In this document: one piece after another, positions 1 through 64,000 of the stretch
How positions within the stretch are numbered: the first letter of the stretch is position 1
Layout of the letters: the number at the start of each line of letters is the position of its first letter
DNA from: Histomonas meleagridis
Lineage: Eukaryota > Parabasalia > Tritrichomonadida > Dientamoebidae
Assembly (NCBI GenBank): GCA_020186115.1
Contig: WSYJ01000155.1
Span: forward strand, 81,267-145,266
DNA: 64,000 nt
Direction: 5' to 3'
Translations under genes and position numbers: made by a program
Notes under the pieces: generated by a model
What the model saw: the letters and a program-made list of their open reading frames with translations, nothing else
Told to the model about the DNA's origin: nothing
The model's database searches: none

Positions 1-2
1 AT

Positions 3-974
3 GCGGAAATATCAAATACTAAACAAACAATAAAATGGTTAAATAAGCCTAAACAAGTACAATTTGATTATACATTAAATGTCTTCCAAATTCCAGATCC
101 AAATAAATTTTATTCAATAGTTTTCTTAAATGGACCAAAGAAGAAATATATTGATGGACCATTTCTTATAGAGATAAAAAGAGATATGAATAAGAAAGAA
201 ATACAACGAATATGTATGAAACATTTTGATTATTTATGGGATAATAAATATAAAACTAAATTATATACAAATACAAAAGAAATTAATCAAATGAAAATAT
301 TTTTCGATAAATTTAATCATAAAAAGAAAAAGAAAACTCAAAAAATTATTATTTCAATAAGTTCATTATATCGATCTTTATCAAAACATTCTTCATTATT
401 AAAACAAGATCAAAGTATTATAGCTAAACGACATATCAAAGCAAAAATAAATCCATTTTATACATCCGATATAAATTGGAATTGTTTATTTAGAGAAACA
501 AAAGAACTTTCGATTCATGGAAGTGGTTCTGGTTCGATAACATTAGATGAATTAATCGAAAAATGTTTTAGAACAACGAAATTGGACACCGCAAATTTAT
601 GGGAATGTCCCCATTGTAATGAGTATGTACAAGCAGAGAAAAACTTGTGCATATGTAAAATGCCAAAGATATTAATGATACATTTGAAGAGATTCCAACA
701 AACTTTACAAGGAATACATCGAAAGATAGAAACAAACGTGATATATCCATTGGAGTTGAAAATGGGTAAATATTTGTGCGATGGAAATGGAGTCGCAAAT
801 TATAAATTGTTCGGTGTCATAGAGCACATCGGATGTATGAACAATGGACACTACATAGCAAAGAACTGCATAAACGGAAACTGGTTCTTGTTCAACGACT
901 CAAGCGCGAGAAGATGCAACGAAGCAAACGTCCACTCGCCGAAGGCGTATATATTGATGTATCAACTGGTGTAA
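3..974 (+). CDS. Ubiquitin-specific protease (USP/UCH family), C-terminal part; 5' end outside window
   Basis: The frame is open from the left window edge to a TAA at 972-974 (323 residues visible), so the gene begins upstream. The C-terminal half has the hallmarks of the USP catalytic fold: a zinc-ribbon pair CPHC...CIC, the box LMIHLKRF, the catalytic-histidine segment GHYIAKN and the FNDSSA segment holding the third catalytic position. The catalytic Cys box is not visible and should lie upstream. The role is removal of ubiquitin from proteins in cytosol or nucleus. The stop reads TAAAA, fitting the trichomonad UAAA poly(A) signal. The first in-window ATG (186) is internal. An 80-nt poly(A) run follows 151 nt downstream (see findings). 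Family call is firm; substrate unknown. Confidence 0.85.
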   Translation, partial: AEISNTKQTIKWLNKPKQVQFDYTLNVFQIPDPNKFYSIVFLNGPKKKYIDGPFLIEIKRDMNKKEIQRICMKHFDYLWDNKYKTKLYTNTKEINQMKIFFDKFNHKKKKKTQKIIISISSLYRSLSKHSSLLKQDQSIIAKRHIKAKINPFYTSDINWNCLFRETKELSIHGSGSGSITLDELIEKCFRTTKLDTANLWECPHCNEYVQAEKNLCICKMPKILMIHLKRFQQTLQGIHRKIETNVIYPLELKMGKYLCDGNGVANYKLFGVIEHIGCMNNGHYIAKNCINGNWFLFNDSSARRCNEANVHSPKAYILMYQLV

Positions 975-1121
975 AAAATGTTTTGTTTTGTGTTTGTTGT
1001 GAATGAAAATGAACTGAATTAAAGTGTTCCGTAATGAGAAATTTCGTATTGATATGAAATTGTATAAAAGTGGGAAAGGAAAAATGTTTTAAACATGTTT
1101 TAGGTGGATATGAATTCACTT

Positions 1122-1125
<4 letters not shown>

Positions 1126-1205
<80 letters not shown>
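1126..1205 (+). repeat. Poly(A) homopolymer, 80 nt
   Basis: An uninterrupted run of 80 A residues lies downstream of the USP stop codon and on the same strand. Nothing comparable exists elsewhere in the window; the next longest homopolymers are about 10-14 nt. Two hypothetical ORFs through it would encode poly-Lys and poly-Phe and are not genes. Confidence 0.95.
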
Positions 1206-1210
<5 letters not shown>

Positions 1211-1354
1211 CTTAACAAGATAAGTCTTTTATGTATTAAATACCCAAGCCTCCAAATGATATTAAATGCTTTGGCATCTCATGAGATCACATAAAACATT
1301 CCAAACATTTAATTTATTAATTGAATTACAAGTGCACTTGTACAGTACAAATTC

Positions 1355-3163
1355 TTATTTCACCTGATACATCTCTTCCACATTTTTACAATGATAAATT
1401 TCATCTGTTTGCCACGAGTTCATCAGATATTCCATGAAATCTGTTGCGAGTGTTTTCAGTTGCTCCAATACTTCTGGCGAACGAAACTTTTCAGCAGCAG
1501 ACACAAGACACGGGCCAAATGTGCCCGATAATATTTGGATGTTTGCTCCTGTTTCACTTTTATGTTCCACAAGTTCTTTCAGGAATCCAACCAAATACAT
1601 TAATGTGTACACATTTATCTTAGGCATTAAATCGATAATGTCATCAAACTTTTTATCTTGTGACATTCGAATGAACTCATCAAACAACGAAATCGGAATT
1701 ACCGAATCGGGCAATAACTCAAACCATTTCAAAAGGATATTAGACAGCTCATGAACGCCAGCTGATGCGATTATTTCGATTGTTCGACTTTTCTGGTTAA
1801 CAACTGAATAAACTAATTCTTTGTCGAACCCGTCATCCATAAACACTCCCCATGTTTCAAAGCATCGCTTTTCTTTCATAGAACTAACAACATAAAACTC
1901 AATAAATGGAATCGGCAATTTCGAATTTTGCGCTTTCTGATTCCACATTTGTTCAACTAATGTAACGTTGAAGTATTGCGTTTCAGCTTTAAGTATCTCA
2001 AAGAATCCGCGTTTCTTACCAACTAAAAATCGTGTTTCAAACCGAATAAGTGTTAAAACTGCAATATCAATGATTTGCGCTTGCTTACACTTTAAACATG
2101 TGGTCGCAATATGCGCAGCAATACGTAAATGATTTCGTGTGCTGACGGGAAAAAGTGAGGAGACCGTTAAGAAAAGTTCCCATGTTCGAAGTAAACAGTC
2201 GTTTGACGCGTTTGATGTCGTCTGCTTGACAAGCTGATAAAACATTTCGTCAACGAGATTCTGGTGCTTGTCGAGAATGGATATGATGGATTGAAGGGTA
2301 GAATCAGGTTGCTCGTTTTTCAGAGAATATTTGATGATCAATTTGGAGAGAGTCGCGGATTCTTTCTTAAGATTGTTGGGAGTGGACTTAAGAAGTGGCT
2401 TCTTTAATGGTGTTTGAGAAAAACTTATAAGTTCTTGAATTGGTATTAACTTCTTTTGAAGAACTCCACCTGTGGAATGTTGACGGAAATTGGCCTTGGC
2501 AAACTCTAAGATGTTATACTGGGCAAGATATGATAGAATACAACTTGTCTCTTGAATTTGTCCAAGATGAAATGTTTCTGAAATAATTGAGTTGATCGAA
2601 AAAACATCTTCAATATCAATGGCTGGATATGGTCCCTTTGGAGGAACTTCTTCTGTTTCACTTTTAAGTTCTGGAATTGGACATTGATTATCTTCAACAC
2701 TTGAAGAAATTTTGAAAGTAGAAACTGCCTTCTTTTGAGCAAAAGTGTTATTCTTTAATTTAGAAGCGCTAGATTCATTTTGATTCGCTTGAAATAGAGC
2801 ACTTTTTGAATGACTCTTTTGATTGGAATTAGAACCAATAAAATAAGTAGGACTTCCTTTGGTTATCTTTGGTTTTGGTGGTTTTCCATAAGAATTTTTC
2901 TCACCATCTGATATTATTTGTGCAGTTTTGCTGGAAATTTGTGGTCTTTGAAACACAGCTTTTTCAGGATCAAAGCCAACAACAGATGATAAAGGAGGCG
3001 GAACAAGGAAATTTTCATTATCTGAAAGTTTAAGACTATTATATGATGATTGATTATTGCTTGTATCATTTGTATCACTTGGAAAAACGGCATCAATGAC
3101 TACATCTGAGTCTCCTTCGCTTTGTAAGCTATGAGGCTCAAAATCAAACCTTCTTTTGCTCAT
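1355..3163 (-). CDS. MyTH4-RhoGAP domain protein with missing arginine finger
   Basis: 602 residues from the first true ATG (3163); the longer reading upstream starts only at GTG. Residues 1-180 are low-complexity, Ser/Asn/Lys-rich. Residues about 220-380 resemble a MyTH4 domain (LVDEMFYQLVKQT, then RTWELFLTVSSLFP and RNHLRIAAHI). Residues about 420-575 form a RhoGAP domain (LPDSVIPISLFDEFI, then MPKINVYTLMYLVGFLK and FGPCLV). MyTH4 followed by RhoGAP is the architecture of ARHGAP39/Vilse. At the place of the usual GIFRVSG loop this protein has GVFMDDG (439-445), so the arginine finger is Met. It may bind Rho GTPases without stimulating hydrolysis, linking them to the cytoskeleton. Domain calls are by eye; MyTH4 is less certain than RhoGAP. 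Confidence 0.75.
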   Translation of the reverse strand: MSKRRFDFEPHSLQSEGDSDVVIDAVFPSDTNDTSNNQSSYNSLKLSDNENFLVPPPLSSVVGFDPEKAVFQRPQISSKTAQIISDGEKNSYGKPPKPKITKGSPTYFIGSNSNQKSHSKSALFQANQNESSASKLKNNTFAQKKAVSTFKISSSVEDNQCPIPELKSETEEVPPKGPYPAIDIEDVFSINSIISETFHLGQIQETSCILSYLAQYNILEFAKANFRQHSTGGVLQKKLIPIQELISFSQTPLKKPLLKSTPNNLKKESATLSKLIIKYSLKNEQPDSTLQSIISILDKHQNLVDEMFYQLVKQTTSNASNDCLLRTWELFLTVSSLFPVSTRNHLRIAAHIATTCLKCKQAQIIDIAVLTLIRFETRFLVGKKRGFFEILKAETQYFNVTLVEQMWNQKAQNSKLPIPFIEFYVVSSMKEKRCFETWGVFMDDGFDKELVYSVVNQKSRTIEIIASAGVHELSNILLKWFELLPDSVIPISLFDEFIRMSQDKKFDDIIDLMPKINVYTLMYLVGFLKELVEHKSETGANIQILSGTFGPCLVSAAEKFRSPEVLEQLKTLATDFMEYLMNSWQTDEIYHCKNVEEMYQVK

Positions 3164-4151
3164 TTTTTTGACATGGTTTACACAAAGTAAACAATTGAAT
3201 TGCAATTTTTCAATGCTTTTGAAAGTTTTCCTGCTCTTAAAAATGAAGCCGATATGAGGTGACTTCACTTCAGTACAAAATTTCGTTATTTCAATGAGAA
3301 GTTTTTCGTTAATTTTTTTAATTGATTATTTTTTTAATACACAAACATAAGAAATAAGTAATATTATGGTTAAAGAGTGCAAACGTTATCTATAAAATCG
3401 AATGTTTTGTATATATTTTGGCTACAAATAGAAAAATTGTGAAGGAGTCATCATGGTTTTTTTAATAAATTTTATTTATATTTTATATTTATAATAAACA
3501 CATATTGGCTAACATGTTTTGCAATTTATACTCTATTTTATGTACACAAAATAATAATATTTTCATTTTATTCACTCATGTTTTTTCTGTCGTTATTTGG
3601 CTTTCAATTACACCAAAAGTGACTTTAACCTTAGCTAAGATGCTAAATATGCTTCAATTCGTTATTTTTGATTCAAAAAAGTTGCTAAGCAATTGAAATA
3701 ATTAATTATTATTTAAAATGATTATATCTATGAATTAGGTCTATAAATCAAAATAAAACACAAGATCCAATATTATTGTTTTAAAGTTTCATATTTAAAT
3801 TTGATAGGAATCTATTGATAAATTATCGAGAAATGAAGGATTTCATAAATAGAAGCTTTTTTGCTTTTTTCTTATTTTAGATACATTATTGTTTCAATTT
3901 TAATAAATATTATAAATTATCCAAATAATAAACACATTACAAGAAAAGTAAACGATAAATTATATTAAAGAAAAAACTTGAAATTTATGGTGATTATGGT
4001 AAAAATGTATTATTTTTTCAAAAATTAAAAGAAAGATATTTTAATTACAAATAAGTGTAACATGTTTATCTTGAGTAGTACTACTTTTATCTGTGATAAT
4101 ACCTTATTATTTTCATTAGAATAATAAAAACATAATTAACGTACAAAAAAG
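3164..4151. other. Intergenic, about 1 kb, no gene seen
   Basis: AT-rich spacer between the divergently transcribed RhoGAP and fibrillarin genes. Short ORFs here have no coding character. It presumably holds both promoters. Confidence 0.6.
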
Positions 4152-4166
4152 ACGTTAAGTCACTTC
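4152..4166 (+). promoter_or_regulatory. Initiator-like element with upstream ACGTTAAG
   Basis: ACGTTAAG immediately followed by TCACTTC, which fits the trichomonad initiator consensus TCA(+1)YW. It would give a leader of about 72 nt for fibrillarin, long for trichomonads, so a nearer start site is possible. The same 15 bases recur at 43127-43141 without a gene behind them. Confidence 0.4.
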
Positions 4167-4233
4167 AATTCCATATATATAGAAACCGTTTAATGTGGTC
4201 GATTCCTTAATTCCATACTTTACAAAATCCAAA

Positions 4234-5151
4234 ATGGACCGAGGAAGAGGCCGTGGAGGAAATAGGGATAATGGATCACGCGGTGGTCGTGGTGGCGGCG
4301 GCCGTGGAGGATTTAAAGATAAAAAATTCAATGGTGATCGAAAAGGCGGAAATGGCGGAAAATTTGATAAAGGTCGTGGCGGTCGCAACGATCGTGGTGG
4401 CAATAATCGTGGCAATCGTGGATCACGTGGAGGAAACAATGATAATAACAATCGTCTTACAATTGAACCATCACCTTTTGAAGGTGTTTTCAAATGCCAT
4501 TCTAAAGCTGATTACTTAGTTACAAAGAACCTTACCCCTGGTAAGAGTGTTTATGGAGAAAAACTCATGTCAGTTGATGGACCAGAAGGACCTGTTGAAT
4601 ATCGTGAATGGAATCCATACCGCTCCAAGATAGGTGCTTGCATTCTTAGTGGTTTGGAAAATATGGGTATCAAACCTGGAAGCAAAGTATTATATCTTGG
4701 TGCATCAACAGGTACAACTATTTCACATGTTTCCGATATTGTTGGTCTTAATGGCCGTGTTTATGGTGTTGAATTTTCTCATATAGTAGCACGCGAATTT
4801 GTTAATTTAGCAAAGATGAGACCTAACATAGTCCCAATTATCGAAGACGCAAGACACCCAGAAAAGTACAGAATGTGCGTTCCTATGGTTGATTGCCTTT
4901 TTGCTGATGTTGCACAACCTGATCAAGCGCGCATCTTCATAATCAATGCAAAACATTTCCTCAAGAATGGTGGATTCTTCATGTTTTGCATCAAGGCAAG
5001 TTGCGTAGACTCAACATTAGAACCTAAAGAAGTTTTTCAGACTCAGACAGAAGAGTTGAAGAAAGAAGGTTTCGTGCCTGAGGAAGAAATAGACTTGGAA
5101 ACGTATCACAGAGGGCACGCAATGGTAATAGGAACCTACAGACCAAACTAA
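4234..5151 (+). CDS. Fibrillarin, box C/D snoRNP 2'-O-methyltransferase
   Basis: 305 residues from ATG 4234; the frame is open further upstream only to a GTG. Residues 1-75 are a Gly/Arg-rich (GAR) domain typical of nucleolar proteins (MDRGRGRGG, RGGRGGGGRGG). The rest matches fibrillarin along its length: a V(Y)GEK(L) segment, EYREWNPYRSKIGACI, the SAM-binding loop VLYLGASTGTTISHVSD, GRVYGVEFS, then DARHPEKYR, DCLFADVAQPDQARI and the closing GHAMVIGTYRP. It methylates ribose in pre-rRNA under guidance of box C/D snoRNAs. Arg codons in the GAR tract are mainly CGT, as in highly expressed trichomonad genes. The stop reads TAAAA. No anomaly seen. Confidence 0.95.
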   Translation: MDRGRGRGGNRDNGSRGGRGGGGRGGFKDKKFNGDRKGGNGGKFDKGRGGRNDRGGNNRGNRGSRGGNNDNNNRLTIEPSPFEGVFKCHSKADYLVTKNLTPGKSVYGEKLMSVDGPEGPVEYREWNPYRSKIGACILSGLENMGIKPGSKVLYLGASTGTTISHVSDIVGLNGRVYGVEFSHIVAREFVNLAKMRPNIVPIIEDARHPEKYRMCVPMVDCLFADVAQPDQARIFIINAKHFLKNGGFFMFCIKASCVDSTLEPKEVFQTQTEELKKEGFVPEEEIDLETYHRGHAMVIGTYRPN

Positions 5152-5332
5152 AATAAATAAATATCAGAAATTTTGCTAAAAAATTTTACGAATGTATTAA
5201 CATTTTTTGTGCTCTAACGAAGATTTGTCAAAAATAATTAATCAATTTTCATCATATTATTACTTTTTTATGAGAAGATCTCTAATTGTTAAATTTGAAA
5301 TCGGGTGCCCCAGAGTACGTTTAGACTCAAAA

Positions 5333-5338
5333 TCATTA
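5333..5338 (+). promoter_or_regulatory. Initiator-like TCATTA
   Basis: TCATTA fits TCAYW and lies about 20 nt upstream of the ATG of the coiled-coil gene at 5356, a normal trichomonad leader length. Confidence 0.4.
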
Positions 5339-5355
5339 AAATTTTAATTTTCTAA

Positions 5356-6321
5356 ATGGAACGCGGTAATCAAATTGCCGCACTAAGAAAACACTCAACA
5401 AAAATAAACCCTCAGGTTTCCGTCAAGCCAGTAACAAAAACTAATCCTAAACCACTACCAATTGAAATTGTTGATATACCAAAAAGCGAAACTCCATTAC
5501 AATCTCAAAAACGCTCACTTACTCAAAAGCTTGTTCATCTTAACACTGAGTATTCAATTGAAGAGCGTAAGAAAGAAAAGCTTCAATCAGATCTTTCACA
5601 ATCACGTTCCCGAACAAAAAGTAATTTCGACTCTTCCACTGAACTCCGTTTAAAAATGATGAGTTCTAGGCTTGACGATCTTCGTAACAATTATGACGAA
5701 AATCTTCATCAACTTGATCGTCTCCGCCATCAACTTGATACACTTCGCGCATCTCTTTACACAAAATCTTCTCCACCTAACAACGCTCTCCCATTTCACC
5801 ACTGCATCACACCACTCAGCGCTCGTGAGCTTTCAATGCTTCCTCCTCGTCACACTCGCGCGTTAACTCTTCAACCTGCAACTTCACACGCATCGATGCG
5901 AACTGTTGACGTGAACAATCTGAGCCAACTGTTATATTTCACTAATACACTTGAGCATGAGAACGAATCACTAACGCAAATCATTTCTGCTCGTCGTACA
6001 TCATTAAGCGAATTACGTTCTGAAGTCACACAACTCGAGTCGCAGTATGATGAGTTGTTGAAACAATGTAATGCAAATGAAAATGAGCAAATCAAAGAAC
6101 TTGTGAAAATTTCTTCAGACATAAGCGCAGCACAAGAAGAAGTTAAATCGCTTCAAAGCGCTTTGTCTGATGAAAAGTCTCAATTTGAATGTGCAAAAAA
6201 TAATATTTTGGATCTCGCAGCAGCGCTCAATTGCGATGGCTGCGAAATTAACTCAAACGACGACGTCATAAAAGTGTTATCAATAATCGAAAAATCTGTT
6301 TCGGAACTTCAGCAGCAATAA
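5356..6321 (+). CDS. Coiled-coil protein of unknown function
   Basis: 321 residues. The N-terminal 55 residues are Lys/Pro-rich and probably disordered. Residues about 50-125 and 190-275 have heptad patterns rich in Leu, Glu, Gln and Arg, typical of long coiled coils; between them is a Pro/Ser/Thr-rich linker with paired His. No catalytic motif. Such proteins in trichomonads are often cytoskeletal or basal-body components, but nothing here proves it. An initiator-like TCATTA precedes the ATG and the stop reads TAAAA. The decayed alpha-actinin copy begins only 22 nt after the stop. Confidence 0.75.
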   Translation: MERGNQIAALRKHSTKINPQVSVKPVTKTNPKPLPIEIVDIPKSETPLQSQKRSLTQKLVHLNTEYSIEERKKEKLQSDLSQSRSRTKSNFDSSTELRLKMMSSRLDDLRNNYDENLHQLDRLRHQLDTLRASLYTKSSPPNNALPFHHCITPLSARELSMLPPRHTRALTLQPATSHASMRTVDVNNLSQLLYFTNTLEHENESLTQIISARRTSLSELRSEVTQLESQYDELLKQCNANENEQIKELVKISSDISAAQEEVKSLQSALSDEKSQFECAKNNILDLAAALNCDGCEINSNDDVIKVLSIIEKSVSELQQQ

Positions 6322-6343
6322 AACATTTTTTTGTTGAGTAAAC

Positions 6344-8808
6344 ATGGCTATTCAATACATCAAAGATAAGGGTATCAAGCTCACAAACATCCAAGCCGAT
6401 GATATTGTCGATAAGAACCTTAAGCTTACATTAGGTCTCACGTGTATGCATCAACAAGTTCCAAATCGAAGATATCTCTGTTGAAGAAGCAACAGCACGT
6501 GATGCTCTTCTTATCTGGTGTAAGAAGAACACCCAAGGCTATGATGGTGTTAACATCACTAACTTCACCACATCATGGTCCTCAGGTCTTGCTTTCTGCG
6601 CATTAATCAACCACTTCCGTCCAGAACTTCTTGACTACAACTCACTTGACAAAGAAAACCATGCCGATAACTGCAAGAAAGCATTCGAAGCCTGCGAGAA
6701 ACTTGGTATCACAGTCTTCCTTGATGTTGAAGATCTTGTTGACACAACACCAGATGACAAATCTGTTGTTACACAAGTTTCCGAATTCTTCCACTTCTTT
6801 GCTTCCGAAACTAAGGTTCTTGCCTTAGCTGAGAAGGCCAAGAAGATTGTTGGAATCCAAAAGCAAATCTACGAACTTAAGAACAACTATGATGAACAAG
6901 CCAAGGTTTTCATGGATGCTCTTAACGAAGCTAAGAACAACTTATTAGCTGATGATTATGAACAAACAGTTCCAAGCGTTAAAGACAAACTTGTCAAAGT
7001 TGTTAAGTTCGGTCGTGATGAACGTCCAAAGCTTGTTGAACTTCGCGGTACAGCCATCAGAACATGGACACAATTAGTATCAAACTGCAATTCACACAAT
7101 CGTCAAATCCCAACACCACCAGAAGGCCTCGAACCAGAAACACTCACCAAGGCACTCGAAGAAACCGAACAAATCCAAGGCAACAGGAGCACCGAACTTA
7201 AGGAAATTTTTCATAACCTTCAAAAGTCAAAGATTGATGACTTCAATGAGAAGTGCGATGCAATTGCCAACAAGTGCAATGAAATCCGTGAGAAGTCCGA
7301 ACAATAAGATATCCTTAATGATCTTCTTGAAGAAGCCAAAGGACTTTCAGCATCAGAACTTCAAGCACCATATGATGAACTTGTTCAACTTCAATTAAAC
7401 ACACGCGCCAAGTACACAGTTTACTCCATCCAAAGCGAAATCGATCAACTCGTTTCACTCTTAACACGTCTCATTGACCAAAAGAGAGCACGTGATATCG
7501 AAAAGGAGAACAAGGCTAAGATCGATGCATACAATGAAAAGGCACAAGACCTTAAGGTATCACTCGAAATCGAAGGCTAACTCGAACAACGCCGTGAACA
7601 CTTCATCAACAAGATCAAGGAAATCACCGAAAAGAGAGAAGGTATCAACAATCTTACCATAAGCTTGAACAAGAAAGTCTTCACCTTGAAATCGAAAACA
7701 CACCACAAGTTATCTCATCAATGTACGCATGTGTTCTTGCACAAGCTACAAACTCATTGAATGAGATCTACAACACAATGGTTCAAAGCTATGATGCTAA
7801 AGCAGCAGAATTCATCGAGCGCATCAAGCCAATCGAAACATCTGCCAAAGAACTCGAAGGTTGACTTGAAGACAAGAAGCAAAAGCTCGAAGAACTTCTT
7901 GGCCAAGCAAAAGCAATCACACCAGAAATCGAACAACTTGATGCACCATTCGAAGAACTTACACAATACAAACTCAACTACAAGGCTAAGGCATCGCCAA
8001 CAGATGTACTCGCTTCAGCAGATGCACTTGTTGCTACAATCAATCACTTGATCCAACACAACGAAGGTGAAATCATTGAAACAAGAAACAGCTCAAAGAT
8101 CTCAGAATACAACGAGAAGGCTAATGTCATTCTTGAAACCGCTAAAGCACTTGAAGCATCACTCGATGGATTTCCAGAATCTAACGAAGAGAAGTTAACA
8201 GCACTCTTCGAGAAGCAAAAGGAAGTTGAAGCCGAAAAAGGCAAAGTCGAAGAAATCCTTCCATTATACGAAGAAATTGAAAAGGATTCACTCGAAACTG
8301 AAGTCGAGAACTCACCGTCAGCCATTTCACAATTCTTCGCTAACACATTAAGACATAGATCCAAGAAGCAGACAAAGCAATTGCAGCTGCTAAGGGTCTC
8401 GAAATCTCTGAAGAACAACTTAACGAATTCCGTGAAACATTCGACCACTTCGACAAGGACAAGAGCAAGACGCTCGAGCCATACGAACTTAACGCGTGCC
8501 TTACATCACTCGGTGAGACTTCTACTGAAGATGAATGCAAGGAAATCATCAAGAAGTACACCGGCGAACAAGAGAAACTCGACTTCGATAACTACGTCAA
8601 GTACATGCTCGACAGATTCTCTAAGGCAGAATCAGCAGACGCAACTAAGGAGGTATTCAGAGCTATCGCACACAATAGCCCAATAATCAACGACGAACAA
8701 TTAGCAAGATACTTCAGCCCAGAAGACGCTGAATACCTTAAATCTGTTATGACACCAGTAGAAGGAGGTTATGACTTCCAACAATGGGTTGACTCAATCT
8801 ACCAATAA
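6344..8808 (+). pseudogene. Alpha-actinin pseudogene, 5'-truncated, several lesions
   Basis: Homology starts abruptly at the last helix of the first calponin-homology domain (YIKDKGIKLTNIQADDIVD), so nearly all of CH1 is missing. It then runs through CH2 (WCKKNTQGYDGVNITNF, SSGLAFCALINHFRPELLDY), a long helical rod with spectrin-like repeats, and a C-terminal calmodulin-like region with one good EF-hand loop DKDKSKTLEPYE, ending in TAA at 8806-8808. Lesions seen: a 2-nt loss near 6447 (with a Trp-to-Cys change beside it), TAA at 7305-7307, TAA at 7578-7580, a 1-nt loss near 7657, TGA at 7862-7864, and a 2-nt gain near 8357. Codon use between lesions is still that of a highly expressed gene, so decay is recent. 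The functional gene would crosslink actin; an intact copy should exist elsewhere. Confidence 0.9.
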
Positions 8809-9163
8809 ATTGATCACATACATTCAATCGTTTAATTTATTTTTTTCTCTTCAAAGTACTTAAATCGTCGTATTCAGATTTTGTTGAACTTTCTCAGAGA
8901 ACTCTTAGAAGAATATAAATTTGATCTTTAGTGTTAGTGGATGTTAAGTCATTTTCGATATGTGGGACTGCTTTAATAAATTTATATATATGTAATATAA
9001 AATAAATTTGGTTGTCAAAAAGCAATTCTTGTGTTTTTTATATTATTTCAAACAGCACTTATTAGAGCATCTTTATATAAAATTTTGTATTTAAATTGAT
9101 CCGACTTTAATTCAAAATGTTTACCAAAAAATTGTGAAGAATTGAAGTGATTTATTTTTCCAC
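8809..9163 (+). other. Intergenic, no gene seen
   Basis: AT-rich spacer between the alpha-actinin pseudogene and the ankyrin pseudogene; no ORF or repeat of note. Confidence 0.5.
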
Positions 9164-10782
9164 ATGAAACCAAATGAACATTGCAACTGGGAAACACTTC
9201 GATCAATAAATCAAGCAATTTTTAGTTTGAATGAAGAAAATTTGTCTAAATCTTTAGGTTTAATAATCAACAAATTTGATGAAATCCATATTTTATCTTA
9301 TGATTTAATGATTATTCAAATGATATATTATTCCTTTGTAATTAAAAACAATGATGTAGATTTATTTTTTAATATTATAAAAGAAATAAGAACATTTGAA
9401 GAGAGTCATCAAATCAAATCTAATATATTTGATATATTTGGTCGATTTCTTAACAATGAGCATACACATGAATCATATTATCTTCTTGAAACTATGATTG
9501 AACATAATTTTCTTGAACCAAACATTGTAAAAAACAAACAGGATGTTTATTTTGCACATTATATGTCTAAAGAAGAATTAGCAATTTTAAGGGAACATGA
9601 TTTTGTCAATTATGAAGAACTTTCAAAGAATGATTGGGAATTACATAAGAAATTAATTAGAGAAGGACATAATGCAAATGAAATTGCAAAAATAATTCGA
9701 AATGATGAAATTGAAAAACTTCAAGAAATAACATCACAAAATGATTTTGACTTTAATCAAGAAATTGAACTATCACTTTATGAAAGATGCTCATTCATTA
9801 ATCGGTATAATGTTTTATTAATTGATTATGCAGCATTTTTTTCTTCAGTAAAATGTTTTAAATATTTACTTATAAATGGTGCAAGTGTAGAAAATACAGG
9901 CAAATATGCTCTTGCAGGTGGAAATGAAGAAATTATTCATTTATGTGAACAAAATCATTCATCATTTCAAAATGCATATGAAACAACAATTAAGTTTCAT
10001 CGAAATGATATCTTTAAATATTTTTATGATAATAAAATTATTGAAATTAATAATTTAGAAGATATAGGAGAAAAATGGGTTTCATATTTTAATTATGAAA
10101 TTTTTACATATCTAGAAAAAGAAGGAATGAAAATTAATGAAAATATCATTAACAAAGCAGCAATAATTGGAAACATATTTCTTATTAAACATTTTCTTGA
10201 AAGTAATAAAATTCCTAAATATATATTGGTATTTTCAGCAGGATCAATAAATATTGAACTTGTTAAATATATTTAAATACAAGAAGGAATTGATATTAAT
10301 GCTAAAGATATTTATTTTAATAATTTTATGATATTTCAAAATAATATTTGGAAAATATTTAAATTATTTAATACTGCACTTATGTGTGCATTTTTTTTTT
10401 GGTCATACAGAAATAGTTAAATTACTTCTTGAACAAGAAGGAATTGATATTAATGCTAAAAATATTTATATGTTTTATTTGAAATTTATTTTAATAATTT
10501 TATATTTTTAAATAATATTTGGAAATTATTTAAATTATTTGAAACAGCACTTATGAAAGCATCTGAAAGAGGTTATACAGAAATAGTTAAATTACTTCTT
10601 GAATAAGAAGGAATTGATGATAATACCAAAAATATTTATTTGTTTTGTTTTATGTTTATTTTAATAATTTAATGTTTCAAAATAATATTTGGAAATTATT
10701 TAATACAGCACTTATATGTGCATCTGAAAATGGACATATAGAAATAGTTAAATTACTTCTTTCATTTGAAGGACCACGGTGA
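9164..10782 (+). pseudogene. DUF3447/ankyrin-repeat gene with 77-nt inserts, inactivated (locus A)
   Basis: Exon-like block 1 (9164-10309, 382 codons) is a DUF3447-type N-terminus with degenerate ankyrin repeats (SKNDWELHKKLIREG, IRNDEIEKLQE, IDYAAFFSSVKCFKYLL). It carries a TAA at 10274-10276. Three intron-like inserts follow (10310-10369, 60 nt; 10464-10540, 77 nt; 10634-10701, 68 nt), separating ankyrin units 10370-10463, 10541-10633 and 10702-10782. Unit 2 has ten T residues where nine keep the frame (10391-10400), unit 3 has TAA at 10604-10606, and the last unit runs out of homology into TGA at 10780-10782. Block 1 has the same length as block 1 of the intact gene at 30176-33012. Three independent lesions mark it as dead; compare the two intact minus-strand relatives. 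Confidence 0.85.
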
Positions 10783-11871
10783 AATTTCACTAATTTTGTT
10801 GTCATATTTGAGAGATATCGTTGCCACATTTGAATGATATACAATTTAATTGACTAAGTTGGTTGCCATATTTCAGTAAATGATTATCGGCTTCATTCAA
10901 ATATGGCAACAGACTTAGTCAAATACCGAACGATAAAATATCTCGGAAATTGTTTGGTTATTGTTTTGAAAATTAGCACTTTTGTATTTGTGATTTAACA
11001 TTTTGCAAAAAAATAAAAAAAAAGTATAGTCAAATTAATTTGAAAAACTAATGTTAAAGTTATTATTTAATGGTTATTAATATCAAATCATCGAAGGAAA
11101 TTTATGGCTTCTTCTTCATTGTTATTACTTATCATTCAAACTTGCTATCTCAAAAAAATTTAATCTTCCACTAAATTCTTTCAGAATTTTTGAAGTTTTA
11201 TCTTTTCTTTTTGTTTTATAGTTAAATTACTTTAATTAGTTTTATCTTTTTCTAATAGAAAAATAATTGCTTCATGAATATTATATTTTGAGAATTTTCA
11301 TACGTCATTTTCATATTTTGACATTAACACAAAAATGAATATATTCAATGATCATAAATTATACTAATGACAAAAGGAAAAAAAAAAAGCAACGAAAGAT
11401 TTTTTTGGAGGTTGTATATCATTGACTCTAAACCAATTTACTTTCTTTTCATTAAAGTTTGAAACTACTTTATTCAATATTTTTTAAATCAATTTAAACG
11501 GAATGTTAGATTTACGTTATTTACATTATGGTTTATGCTTCAAAACACTCATTTCAAAAATAGTTTTACAGTAAATAAACATTTTTAAATTTATTTTCAT
11601 TTTTATTTATAGCATTAATTTTTTGTTTATATTGAACTCATTAATTTTCTTCATCATTTATAAATTGATTTGTTTCTTGATTTATTACTTTCGGTTTACT
11701 TTTTAAATTTGAATAAGTTATTTTACCATTGGCACTTATTTTTTTATTGATCGATGATTAGTTCCATGTCAATAAAGTGTAAGCGTGAAAGTTATATTCT
11801 GTGATGTTTTTTAAGCCATATGTTGTTTGATATTTATCATTACAAAATATAAAAATATATAATATTGAAAA
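10783..11871. other. Intergenic, about 1.1 kb, contains a palindromic element
   Basis: AT-rich spacer without coding potential between the ankyrin pseudogene and the 3' end of a BspA-like gene. The only structure seen is the hairpin element at 10850-10922. Confidence 0.55.
10850..10922. repeat. Hairpin / MITE-like inverted repeat
   Basis: Arms 10850-10873 and 10899-10922 (24 nt each) are inverted copies apart from a central 2-nt mismatch: TTGACTAAGT + GTTGCCATATTT against AAATATGGCAAC + ACTTAGTCAA. The loop is 25 nt. Outside the arms, GAGATATCGTT (left) and AACGATAAAATATCTC (right) continue the symmetry imperfectly, and a second copy of the GTTGCCA-ATTTGAATGA stretch lies at about 10820-10837. 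This looks like a small non-autonomous element or its remnant. Confidence 0.6.
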
Positions 11872-13744
11872 TTATATTTGTTCAATAAATTTTTCTTCTT
11901 GAAAATCTTCAGCAAATGGATCTTCTTCAATATTTATGTTACTTATTCCCGTAGTAAATGTATTTGTCGTTTCGTTTTCATTTTGTTCTGATTTATCATT
12001 TTCATAAATTTCTTCTTTTTTATTTCGAATATGTTTCAAAAATATAATTAATAATGTGATAATAGCTATTACTATAACAATTACACAAACAGAAATGATA
12101 ATAATTTTCGTTTTATTATCGTTGTTTTGATTATCATTAACATTAGTGTAAAACATTGTAAAGAAATTGGAATAATAATTATAATAAGTCGAATAAATAA
12201 CAATCGTATAATTGTAATAAATAAATTCTGTTTCAATATATGAAAATGTCGAATTGTTTATATATAATGAATATGTTTTCGTTTTTGTTTCATAAATAGT
12301 TAATGAATGTGTAATTGATAATGTAATTGTTAATGTGTATGAAAATGAAAATGATAATGAAATATCACTTTGAAGTGATGCAGTAAATGTATTTGAATTA
12401 GAAAATGTATTCGATTGACTAAATGAATATAATTCTGATAATGATATTGAATCTGACTGTGAATATGTATTTGATTGACTAAATGAATGCGTTGGAAGTG
12501 GTTCACATGTTCCTTCTGTGTTGTCTTTGGCAACATCTAAACTTCCAAATTTACTTCCGACGTATGTTGCATATGTGATAACACTTGTTGAAACATTAAA
12601 AAATGCACCTTCACTAATTTCTGGTTCTGAATCTCCATAATAATAAATGCATTGAAGATTATAACAATTACCAAATGCTGAACTTCCAATATTTTTTTAT
12701 TCCATATCCAAGTGTTAATAAAGTTAAATTAGAACATAATGCAAATGCATAATTTCCAATTGTTGTAACTGAATTTGGAATTGTAATGTTTTTGATTGAT
12801 GAACACATTGAAAATGCTGAACCACCAATTTCTGTAACATTTTCTCCAATGATAATCGTAACTAATTTAGAACATGACGAAAATGCATAAATTCCAATAG
12901 ATGATACTGAATTACCAAAATTAACTGAAACAACTGATGACCAATTTGAAAATGCATCACCTGGAATTGAATAAATATTTTCACTGATAATTATATATTT
13001 CACAATATTTTTATATTGAGAAATTTCATTAAATTCATTTGAATATATGATTGTAAGTGTTAAATTATCTCCATTATATATTTGATAAGAACTCATGAAA
13101 AACATAACAAAAATTAAAATATTTTCAGTTTTTTTCTTTTCGTTTGCTTTCAATGTATATTTGGTCGTTAATATTTTCTGAACTGAAATTGTGTTTTTCT
13201 GATAGAATTTGATATGAATAACCGAAAATATCATTGAAAAAACGATGGTTAAATGAGGTAAAACATTCAAAATGTTTGGTTTTTCTTCGTTGTAGTTTCG
13301 CATCATCAAAAAATGTGAAAATTCACGTTTTATAGGATATACATCTTCATAAGATTTGTTATATGTTTTATCAGATTTACCATTTTTGACAAATATATCA
13401 ATTTCAAAGTATTTTCCCAAAATGTTTGAAAAATATGTTCTTGGAATTTTTTGTTTGTTATTAAAATTCTGATGTACAACTATTGTAGATTTACTGTATG
13501 ATATCAAATTTAAAAATAATTTGTTTATCAAAACTTTATAATTATTGTTAAATCTTTTAAATTTTTTGTTCATAATTTCATTAATTGATACATCTTCATC
13601 ACATTTGTAAGTCATAGCTTTCTTGTTTTCGTGGTTTTGTATTTGTAATATTTCTTTTTGAATGATATAAGGTGTAATAAGCTTTGTATCGGTTACAAAT
13701 CGTTTCATCATGATCAAAATGCTGAACAAAAGAAAGATCTTCAT
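11872..13744 (-). CDS. BspA-like leucine-rich-repeat surface protein, one-base frameshift
   Basis: Begins with a signal-peptide-like MKIFLLFSILIMM. After a poorly conserved N-terminal stretch come TpLRR/BspA-type repeats (IPGDAFSNWSSVVSVNF, IGIYAFSSCSKLVTIII, IGGSAFSMCSSIKNITI, IGNYAFALCSNLTLLTL), then Ser/Thr/Gln-rich and Tyr-rich stretches. A transmembrane helix follows (IIIISVCVIVIVIAIITLLIIF), with an acidic tail ending EEKFIEQI. The frame breaks at a run of seven T (plus strand 12692-12698) where the paralogue at 14489-16162 has six (15204-15209); beyond it the frame is open to the stop. So it is either one disabled gene or an assembly error in a homopolymer. Compared with the paralogue it has 26 extra residues in the Ser-rich part. 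BspA-like proteins are cell-surface adhesin candidates in trichomonads. Confidence 0.8.
12145..13154 (-). repeat. Duplicated BspA ectodomain block, copy 1
   Basis: Near-identical to 14735-15665, covering the LRR ectodomain but neither the signal peptide/N-terminus nor the membrane helix and tail. Differences seen are scattered substitutions, a 78-nt in-frame addition and the single extra T. Confidence 0.85.
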
Positions 13745-14488
13745 GTTTCAGCTTGTAATATATCTATAGACCTTCACCAATTACACATCGGCTATCTCAA
13801 AAGTTTAAAATCTCACGGTTAAACTTTTAAAAACCTGTTGTTTTATTGTCGTTTTTCAAACCGATTTTGAGATATTTGAATCGATTTTTTAAGACGACAA
13901 TCAAAGAAACAGCTTTATAACATTATAAATACACTTTTAAATAACATAATGAATATATGTTATAGAACAGAATTTATGCTTTAATTTGGTGTGCCGTTCA
14001 TTTATCAAAGATGTTTTTATCACATAAAATTAATACTTTTTTAAAACATTGGCAATTCTGTTATTTCTTGCTATTATAGTTTATTATATATATATATATA
14101 TAATAAACAAAATATAAAGAGCTCTTTATGTACATAAATCAATTACATTGTATCTTTAATTTAAAAGATATTTTTTGATTTTGAGAATAATGAACTCAAG
14201 TAAAGTTTATCAAAATTCATTCAAAAGCTTTTGAACATTTAATGTATTGACAATCATGATTCAAAATTATTGATCGTTTGCAACAATGTTTACCTTATTA
14301 TATTCAAAGTCAGTGAATATTATTCAAACATCATAAAATCCAAAATTTCATATTTAAATAAACTAATTCAAAACATTTTAAAGTCAAAATGATATTATCG
14401 TTAATATGAATTTATTTTATTTTATATGACAACACATAATTTTTGTATAAAAATTATATCAAAAAATGTTTATTATTACACATTTTAT
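13745..14488. other. Intergenic, 744 bp, with a 30-bp perfect palindrome
   Basis: AT-rich spacer between two tandem BspA-like genes on the minus strand. At 14079-14108 a perfect palindrome of 30 bp (GTTTATTA, alternating TA, TAATAAAC) could form a cruciform. No ORF of note. Confidence 0.55.
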
Positions 14489-16162
14489 TCATAGCCAATT
14501 GTCTTCATCTTCTTTCGCAATATCTTCAACTAAACTATTTACTTCTTCGATTTGCTTTGTACTTGACGTTGTCGTGTCCTTAAATTGTAACTTTGAAATC
14601 GATTTTTCTTTCTTATTATTACTTCTCACTAAAAATATAACAATTCCAACAATGATCAAAACAAATGCAAATGATCCGCAAATAATTCCAATCAAAGCAT
14701 TCGTCGTAATTCCTTTTGGTGAATTTTCATTGGAAGTGTAAAACATTGTAAAGAAATTGGAATAATAATTATAATAAGTCGAATATATAACAATCGTATA
14801 ATTGTAATAAATAAATTCTGTTTCAATATATGAAAATGTCGAATTGTTTATATATAATGAATATGTTTTCGTTTTTGTTTCATAAATAGTTAATGAATGT
14901 GTAATTGATAATGTAATTGTTAATGTGTATGAAAATGAAAATGAAAATGAAATATCACTTTGTAATGATGCAGTAAATGTATTTGATTGACTAAATGAAT
15001 GCGTTGGAAGTGGTTCACATGTTCCTTCTGTGTTGTCTTTGGCAACATCTAAACTTCCAAATTTACTTCCGACGTATGTTGCATATGTGATAACACTTGT
15101 TGAAACATTAAAAAATGCACCTTCACTAATTTCTGGTTCTGAATCTCCATAATAATAAATGCATTGAAGATTATAACAATTACCAAATGCTGAACTTCCA
15201 ATATTTTTTATTCCATATCCAAGTGTTAATAAAGTTAAATTAGAACATAATGCAAATGCATAATTTCCAATTGTTGTAACTGAATTTGGAATTGTAATGT
15301 TTTTGATTGATGAACACATTGAAAATGCTGAACCACCAATTTCTGTAACATTTTCTCCAATTATAATCGTAACTAATTTAGAACATGACGAAAATGCATA
15401 AATTCCAATAGATGATACTGAATTACCAAAATTAACTGAAACAACTGATGACCATTCTGAAAATGCATCACCTGGAATTGAATAAATATTTTCACTGATA
15501 ATTATATATTTCACAATATTTTTATATTGAGAAATTTCATTAAATTCATTTGAATATATGATTGTAAGTGTTAAATTATCTCCATTATATATTTGATAAG
15601 AACTCATGAAAAACATAACAAAAATTAAAATATTTTCAGTTTTTTTCTTTTCGTTTGCTTTCAATTTATTCATTAAAAATTTGATTTCATAAAATAAAAA
15701 AAATCCCAAAATAAAAAAGTTATACATTAGAACTTGAGCATTTTCATTGAATTTGAACATTTTCTTCATGAAATTATTATTCATTGAAATTGGTAAATGA
15801 GCTTTTAATGAAAAATGATTATATGTCAAAGAAAAGAATTTGAAATAATGTTTAACATATGACATCAGTAACTTTAATAAAGAGGAATGATGCTGATATT
15901 CTTCTGTGATATAATTAAATGTATTTGATTCATTCGCTTTTAGCATAATATAATTTGTGACTTTAATGGATACACACTCTTTGTTATGGGATGAGAATGG
16001 TAAACATGTATGTCCTTTGGATTCTAAAGTGAAATAAGTGGAATGTTTGAGAGTTTGAGAAATAGATAATTGATCACTAGAAATCTTTGAACCTGAATTT
16101 TTTGGAGAGGTTTGTAATGAGCAAAAGAAACACATGGGTAAAGCCAAAAAGAAAGAACACAT
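14489..16162 (-). CDS. BspA-like leucine-rich-repeat surface protein
   Basis: 557 residues, intact. It starts at ATG 16162 with a hydrophobic signal-like segment (MCSFFLALPMCFFCSL). About 165 residues with no recognisable domain follow, then the same BspA-type repeats as the neighbouring copy (IPGDAFSEW, IGIYAFSSCSKL, IGGSAFSMCSSI, IGNYAFALCSNL, IGSSAFGNCYNL). A Ser/Thr/Tyr-rich stalk follows, then a single transmembrane helix (ALIGIICGSFAFVLIIVGIV) and a short charged tail ending EDEDNWL. Predicted type I surface protein. Only the ectodomain is nearly identical to the neighbouring gene; signal region, helix and tail differ, suggesting exchange of a central cassette. Confidence 0.85.
   Translation of the reverse strand: MCSFFLALPMCFFCSLQTSPKNSGSKISSDQLSISQTLKHSTYFTLESKGHTCLPFSSHNKECVSIKVTNYIMLKANESNTFNYITEEYQHHSSLLKLLMSYVKHYFKFFSLTYNHFSLKAHLPISMNNNFMKKMFKFNENAQVLMYNFFILGFFLFYEIKFLMNKLKANEKKKTENILIFVMFFMSSYQIYNGDNLTLTIIYSNEFNEISQYKNIVKYIIISENIYSIPGDAFSEWSSVVSVNFGNSVSSIGIYAFSSCSKLVTIIIGENVTEIGGSAFSMCSSIKNITIPNSVTTIGNYAFALCSNLTLLTLGYGIKNIGSSAFGNCYNLQCIYYYGDSEPEISEGAFFNVSTSVITYATYVGSKFGSLDVAKDNTEGTCEPLPTHSFSQSNTFTASLQSDISFSFSFSYTLTITLSITHSLTIYETKTKTYSLYINNSTFSYIETEFIYYNYTIVIYSTYYNYYSNFFTMFYTSNENSPKGITTNALIGIICGSFAFVLIIVGIVIFLVRSNNKKEKSISKLQFKDTTTSSTKQIEEVNSLVEDIAKEDEDNWL
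14735..15665 (-). repeat. Duplicated BspA ectodomain block, copy 2
   Basis: Counterpart of 12145-13154; see that entry. Homology stops sharply at both ends. Confidence 0.85.
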
Positions 16163-16772
16163 TTGCGATAAAACTTGAGAAACTTGCTAATAAATCAGTC
16201 AAAAACGATACAGAGAGTTTCAACCGGTTCGCGTTTTCGTCGGTTCATTGGTTTAACATTTGTTGATGCATGTTTTGTTGTTTTTGCGATCGGAAGCTGT
16301 TTACAAAGCTGAAAACGTAATATTTTTATTGAAAAGTGACAGAAAGTCCCCTCATTTCAATTGCCAAAACAACAACAAAAAAAAAAAAAATGAAAGAAAG
16401 TGATATCGTTCGACTTATGAAAGAAAAACGCTCAAAAAGTTTGCTTCGACACAATTACGTATTGAATTTTGGGGAGCTCCCCTAGTAAAACTCTAAACGG
16501 CTGCGTTTTTGTTTACCAACTGATTTAACTTTCATGAACTAATAATTTGTCATCATTTTTGTACTGAATCAACCAAGAAATACATATAATCTCGGCTTCA
16601 TTTCCGCTAACAATTTCACAATTCCAAGAATAAGCTTCGCGTTGTTCGGTGAGCAAACAAAAAGAAATTTTAAAAAAGAACTCATTGAGAATAAATAAAA
16701 ATATTAAAACGTTAACAGAATACTTTACTCAATAAATCATAGAAAAAGTAAAATGCAAAAGATGCAAATTGT
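16163..16772. other. Intergenic, 610 bp, no gene seen
   Basis: Lies between the start of the BspA-like gene and the 3' end of actin, both on the minus strand. It contains a 12-bp perfect GC-rich palindrome GGGGAGCTCCCC (16471-16482) and an A-rich run near 16378. No ORF. Confidence 0.5.
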
Positions 16773-17904
16773 TTAGAAGCACTTGCGGTGGACAATTCCT
16801 GGACCAGCTTCGTTGTATTCGTCACGTGTGATAACCATTTGTGGGAATGTGGCAAGGGAGGCGAGGATGGAGCCACCGATCCAAACTGCGTATTTACGTT
16901 CTGGTGGGGGCGACGACTTTGATCTTCATTGTTGGTGGTGCGAGGCGGACCATTTCCTTCTCCATACGTTCTGGGAGACCTTCGAACATTGTGGTACCAC
17001 CAGAAAGAACAATGTTAGCGTAGAGATCCTTACGGACATCAATATCGCATGCCATGATGGAGTTGAAGAGGGTTTGGTCGATACCTTCGAATTCGAAACC
17101 ATTGAAGTGTGGCTTGAAAAGAAGTTCTGGGCACCTGAAGCGCTCGTTGGCGATGGTGATGACGTTGCCATCTGGAAGTGTGTATGAGATGTCGCATTCG
17201 GATGTTGTGGCGGCCTTGTTCATTTCTTCGTCGAAATCAAGAGCAACATATGCATGCTTCTCCTTGATATCACGAACAATTTCCTTTTCGGCGGATGTTG
17301 TGAAGGTGTAACCACGTTCGTTGAGGATCTTTTGGAGGTAGGCTGTGAGATCACGACCGGCGAGGTTGATACGCATGATGGCGTGTGGAAGGGAGTAGCC
17401 TTCGTAGATTGGAACTGTGTGGGAAACACCATCACCTGCATCGAAAACGATACCGGTTGTACGACCTGATGAGTAAAGGGAAAGAACGGCTTGGATACCA
17501 ACATAGAATGCTGGAACGTTGAATGTTTCGAATTGGAGTTGGATCATCTTTTCACGGTTGGCCTTTGGGTTCATTGGGGCTTCTGTAAGAAGAACTGGAT
17601 GTTCAGCTGGGTCAACACGTAATTCGTTGTAGAATGTGTGGTGCCAGATCTTTTCCATATCGTCCCAGTTGGTAACGATACCGTGTTCAATTGGGTACTT
17701 AAGGATAAGGATACCTGCCTTAGCACATGCTTCATCACCAACATATGTATCCTTGTTTTGACCACCAGCGATTGTTTGGACATACTTTGGACGACCAACA
17801 ATTGATGGGAAAACTGAGCGTGGTGCTTCATCACCAGCAAAACCAGCCTTGCACATACCGGAACCATTATCGATAACTAATGTTTGAACTTCGTCTTCAG
17901 CCAT
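16773..17904 (-). CDS. Actin, single-base frameshift near the C-terminus
   Basis: Starts [21 protein letters not shown] and follows conventional actin throughout: phosphate loops [19 protein letters not shown] and [46 protein letters not shown] and [16 protein letters not shown]. After KIKVVAP the frame breaks because a C run holds five bases (plus strand GGGGG, 16906-16910) where four are needed. Beyond it the remaining residues [18 protein letters not shown]... through GIVHRKCF and TAAAC are perfect. Removing one base gives exactly 376 residues. Codon use is strongly biased as expected for actin. Either an assembly error or a very fresh lesion; nothing else is wrong. Initiator-like motifs precede the ATG. 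Confidence 0.9.
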
Positions 17905-17910
17905 TAGATG

Positions 17911-17922
17911 AAAGTGAAGTGA
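17911..17922 (-). promoter_or_regulatory. Overlapping initiator-like motifs before actin
   Basis: On the minus strand TCACTTCACTTT sits 6 nt upstream of the actin ATG, giving two overlapping matches to TCAYW. This is the usual position for a trichomonad initiator. Confidence 0.5.
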
Positions 17923-18161
17923 ACTAACAAATGCACTTTTTCAATTGAATTTTTGGGACAAATCGAAAAGAATTCTTGAAGAATAGTGTCAACATATTTT
18001 CATTCAAATAAATGTGACAGGAAATTTGTCACAAAATTATAAGAAGATAAGGAACAAATTCCTTCCTAAAAATCTAATGTTTACTTTATCAAAACTTATT
18101 TGTTTTGATTTGAAAATGTTAATTAAGTGGAAGTTTTGATTTGTATCCAAAATATTAGACA

Positions 18162-18785
18162 ATGAAACATACCATCATAAAAATCACACCGATTATTATA
18201 TCTTTAGCTTATTTTGTAGATAACATTTGGGCTTTGATTATTTCATTGATTTGGTTTTCGTCTAATCCAAAATATCAATATATTGAAATTTCAAATAATG
18301 GAAAATTTAACATAATCATTAAAGATTATACAACTCATTCAATTATTCAAATAGGTTTCATTTCAACTGAGTTGTCTTTAGCAGTGATTACATTGATTTT
18401 ATTCTTAGCTCAATCAAAATATTGTTTTATGTTTTTTTATTGTATCACTTTTTTGGTTAGTATTGGTACTATTTCTATGCATGGGATTATTGTTCATATT
18501 ACTTCCACACAAATTTGTTTTCGCAATTTTCAAAGTAAATTTCCTAATAATTGTTTTACTGCTCACGAAAATAATATAAGTATTTTACCGTTTTCTATTT
18601 TCATACATTTTTTTATGGCTCTTTATTTTTGGATCTTTGTTCATGCAGTATCCCAAGGAGATCAAGAGGCAACATCATCATCAAACGAAGAATATGTCGT
18701 GTACCCTAACAATGAAATCCAAATGGATCATTATTATCAGCAACCTCTACATGATTATCAACCTGAAATCATTCTTTCTAAATAA
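18162..18785 (+). CDS. Four-helix membrane protein, unknown function
   Basis: 207 residues. Hydrophobic helices at about 5-33, 61-84, 87-113 and 143-163. Between helices 3 and 4 is a roughly 29-residue loop with two Cys (119 and 131). The 44-residue tail is polar with several Tyr (YVVYP, DHYYQQ, DYQPEIIL), resembling sorting or phosphorylation motifs. The four-helix plan recalls tetraspanins, but the CCG signature and large second loop are missing, so I leave it unnamed. The stop reads TAAAC. Confidence 0.65.
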   Translation: MKHTIIKITPIIISLAYFVDNIWALIISLIWFSSNPKYQYIEISNNGKFNIIIKDYTTHSIIQIGFISTELSLAVITLILFLAQSKYCFMFFYCITFLVSIGTISMHGIIVHITSTQICFRNFQSKFPNNCFTAHENNISILPFSIFIHFFMALYFWIFVHAVSQGDQEATSSSNEEYVVYPNNEIQMDHYYQQPLHDYQPEIILSK

Positions 18786-18881
18786 ACAATTCAACTATAG
18801 CAATTTAATAAGTTGGTTTTAAAGCCAAAATTATAAATTTTGTTTTTGTATTTAAAATAATAATCAATTAATTGCTTATGA

Positions 18882-20312
18882 ATGAGAATTTATTTATCAG
18901 ATTTTCAATCAAAAAATTACGACCGGAATAATTTTTTTCAATTGCAACAAATAATTCAATATAAATGTTTCTGTCGCCTAATGGGGCAACTTTTTCCAAA
19001 ATTTATTGTTGCTTCAATATTAATCTTAACAACCAGTCTAATCTCACTATTAAAATTTACACCAGAAACAAATGACTATTTTAAAAAACTTTGGGGATTC
19101 CAAAATACATTTCAATCAAATTTTCATTACAATTTGTCAGAAACAATTTTTATCAAAAGACTTCGTCAAAAGGCTTTACCTCAATATTACTCTTATTCCC
19201 AGGCTTGTCCAAATTCTGACATTATTAGACCTTTTACTCATGAATGCAAGAATATCACAAGTTCTTTTGAAACATCTTTGTTTGCTATCTCTCCTCTCTC
19301 ATTGCTTAACGGACAACTTAAAAACTTAAATTACCAGTCTCTTCTAGATTTCAATTTCAAAGGAGTTGAAATCGGTCGAATTGCAGAAAACGTAATTTCA
19401 CCACTAATTAGCTCATATTTAGTTACTGGCAATTCCACATATTTAAAAATAGCAAGTTCCCTTGGTCATACACTTCTTAATTCTTTCACAGGACCAATAC
19501 CAAATCCATTTTTTGGAATAAACAAAGGACATTTTGGCTCAAGCGATGTCTATATTGAGGATGTTTCATCTATTTTCCCTATTTTTTCATCACTTTTCGA
19601 CCTCACTAAAGACAAAGAATTTTACACATCAGTTCTTTCTTTTGTTAACAAAATAAAATCTGGAATTAAAGATGGAAAACTTGCATCTAAATATTCACTT
19701 AATACTAACAAACCAATTTTTGAAGAAAAATATATTATTCCTTATAAAATTTTAAGTGATTTGTATAAAATATCACAAATTTTGCCAGGTTTAAATACAG
19801 ATAAAATAATAGAATCTGTAGTACCTACTACTATTATACAAGACCCATTAATTATCATCGATAATAAGGGAGCAAAAACATTTTCGATTGAAACGTGTTT
19901 ACTTGCACCGATTTTAACTTCAAAATATCATTTTTTGAATACATTACAAGAAAAGTGTCTGCAACTCATAAAAAATAATAAATTGCCCATTCGAATGAAA
20001 GGGACTAATGTAGATAGTGGTAATTTTGATTTAATTTCAAGCTTTAGATTTGAAGGAGAAATTTTGGAGTTGATGTGGAAAATAGGTAAAACAAATGAAT
20101 TAAAAAATTTTGTACTTAACTCTATTGATAAATGTTCAAAAAATAATTTGGTGTCTGGAATGTATAACATAACACAAAATAAATTGGATAACATACTTCA
20201 TCCACAGTTCTTTTCGAGATGGGTTTTGGATCCAATTTTAGTTGAATTGGGATATAAATATGACGATGTGGTGCTATCCGAAACAGGCAATTTGTTAAAA
20301 ATTAAAAAATAA
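18882..20312 (+). CDS. GH47-like (class I alpha-mannosidase / EDEM-like) membrane protein, catalytically doubtful
   Basis: 476 residues from ATG 18882, or 443 from ATG 18981, which puts the membrane anchor at the N-terminus (FPKFIVASILILTTSLISLL). The luminal part resembles the alpha/alpha barrel of GH47: SSFETSLFAISPLSLLNGQL, then GRIAENVISPLISSYLVTGN followed by LKIASSLGHTLLNSF, DVSSIFPIFSSLFDLTKDKEFY, and a late SSFRFEGEILELMWKIGKTN that corresponds to the RPE.iES..YLYR.TGd block. The acidic residues of the last catalytic block (usually ESFFLAET) are replaced by HPQFFSRWVLD. It may act in ER glycoprotein quality control by binding rather than trimming. The family call is by pattern and tentative. 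Confidence 0.5.
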   Translation: MRIYLSDFQSKNYDRNNFFQLQQIIQYKCFCRLMGQLFPKFIVASILILTTSLISLLKFTPETNDYFKKLWGFQNTFQSNFHYNLSETIFIKRLRQKALPQYYSYSQACPNSDIIRPFTHECKNITSSFETSLFAISPLSLLNGQLKNLNYQSLLDFNFKGVEIGRIAENVISPLISSYLVTGNSTYLKIASSLGHTLLNSFTGPIPNPFFGINKGHFGSSDVYIEDVSSIFPIFSSLFDLTKDKEFYTSVLSFVNKIKSGIKDGKLASKYSLNTNKPIFEEKYIIPYKILSDLYKISQILPGLNTDKIIESVVPTTIIQDPLIIIDNKGAKTFSIETCLLAPILTSKYHFLNTLQEKCLQLIKNNKLPIRMKGTNVDSGNFDLISSFRFEGEILELMWKIGKTNELKNFVLNSIDKCSKNNLVSGMYNITQNKLDNILHPQFFSRWVLDPILVELGYKYDDVVLSETGNLLKIKK

Positions 20313-20417
20313 AATATGTATATAACTTAATTTTTTCCATGAAAAAAAAAATGTGTTATTTTGTTTCAAGTTTTTTACATGTGATTAAAATACACAAAGA
20401 GACAAAGATAGAATAAA

Positions 20418-20907
20418 ATGAAAATTTTGTTGGCATATCTTACTTTACCATTATTTTCATTATGTTTTGGTTTTATAAAAAAATTTGTTCGTTCATAAAA
20501 TATTATCCAACGTTCTTAAAATCTTATTCAGTTACTTTCATTGAATCTGAAACTAAATATATTTATGTCGATTTTATATATTGTAATTATAATTAAGAAT
20601 ATTTTATTTATTATTCAATTTTTTTTTTTTATATTTCTTATATAGAAAATGTAATAATAAATTTTGATGATAATAATACATTAATTATCATTATAATTGT
20701 AATTATAATAATCATAAATATTAATGATTAAATATCAAAATAATAAGCGAAAACAAAATGAAGAAGAAATGATTAATTCAGATGAAAATAATAATAACAA
20801 TAAACAAAATATATAATACATTTTCAGTTGGTATTAATAAATCAAATATCGAAGAAAATCCATTTGCAGATGATTTCAAAGAAGAAAAATTTATAAATCA
20901 GATATAA
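20418..20907 (+). pseudogene. Remnant of a third BspA-like gene
   Basis: A signal-peptide-like start MKILLAYLTLPLFSLCFGF (20418) stops after 26 codons. It is followed by a fragment similar to the Tyr-rich stalk of the BspA pair (FIESETKYIYVDFIY), an Ile-rich membrane-helix remnant near 20690, and a tail close to that of the gene at 11872 (EENPFADDFKEEKFINQI then TAA at 20905-20907). The whole LRR region is missing and frames are broken, so this is a deletion remnant on the opposite strand from its relatives. Confidence 0.65.
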
Positions 20908-20995
20908 ATAAACATATTTTAAGAACAAAATAATTTATTTATTTATTCTTATTTTATTAATTTAATACAAACCTTTTTGTTATTTGGCAAATATT

Positions 20996-22141
20996 ATGTT
21001 CCTTCTATTATATATTATATGCTTGTTTCTATATGCTAAAAGATTTTCTCATCATATGCCACAAGTTTGTTCAAATAATACACCACTTTTTTGGAAATCA
21101 TTGAAAAAGTCAGTCCAATTGAATCGATTCGTGGTCAAATCTCTAATGACAATTCCTGCAAGTATTCCAATATCAAAACTCACAAAAGAAGAAATTGAAA
21201 GTTTAAAACCAGGACTAGTGGATGGACTCTCTTCCCTGGATATGGATGGTGTTGCAAAATATATTAAAAATAAAGCAAATAAAATCATCTTGATGATAGG
21301 CGCAGGCTTATCAACAGCAGCTGGAATCCCGGATTTCAGGACACCTGGTACAGGATTATATTATAACCTACAAAAATTTAATTTACCAACCCCTGAAAGT
21401 GTATTTTCAATTGATTATTTTGATCAACATCCAGAAGCATTTTTCCAACTTGCAAAAGACACGCTCCCAGGAAGATACAAGCCAACAAAAGGTCATTATT
21501 TTTGTACTTTACTCCAAAGGAAAGGCATTTTAAAGAAAATTTACACACAAAATATCGATGGGCTTGAAGCATGTGCTGGTGTTTCACCAGAAAAAATTAT
21601 CTATGCTCACGGTTCATATTACACATCGCATTGCAGAAAATGTCACAAATTATTCAAGCTTGAAGATATCAGATCCAAGTATGACACAGGAGAAGTTATA
21701 CACTGTGATGCTCCCAATTGTGATGGTGTTGTTAAGCCCGATGTTGTTTTCTTTGGAGAAAGTCTTCCTGACGAATTCTATGATAATTATCAAGAAGATT
21801 TTGACGAATGTGATCTCCTCATTGTAATAGGTACATCATTGGTTGTCTATCCATTTGCTGGCTTGATCCACGAGGTCAAAGACACTGTTCCACGAGTTTT
21901 GATAAATAACCAAAAAGTGGCAACTTGCGAAGAAAACGTAACGGTCACCAAAGATGAAAATGGAAAACTTACAGCAAAGGAATTAAGAACGAGACAAAAA
22001 TTCTTTAAATTTGATCACATTTTAAATAGAAGAGATGTTTATTTGGGCGGGGATTGTCAAAAGGCAATTTCTGATCTGGTCGAAGCAATCGGCTGGTCAA
22101 ATGAATTCGAAGCACTGGTGAATGAGAAAAATGAAAATTAA
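20996..22141 (+). CDS. Sirtuin, class I SIR2-type NAD+-dependent deacylase
   Basis: 381 residues from ATG 20996; the first upstream reading begins at TTG. Sirtuin motifs are complete: GAGLSTAAGIPDFRTPGTGLY (NAD binding), TQNIDGLE, catalytic His in YAHGSYY, zinc Cys pairs CRKC and CDAPNC, then GVVKPDVVFFGE, IVIGTSLVVYPFAGL and the INN loop. The spacing fits SIRT2/Hst2-like enzymes acting on histones or tubulin. The N-terminal 50 residues include a hydrophobic stretch (MFLLLYIICLFLYAK) unusual for a sirtuin. A later ATG at 21146 (MTIPASIPISK) would give a 331-residue protein without it and may be the true start. The stop reads TAAAA. Confidence 0.9.
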   Translation: MFLLLYIICLFLYAKRFSHHMPQVCSNNTPLFWKSLKKSVQLNRFVVKSLMTIPASIPISKLTKEEIESLKPGLVDGLSSLDMDGVAKYIKNKANKIILMIGAGLSTAAGIPDFRTPGTGLYYNLQKFNLPTPESVFSIDYFDQHPEAFFQLAKDTLPGRYKPTKGHYFCTLLQRKGILKKIYTQNIDGLEACAGVSPEKIIYAHGSYYTSHCRKCHKLFKLEDIRSKYDTGEVIHCDAPNCDGVVKPDVVFFGESLPDEFYDNYQEDFDECDLLIVIGTSLVVYPFAGLIHEVKDTVPRVLINNQKVATCEENVTVTKDENGKLTAKELRTRQKFFKFDHILNRRDVYLGGDCQKAISDLVEAIGWSNEFEALVNEKNEN

Positions 22142-22326
22142 AATCTTTTTATCATTGTTTTAAGTCTTTTAATTTTCTTATAATATCAATCAATGTATTT
22201 TTATACACAAAAATACAACTTCAAACTCGAACTTTGTTTCCATTTTAGTGAACACATTTGTTTTTGAACATATAAATCAAAGTAAATTAACATAATTATA
22301 TTTGATTTTGAAATTTATTAAACAAC

Positions 22327-22714
<388 letters not shown>

Positions 22715-22881
22715 TTATTCAATTAGAAAATCCCGGTAATATTATTGAAATTTTAGTGGAAAATATTGTCATTTTAGACCCATAATTTTAAAGTATATAT
22801 TAAAATGAAATTCCTTTCAAAATAAATAGGAGTGTAATGGCAAAAAATTGATTTCGGATTTTTCCCTCCATTTCCAGAAGT

Positions 22882-22887
22882 TCATTT
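22882..22887 (+). promoter_or_regulatory. Initiator-like TCATTT before H3
   Basis: TCATTT begins 11 nt upstream of the H3 ATG. It mirrors the element before H4, so the 259-bp gap is a bidirectional histone promoter. Confidence 0.5.
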
Positions 22888-22892
22888 TCCAA

Positions 22893-23309
22893 ATGGCTCG
22901 TACAAAACAAACAGCTCGTAAATCTACTGGTGGTAAGACTCCACGTAAATCACTCGGTGCTAAGGCAGCTCGTAAGTCAACACCAGTTGTTGATTCACAA
23001 GGTGCTAAGAAGCAACATCGTTTCAGACCAGGTACAGTTGCTCTTCGTGAAATTCGTAAATATCAAAAGAGCACAGACCTTTTAATCCGTAAGCTTCCAT
23101 TCCAACGTCTTGTTCGTGAAATCGCATCAGGATTCCGTGGTGATCTTCGTTTCCAATCATCAGCAATTGCAGCTCTTCAAGAAGCATCAGAAGCTTATCT
23201 TGTAGGACTCTTTGAAGATACAAACCTTTGTGCAATTCATGCAAACCGTGTTACAATCATGGAACGTGATGTTCAACTTGCACAACGCATTCGTGGTGAA
23301 CGCAACTAA
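22893..23309 (+). CDS. Histone H3
   Basis: 138 residues from ATG 22893 ([19 protein letters not shown]); an in-frame ATG at 22848 is not used in a histone. The tail keeps K4, K9, K14 and the ARKST repeat at 27-28, but reads GGKTPRK for GGKAPRK and has [18 protein letters not shown] where most H3 have a shorter ATGGVKKPHRYRPGT. The fold region is conserved ([47 protein letters not shown]). CGT/GGT-type codon bias is strong. The stop reads TAAAC. Divergent partner is H4. Confidence 0.97.
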
Positions 23310-23828
23310 ACTCGAACAAATCAATAAATAGTTATCTTTCTCGGACAAATTTTTCTTCACAACTTTCTCGAAATGTATCTACATATTATATAATATTAAG
23401 TTTTCGATTGTGAACTTTACTCATACGTACGAGTATATATATATAATTTGATCGGCATGTAAATTGAGTATGTTTGTTTGGGAAATCAACGGTTTTTGAT
23501 TTCAGGTACAAACTGTATAAATATTTTAAATAATTATTGAATACAACAAGTTATATAAAAATATTATAATATTATTCATTAAATATTTATACAAATTTCA
23601 TATAAAATTATCATTAAATTCTTCAAAACAATTAAATTACTGCTTCACTTCGGGAATTACTTTACTTGGAAATTCGAAGTTAATCCGAATTAAGACCAAA
23701 AAGATATATAAATACACATTTGGGATCGAAGATAAAACAAAAACACAATCTAATTTATTTAAGACAATTTCAAGTGTGCCAAATATCAGTTTCGTTTTGG
23801 AGGGAATAGAGAATTCTCTGCATCTTTC

Positions 23829-24038
23829 ATTCTTCCTTCAGTTACAACTGAGTTACTTAATGCGTTAAATATTACAACAGCAGCTCAATCGCCGCCAACA
23901 TTACGTTATCGATTATTATTAATGTTAACAGCATTACAGATATTAAATACAGAAAATTATGATGAAAGGTTAAATATTTCCTGACCAGAAGTTATTGAAA
24001 CATTAACAGAACATGAATCTAAAACACATGAAGCTTAA
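23829..24038 (+). pseudogene. Helical protein remnant, unknown
   Basis: One frame reads ILPSVTTELLNALNITTAAQ, later TLRYRLLLMLTALQILNTEN, with a TGA in its middle (near 23980), and resumes PEVIETLTEHESKTHEA before TAA. There is no ATG at its head. It looks like a piece of a degraded protein gene; family not recognised. Confidence 0.35.
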
Positions 24039-24366
24039 TGAATGTATTTTAATATTATTGCAAGTGATTTCATAAAATAAGGACAACTAACTCAACTTGG
24101 ACCAATTGGTCTACTTTTGGAAACCTTAATCTGGTGGCATAAAAGTATTCAGAATCCGATCCCATTATATCTTTTTTGGATGTGCATTTAATAGCATCCA
24201 TTGATTACTAAAAAATTACCAAATAACATATATGGTTGTGAGAAATGGTACCCTATCGTTATGTAACGGTTTAAACAAAATTTTTCATGAACTTTCATAC
24301 AACGCACTTTGGTAACCCTGTGATATCTGTTAAGAACACACTTTGATTTTAACTTTTTGGAAGCGA

Positions 24367-24568
24367 TAGAAATTTATCATCATCTAATAGACCATTTCTT
24401 ATAATTATTTATGGAAAACTGCAAACAGGGAAAAGTTCTATTTTAAATCAATTAATCAATGGCCCTAGTCTAGGTTGTTATTGTAATAAGGGTGAACCGA
24501 TTAAAATCGAACATACAACAAATTTTTATCGAAAACATTTAATAAATGGTAAAACACTTTGTGAATAA
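24367..24568 (+). pseudogene. P-loop NTPase remnant
   Basis: An open stretch without start codon reads SNRPFLIIIYGKLQTGKSSI followed by LNQLING, a Walker A-like loop of the GTPase type, and ends at TAA 24566-24568 after about 40 more residues. No G4 or other motif is present, so only the front of a GTPase-like domain remains. Confidence 0.35.
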
Positions 24569-24761
24569 ATAAATTTGATATTTTCATTATTTAAATCTTT
24601 TGTAAAACAAAAGATTTTCAGAGAATACGAGTGAAAATATGCTTGTGAATTGCAAACCATGTACAAATTGTCTACACCAATTAATAAGTAAACGGCTATG
24701 TGAACTTTTTCTGAAATAAATAAACCTTTTGATACAACAACTTGACAAACAAGAAAACAAA

Positions 24762-25391
24762 ATGAACTATTTATTGGTAATTTTTTTTACTCTTCTAATA
24801 CTCGTGTTATTCCGCCTTTATAAGTGTCTTCCCGGCTTATGCCCTAAAAAGCGTTATGAAACAAAACCAATTGATGTTCTTGTTGTATTGGGTTCTGGTG
24901 GCCATACTGGCGAAATGATGCCTCTTGTTCATTCTCTAGTACAGTCTCCTAACTATAAGAAATTTATTTTTGTCTTTTCTGATACTGATCAATTATCTAA
25001 AAAGCATCCACTTATTCCAAAAGACTCACAATTTATCTCAATACCTAGAGCACGAAAAGTTGGACAATCATTTTTTACATCGTTTTTTACAACAATTTAT
25101 AGTTTTATTGCAACATTGCCAGTAATGTTTACAAAGCCACAATTACTCCTTGTCAATGGACCTGGCGTTTGTTATCCAGTTGTTCTAACAATTTTCTTAG
25201 GTAACATGCTTGGAATCACAAATTGTTCGATTGTTTTTATCGAAAGTGTTTGCCGAGTGAAATCTCTTTCCCTTACTGGAAAACTAATATACCCATTATG
25301 TGACCTATTTTTTGTGTATTGGCCTGATTTACTTAAATTTAAGAAAAGAGCTCAACTTCTTGATTTATATGGGTTAAACAAAAATAAATAA
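24762..25391 (+). CDS. ALG14: ALG14-like subunit of UDP-GlcNAc transferase
   Basis: 209 residues from ATG 24762 (reading from 24729 starts at TTG). The N-terminal membrane helix YLLVIFFTLLILVLFRLY anchors it in the ER. Then the ALG14 signature: VVLGSGGHTGEMMPLV, SIPRARKVGQSF, LLLVNGPGVCYPVV, and FIESVCRVKSLSLTGKLIYP followed by LCDLFFVYWP. ALG14 recruits the catalytic subunit ALG13 to make the second step of dolichol-linked glycan synthesis (GlcNAc2-PP-dolichol). Length and motif order match the family. ALG13 is not in this window. The stop reads TAAAT. Confidence 0.9.
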   Translation: MNYLLVIFFTLLILVLFRLYKCLPGLCPKKRYETKPIDVLVVLGSGGHTGEMMPLVHSLVQSPNYKKFIFVFSDTDQLSKKHPLIPKDSQFISIPRARKVGQSFFTSFFTTIYSFIATLPVMFTKPQLLLVNGPGVCYPVVLTIFLGNMLGITNCSIVFIESVCRVKSLSLTGKLIYPLCDLFFVYWPDLLKFKKRAQLLDLYGLNKNK

Positions 25392-25849
25392 ACTGTATTT
25401 AAGCTTTTGTCTGTTTAAAAAGAATGATGAAAGAATTGTGGGTATCCACAAAAACGTATATATTGGAGATATAGACACGTAGTGTACTTTCTTTTTGAAT
25501 TTTTTTCGTAACATTTCTCCATAAAATATTTTATGGAAAAACTTCATACATCGAACAATATTCATGATTTTAAGCATGTCAAAAAATCATACCATATTTT
25601 GTTATATGGGAATGTGATGCAAATAATAAATTATGAAATGAATTGTAATTGCTTCATTAAATTGATGTGCAAAATTATTTTAACTTAGCCTTATATTAAG
25701 TATGATTTACAAAGGGTAATTTCATTATCTGCATCACATTAAACAAATCAAATCCAAAGAATTCCATTTTTTCTTGTGTATGATGTAAGGCATTGAAAAA
25801 TGGCAGTTTTACCGATGATGTAAACTATTGAATTGTGTTGTCAGCATTT
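25392..25849. other. Intergenic, no gene seen
   Basis: AT-rich spacer of 458 bp between two plus-strand genes; no coding stretch. Confidence 0.5.
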
Positions 25850-27592
25850 ATGGTGGAAACCCTTCCCTCTTCGCAAGAGCCACCACAATTTATAGACTCA
25901 ACAACCACGAACCAAAATGAACTAAGTCCAAATGAATTCTCTGATGGCGCATATAATTTCAAAGACTTTGAAGAAGATGAAGAAGAATCTGTTGATCAAC
26001 AACGAACATTTATTCTCCCAAGTGAACTTACGCCACAACCAATTATTCGGAAACATGAGCCAATTCTTATTAGTTATGATCTACTTAACGATAATTTTCC
26101 ATTTGGCGATATTTCCTCTTTGTCTTCATTTGATCCTACACAATGGTATAATTTTATACCCGAAAGGTTTGGTTTAACATCAACATTAGCTTATACATAT
26201 GATCCTTCTAATTCTAAAATTAATATTATGTTAAAACGTACAAATAATTTCTCAGTGCAAAATGTTCCATCATTTTCTTATGCTATACCAAATGATGAAG
26301 AATCAATTTTATTTTCTTGTAATGATGGTTTTAGAATTTTAGAAAACGATATGATCTTTAATATATCAAGTAAATTTAAGAATGCTAAGAAAATGATAGT
26401 TGATCCACTTGATGAAAAAAGATTCTTTTTTTTATCTTCAGAAGACAATAATCTTTATGTATTCCAAATGATTCAAAATAATTTCCATACGATTTTCGTG
26501 CAGGCGAACGTTTACGACTTTGATGTGTCAAAGAAATACTTGTTAACAGTCTCGTCCGGGAAAGTTTCATGTATTCAGCGCGGTGATACATCTATTTTGC
26601 CTTTATGGTTTTTAGATTATATTGAAGGCTCACGAGTGTATTTGAATGATAATTATTATTTCATTTTCTATCAAAATGAAGTTCGAATTTACAATATAAC
26701 CGATACGAACCTTGTCCAACTAATACCAAATGTATTAAAAGTAGCCAAAAGCGGTGAAAATATTATGTTTTTAATTGGAGATGGAAGATTACTTTATAAT
26801 CATTTTCTTTTTGATTTTTCTGAACCAATTATTTCTGTTGCTATTGATGATGGAGTTATTTCTGCTTGGTCTTCTATTGAAGAAGAGCCAACAATATTAA
26901 GGTTCGAAAATAAATCCAAACAAAATATTTCGAAATCAGATTTAATATCAATGAAAACTTTGATATATGAAACAACAGAAAGATTTTATCAAACAATAAC
27001 CAAAATGATTTCTAAACAAGATGATAAGCATGAAGAAATGATGAAAAATACAATTAGCATGTTAAACGATAGTTACAAAGAAGTTGAAGCATTGTCTATA
27101 GCAATGCAAACGCAATTAGATTTGCTGAAACACGAATACATGAAGCAAAACGAAAAACTGCCATTGCAAGCTCAGATTGAAAGGTATATGAAAACTGGCG
27201 AAATTGAAAAGGCATTGGAAATTTCGTGTAAACTACCCAATAACCAGTTTTTGGAATTCTGTGCAAAAGATAACACACTCGAAACGGTCGTTCGACGGTT
27301 ACCAGCGGCGGTTATATTAATGCTAATTAAAAAAATGGTGATAACAATCAAATGCGATAATGGGCCGTATAATATTGGCGTGTGGATTTCAAAGCTCGTT
27401 CTGGTTTTGTTAGGAAAGAAGGACGAAACAAAGAGTTTGAAATATGAATTAGAAGATACAATTTCAACTATCATAGCAAAGAATAGATTCATTTTAAACT
27501 CTGATGATAAACATCGAGTTGATCAATGGTTAGTGGAAGAGTTAATGAATATTGCAAATCTTTTGAAAAACATTGTTAATGACTCTCATTGA
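25850..27592 (+). CDS. EDC4/Ge-1-like protein (mRNA decapping scaffold), tentative
   Basis: 580 residues from ATG 25850; the frame upstream starts only with GTG. An acidic disordered head (1-80) precedes a region of WD40-like beta strands (about 95-350, for example ESILFSCNDGFRILEND and DPLDEKRFFFLSSEDNNLYV). Then comes a coiled coil (about 380-445) and a C-terminal all-helical domain with the pattern ERYMKTGEIEKALEISCKLP, LPAAVILMLIKKMVITI, WISKLVLVLLG. WD40, coiled coil and a helical tail with this repeat is the plan of EDC4/Ge-1, which brings DCP2 to mRNA in P-bodies. The C-terminal similarity is by eye; another WD40/coiled-coil protein is possible. Confidence 0.5.
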   Translation: MVETLPSSQEPPQFIDSTTTNQNELSPNEFSDGAYNFKDFEEDEEESVDQQRTFILPSELTPQPIIRKHEPILISYDLLNDNFPFGDISSLSSFDPTQWYNFIPERFGLTSTLAYTYDPSNSKINIMLKRTNNFSVQNVPSFSYAIPNDEESILFSCNDGFRILENDMIFNISSKFKNAKKMIVDPLDEKRFFFLSSEDNNLYVFQMIQNNFHTIFVQANVYDFDVSKKYLLTVSSGKVSCIQRGDTSILPLWFLDYIEGSRVYLNDNYYFIFYQNEVRIYNITDTNLVQLIPNVLKVAKSGENIMFLIGDGRLLYNHFLFDFSEPIISVAIDDGVISAWSSIEEEPTILRFENKSKQNISKSDLISMKTLIYETTERFYQTITKMISKQDDKHEEMMKNTISMLNDSYKEVEALSIAMQTQLDLLKHEYMKQNEKLPLQAQIERYMKTGEIEKALEISCKLPNNQFLEFCAKDNTLETVVRRLPAAVILMLIKKMVITIKCDNGPYNIGVWISKLVLVLLGKKDETKSLKYELEDTISTIIAKNRFILNSDDKHRVDQWLVEELMNIANLLKNIVNDSH

Positions 27593-27898
27593 TTAAAGAA
27601 TTTCAACAACTTTTCTTTTTTGTTTTAGAATATAATAATAAAAAATATGACACAAAAAAAATAGATTTCAAATTAAAATAATTTTTCATAATAAATCTTT
27701 AGTCACGAAAAGAGTGATTTCATGAATTTGGATAAACTCAGTGTTTTTTTATTAAAAATGAATTCTGAGCATATGAGAAAACTTATGGAGTCACGATTTT
27801 CCCATAATGATGCATTCAATTTTTCAAGGCTAAGAAAAAATAGGTCTTTATTGAAAAGTTCCTTTTTATTTATTTGAATACTTTACTTCTTAAAATCG
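27593..27898. other. Intergenic, no gene seen
   Basis: 306 bp between two plus-strand genes; AT-rich, with poly(T)-like pieces only. Confidence 0.45.
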
Positions 27899-28870
27899 AT
27901 GAATGGAGCACAACCACAAACAGAATCATTTGAAACACTAAGTGACGCAATTTCATATGTTTTCAAGCAGGAACAAACATCCCTTCTCAGTCTCGACAGA
28001 ATTTGCGAAGTTTTGTCAAGCCCTGATTTGTTTATCAAAAATAAAAAACGTGTTGTTTCCTGTGCATCTATACCACGTAGAAGAATTTCCAGTACCCTAT
28101 CATCTTCAGATTTATTTGTCAGGGCTGGCCCTCCTCGAACTTGTTTATGGGCAATATGCCCACATAATCCACTATATGTGAGTGACGGAGCAATTGCCGC
28201 CTCTATTGAACAAATGCTTGCAAGTAATGGTCCAATGACTCTTGAAGAACTTGTAAACACAACAGAATTAACTAGTGCTGATGTGCAATTATTCGAGCGT
28301 TTTTTATCAACAAACGCAACAGAATTCACTCTTCTTGATAATGGAAAATATTGGTTTACAAACCAACCTGTTCCCACTCAGCACGACTTTGAAAGTATAT
28401 CAAATGCGTTAGTTTTTGCATTTCATGCTTTTCCTCAGGGCGCTTCAGTCGAAGAACTTCACTGGTATTTATGCTTATCTACAGTGTCTCAGACAAAACC
28501 AATTACACGACGATGTGTTTCACGTGAATTATCCAGAAGGCAAGATTTGTTTTTACATCTTTCTAGAGCCCGTTACACATTAATCGAGCACACAAAGAAC
28601 CCTGTTGTCCAGGAAACGAAGGAAACACCAGCGCCCAATAACAGCTCTGCTCCGTTTAACTTTGTCATCCCACAAATTTTCCCACAAAATTTGAACGATA
28701 GTATCGTTCAGAAAGATTTTCAGACGCCGATTAACGGTTTCGATCAACCGTTTAGTAATCCTTTCGACTTTCAAGAAAGTAAATTGCACCAGGAAGTACA
28801 GAATGATGATGAAGATTACTTTGACCCGGTTAACTTTTTTGGCAATGATTTCCAGTTTTCTTTTGATTGA
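27899..28870 (+). CDS. Triple winged-helix-like protein, paralogue of 49267-50070
   Basis: 323 residues. Three successive blocks each look like a small winged helix: LLSLDRICEVLSS followed by SDLFVRAGPPRTCLWAI (about 35-110), PMTLEELVNTTELT followed by FTLLDNGKYWF (about 115-160), and GASVEELHWYLCLS followed by RRQDLFLHLSRARYTLI (about 180-240). The first recalls HARE-HTH/HB1-ASXL-type modules. A Pro/Asn/Gln-rich linker leads to an acidic C-terminal peptide DEDYFDPVNFFGNDFQFSFD, which is conserved in the paralogue although the linker is not. A nucleic-acid-binding or complex-assembly role is inferred. No known family name recognised. Confidence 0.65.
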   Translation: MNGAQPQTESFETLSDAISYVFKQEQTSLLSLDRICEVLSSPDLFIKNKKRVVSCASIPRRRISSTLSSSDLFVRAGPPRTCLWAICPHNPLYVSDGAIAASIEQMLASNGPMTLEELVNTTELTSADVQLFERFLSTNATEFTLLDNGKYWFTNQPVPTQHDFESISNALVFAFHAFPQGASVEELHWYLCLSTVSQTKPITRRCVSRELSRRQDLFLHLSRARYTLIEHTKNPVVQETKETPAPNNSSAPFNFVIPQIFPQNLNDSIVQKDFQTPINGFDQPFSNPFDFQESKLHQEVQNDDEDYFDPVNFFGNDFQFSFD

Positions 28871-29089
28871 TTGTTATAAAATCTGTATTAACTTTATTTT
28901 TGCATGAATATTAATTCGCTATTTTCATAAAAAAATTTGGAAACATAATGTTCTAATCGACGATTGTATTTTAAACAAATCTTTCTCATTTACAAATGAT
29001 ACTTTTTTAATTGAAAAAAAGAACGTCATAAATGATTAAAAATTGGAATAAAAAGATGTAGGTTTTGTTTAGCAAAAGATTTAAATTTC

Positions 29090-29746
29090 TTACAATTCTT
29101 TGTTTGGTTCAAATTGCTTTCTGAAGAATTCTGCAGCTTCCCTAATGGTCAGCTTTCCTTTGTAGCATGTAATCTCTTCACCCTTTTTCACATATATTCC
29201 AGGGAAATTCTCAAGCTTGAGCTCATCAAAAAGTTTTTGATCATTTGAAACAAAAAATTTGACATCACTCATTCCTAACTTCTTTTCGATTCCTGCCCAA
29301 ATTTTTGGGATCGTTGGCTTTTCAGTGAACAAAATAGCTGCATTTTCAGAAATAGATTGCGTGTAATTATTACGATCAACAACAATAGCTGTATCTTGTA
29401 AGAAAGCGGACACCCAATTAACAAGTAGACGTGCAAGTTGCATTTCACGATATTCATAAATTGTTCCATTGGTAAAGAATAAAAGTCTTGGTACACCTTC
29501 TGTGTGAAGTTCTTGGCATGCTGTTCTGTTCAAAGAGCAATCAAGTTCTGCCCAGTTAGTTATTCCATCACCAAGTTCAGATGCTTGATTCCAAGTTGGT
29601 AATAATCGAACACAATGTTGGCATGATTCGCTATGCAACATTACAAAATAGCTTTTATTATCATTTGGTGGAAGACCTTCTAAGTGGACGATATTGGGTC
29701 CAAAATTAAAATGAGAAGTAATAAAAACCAAGAAACAAAAGAACAT
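29090..29746 (-). CDS. PDI-like secretory thioredoxin-fold protein
   Basis: 218 residues. Signal peptide MFFCFLVFITSHFNFG, then a thioredoxin domain with active site SESCQHCVRLLPTW (CxxC as CQHC), LDCSLNRTACQELHTEGVPR and a cis-Pro segment GVPRLLFF. A second, CxxC-less thioredoxin-like half follows (FFVSNDQKLFDELKLENFPG). No KDEL-type ER-retention signal at the C-terminus (FEPNKEL; the last four are NKEL, which is close to KDEL). It likely assists disulphide formation in the ER. The reading is complete and undisturbed. Confidence 0.8.
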   Translation of the reverse strand: MFFCFLVFITSHFNFGPNIVHLEGLPPNDNKSYFVMLHSESCQHCVRLLPTWNQASELGDGITNWAELDCSLNRTACQELHTEGVPRLLFFTNGTIYEYREMQLARLLVNWVSAFLQDTAIVVDRNNYTQSISENAAILFTEKPTIPKIWAGIEKKLGMSDVKFFVSNDQKLFDELKLENFPGIYVKKGEEITCYKGKLTIREAAEFFRKQFEPNKEL

Positions 29747-30175
29747 TTGGTTGGATTTTCTGAATAACCGTCAACCGAAATTTAATTTCATCCTCGCTTT
29801 TATCTAAAACATTTTTGAATACTTTATTTGGAGTACCCCGTTAGAAAGCGGTTATCAATATTTTAACCTTATCTTTAACTATTAAAATGTAATATTATAT
29901 TCAAGTTTTCTTTTTGAAAAATTCTCGTGTTTTTGAAAGTAATCCTGACGATTTCGAGATATTTCCATTTTAACATTTTGAATTCATTTAGCAGCTTTAT
30001 TGAATAGATTTTACGGTTAGAATTTGAAACGGAAAAAGTGACATTGAACATAAGGTAGTTATCATTTATCAAAACGAGATATTGTTGTTGTTGTACTTTA
30101 ATAAAATTTAGCTTATATCAAAATGCTCATTTCACATGAACATTTTTTGCCAATCAAAAAAAAAAGATGGAATTT
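29747..30175. other. Intergenic, no gene seen
   Basis: 429 bp AT-rich spacer between the PDI-like gene and the last unit of the ankyrin gene, both minus strand. Confidence 0.45.
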
Positions 30176-33012
30176 TTAGAATTTGAATTTAGCGCATATC
30201 AATTTAATTATTTCTTTGTGATTAAATTTCGAAGCTATTAGAAGTGCTGTTTGAAGTTTTTTGAATAATTTCCAAATAATGTTATAAAATTTTATTTTAT
30301 TTAAATGAATTTTAAATAATATAGTTAATTATTTTTAGCATTAACATCAATTTCTTTTTGTTCGACAAGAGCTTTCACAACTTCATAATTACCTTTGAAT
30401 GCTGCTGAATGAAGTGATGTCCAAAATATTATTCATAATTTCCAAATGTTATACAAAAATAAGAAACAATTAAAATAAATATCATAGAAAACAAATTAAT
30501 ATTTTTAGCATTTATATCAATTCCTTTTAGTTCAAGGAGTAACTGAACTACTTCTAAATGGCCATTTAAAGATGCAAGAATAAGTGCTGTATTAAATAAT
30601 TTATATAATTTCCAAACATTATTTTTAAAAATAAAATTATTAAAATAAATATTAATTAAAACATAAAAATATTTTTAGCATTTATATCAATTCCTTTTTG
30701 TTCAAGTAGTAATTCAACGACTTCTAAATAACTATACGAAGATGCTAAAATAAGTGCTGTATAAAATAATTCAAATATTTTCGATATATTATTTTGAAAT
30801 ACTGAAATAATAAAATAATCATGGAATATTTTCTACAAAAACTATTTCTAGCATTAATATTTATTCCTTCTTGTTTAATAAGCAAACCAACTATTTCTGT
30901 ACTACCATTTTCAGATGCATAAATAAGTGCTGATTTCTATATTTTAAGTAATTTCCAAATAATGTTTTTAGATTTTATTTTATTTATATAAAAATTAAGC
31001 AAAAGAAACAAATATCTTGAGTATTAATATCAATCCCATTTTTTTTAAGAAGTGATTTAACGATTTTTGCATGACCCTTTTCTGAAGCACATGTAAGTGC
31101 TGTTTGAAATAATTTGTATAATTTCCTAATATTTTTTAGGAATTTCAAATTATTAAAATAAATATCAAATGAAATAAAAAAATATTTTTGGCATTAATAT
31201 CAATTTCTTTTTGTTTTAAAAGTAATTTAACTATTTCCAAATGACCTTGATAAGATGCAAGAATAAGTGCAGTATTAAATAATTTAAATTTTTTCCAAAT
31301 AGTATTTTGGAATACTGAAAAATTGAAATAAACATGAAACTAAATTTACAAAAATTATTTTTAATATTGACATTAATCTCTGTTTGTTCAAGAAGTAACT
31401 TAACTATTTCTATGTAACCATTTTCAGATGCATAAACAAGCGCAGCTTTTTATAATTTAAATAATTTCCAAATAATATTTTGAAATATCAAATTATTAAA
31501 ATAAATATCAAATAAAACAAATAAATATCTTTAGCATTCATATCAATTCCTTCTTGTTCAAGAAGTAATTTAACTATTTCCAAATGACCTTGATAAGATG
31601 CAAGAATAAGTGCAGTATTAAATAATTTAAATTTTTTCCAAATAAAATTTTGAAAAATAAAATTGTTGATATAGATTTGATTTTAAACATAAAAACACTT
31701 TTAGCATTAATATCAATTTCTTTTTTCTTAATAAGTAATTTAACTATTTTTAAATATCCAAAAAAAGATGCTGTCATAAGTGATGTATTAAACAACTTAA
31801 ATAAATCCCAAATTTTATTTAAAAATGATGTAAAGTTGAAACAAATTTCAAATCAAACTAATAAATATTTTTGTAATTAATATCAATTTTTTTGTGTTCT
31901 AAAATGAACTTAACTAATTCATTATTTCCTGATTCTGTAGAATAAATTAAAATATCTTTTGGAATTGGATTAAATTCAAGAAAATATTTGACAAGAAATA
32001 TGTTTCCAATTTTTGCTGATTCATTAATAATACCATCATTGACTTGCAACCCCTCTTCAAGTAAAAATGAAAAAATTTCATAATTATGATATAAAATACA
32101 AAACTTTCCTAATTCTTCTAAATTATTATTTTTAAAAACTTTGTTTTCATAAAGATATTTAAAGATATTATTTTTATGAAATTGAATTGCTGTTTCATAT
32201 GCATATTCAAATGATGAATGATTTTGTTCACATAAATGAATAATTTCAAGATTTCCACTTGCAACAGCATATTTTCCTGTGTTATTTACATTTGCACCAT
32301 TCGTAAGTAAATATTTAAAACATTTAACTGATCCAAAAAATGCTGCATAATTAATTAATGTTACATTGCTTTCATTAATAAATGAACATCTTTCATAAAG
32401 TGATGGCTCAATTCTTTGATTAAAATCGAAATTTGCTTGTGGTGATATTTCTTGAAGTTTTTCGATTTCATCATTTCGAATTATCTTTGCAATTTCATTT
32501 GGATTAACTCCTTCTTCAATTAATTGCTTATGAAGCTCCCAATTGTTTTTTGAAAGTTCATCATAATTTTCAATAATTGATTCTAAAAATTCAGAATATA
32601 TAAATTTTTTAATTTCTTCTTTCGACATGTAATGTGCAAAATAGAGATTGCTTTTGTTAATTTTTGGCTCAATAAAATGTAGTTCATACATTTTTTCAAG
32701 AAGCCAAAATGACTCATGTGTATTTTTGTTAATGAGGAAAATTGTAATGACATCAATTATTTTCGATTTTATTTTGTTTTTCTCATATTTTTCAATTTCT
32801 TTAATTAAGTTCAAATAAATATTAAAATCATTAATTCGCAAATCAAATATTGTATACAACATTTGGGAAATCATTAAATTAAAAGATAATGAATAATTTT
32901 TTTCATATTTGTTGATGATGGAGTTTCTTAATTGATTAAAATTTAAATCATTTAAATCAAAAAACATTCTATTTATAAGTATGAGTGTTTCCAATTGGTC
33001 TTGATTTGACAT
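30176..33012 (-). CDS. DUF3447/ankyrin-repeat gene split by ten intron-like inserts (gene B)
   Basis: Block 1 (33012-31867, 382 codons) has the DUF3447-type N-terminus and degenerate ankyrin repeats (SKNNWELHKQLIEEGVNPNE, IRNDEIEKLQE, INYAAFFGSVKCFKYLL) and ends KKIDINYKN. Nine ankyrin units of exactly 93 nt (31 codons) follow, at 31697-31789, 31527-31619, 31357-31449, 31184-31276, 31014-31106, 30844-30936, 30671-30763, 30501-30593 and 30331-30423. A final 78-nt unit (30253-30176) ends in TAAAA. Every unit is open in the ankyrin frame (for example NTALILASYQGHLEIVKLLL). Taken together they encode about 690 residues, with 31-residue repeats, or slightly longer if a few insert bases are kept. 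Without removal of the inserts translation stops 3 codons into insert 1. Ankyrin proteins bind partner proteins; the specific role is unknown. Confidence 0.8.
30254..31866 (-). repeat. Ten phased 77/80-nt AT-rich inserts in gene B (intron-like)
   Basis: Inserts in transcription order: 31866-31790, 31696-31620, 31526-31450, 31356-31277 (80), 31183-31107, 31013-30937, 30843-30764 (80), 30670-30594, 30500-30424, 30330-30254; all others are 77 nt. Each begins right after the codon following the IDINAK motif (usually Asn or Asp) and ends right before the X-Thr/Ser-Ala-Leu codons of the next repeat. Most start RTTTAT-like, carry TTTGGA 17 nt from the 3' end, and end near AAATTATTT. Several contain stops in every frame that could connect the flanking units (for example TAA at the end of insert 3 and TAG at the end of insert 6). 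The true processing boundaries may shift by up to about 9 nt. Confidence 0.85.
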
Positions 33013-33145
33013 GTAAAAATGGCTTGAAACTCACTTTTTGACTGCTTTATGTAATTTTTTTGCGGCCATCTATACACTCAAAAGCTCAAGAGTTCAAATG
33101 GCGGTTTCCCACTTTTTATGTGGAGCTCCTTTGGCTTAGGGTTTG

Positions 33146-33904
33146 ATGAGCAAGTTCCAAGCGATCCAAGTAACAGATTTTTCAACGCCCAAACCTGAAA
33201 ACGCCATTAGAGTCTTCTGTTTTTCGGATACGCATGGTCTTCATGCAGACATCCCTCGAGAACATATTGTCCCCGCAGATATTGGAATAATGGTTGGTGA
33301 CTTTACAGGATATGGCAATGTTACTGATGTTGACAGCTTTCGTGATTGGTATCTTCAATTGCCATTTACCCACAAAATTGTCATTGCAGGTAACCATGAG
33401 ATTTCTTTTGATGAGGCCAATCGTGAATCAATCACACCAATGTGGAATGACCGATTTACGGTCCCAGTGGAGACTATCAAATCACATATTTATCATGAAG
33501 GATTGATCTATGCTGAACATTCCACAATTGAACTTATGGGTCTTAAGATCTTCTGTTCACCATACACTCCTTTCTTCTGTAACTGGGCCTTTCCAGTACC
33601 AAGCAATGATGATAAATTTTGGGATGCGATTCCATATGGCACAGATATTATCGCAACGCATGGTCCACCCCGCGGCATCCTTGACATCACAGCAGGCAAT
33701 TTCCCCGTGAATTGTGGAGACCCATTACTCGCGAGACGTGTTTCCCAGGTCAAACCAGCGCTCCACATATTCGGACACATACACGAAACGTACGGAATCA
33801 AAGTTAGTAAAGCGTTTGGAACGACGTTTGCGAATGTTTCTGTTGCAAACTTCCATTATAAAATTGTGAACAAGCCATTTGTATTCGATATGGTTCCTAA
33901 ATAA
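33146..33904 (+). CDS. Calcineurin-like metallophosphoesterase (MPPED/UPF0046 type)
   Basis: 252 residues from ATG 33146; the frame upstream starts at TTG. All metal-binding motifs of the fold are present in order: FSDTHG, GDFTGYGN, GNHEISFDE, THGPPRGILD and FGHIHETYG. Spacing resembles the MPPED1/2 and bacterial YfcE-like group that hydrolyse cyclic nucleotides or phosphodiesters; the substrate cannot be told. No signal peptide, so cytosolic. It lies between the two minus-strand ankyrin genes. The stop reads TAAAT. Confidence 0.88.
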   Translation: MSKFQAIQVTDFSTPKPENAIRVFCFSDTHGLHADIPREHIVPADIGIMVGDFTGYGNVTDVDSFRDWYLQLPFTHKIVIAGNHEISFDEANRESITPMWNDRFTVPVETIKSHIYHEGLIYAEHSTIELMGLKIFCSPYTPFFCNWAFPVPSNDDKFWDAIPYGTDIIATHGPPRGILDITAGNFPVNCGDPLLARRVSQVKPALHIFGHIHETYGIKVSKAFGTTFANVSVANFHYKIVNKPFVFDMVPK

Positions 33905-34035
33905 ATTAAGTAAAATTTTAATACGATTATGCACATCAATTGTTGTAATTGAGAATAAAAAATTTTATCGGTATAAAAAATAATTCATACATTTTAATAT
34001 TAAATTTTATGTAAAAAATTATTAAATCTGTCTGT

Positions 34036-37000
34036 TTATTTAGAACTCATGAATTTTTTAAGCCTTAATAATTGTATTATTTCCGGGTTATCAGTCAAAG
34101 TCGATGCATAATCATAAACAATATTTTCTTGCTTTATAAGTAACTTTATAACATCAATGTAACATCCTTGGCAAGCATATGCAAGAGCAGTTTTAAAAGA
34201 CACAAAAAAAATTCCAAATATAACGTCAAAATATCAATTTTTTCAAATAAACATCAAAAATTAATATCAAATAGTTTTCGCATTTATATCAATATCTTTA
34301 TGATCAAGAAGTAACTGTACCACATTAATAGATCCGTTCCTACATGCTGACATTAGTGCTGTCCAAAATATTTTTTGAAAATTCCAAATATAAATTCAAA
34401 ACATTGAAATTATTAAAGAAACAGCAAATAAAATATTGATATAGTTTTAGCATTAATATCAATTTGTTCTTGTTCAAGAAGTAATTTTACAACTTCTGCA
34501 TCTCCTTTCGAACAAGCAAGCATTAATAATGTAATAAATTGTTGGATTAATCTCCAAATTATTTGATAAGACATAAAATATTTTATTATAATTTTGATAA
34601 GATGAAATAAACATCTCTCTCATTGATATTAATTCCTTTTTGTTGAAGAAGTAATTTAACAATATTAGTATTATTATTTTTACAAGTAATCATAAGTGGC
34701 GAGTTAAATAATTTGAATAATTTCCAAATAATATATGAAAACAGCTTAAAATCAAAATAAATTTTATATAAAATAAATTGATATCATTAACATTCACATC
34801 AATTTCATCTTGTTCAAGAAGTAATTTTATTATTTCTTCATGATTATTTAAACAAGCAATTAAAAGAGGTGTTCTTTTTAATTTAATTAAATTCCAAACA
34901 TTTCTTTTAAACATCAAAATTTTTATATAAATTTTAAATAAAAAATAAAAATATCTTTTTCATTAACATCAATTTTCTTTGTATCCAAAAGTAATTTGAC
35001 AATTTCAGTATAACCATTTGAACATGCAATATTTAGTGGTGTCATAAATAATTTGAAGAAATTCTAAATTATTAAATGAAACATGAATTAATACAATTAT
35101 ACTTTATCTAAAGTAAATTAATATCTTTTAAGTTTAAATCAATTTCTTTATGTGTAAGAAGCAAAGAAACAATTTTTGGTTTATTATTTTCTACTGCAAT
35201 GATTAATGCTGTTTTAAATATATCAAACAAATTCCAAATAGTGAAAACAATCATTAAACTCTTAAAATAAATATTATTCAATAAAAATTAACTTTTTTTT
35301 CATTTATGTTTAAACCATTTTGTTCAAGAAGCAATTTAACAATTTGTGAATGGCCTCTTTTACATTCATTCATGAGTAATGTGGAAAATAATATAAATAA
35401 ATTCCATATAAACCATAAAAAAATCAAAACTTTTAATGAAACATTAGATAAAATGCTAAAACATGTTTATAATTAATATCAATTCCTTTAATTGAAAGTA
35501 ATAATTTAATGGCTTCCGGATTATTGCTGTTTGAAGCAATTTTAAGCAATTTAAAAAATATTAAAAACAAATTCCAAATAAAAAATAGAAACATGTAACA
35601 CATTAAACTAACAACAAATAAAAAGAAAAAATATGTCTTGTATTGATTTCAATATTAGTTTGTTTCAATAATAAATGCATAATCTTTGTATCACCTTTTG
35701 AACAAGCCCACATAAAAGCATCCCAAAAACAAAAAAACAAATTTTAAATATTAAGATAATATATCAAATAAAAATTAAAAACATTAGAAAAATATATAAA
35801 ACATCTTTTATATTAATATCTATATTTTTAGTCGATAGTAATAATTTTGCTATCTCAAAATAACCATTTGAACAAGCCAACATTAGTGGTGTACAAAATA
35901 TTTAAAATAAATTCCAAAAAGTAAATAAAATAAACACCAATTAAATCATTTAAACATTTTTTGCATTATAATCAATATCTCTAAACTTAAAAGTATATTC
36001 AATAACTTCAATATTTCCGGATAAAACAGAATTTAATAAAATATTTTTAGGTAAATTAGAATTCTTTAGTGCATATTTCATTAATATATATATATTACCA
36101 TTCTTTGCAGATTCTTGAACCATCATTTCATTAATGTTTAGTCCTTCATTTTCCAAGAAAAACAATATATCATAATTATCATATTCAACACAAAGTTTCC
36201 CGAGTTCATTTATATCTTTCATTTTGGAAATTTGAAATTCAGAAAGATAAAAAAATATTTCGTTTCGGTGAAACATAATAGCAGTTTCATACGCTTCTTC
36301 AAATGTTGCAGCGTTTTTTGAACATAATTGGATAATTTCATGATTTTGACCTGCAACTGCAAATTTTCCTGTGTTTGTAACAGTTGCTCCATTTTCTAAA
36401 AGAAATTGAAAACATTTAATCGATCCAAAGAATGCTGCATAATCAATTAATGAAATATTAAATTGATTAACAAAAGAATGTCTTTCATATAAAGATGGTT
36501 CAATATTTTGATTCAAATTAAAATTCATTTGTGATGAAATTTCACGAAGTTTTTTAAAATCATCATTTTTAATGATTTGTGCAATTTTAGTTGAATTTGT
36601 TCCTTCATTAACATAAATTTTATGAAGTGCCCAATTATCTTTAGAGAGTTCTTCTATATTTGCTAAAAATTGCTTACTAAAAGGAACGCGTTTTAATTGA
36701 AGAATCTCATCATACTTCATGTGATGTGAAAATAACAAAGATTGTTTTGATTTAAGAAATGTCTCATCAATAAGTTGATTTTCATACATTTTTTCTAGAA
36801 TAAATTTTACTTCTTGTGAATCTATTTTATTAATAAGTTGCAAGAAAATTTTAGTTATCTTTTGATCATAATGAACTGCTTCTCCTTCAATAGATTCCAT
36901 CGCTAATAAATATTTAATAAAAATATTATAATCTTTGTTTTGTGAAATAATTGCTGTATAAACTAATCGGCAAATAGCTAATCTGAATGAATATGGGTGA

Positions 37001-37131
37001 ATTGCATCAAAGTAATTACAAGTTGATTTTGCAGATTCTTCAATGTTATCATCAGTTAATTCGAAAATTATTTTCTGTAATGACCTAAGATTCTTTATAT
37101 AATTGCCTTCAAGATTCTCTTGAGAGTTCAT
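34036..37131 (-). CDS. DUF3447/ankyrin-repeat gene split by eleven intron-like inserts (gene C)
   Basis: I start it at ATG 37131 because TCATTTTG, an initiator match, lies directly upstream; an in-frame ATG at 37158 is the alternative. Block 1 (37131-35956, 392 codons) has the same DUF3447-type layout as gene B (SKDNWALHKIYVNEG, IDYAAFFGSIKCFQFLL) and ends IDYNAKN. Ten ankyrin units of exactly 93 nt follow: 35803-35895, 35633-35725, 35463-35555, 35293-35385, 35123-35215, 34953-35045, 34783-34875, 34613-34705, 34443-34535 and 34273-34365. A 159-nt last unit (34194-34036) ends in LKKFMSSK and TAAAC. None has a stop or frameshift although they differ widely (TPLMLACSNGYFEIAKLLLS, STLLMNECKRGHSQIVKLLL, TALMSACRNGSINVVQLLLD). 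The insert after block 1 has TAA as second codon, so the downstream repeats need insert removal. Confidence 0.8.
34195..35955 (-). repeat. Eleven phased AT-rich inserts in gene C (intron-like)
   Basis: In transcription order: 35955-35896 (60 nt), 35802-35726, 35632-35556, 35462-35386, 35292-35216, 35122-35046, 34952-34876, 34782-34706, 34612-34536, 34442-34366 (all 77 nt) and 34272-34195 (78 nt). They occupy the same place in the ankyrin repeat as in gene B. The 5' base is A or G followed by T in all of them. TTTGGA, or a one-base variant, sits 17 nt from the 3' end in most; the second insert lacks it. Overall sequence is much more diverged than in gene B, yet the length is kept to the base. 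Confidence 0.85.
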
Positions 37132-37132
37132 G

Positions 37133-37140
37133 CAAAATGA
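37133..37140 (-). promoter_or_regulatory. Initiator-like TCATTTTG before gene C
   Basis: TCATTTTG on the minus strand precedes ATG 37131, giving a leader of about 7 nt, typical for trichomonads. It argues that gene C is expressed from this start. Confidence 0.5.
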
Positions 37141-37441
37141 TTTTAAAATTGAATACATTACTTTATATAAATGTCAAATGCAACTTCTTTTTGGAAATTG
37201 AAAAGTTTATATGTGAACTGAAACAATTTACGCTCAGTTTAAACAGGGAATGTTCTCGTTTAAACAAAATAGTTAGCACACATATGAGCACATTCACAAA
37301 GCTTGTTTTTTTTTTTTTTCAAGTAGTGTGTTCGTTTCAGAAATTTAGATTAATTAAAATATATTTTTTTAATTAAAACACATTATACATCAAAAGTTTT
37401 TGAATATAATTATTACATATAATATTAATCCGATAGCATTT

Positions 37442-38302
37442 TTATACAATATTTTTGGAGATCTTAATCCGCTCCTGTTCGCGTAGAATCCATTCCTTTC
37501 CGAGAAATTCTATAAAAAATTGGTGCGTTAAGCATTGTTCAGCGCGTGGTCGTTTGTTTGGGTCCTTATTGAGCATTTGCGAAATCAATGCTCGCAAAGA
37601 AAAAGGATAGTTTTTCCATTCCTTTTCTTGGAAACTAAGCCTTATATTGGCTGCATCTTTTCGCATTTCTTCGATTTTTTTGAGAACAAGTAGTTCTTTC
37701 TTTGTGATAAGATAGAAAAATGTGGCACCTAGAGACCATATATCTGATTCAAGACCGTGCGGCTGAAGAGATAATAACTCTGGAGATGAGTATGTGTAGG
37801 TCATTGCGTGACAACGACATAGATGATCTATTGAATTTAATTTGTTAGCATGCCCAAAATCAATGATCTTTGGTTGAGGATCATCAAAGTCATTGATTTT
37901 AAGAACAATATTACCAGGTTTAATGTCTCCATGGAGAATTGACATAGAATGAAGATATTCAATCCCTTCGAGAGTTCTGAACATAATTTTAGCAATAGCT
38001 AATGGGTTAGATATCTTAATGTCCAAGAGTGAACACCTTGCTCTTGGCATCAAAAGAACTCTGAATTCTTGAAAATCAAAAAAATCAAATAAAGGCATAA
38101 TGTATGGGTGCCTTAAAGAACTCTGTATTGAGCATTCTCTTTCTATTCTTTCTTCTGTCGTGTTTTTGTGATTAATAAGTTTAATTACCATCTTTTGAGA
38201 TGTAAGAGGAGCTTGCACTGCATACACAATAGAGTTTTGTGTCCGATCGATAGGTACCATCAATCGAAAGTGTTTTATACGAGAAGGTGGGTTAGACTGC
38301 AT
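37442..38302 (-). CDS. Protein kinase, Ser/Thr type, atypical glycine loop
   Basis: 286 residues, essentially a bare kinase domain. Lys in VIKLINHK, Glu in the following helix (ERIERECSIQ), catalytic loop LHGDIKPGNIVL (HGD for HRD), DFGHA, SPE for APE, then DIWSLGATFFYL and a final Arg (NKDPNKRP). The glycine-rich loop is degenerate (PIDRTQNSIVYAV), and HGD is tolerated in some active kinases. Trichomonad kinases of this size are many and mostly unassigned. The protein ends ISKNIV with TAAAA. Activity is likely but not certain. Confidence 0.8.
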   Translation of the reverse strand: MQSNPPSRIKHFRLMVPIDRTQNSIVYAVQAPLTSQKMVIKLINHKNTTEERIERECSIQSSLRHPYIMPLFDFFDFQEFRVLLMPRARCSLLDIKISNPLAIAKIMFRTLEGIEYLHSMSILHGDIKPGNIVLKINDFDDPQPKIIDFGHANKLNSIDHLCRCHAMTYTYSSPELLSLQPHGLESDIWSLGATFFYLITKKELLVLKKIEEMRKDAANIRLSFQEKEWKNYPFSLRALISQMLNKDPNKRPRAEQCLTHQFFIEFLGKEWILREQERIKISKNIV

Positions 38303-39140
38303 AAAAATAATTTACAGCGCATTACAGAAAAACAAAATCTTACTTCACAAAATTAAAATAGTAGAAAACTCCTTTGGAGATAGAATCATACTTTTATAAT
38401 TAAAATTTTAAAAGAAATGTTAAACCTAGAATTTGATATAAAATGTAACAAAACTAATTATATATAATAAAAAAGATATCTTTATTCTTTTTATCGATTT
38501 AAATTGTATTTAAACTGGCCATTCAGTATTCAAATTCTATGAAATAAATTTTACGGAAAATTGTTAACCGTAATTATTAAAATGTAAATATCAAGATTAA
38601 TATCTAAAATTTGATTTAATATTTCATTAAATTAAATGTAATAAATTATTGTTTTAATATTAAAACATAAAATATAATTAACATTAATGAAAAATGTTAC
38701 ATGCAAGAATGAAAAAACGATAAAAATTGAATGAAGTTGGTTTTGTGCAAAGGAGGTTACCGATGGAAAATTTCATAAATTTTCGGCAAGGTTAAAAAAA
38801 CCTTATGCATATACTTAAAAATTTCATACACCTTAATGATATAATTTATTCCAATGACTTTGAAAATCTATATTTCATCAATATATAATTTTTTAATGAA
38901 GGTTTTCTACTCAACTGAAATTTGATTTCAACAACTTATTCCTCTTTTCATTTATTCATTGTTAAAGCAAAGTATCTTAGCATATCATCAGATCTGAAGA
39001 TAATAATAAAATTAAGTTTTTCTAAATAGAATTCCATTTAATTATCAAACATTACTTGCAAAAGTTTTTGTGAAGACAAAACTTTTCCTTTGTTCTGTCT
39101 TCTTTTGAAAGAATGACTTATTGCTTATCCTGCTAATAAA
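38303..39140. other. Intergenic, 838 bp, no gene seen
   Basis: Strongly AT-rich spacer between two minus-strand kinase genes; no ORF or repeat of note. Confidence 0.5.
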
Positions 39141-40069
39141 TCATCCATGCGAAACTGTTGGATGTTTTAATGATGAAGGTCTATGTATGTTTACAATCTT
39201 TCCCGATTTTGCTTTACGAGGAGCAGCACAATTATTATTTTGAACACCATCAAATATTGGCATAGAATAAGCTTTGATAACTGTACTCTTTTATTTGGAT
39301 CAATATCTGTCATTGATATTATTAGTTGACAAAATTCTTCATCAGCATTTGACGGAAATAAAAGAACACCTTTTTGTATTGCTATATCTAATTCTTCATT
39401 ATTGTTAACAATCCAAGGAAGTCTTCCAAATGCAAGAGCATAAAATGTTATTCCTAGTGCCCAAATATCTGATAAAAAAGGATCGCTCTTTTGTCTTTTA
39501 ATAATTTCTGGTGCCATAAAGGGACGGGAACCTGCAATATTTGATAACATTTGACCTTTTTTTATTTTTTGGCTAAGTCCAAAGTCCGAAAGTTTTGGTC
39601 TTCCATAATTATCTAATAGAATGTTTGCTGGTTTTATATCTCTATGTGCAACATTCTTTTCATGACAATAGATGAGTGCATTCATTATTTGGTAACTAAA
39701 AGAATATAATTGTGGAGGATCTAATGGACCTTCTTTCTCTATTAAATCTTTTAGAGAACCATTTTCACAATATTCTAATACAATATATAAAGTATTGTAA
39801 CTTTCATCAAAAAAAAATTCATACATTGATATAATATTTGGATGACATAAATGAAATAATGTCGTAGCTTCATTTTTGGTTTCTATAAGTTCTGTTTCTA
39901 TCTGTTTGATTCTTTTGATGCAAAATTCTTGATTATATTTAATCGATCGTACAAGAAATACTGACCCATAACCACCTACACCAATAGGCCTTACATATTG
40001 ATAATGATGTTCAGGGAGGACTTTATAAACTTCTGCAAGACTAATTTGGACAACTGGATTCAGATACAT
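39141..40069 (-). CDS. Protein kinase, CAMK-like, probable frameshift near C-terminus
   Basis: Starts at ATG 40069 (MYLNPVVQISLAEVYKVLPE); the longer frame begins at TTG. A complete kinase domain: IGVGGYGSVFLV, Lys in FCIKRIK, VAHRDIKPANILLD, DFGLSQK, a TxY-less activation loop, APEIIKR and DIWALGITFYALAFGRLPW, with DIDPNKR at the end. After DPNKR the annotated frame gives an unlikely hydrophobic tail ending at 39191, whereas the neighbouring frame reads TVIKAYSMPIFDGVQ, like the closing helix of trichomonad kinases, and runs to TGA at 39141-39143. A one-base loss near 39284-39288 explains this; it may be real or an assembly error. Function unassigned. Confidence 0.75.
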
Positions 40070-40546
40070 AAAATTTCTGGTAAATTCGATGTCTTTTACA
40101 AACCCCAGAAAAACCGACAATGATTTAAATAGAGCATCATTGAAATCGCTGCTTTTTGAATAATGGCAGTTTACCAAAAATAAAAAACAATTTTACTGTA
40201 ATATAATATGAGAAAAATATGTAAAAAATGCAAAAATAATTCATTATAATAATAGTATTTTTGTAGTTTTGTACGAATTTTATTTGTCATTGAAGAGTGA
40301 AGAAATAAAAATATTTTAACCTACAATTCCAAGCAGAAAAAACATTGTTAAAATGCGTTGTATTCAACTTAACCGATTTCTGGTTTGAAAAGACCTCATT
40401 CAATTTTTGAGGGTAAAATTTATGATCATCAATATCAGTCATTTTTTGAGAATTAACGGTCATTCCTGTAAATTTAACGTTAAATTGACCTGAATAACCG
40501 TAAAAATATCTCAAAAAGTTGGGTAATGACGGTTGAATCACTCTAA
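40070..40546. other. Intergenic, no gene seen
   Basis: 477 bp between the kinase (minus) and the ankyrin pseudogene (plus). A minus-strand ORF at 40287-40541 has no coding character. Confidence 0.45.
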
Positions 40547-41705
40547 ATGGAAAACAAAGTAAATGAAAGTCAATTAAAACGAATTATTGAGTTCGTGAAG
40601 GCGCAAAATATTATTCGTGATTTAGATAAGAAAAACATAGAAGAATCGGCTTCGATAATATTGAATTTATTTGATAATAATTTCATGCTATCAATAAATC
40701 TGATCATTAGTCAATTGGTTTATTCAGCTTTTTTTTCAAGGATAATTGACTATACTTTATGTTTAGAATTTATAAAAATTATTCAACAAAAAGAAAATAA
40801 TAAAACCCAAACAATTACAAATGTTTTTACTCAATTTCTTCTTGACTCAGATACACAAGACTCAAATTATTTACTTGAAAAGATGATAGAAACTTATATT
40901 ATAAATTCAGATATCGTTAAGAACAAAAACCCCTATATTTATACATTATAAAGCCAAAAACGATATCAAACTTTCAATCAAAATCTACAATTTTATAATG
41001 AGATAAATGATAATATTGAAGAAATATCAAAGAATGATTGGGAACTTCATAAGAAGTATATTAAAGAAGGAGTTAATAAGAATGAATTATCAAAAATAAT
41101 TCGAAATGATGAAATAGAAAAACTTCAAGAAATATCATCACAAACAAATTTTAATATTATTCAAACAATTGAGCCATCATTTTACGAAAGATGTTCATTT
41201 GTTAATGATTATAATGTTACATTAATTGATTATGCAGCATTTTTTGGATCAATTAAATGTTTTAAATATTTACTTATGAATGGTGCAAAATTAGAAAACA
41301 CAGGTAAATATGCAGTTGCAGGTGGAAATGAAGAAATCATTTATTTATGTGGGCAGAATTATTCAACATTTCGAAATGCATATTACACAACGATTATTTG
41401 TCATCGAAATGATTTTCAAAACCATGATTTTCTATAGAAAATTTGATGATGGACTTAAAAATATACTTGCAATTAAATGAATTGAATCAAATAATTATAT
41501 TCTTCTATCATTTCTTGAAGATAATGATTTCAAGATTAAAGATTAAAGGAAATGAAGAAATTATTAAAATACTTTCTCAAGATGGTATTGATATAAATGA
41601 AAAAACATTTTTTTGTATAATTTAATAATCATTTAAAATATTTTATGTAATTAAATACTATTTGGAATTCAATTAATTGACTTCTAACGGCACCTGCAAG
41701 AAATA
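40547..41705 (+). pseudogene. DUF3447/ankyrin-repeat pseudogene (locus D) with one insert remnant
   Basis: Starts MENKVNESQLKRIIEFVKAQ like the other three family members, but meets TAA at 40949-40951 where relatives continue into the NDWELHK region. After this the frame again shows family sequence (SKNDWELHKKYIKEG, IDYAAFFGSIKCFKYLL, NTGKYAVAGGNEE). It then has a TAG near 41436, a large deletion, and one ankyrin remnant GNEEIIKILSQDGIDINEK. An insert-like stretch with TATTTGGAATTC follows that remnant. It is a dead copy, but it shows that the insert predates its decay. Confidence 0.75.
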
Positions 41706-42239
41706 ACGAGCCCAAAAAAAGCACAAAATTAATTCAAAAGAAAAAAAAAAATTAAAACCGTAGTAAAAAAGTCGAAATAATTTTTATATACGTATATGCA
41801 TTAATGTATGATACATCTGAAGAAAATTGGTTTAATAAAAATTAAAAGAATTTTATAAATAATTTAAATTTTGAAGAATTTGTTGAGCTTCATATATAAA
41901 GTAGTAAATAGAAGAGAGAAGATTTTTATATGAACCTGTATGATTTTATTTAATAATAGATCGTAATTACATTGAAAAAACAGGTGAAACTTTAAATTAA
42001 CGAAAATTCCTTGAACACTGAAAAATTAAACATGTCTGTTCGAAATAATTTGAATGGCTTTGTTTGCTAAAAGAACGTTAATATATAACCGTTCAAAGAT
42101 GTTGAGCCAGGCACCCCTACGGTTTTTACTTCACCTGGGATATTTTTTGTTGTGCACAACAACACTTTAATGCTGAGTGGTAGCGTAACTCATGAAACAA
42201 TAAATATCAGAATGAATGGGAAGTGTTACTCGTGATCAA

Positions 42240-42350
42240 GAAGCTAGTTTTTGATTTGAGTGAAGAAAATATCACTCAGTCAGCAAAAGCGATAATTGAC
42301 AAATTTGAAAAAAATCATAATAATTATTATCCATATGATATATACTTTAT
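42240..42350 (+). pseudogene. DUF3447 N-terminal remnant
   Basis: One frame reads LVFDLSEENITQSAKAIIDK followed by FEKNHNN, matching the N-terminus of the ankyrin genes (FFDLNDLNFNQLRNSIINKY). No start codon, and a stop precedes it. A fifth, nearly erased family member. Confidence 0.55.
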
Positions 42351-43126
42351 TTGTTCTAAGGGGGAAAGATTTTGATTTATATTTGAAATTTTTAAACAAC
42401 AAAATTTTTCGATTTAATATATGAAACTTGATCAAAAAATTAGTGATTAATATGTAAGTCACAAAGCCCACAAACTCAGTGAAATTGGCCGTAACTTTTT
42501 GATTATTTAAATGGCCATATATAATAAATGTCGTTTTACTTCAATCAAATTTGTATGCATTTTATTGGTATAGGAAGCCAAATAAATGCTCAAATGCTCA
42601 TCAATTCATTCAAAATCCAACCATAATAATAGAAAAACCTTTATCAACAACAAAACGATACGTATCACCCGGGCGACCGTTCATTCGTAATCGTTTTACC
42701 AAGATTTAAATGTAAATTGAATTAAAAGTGATGTTTGGGGCTTAAGACATCTAGGCAATGTCAACCCTAATCTGTTAATGGATTAGAACGGTTCTTCATC
42801 GTCACAAAATAAACGGTTTCTATTTATATCGTTATTGGGTACCCCATGTATCACTTTTCTTTAACCTCAAAAATTTTCTTGTAGGTCATTAAGGACAAGC
42901 TGAGTATATAGCTACATATAGCCAGAAACGTTTTTAAATAAACTCTTTTATTGCCACCTGAAATTCTAAAAATATGGCAAGCACGTATGCAAAAAAATGT
43001 GCTAAAAAGTGACTTTTTTCACCACAAAAAACTCTATCGGAGCAGTTATTATCGTGATCACAAAAAGTTGTTTTAATATAAAAGTGACTTTTTTCATTCT
43101 TCACCTAAAACATAATAAAATGGAGA

Positions 43127-43141
43127 ACGTTAAGTCACTTC
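43127..43141 (+). promoter_or_regulatory. Orphan copy of the fibrillarin initiator-like element
   Basis: ACGTTAAGTCACTTC, identical over 15 bases to 4152-4166. The next ATGs are followed at once by stops, so no gene is attached. Confidence 0.3.
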
Positions 43142-43926
43142 ACGTTTTCATAAATAAAATTCCATTAAGGATGTATTGAACATGCGTGCCAATCGATGTA
43201 ACGTGGTTTTTCCCGCAAAAATTTTAATTTGCATAAAATACTCCATGTGCCATTCGAATCTAGGACCATTTTGAAGAAAAAAAAAACGTTGAAAAAACGT
43301 TAAAAAACGTTGATAGAGAACAGTTCATTTGTCAATTTTTGAATAAGTTTTTGCGTTTTTGGATTTGCTTCACGCATGTTTTGATTCGAAAAGATTGCTT
43401 GTTAATACACTGGTAATCAATGTAGGTATCATTACGCCGATTTTACAAATGTAAAAATAGGTTGTTACTTATTGGAGATAACTTTTGCAAAAGTAAAGGA
43501 CATTCAATGGTGTTCAAAAAAATCTCATTCAAAAAGTAAGTATAAACTTCACGAAATTGTATTCTGAGATTATCGTACATCAAGGTGAAGGTGATGGATT
43601 TTGGATAATAATCAATAAGAAAAAGGATTTTCAGAAAAAATAATTTAAAAAAAATTTTCATTTCGCCTGCTTTTCCTTCATTGTTGTATGAGTATAATAT
43701 AAAAAACCAATAACAGATGTAAAATCAATGAAGAAATTAATATTAAAAATTTTTGGATAAATAAATTTTAGATAACCCACAATGTTGTTTGTTCTTGGGT
43801 ATGTTGATCGAGTTGAAATTTTAGTTTTCTTTATGGATGGAGAAAAAAAATACCATTAATCTACCACTTTTCAATCAAACGATTTGTCAATCAACCACTT
43901 TTCAATAGGAAACCACAAACAAAAAA

Positions 43927-46900
43927 ATGAGTGGCTTTGAGAACTTTGCGACATGCATTTCAAGGTACAAAATCAAAGAACTTTCTGAAATTATACCCGA
44001 AGAGAAAGTATCCTCTATTCTTGACTTAAGTGGGTTTTATATCCAACGAACAAAAATACATTTGCAAAGACTCCTTCCTGTGCTTCAAATGATTCACGAA
44101 TTGATTCCTAAGGTAGTAGAAGGTCCCCAAACTATGATATCATCATATTATAAGAGGATTACATGCTTGGCAGGAAATCTTAAAAATTCAGCAGCTGAGC
44201 AGGATAAATTATTACCTCCAGAACTTGCGTGTTTTGGTATTGTTTCAGAAGCGTTCGGTTATTTAGGTCAATTCCACGAATATATCCCAAAATTAATTTC
44301 TCAATCAGAATCAACTAAAATGGCTTCATACGTTCCTGCTTTACTGGAATCTCTTGAAACAGTTTCAGCAACATTCAAAAAGGCTCTAGACTTGATTCCA
44401 AAATGTGAGCAATATTCAATGGAAAAGTCACCAAAAGTTGATCTTACTCAACATCCTTATGCTCATACTGCAGCGGCTATTATCAATATCACCGAAAATT
44501 CAGTTGTAGATTTCAATTTCTTACTTCAAAATGATTCAATTCAATCATCACCTCAACACCAACAATTACTCCAAATGTGGGCAGGATTTCTTTTCCAGTT
44601 TACTGACGCCGTTTTTTCACAAGCTTTACAAGATTCATCAACTATTAATGCAGTTTTATCAACTCTTTCTGCCATAACTCCAAACCTAATCTCAACGGTT
44701 GCTTCTATACAAAGCTTTGCCGAAAGCTCAGATGAGCTTGCTTCAATTGCTGTCAATGCAATCATTTTAACAAATCTCTTAAATGTTATTGAATCAGCAG
44801 AATCAATGGCATCTGTGAAATCCATAATCACGAAAGCACTTTCTGCATATAGCAATACAGAAGATATGAACACATATTCCGAAGACCTCAACAAAATGCT
44901 TGACTCATTTACAAAAAGTGCCAACAGTTTTGATCCTTTAATTGTCAAAACCGCCCAAGCAACGATATCAGACAAAATCAAAAATGGTAAAGAGAATCCA
45001 AAACTTGCAGCCATTTCAGCCTTCCAAATTGTTCGTTCATTTTTACAAACGACATCTGATTCTGAAACAAGTGAATTTCTTTTAATTCAAACAGCGATAT
45101 TTGAGAACCAAATTGTCCGTAGCTTACTTCAAAGATCACACCAAATCTCTAAAGGCATCAAGCAGTTATATGAATCCAATTTAATTGAATTCAATGAGCA
45201 AGCATTAGGTCAAATTAATTACTTCACTACAATTCTTCTTTCTATTCCCGACATTTCTACTGATGATCCAAATTACCAAATCTTAGTTAAATGTATTGCA
45301 GGATGTATAACATCAATTCCAATTGCACTTGGCAGTTTAAAGGAAGAATGTGCAAATGAAGAATTACAAAAGACAATTGATGAATATATCAAATTATCTG
45401 AAGAAATATCTGATGAATTCCTTAAGTTATCACATGAACTTATAATGTGTATCATGACTGTCGTTATAATGCGTGCAAGTGTTGCAAGCACAACATTATC
45501 ATTCCTTAAGATGTCAAACATAAAACTTCCAGATGAAATTAATGAAATTTCAAACACATTACGTCTTTTATTGAAAGAAATTCCACAACTTTTATTATGC
45601 GACTTACAAAAAGCAATGTCAATTAAAGATTGTTTAGTACAATTATCATTATCAATTGGTAGTTTTAGAGAATCATTGAAATCAATTTCATCTGATTCAC
45701 CACTTATTAAAATAGCTGAATCATCAATCTCAATATTCACTAAACCAATTCCTTCACTTACAAGTTCATTAAATCTTTATTTAGACTTCCAAAGAAGTGA
45801 TACTTTTGTATCTGCTTTAGTAGGTTTAATTTCAGCATCATATAAAAACATTCAAAATTCGCCACATGAAATTGAACAAAAGCCAGAATCAACAATTGAT
45901 AAATTGGCTACATCATTCTCACAATTAGCTACAGCATTTGGAATGGCCGAAAAAGCAGGACAAGAAGGAGAATCTGTTTCAAGTATCTCACAAGCAGCAA
46001 AGCAAACTATGGATTCTATTTGGAAATTATGCGTTGATTTAGCTAATGGTAATCCAGTTGATATAGCACAATTAAAGCAATATCTTCAAGTTCTAAATGA
46101 TGTTTTAAGTAATGTCGTAAATTCACATAAATTACGTATGCCATCAATCGAATGCGATATGCCTGAAGAAATTAAACAACTTAAGAAATATGAAGCAATT
46201 GCAAATTCACTTGCACCTCCTCTGAAAGATGTTGCAACCGATTTATTAAAGAAACATAAGAAAATGGATGATCCATTCTCGAAAGATATACTTAAGAATT
46301 GGTTTGAAACTGTTAATGAAGAATTTGATGCTAATTCAGCACCTGATGAATTTGCTAAAAGTATATCTGATATGCTACGAAATGATAGTCCTACACAAGA
46401 TCAAATTAACGCATTTATGAAAGATTTCTCAAAGATGTCTGTTGCCATATTTAATGAACATTATGGAGAACCTTATGACAGTATGATACGAAAATGTCAT
46501 GATGATATCATTGATTTAATACAAAAATTCTATAAATCTGGATTCAAAGATAAATCAGCATTATTAGAAATGTATGCTAAATTGCAACAAATTATTGCTA
46601 TTAAGAAATTATTATTACTATCTGAAAATGAAAGAAATGAATTATACAAACAAGATTTAGAAAGATTATTAAAGTATTTACATACTGTACGTTCTAAAAC
46701 AACCGATTCTACTTATGATGAAATAGGTGAAACTTTAAGATTATTAAAAGAAGTTGAAATGTTATTATTTATGAATGGTACTAAAGCTGAAGAACTTGAA
46801 AAGATGCTTAGTGATTTATATAAGACTTTAACTAATAAAGAATTTAACTTTGATATCATAACAGAAGCAATTCGTTCATTTACTGAAAAGCATTTACTTG

Positions 46901-48921
46901 AAAATCCAAATACATTTAATTCAATTAAAACAGTTAAAGATAATAATGTTTTACTTGATATGATTTATAATAAAGCAGAAAACTTTAGAAAAGAAGGAAC
47001 ATCAATATTAAAGTCAATTAAAAGTAAAGATAAAACTACACAAGAAATACTTATTAAGACACTTCGTAATATGGGTAAATATTCATTTGAAGGTTCAGCA
47101 ATTGCATTTCATTCTTTAGATATTGCAGGTTTACAAGAAACAATTAATAGTAAATCTTCAATTCGTGCATTTGTTAAAATCCTTTCAACATTTTCTAAGT
47201 TTTCACCTATCGTACGTAAATTATTATCTGATAAAGAAGAAAATATTGGAATGGACTTAAGAAAGATGATACGTAAAATGGCCAAACAATTCGATGCATT
47301 AATCAATCTTGTCGAATCACCTCAAAAACCAAACGATGAATTATCAGAATTTGATAAACTTCGTTTAAAGATGTTATCTGATTTAGTTAATATTTCATAT
47401 TCAATTGATGGATTAAATTGTTTAGCTACAAATGCAATTGTACCTGAAATGTATGAAGAAGAGAAAAATATAATTCTCGAAGAACTTAAAAAACATCGAA
47501 GTGAATTTGAAGCATCTTCTAAAGAAGTAATTGATAGAGCTGTCTGTGAAACCAAAGATGAATTCCAAGAATTAATTAATCAATTTTACACAGAATTAGA
47601 CGTATTAAATGAAAAAGCAAATAATGTTAACTTCCTTGATGAATTCCCAGCTCAACCAGTATTAGATGAAAGTGAAAAAGTTTGTTCATTAATATCTAAA
47701 ATTACTAAAGTTGCACAATCACTTATCGATCATATTATCATTCAACCAGATCCAACGTCAGCAGCATTATTGCCAGATGATTTCATAATACCAGAACCAC
47801 CTGAAACAGCACCATCATTACAAGAGGCATTTGATTTATTAAAACAAGCATATGCGAAGATGAATGGCGATATTAAAACATTCGAAAATGGAATAGCTGA
47901 TCCATATGCATTAAGTGAAACATTATTAAGTTGTATTAATACATTAAAACTTAATTCTGATGATTTCGTCGGTACAGCATTAACAGTATCAGTAGCAACT
48001 AAAGACCCATTAAAACAAGTCGAACAACATACAGCTATACATGCATTTTCTAATGCATTTAATGCTGTACGTGATGCATTACGTTCGAGGTTAATGCGTG
48101 CATCAGAATTTGGCGAAGAAATGGATGATGCATTAGCAAATATGAGAGCATGTCTTGAAAGAGTTATGGAAATAGCAGAGGAATCATTACGTAGTGAACA
48201 AGAAGCACTTCTACAACAACAAAATCAAGCTGAAGAAGACGATTCAAATGATGATGAAGTTACACGTGCATTAAAGAGCACTGCAAACTCAATCCAAGAA
48301 ATGACTGATAGACTTAAACAATTCAGTGAACAAATAGATAGCAGTGTGGATATGTCCAATATCGATATAGATAATATTGATGCTGATTCATTACCTGCTT
48401 ATGTTATATCTGAAGCTAATCCAATTCTTGAAGCTACAAGGAAAATCGTTATCAGAGCACAAGAAATTACTGCTGAAAGAGTTGCTAACTTCGGAAGGAT
48501 TCAAAACGAAGGTTTACTCATTAATTCTGCACGTGATTTATCTGAAGCTGCTGCATTGCTAATTATTTCCGCTGAAATTTTAATTGCTGGCGAAGATAAA
48601 GAGGCTAATTGGAAGGTGATCTCTGCTGCAAGAATAGTAAAGGCTTCAGTGAGTGGTCTCGTTGCTCAAGTGCTTGTGGATGGTGGTGATCCAGAAAATA
48701 TTATGCAACAACAAATTAAAGTGGTACAAATCCATACTGATAATATCGTTAAAAGAGCGTTGATGATAATTAAGGATAAAATGGACGCTGAAGAAGCACA
48801 AATTAAGCAAAGTCCTTCGCTAATGATTAGAAAGCTGAACCTGCAAAATAGAATTAATAACGTAAGAAAGGAATTGGAGAGTGAAGAAAAGGTTTTGTAC
48901 CAGTTCAGAAAGAGATTTTAA
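43927..48921 (+). CDS. Talin/HIP1R-type large helical protein with C-terminal THATCH (I/LWEQ) actin-binding domain
   Basis: 1664 residues, almost all alpha-helical, with long amphipathic helices rich in Ser, Leu, Ile and Ala like the vinculin/talin bundle fold. The last 250 residues match the I/LWEQ (THATCH) module: ANPILEATRKIVIRAQEITA, INSARDLSEAAALLIISAEI, NWKVISAARIVKASVSGLVA, then a C-terminal dimer helix (RKLNLQNRINNVRKELESE). Talin has a FERM head and Sla2/HIP1R an ANTH domain; neither is visible here, where the N-terminus begins directly with helical bundle (MSGFENFATCISRYKIKELS). It probably links membranes or complexes to actin. The start at 43927 is the first ATG. No breaks. Confidence 0.8.
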   Translation: MSGFENFATCISRYKIKELSEIIPEEKVSSILDLSGFYIQRTKIHLQRLLPVLQMIHELIPKVVEGPQTMISSYYKRITCLAGNLKNSAAEQDKLLPPELACFGIVSEAFGYLGQFHEYIPKLISQSESTKMASYVPALLESLETVSATFKKALDLIPKCEQYSMEKSPKVDLTQHPYAHTAAAIINITENSVVDFNFLLQNDSIQSSPQHQQLLQMWAGFLFQFTDAVFSQALQDSSTINAVLSTLSAITPNLISTVASIQSFAESSDELASIAVNAIILTNLLNVIESAESMASVKSIITKALSAYSNTEDMNTYSEDLNKMLDSFTKSANSFDPLIVKTAQATISDKIKNGKENPKLAAISAFQIVRSFLQTTSDSETSEFLLIQTAIFENQIVRSLLQRSHQISKGIKQLYESNLIEFNEQALGQINYFTTILLSIPDISTDDPNYQILVKCIAGCITSIPIALGSLKEECANEELQKTIDEYIKLSEEISDEFLKLSHELIMCIMTVVIMRASVASTTLSFLKMSNIKLPDEINEISNTLRLLLKEIPQLLLCDLQKAMSIKDCLVQLSLSIGSFRESLKSISSDSPLIKIAESSISIFTKPIPSLTSSLNLYLDFQRSDTFVSALVGLISASYKNIQNSPHEIEQKPESTIDKLATSFSQLATAFGMAEKAGQEGESVSSISQAAKQTMDSIWKLCVDLANGNPVDIAQLKQYLQVLNDVLSNVVNSHKLRMPSIECDMPEEIKQLKKYEAIANSLAPPLKDVATDLLKKHKKMDDPFSKDILKNWFETVNEEFDANSAPDEFAKSISDMLRNDSPTQDQINAFMKDFSKMSVAIFNEHYGEPYDSMIRKCHDDIIDLIQKFYKSGFKDKSALLEMYAKLQQIIAIKKLLLLSENERNELYKQDLERLLKYLHTVRSKTTDSTYDEIGETLRLLKEVEMLLFMNGTKAEELEKMLSDLYKTLTNKEFNFDIITEAIRSFTEKHLLENPNTFNSIKTVKDNNVLLDMIYNKAENFRKEGTSILKSIKSKDKTTQEILIKTLRNMGKYSFEGSAIAFHSLDIAGLQETINSKSSIRAFVKILSTFSKFSPIVRKLLSDKEENIGMDLRKMIRKMAKQFDALINLVESPQKPNDELSEFDKLRLKMLSDLVNISYSIDGLNCLATNAIVPEMYEEEKNIILEELKKHRSEFEASSKEVIDRAVCETKDEFQELINQFYTELDVLNEKANNVNFLDEFPAQPVLDESEKVCSLISKITKVAQSLIDHIIIQPDPTSAALLPDDFIIPEPPETAPSLQEAFDLLKQAYAKMNGDIKTFENGIADPYALSETLLSCINTLKLNSDDFVGTALTVSVATKDPLKQVEQHTAIHAFSNAFNAVRDALRSRLMRASEFGEEMDDALANMRACLERVMEIAEESLRSEQEALLQQQNQAEEDDSNDDEVTRALKSTANSIQEMTDRLKQFSEQIDSSVDMSNIDIDNIDADSLPAYVISEANPILEATRKIVIRAQEITAERVANFGRIQNEGLLINSARDLSEAAALLIISAEILIAGEDKEANWKVISAARIVKASVSGLVAQVLVDGGDPENIMQQQIKVVQIHTDNIVKRALMIIKDKMDAEEAQIKQSPSLMIRKLNLQNRINNVRKELESEEKVLYQFRKRF

Positions 48922-49266
48922 GTAAAATCATGACTCCGATTTCTTGATTAATTTTTTAAGAATAAATACTCAATTTAAATGTTGTTAAATTTACTGATTA
49001 TGTCTAGACATTTGGAGATTTTTGGATTGAAGCATTGACACTTGTAAATTAAAGAGAAATTTATAATTTTTTGTAAAACATTTCATATTGTATTGTTACA
49101 AAAATTGCTGATTAAAAATATCTTTTGTGTATGTTGGCATCGTATAACTAAATTAATTTATAAAGTAAAACAAAAGAAATATCTTAAAAAAATTAACTAA
49201 AAAAAACATTAATATTTATATATAATTTATAACATTTTATAAAATTTCTATTTTTATTACAAAAAA
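48922..49266. other. Intergenic, no gene seen
   Basis: 345 bp between convergent genes (THATCH plus strand, winged-helix-like minus strand); AT-rich 3' flanks only. Confidence 0.45.
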
Positions 49267-50070
49267 TTATTCCGGTGAAAATTGGAAATTGTCACAAAAG
49301 AACGCATCTGGATTGAACACATCTTCATCGTTTGTAAATGAAGAAACTGATGTCGACGTTGATGTTGAGTTAGAGATGGATCTGTTGCAAGCAGGTGAAC
49401 CTGCAATTGCATATTTCAGACGATGTATTTGTACAAAGAGATCTGAACGACGAACAAGTTCATGAGATATACACATTTTGGTAATTGGAAGACCATTATG
49501 CTTTGATAAACAAAGAAACCAACTAAGTTCTTCAACGGTTGCACCTTCAGGAAAAAAGTTGAATGCAAAAACTAGAGCTTGTTCAATATTATCAAATTCG
49601 GATGCAACAGGTTGTGGTTGATTACTAAACCAAATGCACCCAGAAGGAAGCTGAGTAAATTCATTGGAGTGAACAGCAAGAACACGCTCAATAATAGTAA
49701 CATCTGCTCCTGGCAAATTTATAGCTGATACAAGTTGCTCAAGTGAAAGCGGTCCAGATTGTGAAAGCAATTGTTCAACGGTGACTGCAATTGCAGCATC
49801 ACATTGAAATAACGGATTATTTGGCCGAAGAGCCCATGTCTTATTATGTGAATTACCTGCTCGAACGAATAAATCAGAGGAGTCTAGTGCATTTGCGATC
49901 ATTCTTTTTGTTAAGGTTTTTGCTGGAATTGTCTCTTTTTTTAATGTCTGGAATGTAAAATTGTTATCTTGAATAAATAAAAATATTCGATCAACACTTA
50001 GTAACGATGTCTGAAGTTGCTGAAAAATATTTAAAATGAGCAAAGGAAGAGACTCAAAAGTCTTCTCCAT
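49267..50070 (-). CDS. Triple winged-helix-like protein, paralogue of 27899-28870
   Basis: 267 residues from ATG 50070 (the frame upstream starts at TTG). The same three blocks as the paralogue: LLSVDRIFLFIQD then SSDLFVRAGNSHNKTWALRP, GPLSLEQLVSAINLPGADVT then GCIWFSNQPQP, and GATVEELSWFLCLSKH then RRSDLFVQIHRLKYAIA. The Ser/Thr-rich linker is shorter, and the acidic C-terminus DEDVFNPDAFFCDNFQFSPE matches the paralogue motif DED.F.P..FF..+FQFS. Conservation of this terminal peptide across divergent linkers suggests a binding motif. Function not recognised. Confidence 0.65.
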   Translation of the reverse strand: MEKTFESLPLLILNIFQQLQTSLLSVDRIFLFIQDNNFTFQTLKKETIPAKTLTKRMIANALDSSDLFVRAGNSHNKTWALRPNNPLFQCDAAIAVTVEQLLSQSGPLSLEQLVSAINLPGADVTIIERVLAVHSNEFTQLPSGCIWFSNQPQPVASEFDNIEQALVFAFNFFPEGATVEELSWFLCLSKHNGLPITKMCISHELVRRSDLFVQIHRLKYAIAGSPACNRSISNSTSTSTSVSSFTNDEDVFNPDAFFCDNFQFSPE

Positions 50071-51000
50071 TGTCAAATTTGTTCTTTTGTATTGAACGAC
50101 TTTATTCAAAATTTAACTTGAGGCATAAAAATACAAATAATTTCATTGAATAAAATAATATCATAAAAAATATGTTATATTTAAATTTAATGTCATCATG
50201 CATATATAATAAACATTGTTATGCTTAAAAAATTGAGTTATATATGAGACAATTATTGTTATCATGATTCAATACTATTCAAATTTGAAAAGGCGATTCT
50301 GGTGTAAACTATAACGAAAACAAAAATCCAAAATTTACAGGTCTATATACGTGTAAATGGACATAAAGGAGATAACATTTAAATTTTGATTCCTGCATTT
50401 TATGATGATGAATTATTGATCATTTTATTTACTAATATATGAAATTCATATGATATAATCTGACAGAAAAATTTAATAATCATAGATATACAATATACTT
50501 ATTTCCTAATTCCGAAAATTTAAAAGTAATATTCAAAATAATGAAAAAATTGATATTATGATATATTTTATAAATACTAAAATTGTGATAATATATTGAT
50601 AAATAAACTGTAATCAAGAGTACCAATGCATTTATTCCATGATTCAAATAGTCGAAAAAGTCAAATCAATCGCACCAATCTTCGACAACAATAACAATCG
50701 AAGTACTAATACTTCACCAAATCGTAATCTTATGCAGAATAGAATTAATAACAGAGTTAATCAAGTGATCAAACAAATGTTTTCATTGTTTCAAGAGAAG
50801 ATATGAATCTATGTAAAAGAGAAACAGCTGCAATCGAATCTTCAACAATTGAAATGTTAAGTCACATTTATGATTTCATATAAGAAATTATCATCCGATT
50901 TTTAATAAAATTATTGTTTGAGAAGAACATATAAATAAGAAACATGATAAAAATTAAATAGAAAAAAGCAGATAATAAAAAATATTCTTTTAGTCAAAGC
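50071..51000. other. Intergenic, 930 bp, with a small ORF remnant
   Basis: AT-rich spacer between two minus-strand genes. The only coding-like piece is at 50639-50883. Confidence 0.5.
50639..50883 (+). pseudogene. Small ORF, probably one gene broken by a frameshift
   Basis: ATG at 50639 gives MIQIVEKVKSIAPIFDNNNN and stops at TGA 50804-50806. Overlapping it in another frame, 50803-50883 reads MNLCKRETAAIESSTIEMLS. Joined, they would make an 80-residue polar helical protein. Family not recognised, so this may be a remnant. Confidence 0.3.
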
Positions 51001-54000
51001 CTAATTAAAGAACCCTCCATGTTTCCTTTTCATATGAGTATAACAATCTTTTCCTGTTTTAAAAGGTCCTGCGCCACATTTATAACACCAATGCGCTCCA
51101 CATACACATGTAATATGATTACAGCCCGTAATTTTCTCAGTTGGATAACCACATTGTGGACATCTTTTTCCTTTCCATTGAAATATATTACATTTATCTT
51201 TTTGATGCCATTCATTAGAATTCAAGCAAAAGCACATATTACAAGAAGGAATAACACAATTTATTTGTCCTTCTCTTGGCTTCTTTAATATTATTCTTGG
51301 ATGGTAAGGACAAAATGTTTCAGTTTCAGGATGTACATGCAACGCTTGATAACATACTGCTGTAAGCCACGCTTTTCCTTTGTCAGCAGTCATAACATTT
51401 TTCGAGATAAGCCATAACAAATGCGCTAAAGGTACTTTTGGCCATGATTCTTCACCCTCATCATTATCATAAACTATAGATAATAAAGGAAGAAGATTAG
51501 TAACTGATTGAAGCTTTTCGAAATCAATTCCATTTTCTTCAACGAAGAAAGAATTTGTTGCATAACTTAATTGATCCAATGTACATTCCATACATAAATA
51601 TTTAGTTTCAGGTTCTTTATCTTTATAAAATACTGTTATTGGTGAAGCAGATATTAATGGGGTATCACAATAATTAATACATCCAAAGACATCATCAGGA
51701 GTAAATTCTTCTTTGCTATAAAGTTTTAAGTATTTCGAAATACATTTGTTGATTTTATCTTCTTCAGTTACTTTCGCAATAATCGAATGAATTTGTTCAT
51801 CATATATCCAATTTTTATGATCTCGACAAATTTCTTCTATAGAACTACTTTCAATAATTGATGGAATTTGAAAGATTTTCTCTTTAAATGATATTGCTGT
51901 TTCTTTGTTATTTAAAATTTGATATGCTTTTGATACATCTTCTTTAGTACCATACCATTGACCTTCGCCATTCATTTTTATTGATGTAAGTTGATTCTTC
52001 TTAAGCCAACTATTTATTTTTCTTTGATATGGAGAGGTTTTTAATAAATTTGAAGATGCAATTGTTTTTGGTATATGAAATTGTACAATGTTTTCATTAC
52101 CAAAGATTTTCATTAGTTCATTAACAACTACAATTGCAAATTTTGAATCTAAAACAATACATTCGATATAACCTTTTCCAAATTTTTTCATTGGTGTATA
52201 TTTTGTTTGATCAACTATTAGAAATGTAAATAATTTTAATACATTTTCGACATTTTTAACGAATTTCGTCATTCCCATTTGATTATTATTTGTATGAATA
52301 ATGCGTAATGTAACTGTTTGAATGAATTCAAATGACACGCTTTGAATTCCCCATTTTTTGTAATATTGTTGAATTTGATTTCCGATTTTCACAATGTTTT
52401 CTGGCGATGGATCAAGAATAGGATTATTTGTACTATATACATTATATCCAAAGCCTTGTTCTAATATTCCATTATATTTTTCTATATCTTCTTGGTTTTT
52501 AAATATATCATTGACTGTGTCAATTCTTTTTCCTCTTATCGTTTCAATGTTGGCTCTCATTTCAGCAATTTTTTGAAGCATTTCTTCTTCGCTTGATTCA
52601 AGTTTTTGAATTTTCTCTAACTTTTGATTAATTTTATTACAATGCGCTTCAATTTCTATCTTCTTCATTTCATCAGTTTCGATCTCATTCATTTCTTTTA
52701 AACGTTCAAGTCTTAATAATAATGATTCTTTTTGATTTATCACTTTTTTGTTTTTCTCATATGTAGAAATACATGTATTTAAATTATATTTGAGATCTCT
52801 ATAGTCTTTTAGAGTGAAATAAGTTGGTCCAGTTCCACATTTAATTGAACTAACTGGTAATTTTTGTTTAGGGGAAAGAGAATAAAAATGTGTTTCGTTT
52901 TCATAGAGTGCATCAATTACTTGTTTTATAGTTGAATGATATCTATTACTAAAATTATTTGGAAGTGTTCCAGAAAGTGTGATTTGTGGTGTATTTTTGA
53001 TGATAAAGAAATCATGTATATGCTCGCATTTTATGATTTGTTGGTCAAATGAATTAGCAATGTTAACATTTGTTTGGATTTCATCATCTTCATTAGATAA
53101 TTCCCAATTACATTCATTTATAAATATTGGATCAGTTTCTTCATCTCGATCAATTAATAAAACAAGTCGACTTTTATCTTTATTATGTTTTGCAAATACA
53201 TATGGACAATTTGTTGTAGTGGAGATTGAATTTATATCACTTTCTTCATTTGCTTCATCAAGAGAAAATGAAAGTGCTTCACCAGTAATAGCTATACGAA
53301 AGAGATTATTATTATTTCTTAAAAAATTAATCTTATGCTCAAATAAATACTCAATGATTTCTTTTGTAAGGTTATAACATTGTGGAACTTTATTTTTGTT
53401 ATTTAATAAGAAGAGATTTGTATAATAACTTGAAGACCCATTAACAAAAATTTCTATACAACATTTTGGATTTAGATTTTTGACAATAATTGATTTGGGA
53501 GTAAATGGAAGAAGAGCTTCTGAAATTTTAATAGCTTTTTCTATTCTTTCAATTGAGACATTTTCTTTAGTTGGTGTAGGAATGAAAGAATGAATCACTT
53601 TATTACCCCATTTCGATGAATGAATTTTTAATGCATCATTTGAAAGACTTTCTTCGTTATATTTCCATATAGGAAGTAAAATCTTTTCTTCGAAGCATTT
53701 CTCAAGTTGAATATTTAAAAGAGCCGAAAAGAAATCAGATTCAGTAAAAAGTGGAGATTCCAAACAGACCGGCTCAATTTTTTGAATGCTATCGTTTTGT
53801 TCAAAATTGAACAAAGTTGGGAAAATTCCAATGTTTACACCAGGCTCGATTGAAGTTGACAACAAAAAGAAAGCCGAAGTTGGAACTTCGAGACCTTTTT
53901 GTCCTAGCCTTTTGTTAAGGTGAATGAAACTCCCTTCTACTGTTTTGTATACAAACGTAAGATTGTTCAACGCATTGGTAACAGAAACTAAAACTCCGAA

Positions 54001-54855
54001 ATGAGACCTTTGGAGATCATTGTTTCTTTTTAAAGCGGAGGTAATCATGTTATGAACGAACTCAAGTATGTTAATCTCTTTGATGTAAATAATAAGTCTT
54101 CTCCAAGAGTTAATCTCATCTTCTTCTTTGAACAAACGAAGGATTTTTCCAATGATTTTTTTTGAAATGTTGAAATCAAATCCATTTCCCTCCCATTTGT
54201 CAGGTGAATTATACTCGTTTGTTTCAATTATCTCAAGAAATGAATATAAAATAGTGATAATATCCGATTCTTTGCAATAATTTCTAATAAAGGTCTCGGC
54301 TTCAGTGGAAATAAAAAGATTTTTTGAATTTTCTATCAAAAGAGAAATCAAATGAAGAAGTATTAGAGATAAATTTTTGTCTTTATAATCATTATTAAGG
54401 AACATATCAGAATGAAGTTGTTCAATGTTGTTTAATATGTTAATGTCTTTTTCATTGGGAGAAAAGCGTTTTTGTTTTCTTGATTTAATTTTAGAATCAC
54501 TATTTTTTTCTCTTGGTGGACGCTTTTCTTTTCCGGGTTTAGGGGATCGTATGTTTTCTTCTTTAGGGAGACGAAACCTTTTTGAAGTTTTTGCGTTGTT
54601 TGTAGGATTTTCCTCATTTAATGTATTCTTTCCTGAATCTTTTTCTGTAGAATCTTGGAAATCATCTCCAATTTCGTTTTTCTGTCTTTTAATTCTTGGA
54701 CCATTTCTTTCTTTAGGTAATTTTGGTTCCTTATTTTGTCTTCTTTGATTCATATTCCTTCTACGATTAGATTGATTGTCATCTTTGCTCTCACTCTCCT
54801 TATCTGATTGATTACGGCGAGAGTTAGGCCGAGATTCATTTTTTCTTGGTTTCAT
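51001..54855 (-). CDS. RBR-type E3 ubiquitin ligase-like protein
   Basis: 1284 residues. The first 140 are very basic and polar (KPRKNESRPNSRRNQ, GKEKRPPREKNSD), probably disordered and RNA- or nucleus-associated. The long middle has no domain I can name, apart from a coiled coil at about 690-780. The C-terminus carries an RBR-like cysteine array: a reduced first part (CINYCDTPL, YLCMECTLDQL), a BRcat-like FCPYHPRII...CVIPSCNMCFCLNS (from about 1181), and an Rcat RCPQCGYPTEKITGCNHITC (1231-1250) followed by CGAHWCYKC. Cys1245 in GCNHITC is at the place of the catalytic Cys of RBR ligases. Such ligases pass ubiquitin through a thioester. The first RING is poorly formed, so E2 binding is uncertain. 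No breaks. Confidence 0.7.
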   Translation of the reverse strand: MKPRKNESRPNSRRNQSDKESESKDDNQSNRRRNMNQRRQNKEPKLPKERNGPRIKRQKNEIGDDFQDSTEKDSGKNTLNEENPTNNAKTSKRFRLPKEENIRSPKPGKEKRPPREKNSDSKIKSRKQKRFSPNEKDINILNNIEQLHSDMFLNNDYKDKNLSLILLHLISLLIENSKNLFISTEAETFIRNYCKESDIITILYSFLEIIETNEYNSPDKWEGNGFDFNISKKIIGKILRLFKEEDEINSWRRLIIYIKEINILEFVHNMITSALKRNNDLQRSHFGVLVSVTNALNNLTFVYKTVEGSFIHLNKRLGQKGLEVPTSAFFLLSTSIEPGVNIGIFPTLFNFEQNDSIQKIEPVCLESPLFTESDFFSALLNIQLEKCFEEKILLPIWKYNEESLSNDALKIHSSKWGNKVIHSFIPTPTKENVSIERIEKAIKISEALLPFTPKSIIVKNLNPKCCIEIFVNGSSSYYTNLFLLNNKNKVPQCYNLTKEIIEYLFEHKINFLRNNNNLFRIAITGEALSFSLDEANEESDINSISTTTNCPYVFAKHNKDKSRLVLLIDRDEETDPIFINECNWELSNEDDEIQTNVNIANSFDQQIIKCEHIHDFFIIKNTPQITLSGTLPNNFSNRYHSTIKQVIDALYENETHFYSLSPKQKLPVSSIKCGTGPTYFTLKDYRDLKYNLNTCISTYEKNKKVINQKESLLLRLERLKEMNEIETDEMKKIEIEAHCNKINQKLEKIQKLESSEEEMLQKIAEMRANIETIRGKRIDTVNDIFKNQEDIEKYNGILEQGFGYNVYSTNNPILDPSPENIVKIGNQIQQYYKKWGIQSVSFEFIQTVTLRIIHTNNNQMGMTKFVKNVENVLKLFTFLIVDQTKYTPMKKFGKGYIECIVLDSKFAIVVVNELMKIFGNENIVQFHIPKTIASSNLLKTSPYQRKINSWLKKNQLTSIKMNGEGQWYGTKEDVSKAYQILNNKETAISFKEKIFQIPSIIESSSIEEICRDHKNWIYDEQIHSIIAKVTEEDKINKCISKYLKLYSKEEFTPDDVFGCINYCDTPLISASPITVFYKDKEPETKYLCMECTLDQLSYATNSFFVEENGIDFEKLQSVTNLLPLLSIVYDNDEGEESWPKVPLAHLLWLISKNVMTADKGKAWLTAVCYQALHVHPETETFCPYHPRIILKKPREGQINCVIPSCNMCFCLNSNEWHQKDKCNIFQWKGKRCPQCGYPTEKITGCNHITCVCGAHWCYKCGAGPFKTGKDCYTHMKRKHGGFFN

Positions 54856-55977
54856 ATTGAAAATTTGTCAAGTTCGTTATAAAGTCACTCTTAAGAAAGA
54901 GAGATCCTAAGAACTTTCATCTAATTTATACCGTGTTGTTGTTGCAGATTTCGAAATAAAAAGAAAAATTGATATATATATCCTAGATTTTCTCACGAAA
55001 TCAAATTTAAAACATAAGATGATCAAATTCTACTATGGAATTAATACCAAAAGGGTGGTTCAAAATATGTAGCTTTCCAATTTCTTACAACGTCAATCCC
55101 CAGAAAATAAAACTTGATTTTTTTTTAAATTCTTTTTTATTTTAACAAATTTTGACTCAGTTTGTGAAGTTAATATTTAACTTATGTTGAGTTTTACTGT
55201 TGTTTTCCATCACATTTGAAATATAATAAATTTCATACTAACCCGTAACACAACAATGGTGTTTGTATCAATTATTTTTTCTGTTTCAGATAATCAAAAA
55301 AAGTTTTAAAACAGTCAATTTTCTGCATCTATGTATATTAAATGTAGGCCCTACATGCGTAATATTTGTATTTCATACATCAGATAGTAAGCATTTTTAT
55401 ATGTTCTATATTCGATGGAAATCCACTAATATAAATAGTGAAGAAGGATTTGAACGAGTTAAAAATTAAATCAAAGTATATTCAAACAATTAGTGAAATG
55501 ATTACCAAAATAAAAGAAGATCAGACAGAATCGATTACAAATATTATATAAGCAAAACATTTTGATTATTCAACAATAGATACACTTAATTATATTAAGC
55601 TTGATAATATTTGATAAAAATTTTGATGAAATTATAAAACACTCAGAAAATCAAGTTGAAGCAGTATCTACGTTTCTTAAATTTCTTATAACAAGTGGAA
55701 AATATTGTAAAGAACATGAAATTAACTTAATTAAATCGATTTTTGCATATTAGATTAAAAACTTTAATGAGATGCATATGAATATTATTGTAGGAAATCC
55801 AAATGAAATTATTAAATATCATATAATTGTGGAAATGATCATAGAACCAATCTTGATGATGATGCCAATTTCACCAAATGAATTTCAAAATTTGTGATAT
55901 TTTTATCAAAAATTTTCCACAAGAGCACCAGAAAATAAACAAAAAAAAAAATCACAAATTCATCAGGTAACAATTTC
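54856..55977. other. Intergenic, 1.1 kb, with a decayed coding stretch
   Basis: Upstream part is plain AT-rich spacer. From about 55500 to 55895 a broken frame shows FDEIIKHSENQVEAVSTFLK, then FLITSGKYCKEHEINLIKSI, a TAG, and further fragments to TGA. It is a protein remnant, loosely like the N-terminus of the DUF3447 genes (helical and Asn/Lys/Ile-rich), too decayed to name. Confidence 0.45.
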
Positions 55978-56208
55978 CAAATTTATATAAAGACATTGCC
56001 TTTCCAGTCAATGTCTTTAGGTGTATTAAATATGGATAGAATAGAAGATGTAAATAAGAAAATCCAAGATATAGAAGGAGTACCACCAGATCAACGAAGA
56101 TTAATATATGCAGGAAAGAAACTGGAAGATAGAAATGCATTAGTACAATATAATGTAGCAAATAATGCTACTTTACACTTAGTTTTTAGGTTAAGTGGAA
56201 GTATATAA
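55978..56208 (+). pseudogene. Degenerate ubiquitin-like ORF without start codon
   Basis: Reading from 55978, [16 protein letters not shown] then [40 protein letters not shown] and [13 protein letters not shown] align with ubiquitin from Gln2 to the end. The start Met position is TTC (Phe), the K11 loop is scrambled, K27, K33 and K63 are lost, K48 is kept, and the C-terminal LRLRGG is LRLSGSI-like, so conjugation is impossible. The first in-frame ATG (56011, MSLGVLN) would remove strand 1. Most likely a dying ubiquitin copy; a divergent non-conjugated ubiquitin-like protein is less likely. Confidence 0.6.
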
Positions 56209-56508
56209 TAATTTCGATTTTAATATTTTTTAAAATTATTATTCAAACTTTCTTTAAACAATTATAACTGAAATATGCTTCAAAATTGATTGTCTTTGCC
56301 ATTCTATTACACTGTATAATACATTAAAAGATTAATATTAATCATTACATATAATTTCCATGATTTAATAGATCATTAATATTACTACGATTTTGTTTAT
56401 TATCTTTTTTATTATATTTAAATATTAAATCGAACATTATTATGTGATATAGAGTACATACGAAAACATTATATACAACTTATACGGTGAATGAACGCAT
56501 TACAATAC

Positions 56509-56720
56509 ACTCCCCCCCCCACACCCACACACCACTTACCACAGTATCCACATTTAACACCCACACTCCCCCCCCACACCACTTACCACAGTATCCACAT
56601 GTACCACCCACACTTCCCCCCACACCCACACACCACTTCCCACAGTATCCACATTTAACACCCACACTCCCCCCCCCACACACACCCCACAGTATCCACA
56701 CGTACCACCCACCCACACGT
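56509..56720 (+). repeat. Minisatellite head: four copies of a 45-57 nt C-rich unit
   Basis: Units begin with a run of six to ten C, then CACACCACTTACCACAGTAT or a close variant, then CCACATTTAACACCCACA or CCACATGTACCACCCACA. They carry the CACCCAC words that make up the next, shorter repeat. Confidence 0.75.
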
Positions 56721-57317
56721 ACCACCCACCCACACACGTACCACCCACCCACACGTACCACCCACCCACACACGTACCACCCACCCACACCTACCACCCA
56801 CACACACGTACCACCCACCCACACGTACCACCCACCCACACAGTACCACCCACACACACGTACCACCCACCCACACTCCCCCCCCACCCACACGTACCAC
56901 CCACACACGTACCACCCACCCACACGTACCACCCACCCACACGTACCACCCACACACACGTACCACCCACACACCTACCACCCACCCACACGTACCACCC
57001 ACCCACACGTACCACCCACCCACACGTACCCACCCACCCACACGTACCACCCACCCACACGTACCACCCACCCACACTTACCACCCACACACAAGCACCA
57101 CCCACCCACACGTACCACCCACCCACACGTACCACCCACCCACACGTACCACCCACCCACACGTACCACCCACCCACACGTACCACCTACACACACACGT
57201 ACCACCCACCCACACGTACCACCCACCCACACGTACCACCCACCCACACAGTACCACCCACCCACACAGTACCACCCACACGTACCACCCACCCACACAG
57301 TACCACCCACACGTACC
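56697..57317 (+). repeat. 17-nt minisatellite CGTACCACCCACCCACA
   Basis: Tandem copies of CGTACCACCCACCCACA with frequent variants (one CACC lost, CAGTACC for CACGTACC). The most C-rich part of the array. Confidence 0.85.
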
Positions 57318-57612
57318 ACCTACACACACGTACCACCTACACACACGTACCACCTACACACACGTACCACCTACACACACGTACCACCTACACACACGTA
57401 CCACCTACACACAAGTACCACACACACACGTACCACCTACACACACGTACCACCTACACACACGTACCACCTACACACACGTACCACCCACACACACGTA
57501 CCACCCACACACACGTACCACCCACACACACGTACCACCTACACACACGTACCACCTACACACACGTACCACCTACACACACGTACCACCTACACACACG
57601 TACCACCTACAC
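57318..57612 (+). repeat. 17-nt minisatellite variant CGTACCACCTACACACA
   Basis: About 16-17 copies in which CCCACCCACA has become CCTACACACA. Intermediate in sequence between the C-rich unit on its left and the CA unit on its right. Confidence 0.85.
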
Positions 57613-60600
57613 ACAAGTACCACCCACACACACAAGTACCACACACACAAGTACCACACACACAAGTACCACACACACACAAGTACCACACACACAAGTA
57701 CCACACACACAAGTACCACACACACAAGTACCACACACACACAAGTACCACACACACACAAGTACCACACACAAGTACCACACACACAAGTACCACACAC
57801 ACACAAGTACCACACACACACACACAAGTACCACACACACACAAGTACCACACACACAAGTACCACACACACAAGTACCACACACACACAAGTACCACAC
57901 ACACAAGTACCACACACACACAAGTACCACACACACACAAGTACCACACACACACAAGTACCACACACACAAGTACCACACACACAAGTACCACACACAC
58001 AAGTACCACACACACACACAAGTACCACACACACAAGTACCACACACACACAAGTACCACACACACACAAGTACCACACACACAAGTACCACACACACAA
58101 GTACCACACACACACAAGTACCACACACACAAGTACCACACACACACAAGTACCACACACACAAGTACCACACACACACAAGTACCACACACACACAAGT
58201 ACCACACACACAAGTACCACACACACAAGTACCACACACACACAAGTACCACACACACAAGTACCACACACACAAGTACCACACACACAAGTACCACACA
58301 CACACAAGTACCACACACACAAGTACCACACACACAAGTACCACACACACAAGTACCACACACACAAGTACCACACACACACAAGTCCCACACACACAAG
58401 TACCACACACACAAGTACCACACACACAAGTACCACACACACAAGTACCACACACACAAGTACCACACACACACAAGTACCACACACACACAAGTACCAC
58501 ACACACAAGTACCACACACACAAGTACCACACACACAAGTACCCCACACACACAAGTACCACACACACACAAGTACCACACACACAAGTACCACACACAC
58601 ACAAGTACCACACACACAAGTACCACACACACAAGTACCACACACACACAAGTACCACACACACACAAGTACCACACACACAAGTACCACACACACACAA
58701 GTACCACACACACAAGTACCACACACACACAAGTACCACACACACAAGCACCACACACACAAGTACCACACACACAAGTACCACACACACACAAGTACCA
58801 CACACACAAGTACCACACACACAAGTACCACACACACAAGTACCACACACACACAAGTACCACACACACAAGTACCACACACACACAAGTACCACACACA
58901 CAAGTACCACACACACACAAGTACCACACACACAAGTACCACACACACAAGTACCACACACAAGTACCACACACACACAAGTACCACACACACAAGTACC
59001 ACACACACAAGTACCACACACACACAAGTACCACACACACAAGTACCACACACACAAGTACCACACACACAAGTACCACACACACACAAGTACCACACAC
59101 ACACAAGTACCACACACACAAGTACCACACACACAAGTACCACACACACAAGTACCACACACACAAGTACCACACACACAAGTACCACACACACAAGTAC
59201 CACACACACAAGTACCACACACACACAAGTACCACACACACAAGTACCACACACACAAGTACCACACACACAAGCACCACACACACACAAGTACCACACA
59301 CACACAAGTACCACACACACAAGTACCACACACACAAGTACCACACACACACAAGTACCCACACACACACAAGTACCACACACACAAGTACCACACACAC
59401 AAGTACCACACACACAAGTACCACACACACAAGTACCACACACACAAGTACCACACACACAAGTACCACACACACAAGTACCACACACACACAAGTACCA
59501 CACACACAAGTACCACACACACAAGTACCCACACACACAAGTACCACACACACAAGTACCACACACACAAGTACCACACACACAAGTACCACACACACAA
59601 GTACCACACACACAAGTACCACACACACAAGTACCACACACACACAAGTACCACACACACACAAGTACCACACACACAAGTACCACACACACAAGTACCA
59701 CACACACAAGTACCACACACACAAGTACCACACACACACAAGTACCACACACACAAGTACCACACACACAAGTACCACACACACAAGTACCACACACACA
59801 AGTACCACACACACAAGTACCACACACACAAGTACCACACACACAAGTACCACACACACAAGTACCACACACACAAGTACCACACACACACAAGTACCAC
59901 ACACACAAGTACCACACACACAAGTACCACACACACAAGTACCACACACACAAGTACCCCACACACACAAGTACCACACACACAAGTACCACACACACAC
60001 AAGTACCACACACACAAGTACCACACACACACAAGTACCACACACACAAGTACCACACACACACAAGTACCACACACACAAGTACCACACACACAAGTAC
60101 CACACACACAAGTACCCACACACACAAGTACCACACACACACAAGTACCACACACACAAGTACCACACACACACAAGTACCACACACACAAGTACCACAC
60201 ACACAAGTACCACACACACAAGTACCACACACACAAGTACCCACACACACAAGTACCACACACACAAGTACCACACACACACAAGTACCACACACACAAG
60301 TACCACACACACAAGTACCACACACACAAGTACCACACACACAAGTACCACACACACAAGTACCACACACACAAGTACCCCACACACACAAGTACCACAC
60401 ACACAAGTACCACACACACAAGTACCACACACACAAAGTACCACACACACAAGTACCACACACACAAGTACCACACACACAAGTACCACACACACAAGTA
60501 CCACACACACAAGTACCACACACACAAGTACCACACACACAAGTACCACACACACAAGTACCACACACACAAGTACCACACACACAAGTACCACACACAC

Positions 60601-63600
60601 AAGTACCACACACACAAGTACCACACACACAAGTACCACACACACAAGTACCACACACACAAGTACCACACACACAAGTACCACACACACACAAGTACCA
60701 CACACACAAGTACCACACACACAAGTACCACACACACAAGTACCACACACACACAAGTACCACACACACAAGTACCACACACACAAGTACCACACACACA
60801 CAAGTACCACACACACAAGTACCACACACACAAGTACCACACACACAAGTACCACACACACAAGTACCACACACACAAGTACCACACACACAAGTACCAC
60901 ACACACAAGTACCACACACACAAGTACCACACACACAAGTACCACACACACAAGTACCACACACACACAAGTACCACACACACAAGTACCACACACACAA
61001 GTACCACACACACAAGTACCACACACACAAGTACCACACACACAAGTACCACACACACAAGTACCACACACACAAGTACCACACACACAAGTACCACACA
61101 CACAAGTACCACACACACAAGTACCACACACACAAGTACCACACACACAAGTACCACACACACAAGTACCACACACACAAGTACCACACACACAAGTACC
61201 ACACACACAAGTACCACACACACAAGTACCACACACACAAGTACCACACACACAAGTACCACACACACACAAGTACCACACACACAAGTACCACACACAC
61301 AAGTACCACACACACAAGTACCACACACACAAGTACCACACACACACAAGTACCACACACACAAGTACCACACACACAAGTACCACACACACAAGTACCA
61401 CACACACAAGTACCACACACACAAGTACCACACACACAAGTACCACACACACAAGTACCCCACACACACAAGTACCACACACACAAGTACCACACACACA
61501 AGTACCACACACACACAAGTACCACACACACAAGTACCACACACACAAGTACCACACACACAAGTACCACACACACAAGTACCACACACACAAGTACCAC
61601 ACACACAAGTACCACACACACAAGTACCACACACACAAGTACCACACACACACAAGTACCACACACACAAGTACCACACACACACAAGTACCACACACAC
61701 AAGTACCACACACACAAGTACCACACACACACAAGTACCACACACACAAGTACCACACACACAAGTACCACACACACAAGTACCACACACACAAGTACCA
61801 CACACACAAGTACCACACACACAAGTACCACACACACAAGTACCACACACACAAGTACCACACACACAAGTACCACACACACAGGTACCACACACACAAG
61901 TACCACACACACAAGTACCACACACACAAGTACCACACACACAAGTACCACACACACAGTACCACACACACAAGTACCACACACACAAGTACCACACACA
62001 CAAGTACCACACACACAAGTACCACACACACAAGTACCACACACACAAGTACCACACACACAAGTACCACACACACAAGTACCACACACACAAGTACCAC
62101 ACACACAAGTACCACACACACAAGTACCACACACACAAGTACCACACACACAAGTACCACACACACAAGTACCACACACACAAGTACCACACACACAAGT
62201 ACCACACACACAAGTACCACACACACAAGTACCACACACACAAGTACCACACACACAAGTACCACACACACAAGTACCACACACACAAGTACCACACACA
62301 CAAGTACCACACACACAAGTACCACACACACAAGTACCACACACACAAGTACCACACACACAAGTACCACACACACAAGTACCACACACACAAGTACCAC
62401 ACACACAAGTACCACACACACAAGTACCACACACACAAGTACCACACACACAAGTACCACACACACAAGTACCACACACACAAGTACCACACACACAAGT
62501 ACCACACACACAAGCACCACACACACAAGTACCACACACACAAGTACCACACACACAAGTACCACACACACAAGTACCACACACACAAGTACCACACACA
62601 CAAGTACCACACACACAAGTACCACACACACAAGTACCACACACACAAGTACCACACACACAAGTACCACACACACACAAGTACCACACACACAAGCACC
62701 ACACACACAAGTACCACACACACAAGTACCACACACACAAGCACCACACACACAAGCACCACACACACAAGTACCACACACACAAGTACCACACACACAA
62801 GTACCACACACACAAGCACCACACACACAAGTACCACACACACAAGTACCACACACACAAGTACCACACACACAAGTACCACACACACAAGTACCACACA
62901 CACAAGTACCACACACACACAAGTACCACACACACAAGTACCACACACACAAGTACCACACACACAAGTACCACACACACAAGTACCACACACACAAGTA
63001 CCACACACACAAGTACCACACACACAAGTACCACACACACAAGTACCACACACACAAGTACCACACACACAAGTACCACACACACAAGTACCACACACAC
63101 AAGTACCACACACACAAGTACCACACACACACAAGTACCACACACACAAGTACCACACACACAAGTACCACACACACAAGTACCACACACACAAGTACCA
63201 CACACACAAGTACCACACACACAAGTACCACACACACAAGTACCACACACACAAGTACCACACACACAAGTACCACACACACAAGTACCACACACACAAG
63301 TACCACACACACAAGTACCACACACACAAGCACCACACACACAAGCACCACACACACAAGTACCACACACACAAGTACCACACACACAAGTACCACACAC
63401 ACAAGTACCACACACACAAGTACCACACACACAAGTACCACACACACAAGTACCACACACACAAGTACCACACACACACACAAGTACCACACACACAAGT
63501 ACCACACACACAAGTACCACACACACAAGTACCACACACACAAGTACCACACACACAAGTACCACACACACAAGTACCACACACAAGTACCACACACACA

Positions 63601-64000
63601 AGTACCACACACACAAGTACCACACACACAAGTACCACACATAAGTACCACACACACAAGTACCACACACACAAGTACCACACACACAAGTACCACACAC
63701 ACAAGTACCACACACACAAGTACCACACACACAAGTACCACACACAAGTACCACACACACAAGTACCACACACACAAGTACCACACACACAAGTACCACA
63801 CACACAAAAGTACCACACACACAAGTACCACACACACAAGTACCACACACACAAGTACCACACACACAAGTACCACACACACAAGTACCACACACACAAG
63901 TACCACACACACAAGTACCACACACACACAAGTACCACACACACAAGTACCCCACACACAAGTACCACACACACAAGTACCACACACACAAGCACCACAC
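57613..64000 (+). repeat. 13-nt minisatellite AAGTACCACACAC, continuing past the window end
   Basis: Several hundred tandem copies (about 490 at 13 nt each). A 15-nt form with one extra CA is common up to about 59.5 kb and becomes rare after about 61 kb, where long stretches are perfect 13-mers. Scattered variants are AAGCACC (clusters near 62.7 and 63.3 kb) and AAGTACCC. Because the unit contains no stop in several frames, ORFs of over 2000 codons cross it, but they have no proper ATG and cycle through frames; I do not call them genes. Confidence 0.95.

What the first reader, a model, noticed from the sequence alone, without database searches (positions are those of the whole stretch)
30176..33012. 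Gene B: ten intron-like inserts of 77 or 80 nt, one after every ankyrin repeat
Sequence shows block 1, nine 93-nt ankyrin units and a terminal 78-nt unit, all open in the ankyrin frame, separated by inserts of exactly 77 nt (eight) or 80 nt (two). The units differ markedly (WTSLHSAAFKGNYEVVKALV against NTALILASYQGHLEIVKLLL), yet none of about 310 codons is a stop and none is shifted, while the inserts hold stops and are 3n+2 long. This contrast is what selection on spliced exons produces. Trichomonads are known to have very few introns, all with highly conserved motifs, so ten in one gene would be exceptional. Inference: an exon-intron module of 170 bp spread by tandem duplication.
Basis: partly seen in the sequence, partly recalled or inferred. 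Interest (0 to 1): 0.93.

Follow-up and report, generated by a model that had tools for sequence, protein, structure and literature searches.

The report
Ankyrin genes cut by thousands of inserts
In the poultry parasite Histomonas meleagridis, a large family of protein-binding (ankyrin) genes is cut after nearly every repeat by a non-coding piece of about 77 letters, and because these pieces lack the usual removal signals, how the parasite reads such genes is an open and testable question.

Summary
In detail: gene B has eleven ankyrin-coding blocks without an internal stop, separated by eight 77-nt and two 80-nt inserts. It is not one odd gene. The genome is Histomonas meleagridis; the insert core occurs 4,683 times in 43.3 Mb, its reversal never. 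All 31 arrays first examined show the pattern, as does diverged gene C in this window. The blocks behave as coding sequence: 2 of 170 carry a stop against about 62% expected, and variation concentrates on four residues, taken to be the binding surface. The inserts are AT-rich, of all three length classes modulo 3, poor in indels, and 24 of 43 diverse ones cannot be read through even with one frameshift. They lack the GTATTT...TAACAT(N)CAG signals of two introns inferred in the same genome; 15 of 210 have a frame-keeping GT-AG route at the edges tested. Best explanation: multi-exon binder genes whose inserts leave the RNA by a non-canonical route. No RNA evidence was available: removal is inferred, and boundaries (68 to 77 nt) are open.

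The parts
31858..33012 (-). Gene B first exon: 384-aa N-terminal ORF (DUF3447/ankyrin domain of the trichomonad family); its own frame runs 2 codons into insert 1 before a stop
   Evidence: ORF; Pfam DUF3447 and Ank; 108 match rows in the same genome, its own included
31867..31959 (-). Gene B block 1 (last ankyrin repeat of the N-terminal exon)
31790..31866 (-). Insert 1, 77 nt
31697..31789 (-). Ankyrin unit 2, 93 nt
31620..31696 (-). Insert 2, 77 nt
31527..31619 (-). Ankyrin unit 3, 93 nt (PF00023, E 2.6e-9)
31450..31526 (-). Insert 3, 77 nt
31357..31449 (-). Ankyrin unit 4, 93 nt
31277..31356 (-). Insert 4, 80 nt
31184..31276 (-). Ankyrin unit 5, 93 nt
31107..31183 (-). Insert 5, 77 nt
31014..31106 (-). 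Ankyrin unit 6, 93 nt
30937..31013 (-). Insert 6, 77 nt
30844..30936 (-). Ankyrin unit 7, 93 nt
30764..30843 (-). Insert 7, 80 nt
30671..30763 (-). Ankyrin unit 8, 93 nt
30594..30670 (-). Insert 8, 77 nt
30501..30593 (-). Ankyrin unit 9, 93 nt (PF00023, E 1.2e-8)
30424..30500 (-). Insert 9, 77 nt
30331..30423 (-). Ankyrin unit 10, 93 nt
30254..30330 (-). Insert 10, 77 nt
30176..30253 (-). Terminal ankyrin unit with stop codon, 78 nt
34036..37158 (-). Gene C, more diverged member: N-terminal ORF 35950-37158 (402 aa, ends ..NAKNV*), ten 93-nt units from 35895 down to 34273, terminal unit 34194-34036; inserts 60 nt (first), nine of 77 nt and one of 78 nt; no stop inside any unit
   Evidence: first insert 35896-35955 read from the coordinates
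9164..10782 (+). Gene A, decaying member: N-terminal ORF with a stop inside its last repeat, one frameshifted unit, one unit with a stop, terminal unit with stop; inserts 60, 77 and 68 nt

Best explanation
Gene B is one of very many Histomonas meleagridis genes for an ankyrin-repeat binding protein: a DUF3447-type N-terminal exon followed by a tandem array in which each further ankyrin repeat is its own exon. The non-coding insert between exons (77 nt as measured; probably 68-77 nt removed) is taken out of the RNA before translation, so that the repeats join into one solenoid. The module of about 170 bp spreads by tandem duplication, and selection diversifies four residues per repeat, giving a repertoire of binders. 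Shown here: anatomy, genome-wide scale, protein-level constraint and diversification of the units, that many inserts cannot be read through, and absence of canonical splice signals. Inferred: that the arrays are transcribed and the inserts removed, that removal is at RNA level, and that the products bind diverse partners.
For: Units stay open (2 of 170 with a stop; neutral simulation 96 of 154; first and last units not counted, and the profile favours open units). Gene C inserts average 59% pairwise identity (shuffled 41%), yet its 11 units have no internal stop and identity 0.56/0.71/0.49 at codon positions 1/2/3 over ten units. Residues 0, 5, 8 and 9 of the unit carry 2.6-3.4 bits of entropy, all others under 2 (170 units), and pN/pS there is 3.22 and 2.45 in pairs under 5% and at 5-10% divergence (stop-bearing units left out). 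Residues 8 and 9 align with the two residues between 'AA' and 'GH' in designed ankyrin proteins; that these are randomised binding positions, and that residues 0 and 5 also face the binding surface, is recalled. Insert lengths fall in all three classes modulo 3 (27, 5 and 178 of 210) while the units stay readable. Of 43 diverse inserts, 24 cannot be crossed even with one frameshift. Insert composition is intron-like: 9.7% GC, 55% T. U2 snRNA (2 matches) and 19 Sm/LSm matches point to a spliceosome. The same exon edges with a gap of 55-85 nt occur 1,867 times, with a gap of 0-29 nt once, a chance match inside an insert. Relatives from at least one other, unnamed species break near the same residue: 6 of 14 ENA proteins read end at K-D-I or a similar triplet, P0005 reads into insert-like sequence and P0020 through an open 60-nt one.
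Against: No transcript or peptide was available. No GT-AG, branch-site or structural signal is shared by the inserts. 152 of all 210 inserts, mostly close relatives, could be crossed with one frameshift, 12 of 19 of the 60-nt inserts are open throughout, and the downstream frame is open in 12 of 43 diverse inserts against 4.8 simulated (maximum 13). The published annotation, trained on transcriptome data, reports at most one intron per gene (PMC8529796, passages and section 19). Two length-limited protein searches listed only two proteins named as H. meleagridis, neither with the array (the second scored 8,000 capped candidates and listed 120 of 128). Inserts are about as conserved as units overall and poor in indels (0.03-0.06 per substitution against 0.20-0.47 in upstream flanks; 0.03 spurious in a substitution-only simulation), which ordinary introns need not be. 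Outside the four variable residues pN/pS is about 1.0 in the two closest classes of pairs and 1.2 in the most distant (saturated) class. Two gene B inserts end in a stop triplet in the downstream frame, a problem if the last insert codon is coding.
Confidence: 0.6

Rival explanations
1. Silent cassettes: the arrays are stores of ankyrin units, copied by gene conversion into an expressed array without inserts. Recombination with expressed copies keeps the frames open.
For: Excess non-synonymous change at the variable residues; a near-identical two-unit repeat in L005 (97% identity at a lag of 340) shows recent copying; the arrays are absent from the proteins listed.
Against: No insert-less junction was found in the genome with the one pattern tried, which demands exact exon edges. 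The arrays examined follow N-terminal exons that are intact in 28 of 30 (98 of 108 rows have no stop), though the loci were found by that exon, so arrays without one would have been missed. Gene C keeps its frames although its units are too diverged for recent copying.
Confidence: 0.15
2. Non-coding satellite: only the N-terminal ORF is translated, ending in insert 1; the 170-bp array is DNA amplified from a former coding unit.
For: Tandem, fairly homogeneous 170-bp monomer with few indels; insert as conserved as unit; genes not among the proteins listed; decaying members exist (gene A).
Against: Open frames, codon-position pattern and concentrated variability. Gene A shows what loss of constraint looks like: a stop in the N-terminal exon, one frameshifted unit and one unit with a stop among four repeats.
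Confidence: 0.13
3. Ribosomes skip the inserts (translational bypassing, as in phage T4 gene 60 or the byp elements of yeast mitochondria, both recalled).
For: Non-coding inserts without splice signals between conserved codons; low indel rate.
Against: No matched take-off and landing codons (best z 2.3 among 80 codon pairs tested); no stable RNA fold and no helix-like covariation among the 30 top-scoring column pairs; thousands of skips would be needed.
Confidence: 0.05
4. Ordinary GT-AG introns at shifted boundaries, or sequencing error.
For: The genome has spliceosome parts and, by inference from two of three LSm genes fetched, real short introns.
Against: A frame-keeping GT-AG route exists in 15 of 210 inserts and GTATTT..AG in 0, for starts from -6 to +24 and ends from -24 to +6 around the insert. 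The pattern recurs in 31 of 31 arrays examined and in relatives from another species.
Confidence: 0.03

Closest known systems
Spliceosomal introns of Trichomonas vaginalis and T. stableri (PMC12316389, passages seen)
   Same: Parabasalid; short, T-rich intervening sequences; type A introns of similar length (56-196 nt)
   Different: Those are 63 active introns in T. vaginalis, one per gene, with extended conserved 5' motifs and a branch site fused to the 3' site; here thousands of inserts, many per gene, without these motifs
Two short introns inferred here in LSm genes of the same genome (L057, L059; a third LSm locus, L058, showed none)
   Same: Same organism; T-rich
   Different: 23 and 25 nt, GTATTT...YTAACAT(N)CAG; no ankyrin insert has both ends in a frame-keeping place
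Non-canonical introns and introner elements of Amoebophrya (PMC7789003, passages seen)
   Same: Many introns without GT-AG, some in repeated families; the authors infer a splicing mechanism distinct from the usual one
   Different: Amoebophrya introners carry inverted and direct repeats and spread over the genome, and splice sites were confirmed by RNA-seq; here no fold was found, the inserts were seen only in ankyrin arrays, and there is no RNA
Designed ankyrin repeat proteins and natural ankyrin repeat proteins
   Same: Three single units scanned match PF00023; one unit aligns with DARPin chains; two of the four variable residues align with the 'xx' of AAxxGH
   Different: Natural repertoire; repeats separated by non-coding inserts in DNA

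Membership tests
Canonical parabasalid spliceosomal intron | GT at the start (GTATTT in this genome's two LSm introns) and AG at the end, in frame | tested here: not met
   GTATTT..AG route 0 of 210, GT..AG 15 of 210 at the edges tested; the letters GTATTT occur somewhere in 26 of 210
Canonical parabasalid spliceosomal intron | CTAAC-type branch site next to the 3' end | tested here: not met
   CTAAC in 0, TAAC in 13 and TAACAT in 11 of 210 inserts, anywhere in the insert
Canonical parabasalid spliceosomal intron | Removed from the transcript | not testable with these tools
Introner element | Near-identical intervening sequence at many places | tested here: met
   4,683 cores at up to 3 mismatches, reversed control 0
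Introner element | Inserted into unrelated genes | tested here: inconclusive
   All 6 cores in the window and 5 of 5 isolated cores fetched lie in ankyrin arrays; that is 11 of 4,683 checked without having been chosen by an ankyrin match
Introner element | Terminal inverted repeats or fold joining the ends | tested here: not met
   No helix-like covariation among the 30 top column pairs of 143 distinct sequences; mean fold z 0.12 in 36 of them
Ankyrin repeat | Match to PF00023 above the curated cut-off | tested here: met
   37.3, 35.2 and 31.8 bits against 21.1 for the three single units scanned
Translational bypass element | Matched take-off and landing codons | tested here: not met
   No clearly enriched codon pair among 80 tested in 43 diverse inserts, best z 2.3
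Non-coding satellite DNA | No protein-level constraint | tested here: not met

The most novel reading that the evidence does not exclude
Histomonas meleagridis, thought nearly intron-free, removes several thousand near-uniform inserts of about 70 nt from one gene family by a mechanism that does not use GT-AG ends or a branch-site motif and is sensitive to insert length, and so assembles a large repertoire of DARPin-like binding proteins from single-repeat exons.
Probability: 0.4. Interest if true: 0.95.

Novelty: new variant of a known kind. Interest (0 to 1): 0.86.

Why it matters
If the inserts are removed, this parasite holds several thousand introns in one family, against the 573 introns (638 in the attenuated strain), at most one per gene, of its published annotation (PMC8529796, passages), and they follow no splice-site rule that I know. 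That would make splice-site recognition without GT-AG testable in a culturable protist. It would also reveal a large family of ankyrin binders, apparently little annotated, whose variable residues look like those of a recognition repertoire. If the inserts are not removed, the arrays become a rare case of coding-level constraint on apparently interrupted genes, which is just as much in need of explanation.

Tried and rejected
Trichomonas vaginalis intron motifs in this genome: ACTAACACACAG 3 matches against 2 for the reversed control; GTATGT..CTAAC..CAG 12 against 19; GTATG..CTAACACAG 1 against 1. The LSm-derived pattern GTATTT..TAACAT(N)CAG gave 19 against 11, so canonical introns are few or the pattern too narrow. 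Of three LSm loci fetched, two showed an apparent intron and one (L058) none. U1 snRNA was not found, but the control rang nowhere, so this says nothing.

RNA structure and covariation of inserts: none found (the consensus fold came back empty, energy 0, and may not have run as meant). Rfam on 29400-37400: nothing up to E 0.5. Matched codons for hopping: none clear. Single frameshift: no route for 24 of 43 diverse inserts, but a route for 152 of all 210. Other ends: a frame-keeping AT-AC route exists in 170 of 210, GT-AC in 133, AT-AG in 41, GC-AG in 2; AT and AC are so common here that I give this no weight. An insert-less junction: one hit (L056), inside the 3' part of an insert. Stop counts by codon at the insert edges did not fix the boundaries, because several presumably non-coding codons are also almost free of stops. 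The +3 insert class was not used as evidence for frame keeping, since in some first units the extra codon may lie in the exon (L031).

Rows left out of counts: two spacings (343 nt in L029, 2,601 nt in L045) fall outside the 100-260 nt window; first and last units are not in the 170; one search leaves out stop-bearing units; one search sampled 8,000 of 19,900 insert pairs. Pairs overlap throughout, so no significance is claimed for the pairwise ratios.

Paper searches on this subject (listings of at most 20 titles each, 3,357 and 6,818 papers behind two of them) showed no title or abstract describing these arrays; most subscription papers are not in that library.
Full report
WHAT THE SEQUENCE SHOWS. 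Gene B lies on the minus strand, 33012 to 30176. Its first exon is a 384-aa ORF with DUF3447 and ankyrin matches. The last repeat of that exon, nine 93-nt units and a terminal 78-nt unit are open in the ankyrin frame, and the ten inserts measure 77 nt (eight) or 80 nt (two).

WHERE IT COMES FROM. The window is part of contig C90 of a 43.28-Mb genome in 121 contigs. Contig C120 of that genome is 3,384,422 bases long, the same as the largest contig of the virulent Histomonas meleagridis strain in PMC8529796 (passages). Database relatives of the N-terminal exon include two proteins named as H. meleagridis, one on a contig of that length. The taxonomy is Parabasalia, Tritrichomonadida, Dientamoebidae.

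IT IS GENOME-WIDE. The N-terminal exon gave 108 match rows in the genome, itself included and only a lower bound; 98 have no stop inside. An ankyrin-unit profile found arrays in all 31 sequences examined: genes A and B and 29 paralogous loci, which are the best-scoring 30 of the 108 rows (gene B among them) plus gene A. Of 200 successive spacings between 100 and 260 nt, 154 are 170 nt, 19 are 153, 8 are 173 and 19 take nine other values; two larger gaps were left out. The insert core of 29 letters, with up to three mismatches, occurs 2,341 + 2,342 times, its reversal never. With exact exon edges, 1,867 unit-insert-unit places were counted for gaps of 55-85 nt and one for gaps of 0-29 nt, which proved to be chance inside an insert. 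Five isolated cores fetched as a check all sit in ankyrin arrays. In this window gene C (37158 to 34036, minus) is a more diverged member: its first insert is 60 nt, followed by nine of 77 and one of 78. Gene A (9164-10782, plus) is decaying, with a stop in its N-terminal exon, one frameshifted unit and one unit with a stop.

THE UNITS ARE CODING. Two of 170 internal units hold a stop in 30 codons; random placement of the same number of substitutions gives a mean of 96 of 154 units (range 82-110). The profile was run on stop-free pieces, so broken units are under-counted; one 343-nt gap in L029 hints at one. In gene C, identity over ten units is 0.56, 0.71 and 0.49 at codon positions 1, 2 and 3, with no stop inside any of 11 units, although its inserts are only 59% alike (shuffled 41%). 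Variation is concentrated at residues 0, 5, 8 and 9 of the 31-aa unit (2.6-3.4 bits; every other residue under 2 bits). In pairs under 5% and at 5-10% divergence, pN/pS at these four is 3.22 and 2.45, against 1.01 and 1.04 elsewhere; elsewhere it is 0.79 and 0.64 at 10-20% and 20-35% divergence, and 1.22 in the most distant, saturated class. Over whole units dN/dS is 0.49-0.71 in pairs under 80% identity and above 1 in pairs over 90%. Residues 8 and 9 align with the two residues between 'AA' and 'GH' of designed ankyrin proteins; that these are randomised binding positions, and that residues 0 and 5 face the same surface, is recalled knowledge. The N-terminal exons give dN/dS of about 0.5 (28 of 30 loci used; two with stops were left out). 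The last unit of gene B closes with its own stop; the ends of the other arrays are mixed, some closing with a stop inside the unit and some running into insert-like sequence or off the fetched piece.

ARE THE INSERTS TRANSLATED? Of 210 inserts (200 plus 10 of gene C), 163 are 77 nt; the rest are 57, 60, 63, 68, 74, 76, 78, 79, 80, 94 or 97 nt, in all three classes modulo 3 (27, 5 and 178), while the next unit stays readable. In a set of 43 mutually diverse inserts, 6 are open in the upstream frame, 12 in the downstream frame, and 19 could be crossed with one frameshift; first-order Markov sequences give means of 5.1, 4.8 and 14.5 and maxima of 13, 13 and 22 in 300 runs. So 24 of 43 cannot be read through, which excludes reading-through as a general rule, though the downstream frame is more open than simulated. 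Across all 210, which are closely related, the figures are 82, 126 and 152; 12 of the 19 inserts of 60 nt are open throughout. The inserts are 9.7% GC against 28% in the units, with 55% T and 36% A.

SIGNALS. Among the 43 diverse inserts the start is R-T-T (A 31, G 11; T 39; T 38), the end is TTT (39, 37, 39), and GGAA at -20 to -17 is the most conserved inner motif (31, 27, 35, 34). There is no shared GT or AG, CTAAC is absent from all 210, and GT-AG allows frame-keeping removal in 15 of 210 at the edges tested. Of three LSm loci of the same genome, two appear to carry a short intron: GTATTTTTAAATTTTAACATCAG (23 nt, L057) and GTATTTTTATTTTTCTAACATACAG (25 nt, L059). Both were inferred from the reading frame and the LSm match, without RNA. 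Parts of a spliceosome are present (U2, two matches, with a GTGTAGTATC stretch read on the minus strand; 19 Sm/LSm matches). The inserts show no stable fold and no helix-like covariation. They are poor in indels: 0.03-0.06 per substitution against 0.20-0.47 in the 80 nt upstream of 13 related genes, with a spurious rate of 0.03 in a substitution-only simulation. This length constraint was not expected and is unexplained.

BOUNDARIES. PF00023 covers profile positions 3-32 of 33 in the three single units scanned, so three residues are missing between units. The first insert codon is ATT or GTT in 172 of 210 and never a stop; the last is TTT in 185 of 210, with two stops, both in gene B. P0007, from an unnamed source, has the continuous reading K-N-V-M-F-E-S-A-L, which fits a repeat of 34 residues and a removed piece of 68 nt. 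Of 14 ENA proteins read, six end at K-D-I or a similar triplet (P0002, P0003, P0006, P0008, P0010, P0011); P0005 reads into insert-like sequence, and P0020, crosses an open 60-nt insert. Whether a protein ends there at a stop, a contig end or a caller's choice is not known. The source is only given as ENA; that it is Dientamoeba is a guess.

HOW IT MOST LIKELY WORKS. Steps shown: single-repeat coding units, inserts that cannot all be translated, tandem spread of the module, selection on the units in the presence of the inserts. Steps inferred: transcription of the array, removal of inserts from the RNA, joining into one ankyrin solenoid, binding to varied partners. The removal route cannot be a frame-keeping GT-AG route at the edges tested for 195 of 210 inserts. 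The main rivals are silent cassettes and a non-coding satellite; both predict no unit-to-unit junction in RNA from these arrays, so existing RNA-seq can decide.

AGAINST THIS READING. There is no RNA or peptide evidence. The published annotation, made with AUGUSTUS trained on transcriptome data, has at most one intron per gene (PMC8529796, passages and section 19). The inserts are as conserved as the units when all positions are pooled (mean commonest-base frequency 0.77 against 0.73, 0.84 and 0.73 at codon positions 1-3). One proteomics paper lists an ankyrin-annotated protein (KANK1) in H. meleagridis (PMC10063853, passages); whether it belongs to this family is unknown.

KNOWN KINDS. By anatomy the inserts resemble introns in a tandemly duplicated exon-intron module. 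By sequence they fail the tested features of canonical parabasalid introns. Amoebophrya introns without GT-AG (PMC7789003, passages) are the nearest precedent found, but their introners have inverted repeats and spread over the genome. I therefore file this as a new variant of a known kind, with the chance that the removal mechanism is new in kind.

Noticed in passing
56726-64000: About 7.3 kb of a 15-bp tandem repeat (CCACACACACAAGTA, 94% matches) runs to the end of the window, which is the end of contig C90 (145,266 bases); it may be a telomeric or subtelomeric satellite.
   Followed up: no
9164-10782 (+): Gene A is a decaying member of the same family, with a stop in the N-terminal exon, a frameshifted unit and a unit with a stop.
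   Followed up: partly
34036-37158 (-): Gene C is a more diverged member whose inserts keep their length (nine of 77 nt, one of 78, after a first one of 60) although they are only 59% alike.
   Followed up: yes
41301-41900 (+): A broken fragment that reads like the same N-terminal family, with one ankyrin-like piece (41518-41604).
   Followed up: no
L057, L059: LSm genes with apparent 23-nt and 25-nt introns, GTATTT...TAACAT(N)CAG, which may define the canonical intron of this species.
   Followed up: partly
inserts of the 31 arrays: Indels in inserts are far rarer than in upstream flanks (0.03-0.06 against 0.20-0.47 per substitution), a length constraint without an explanation.
   Followed up: partly
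L061: A chimeric member in which the N-terminal domain is joined directly to the 3' part of an insert, as after a deletion.
   Followed up: no
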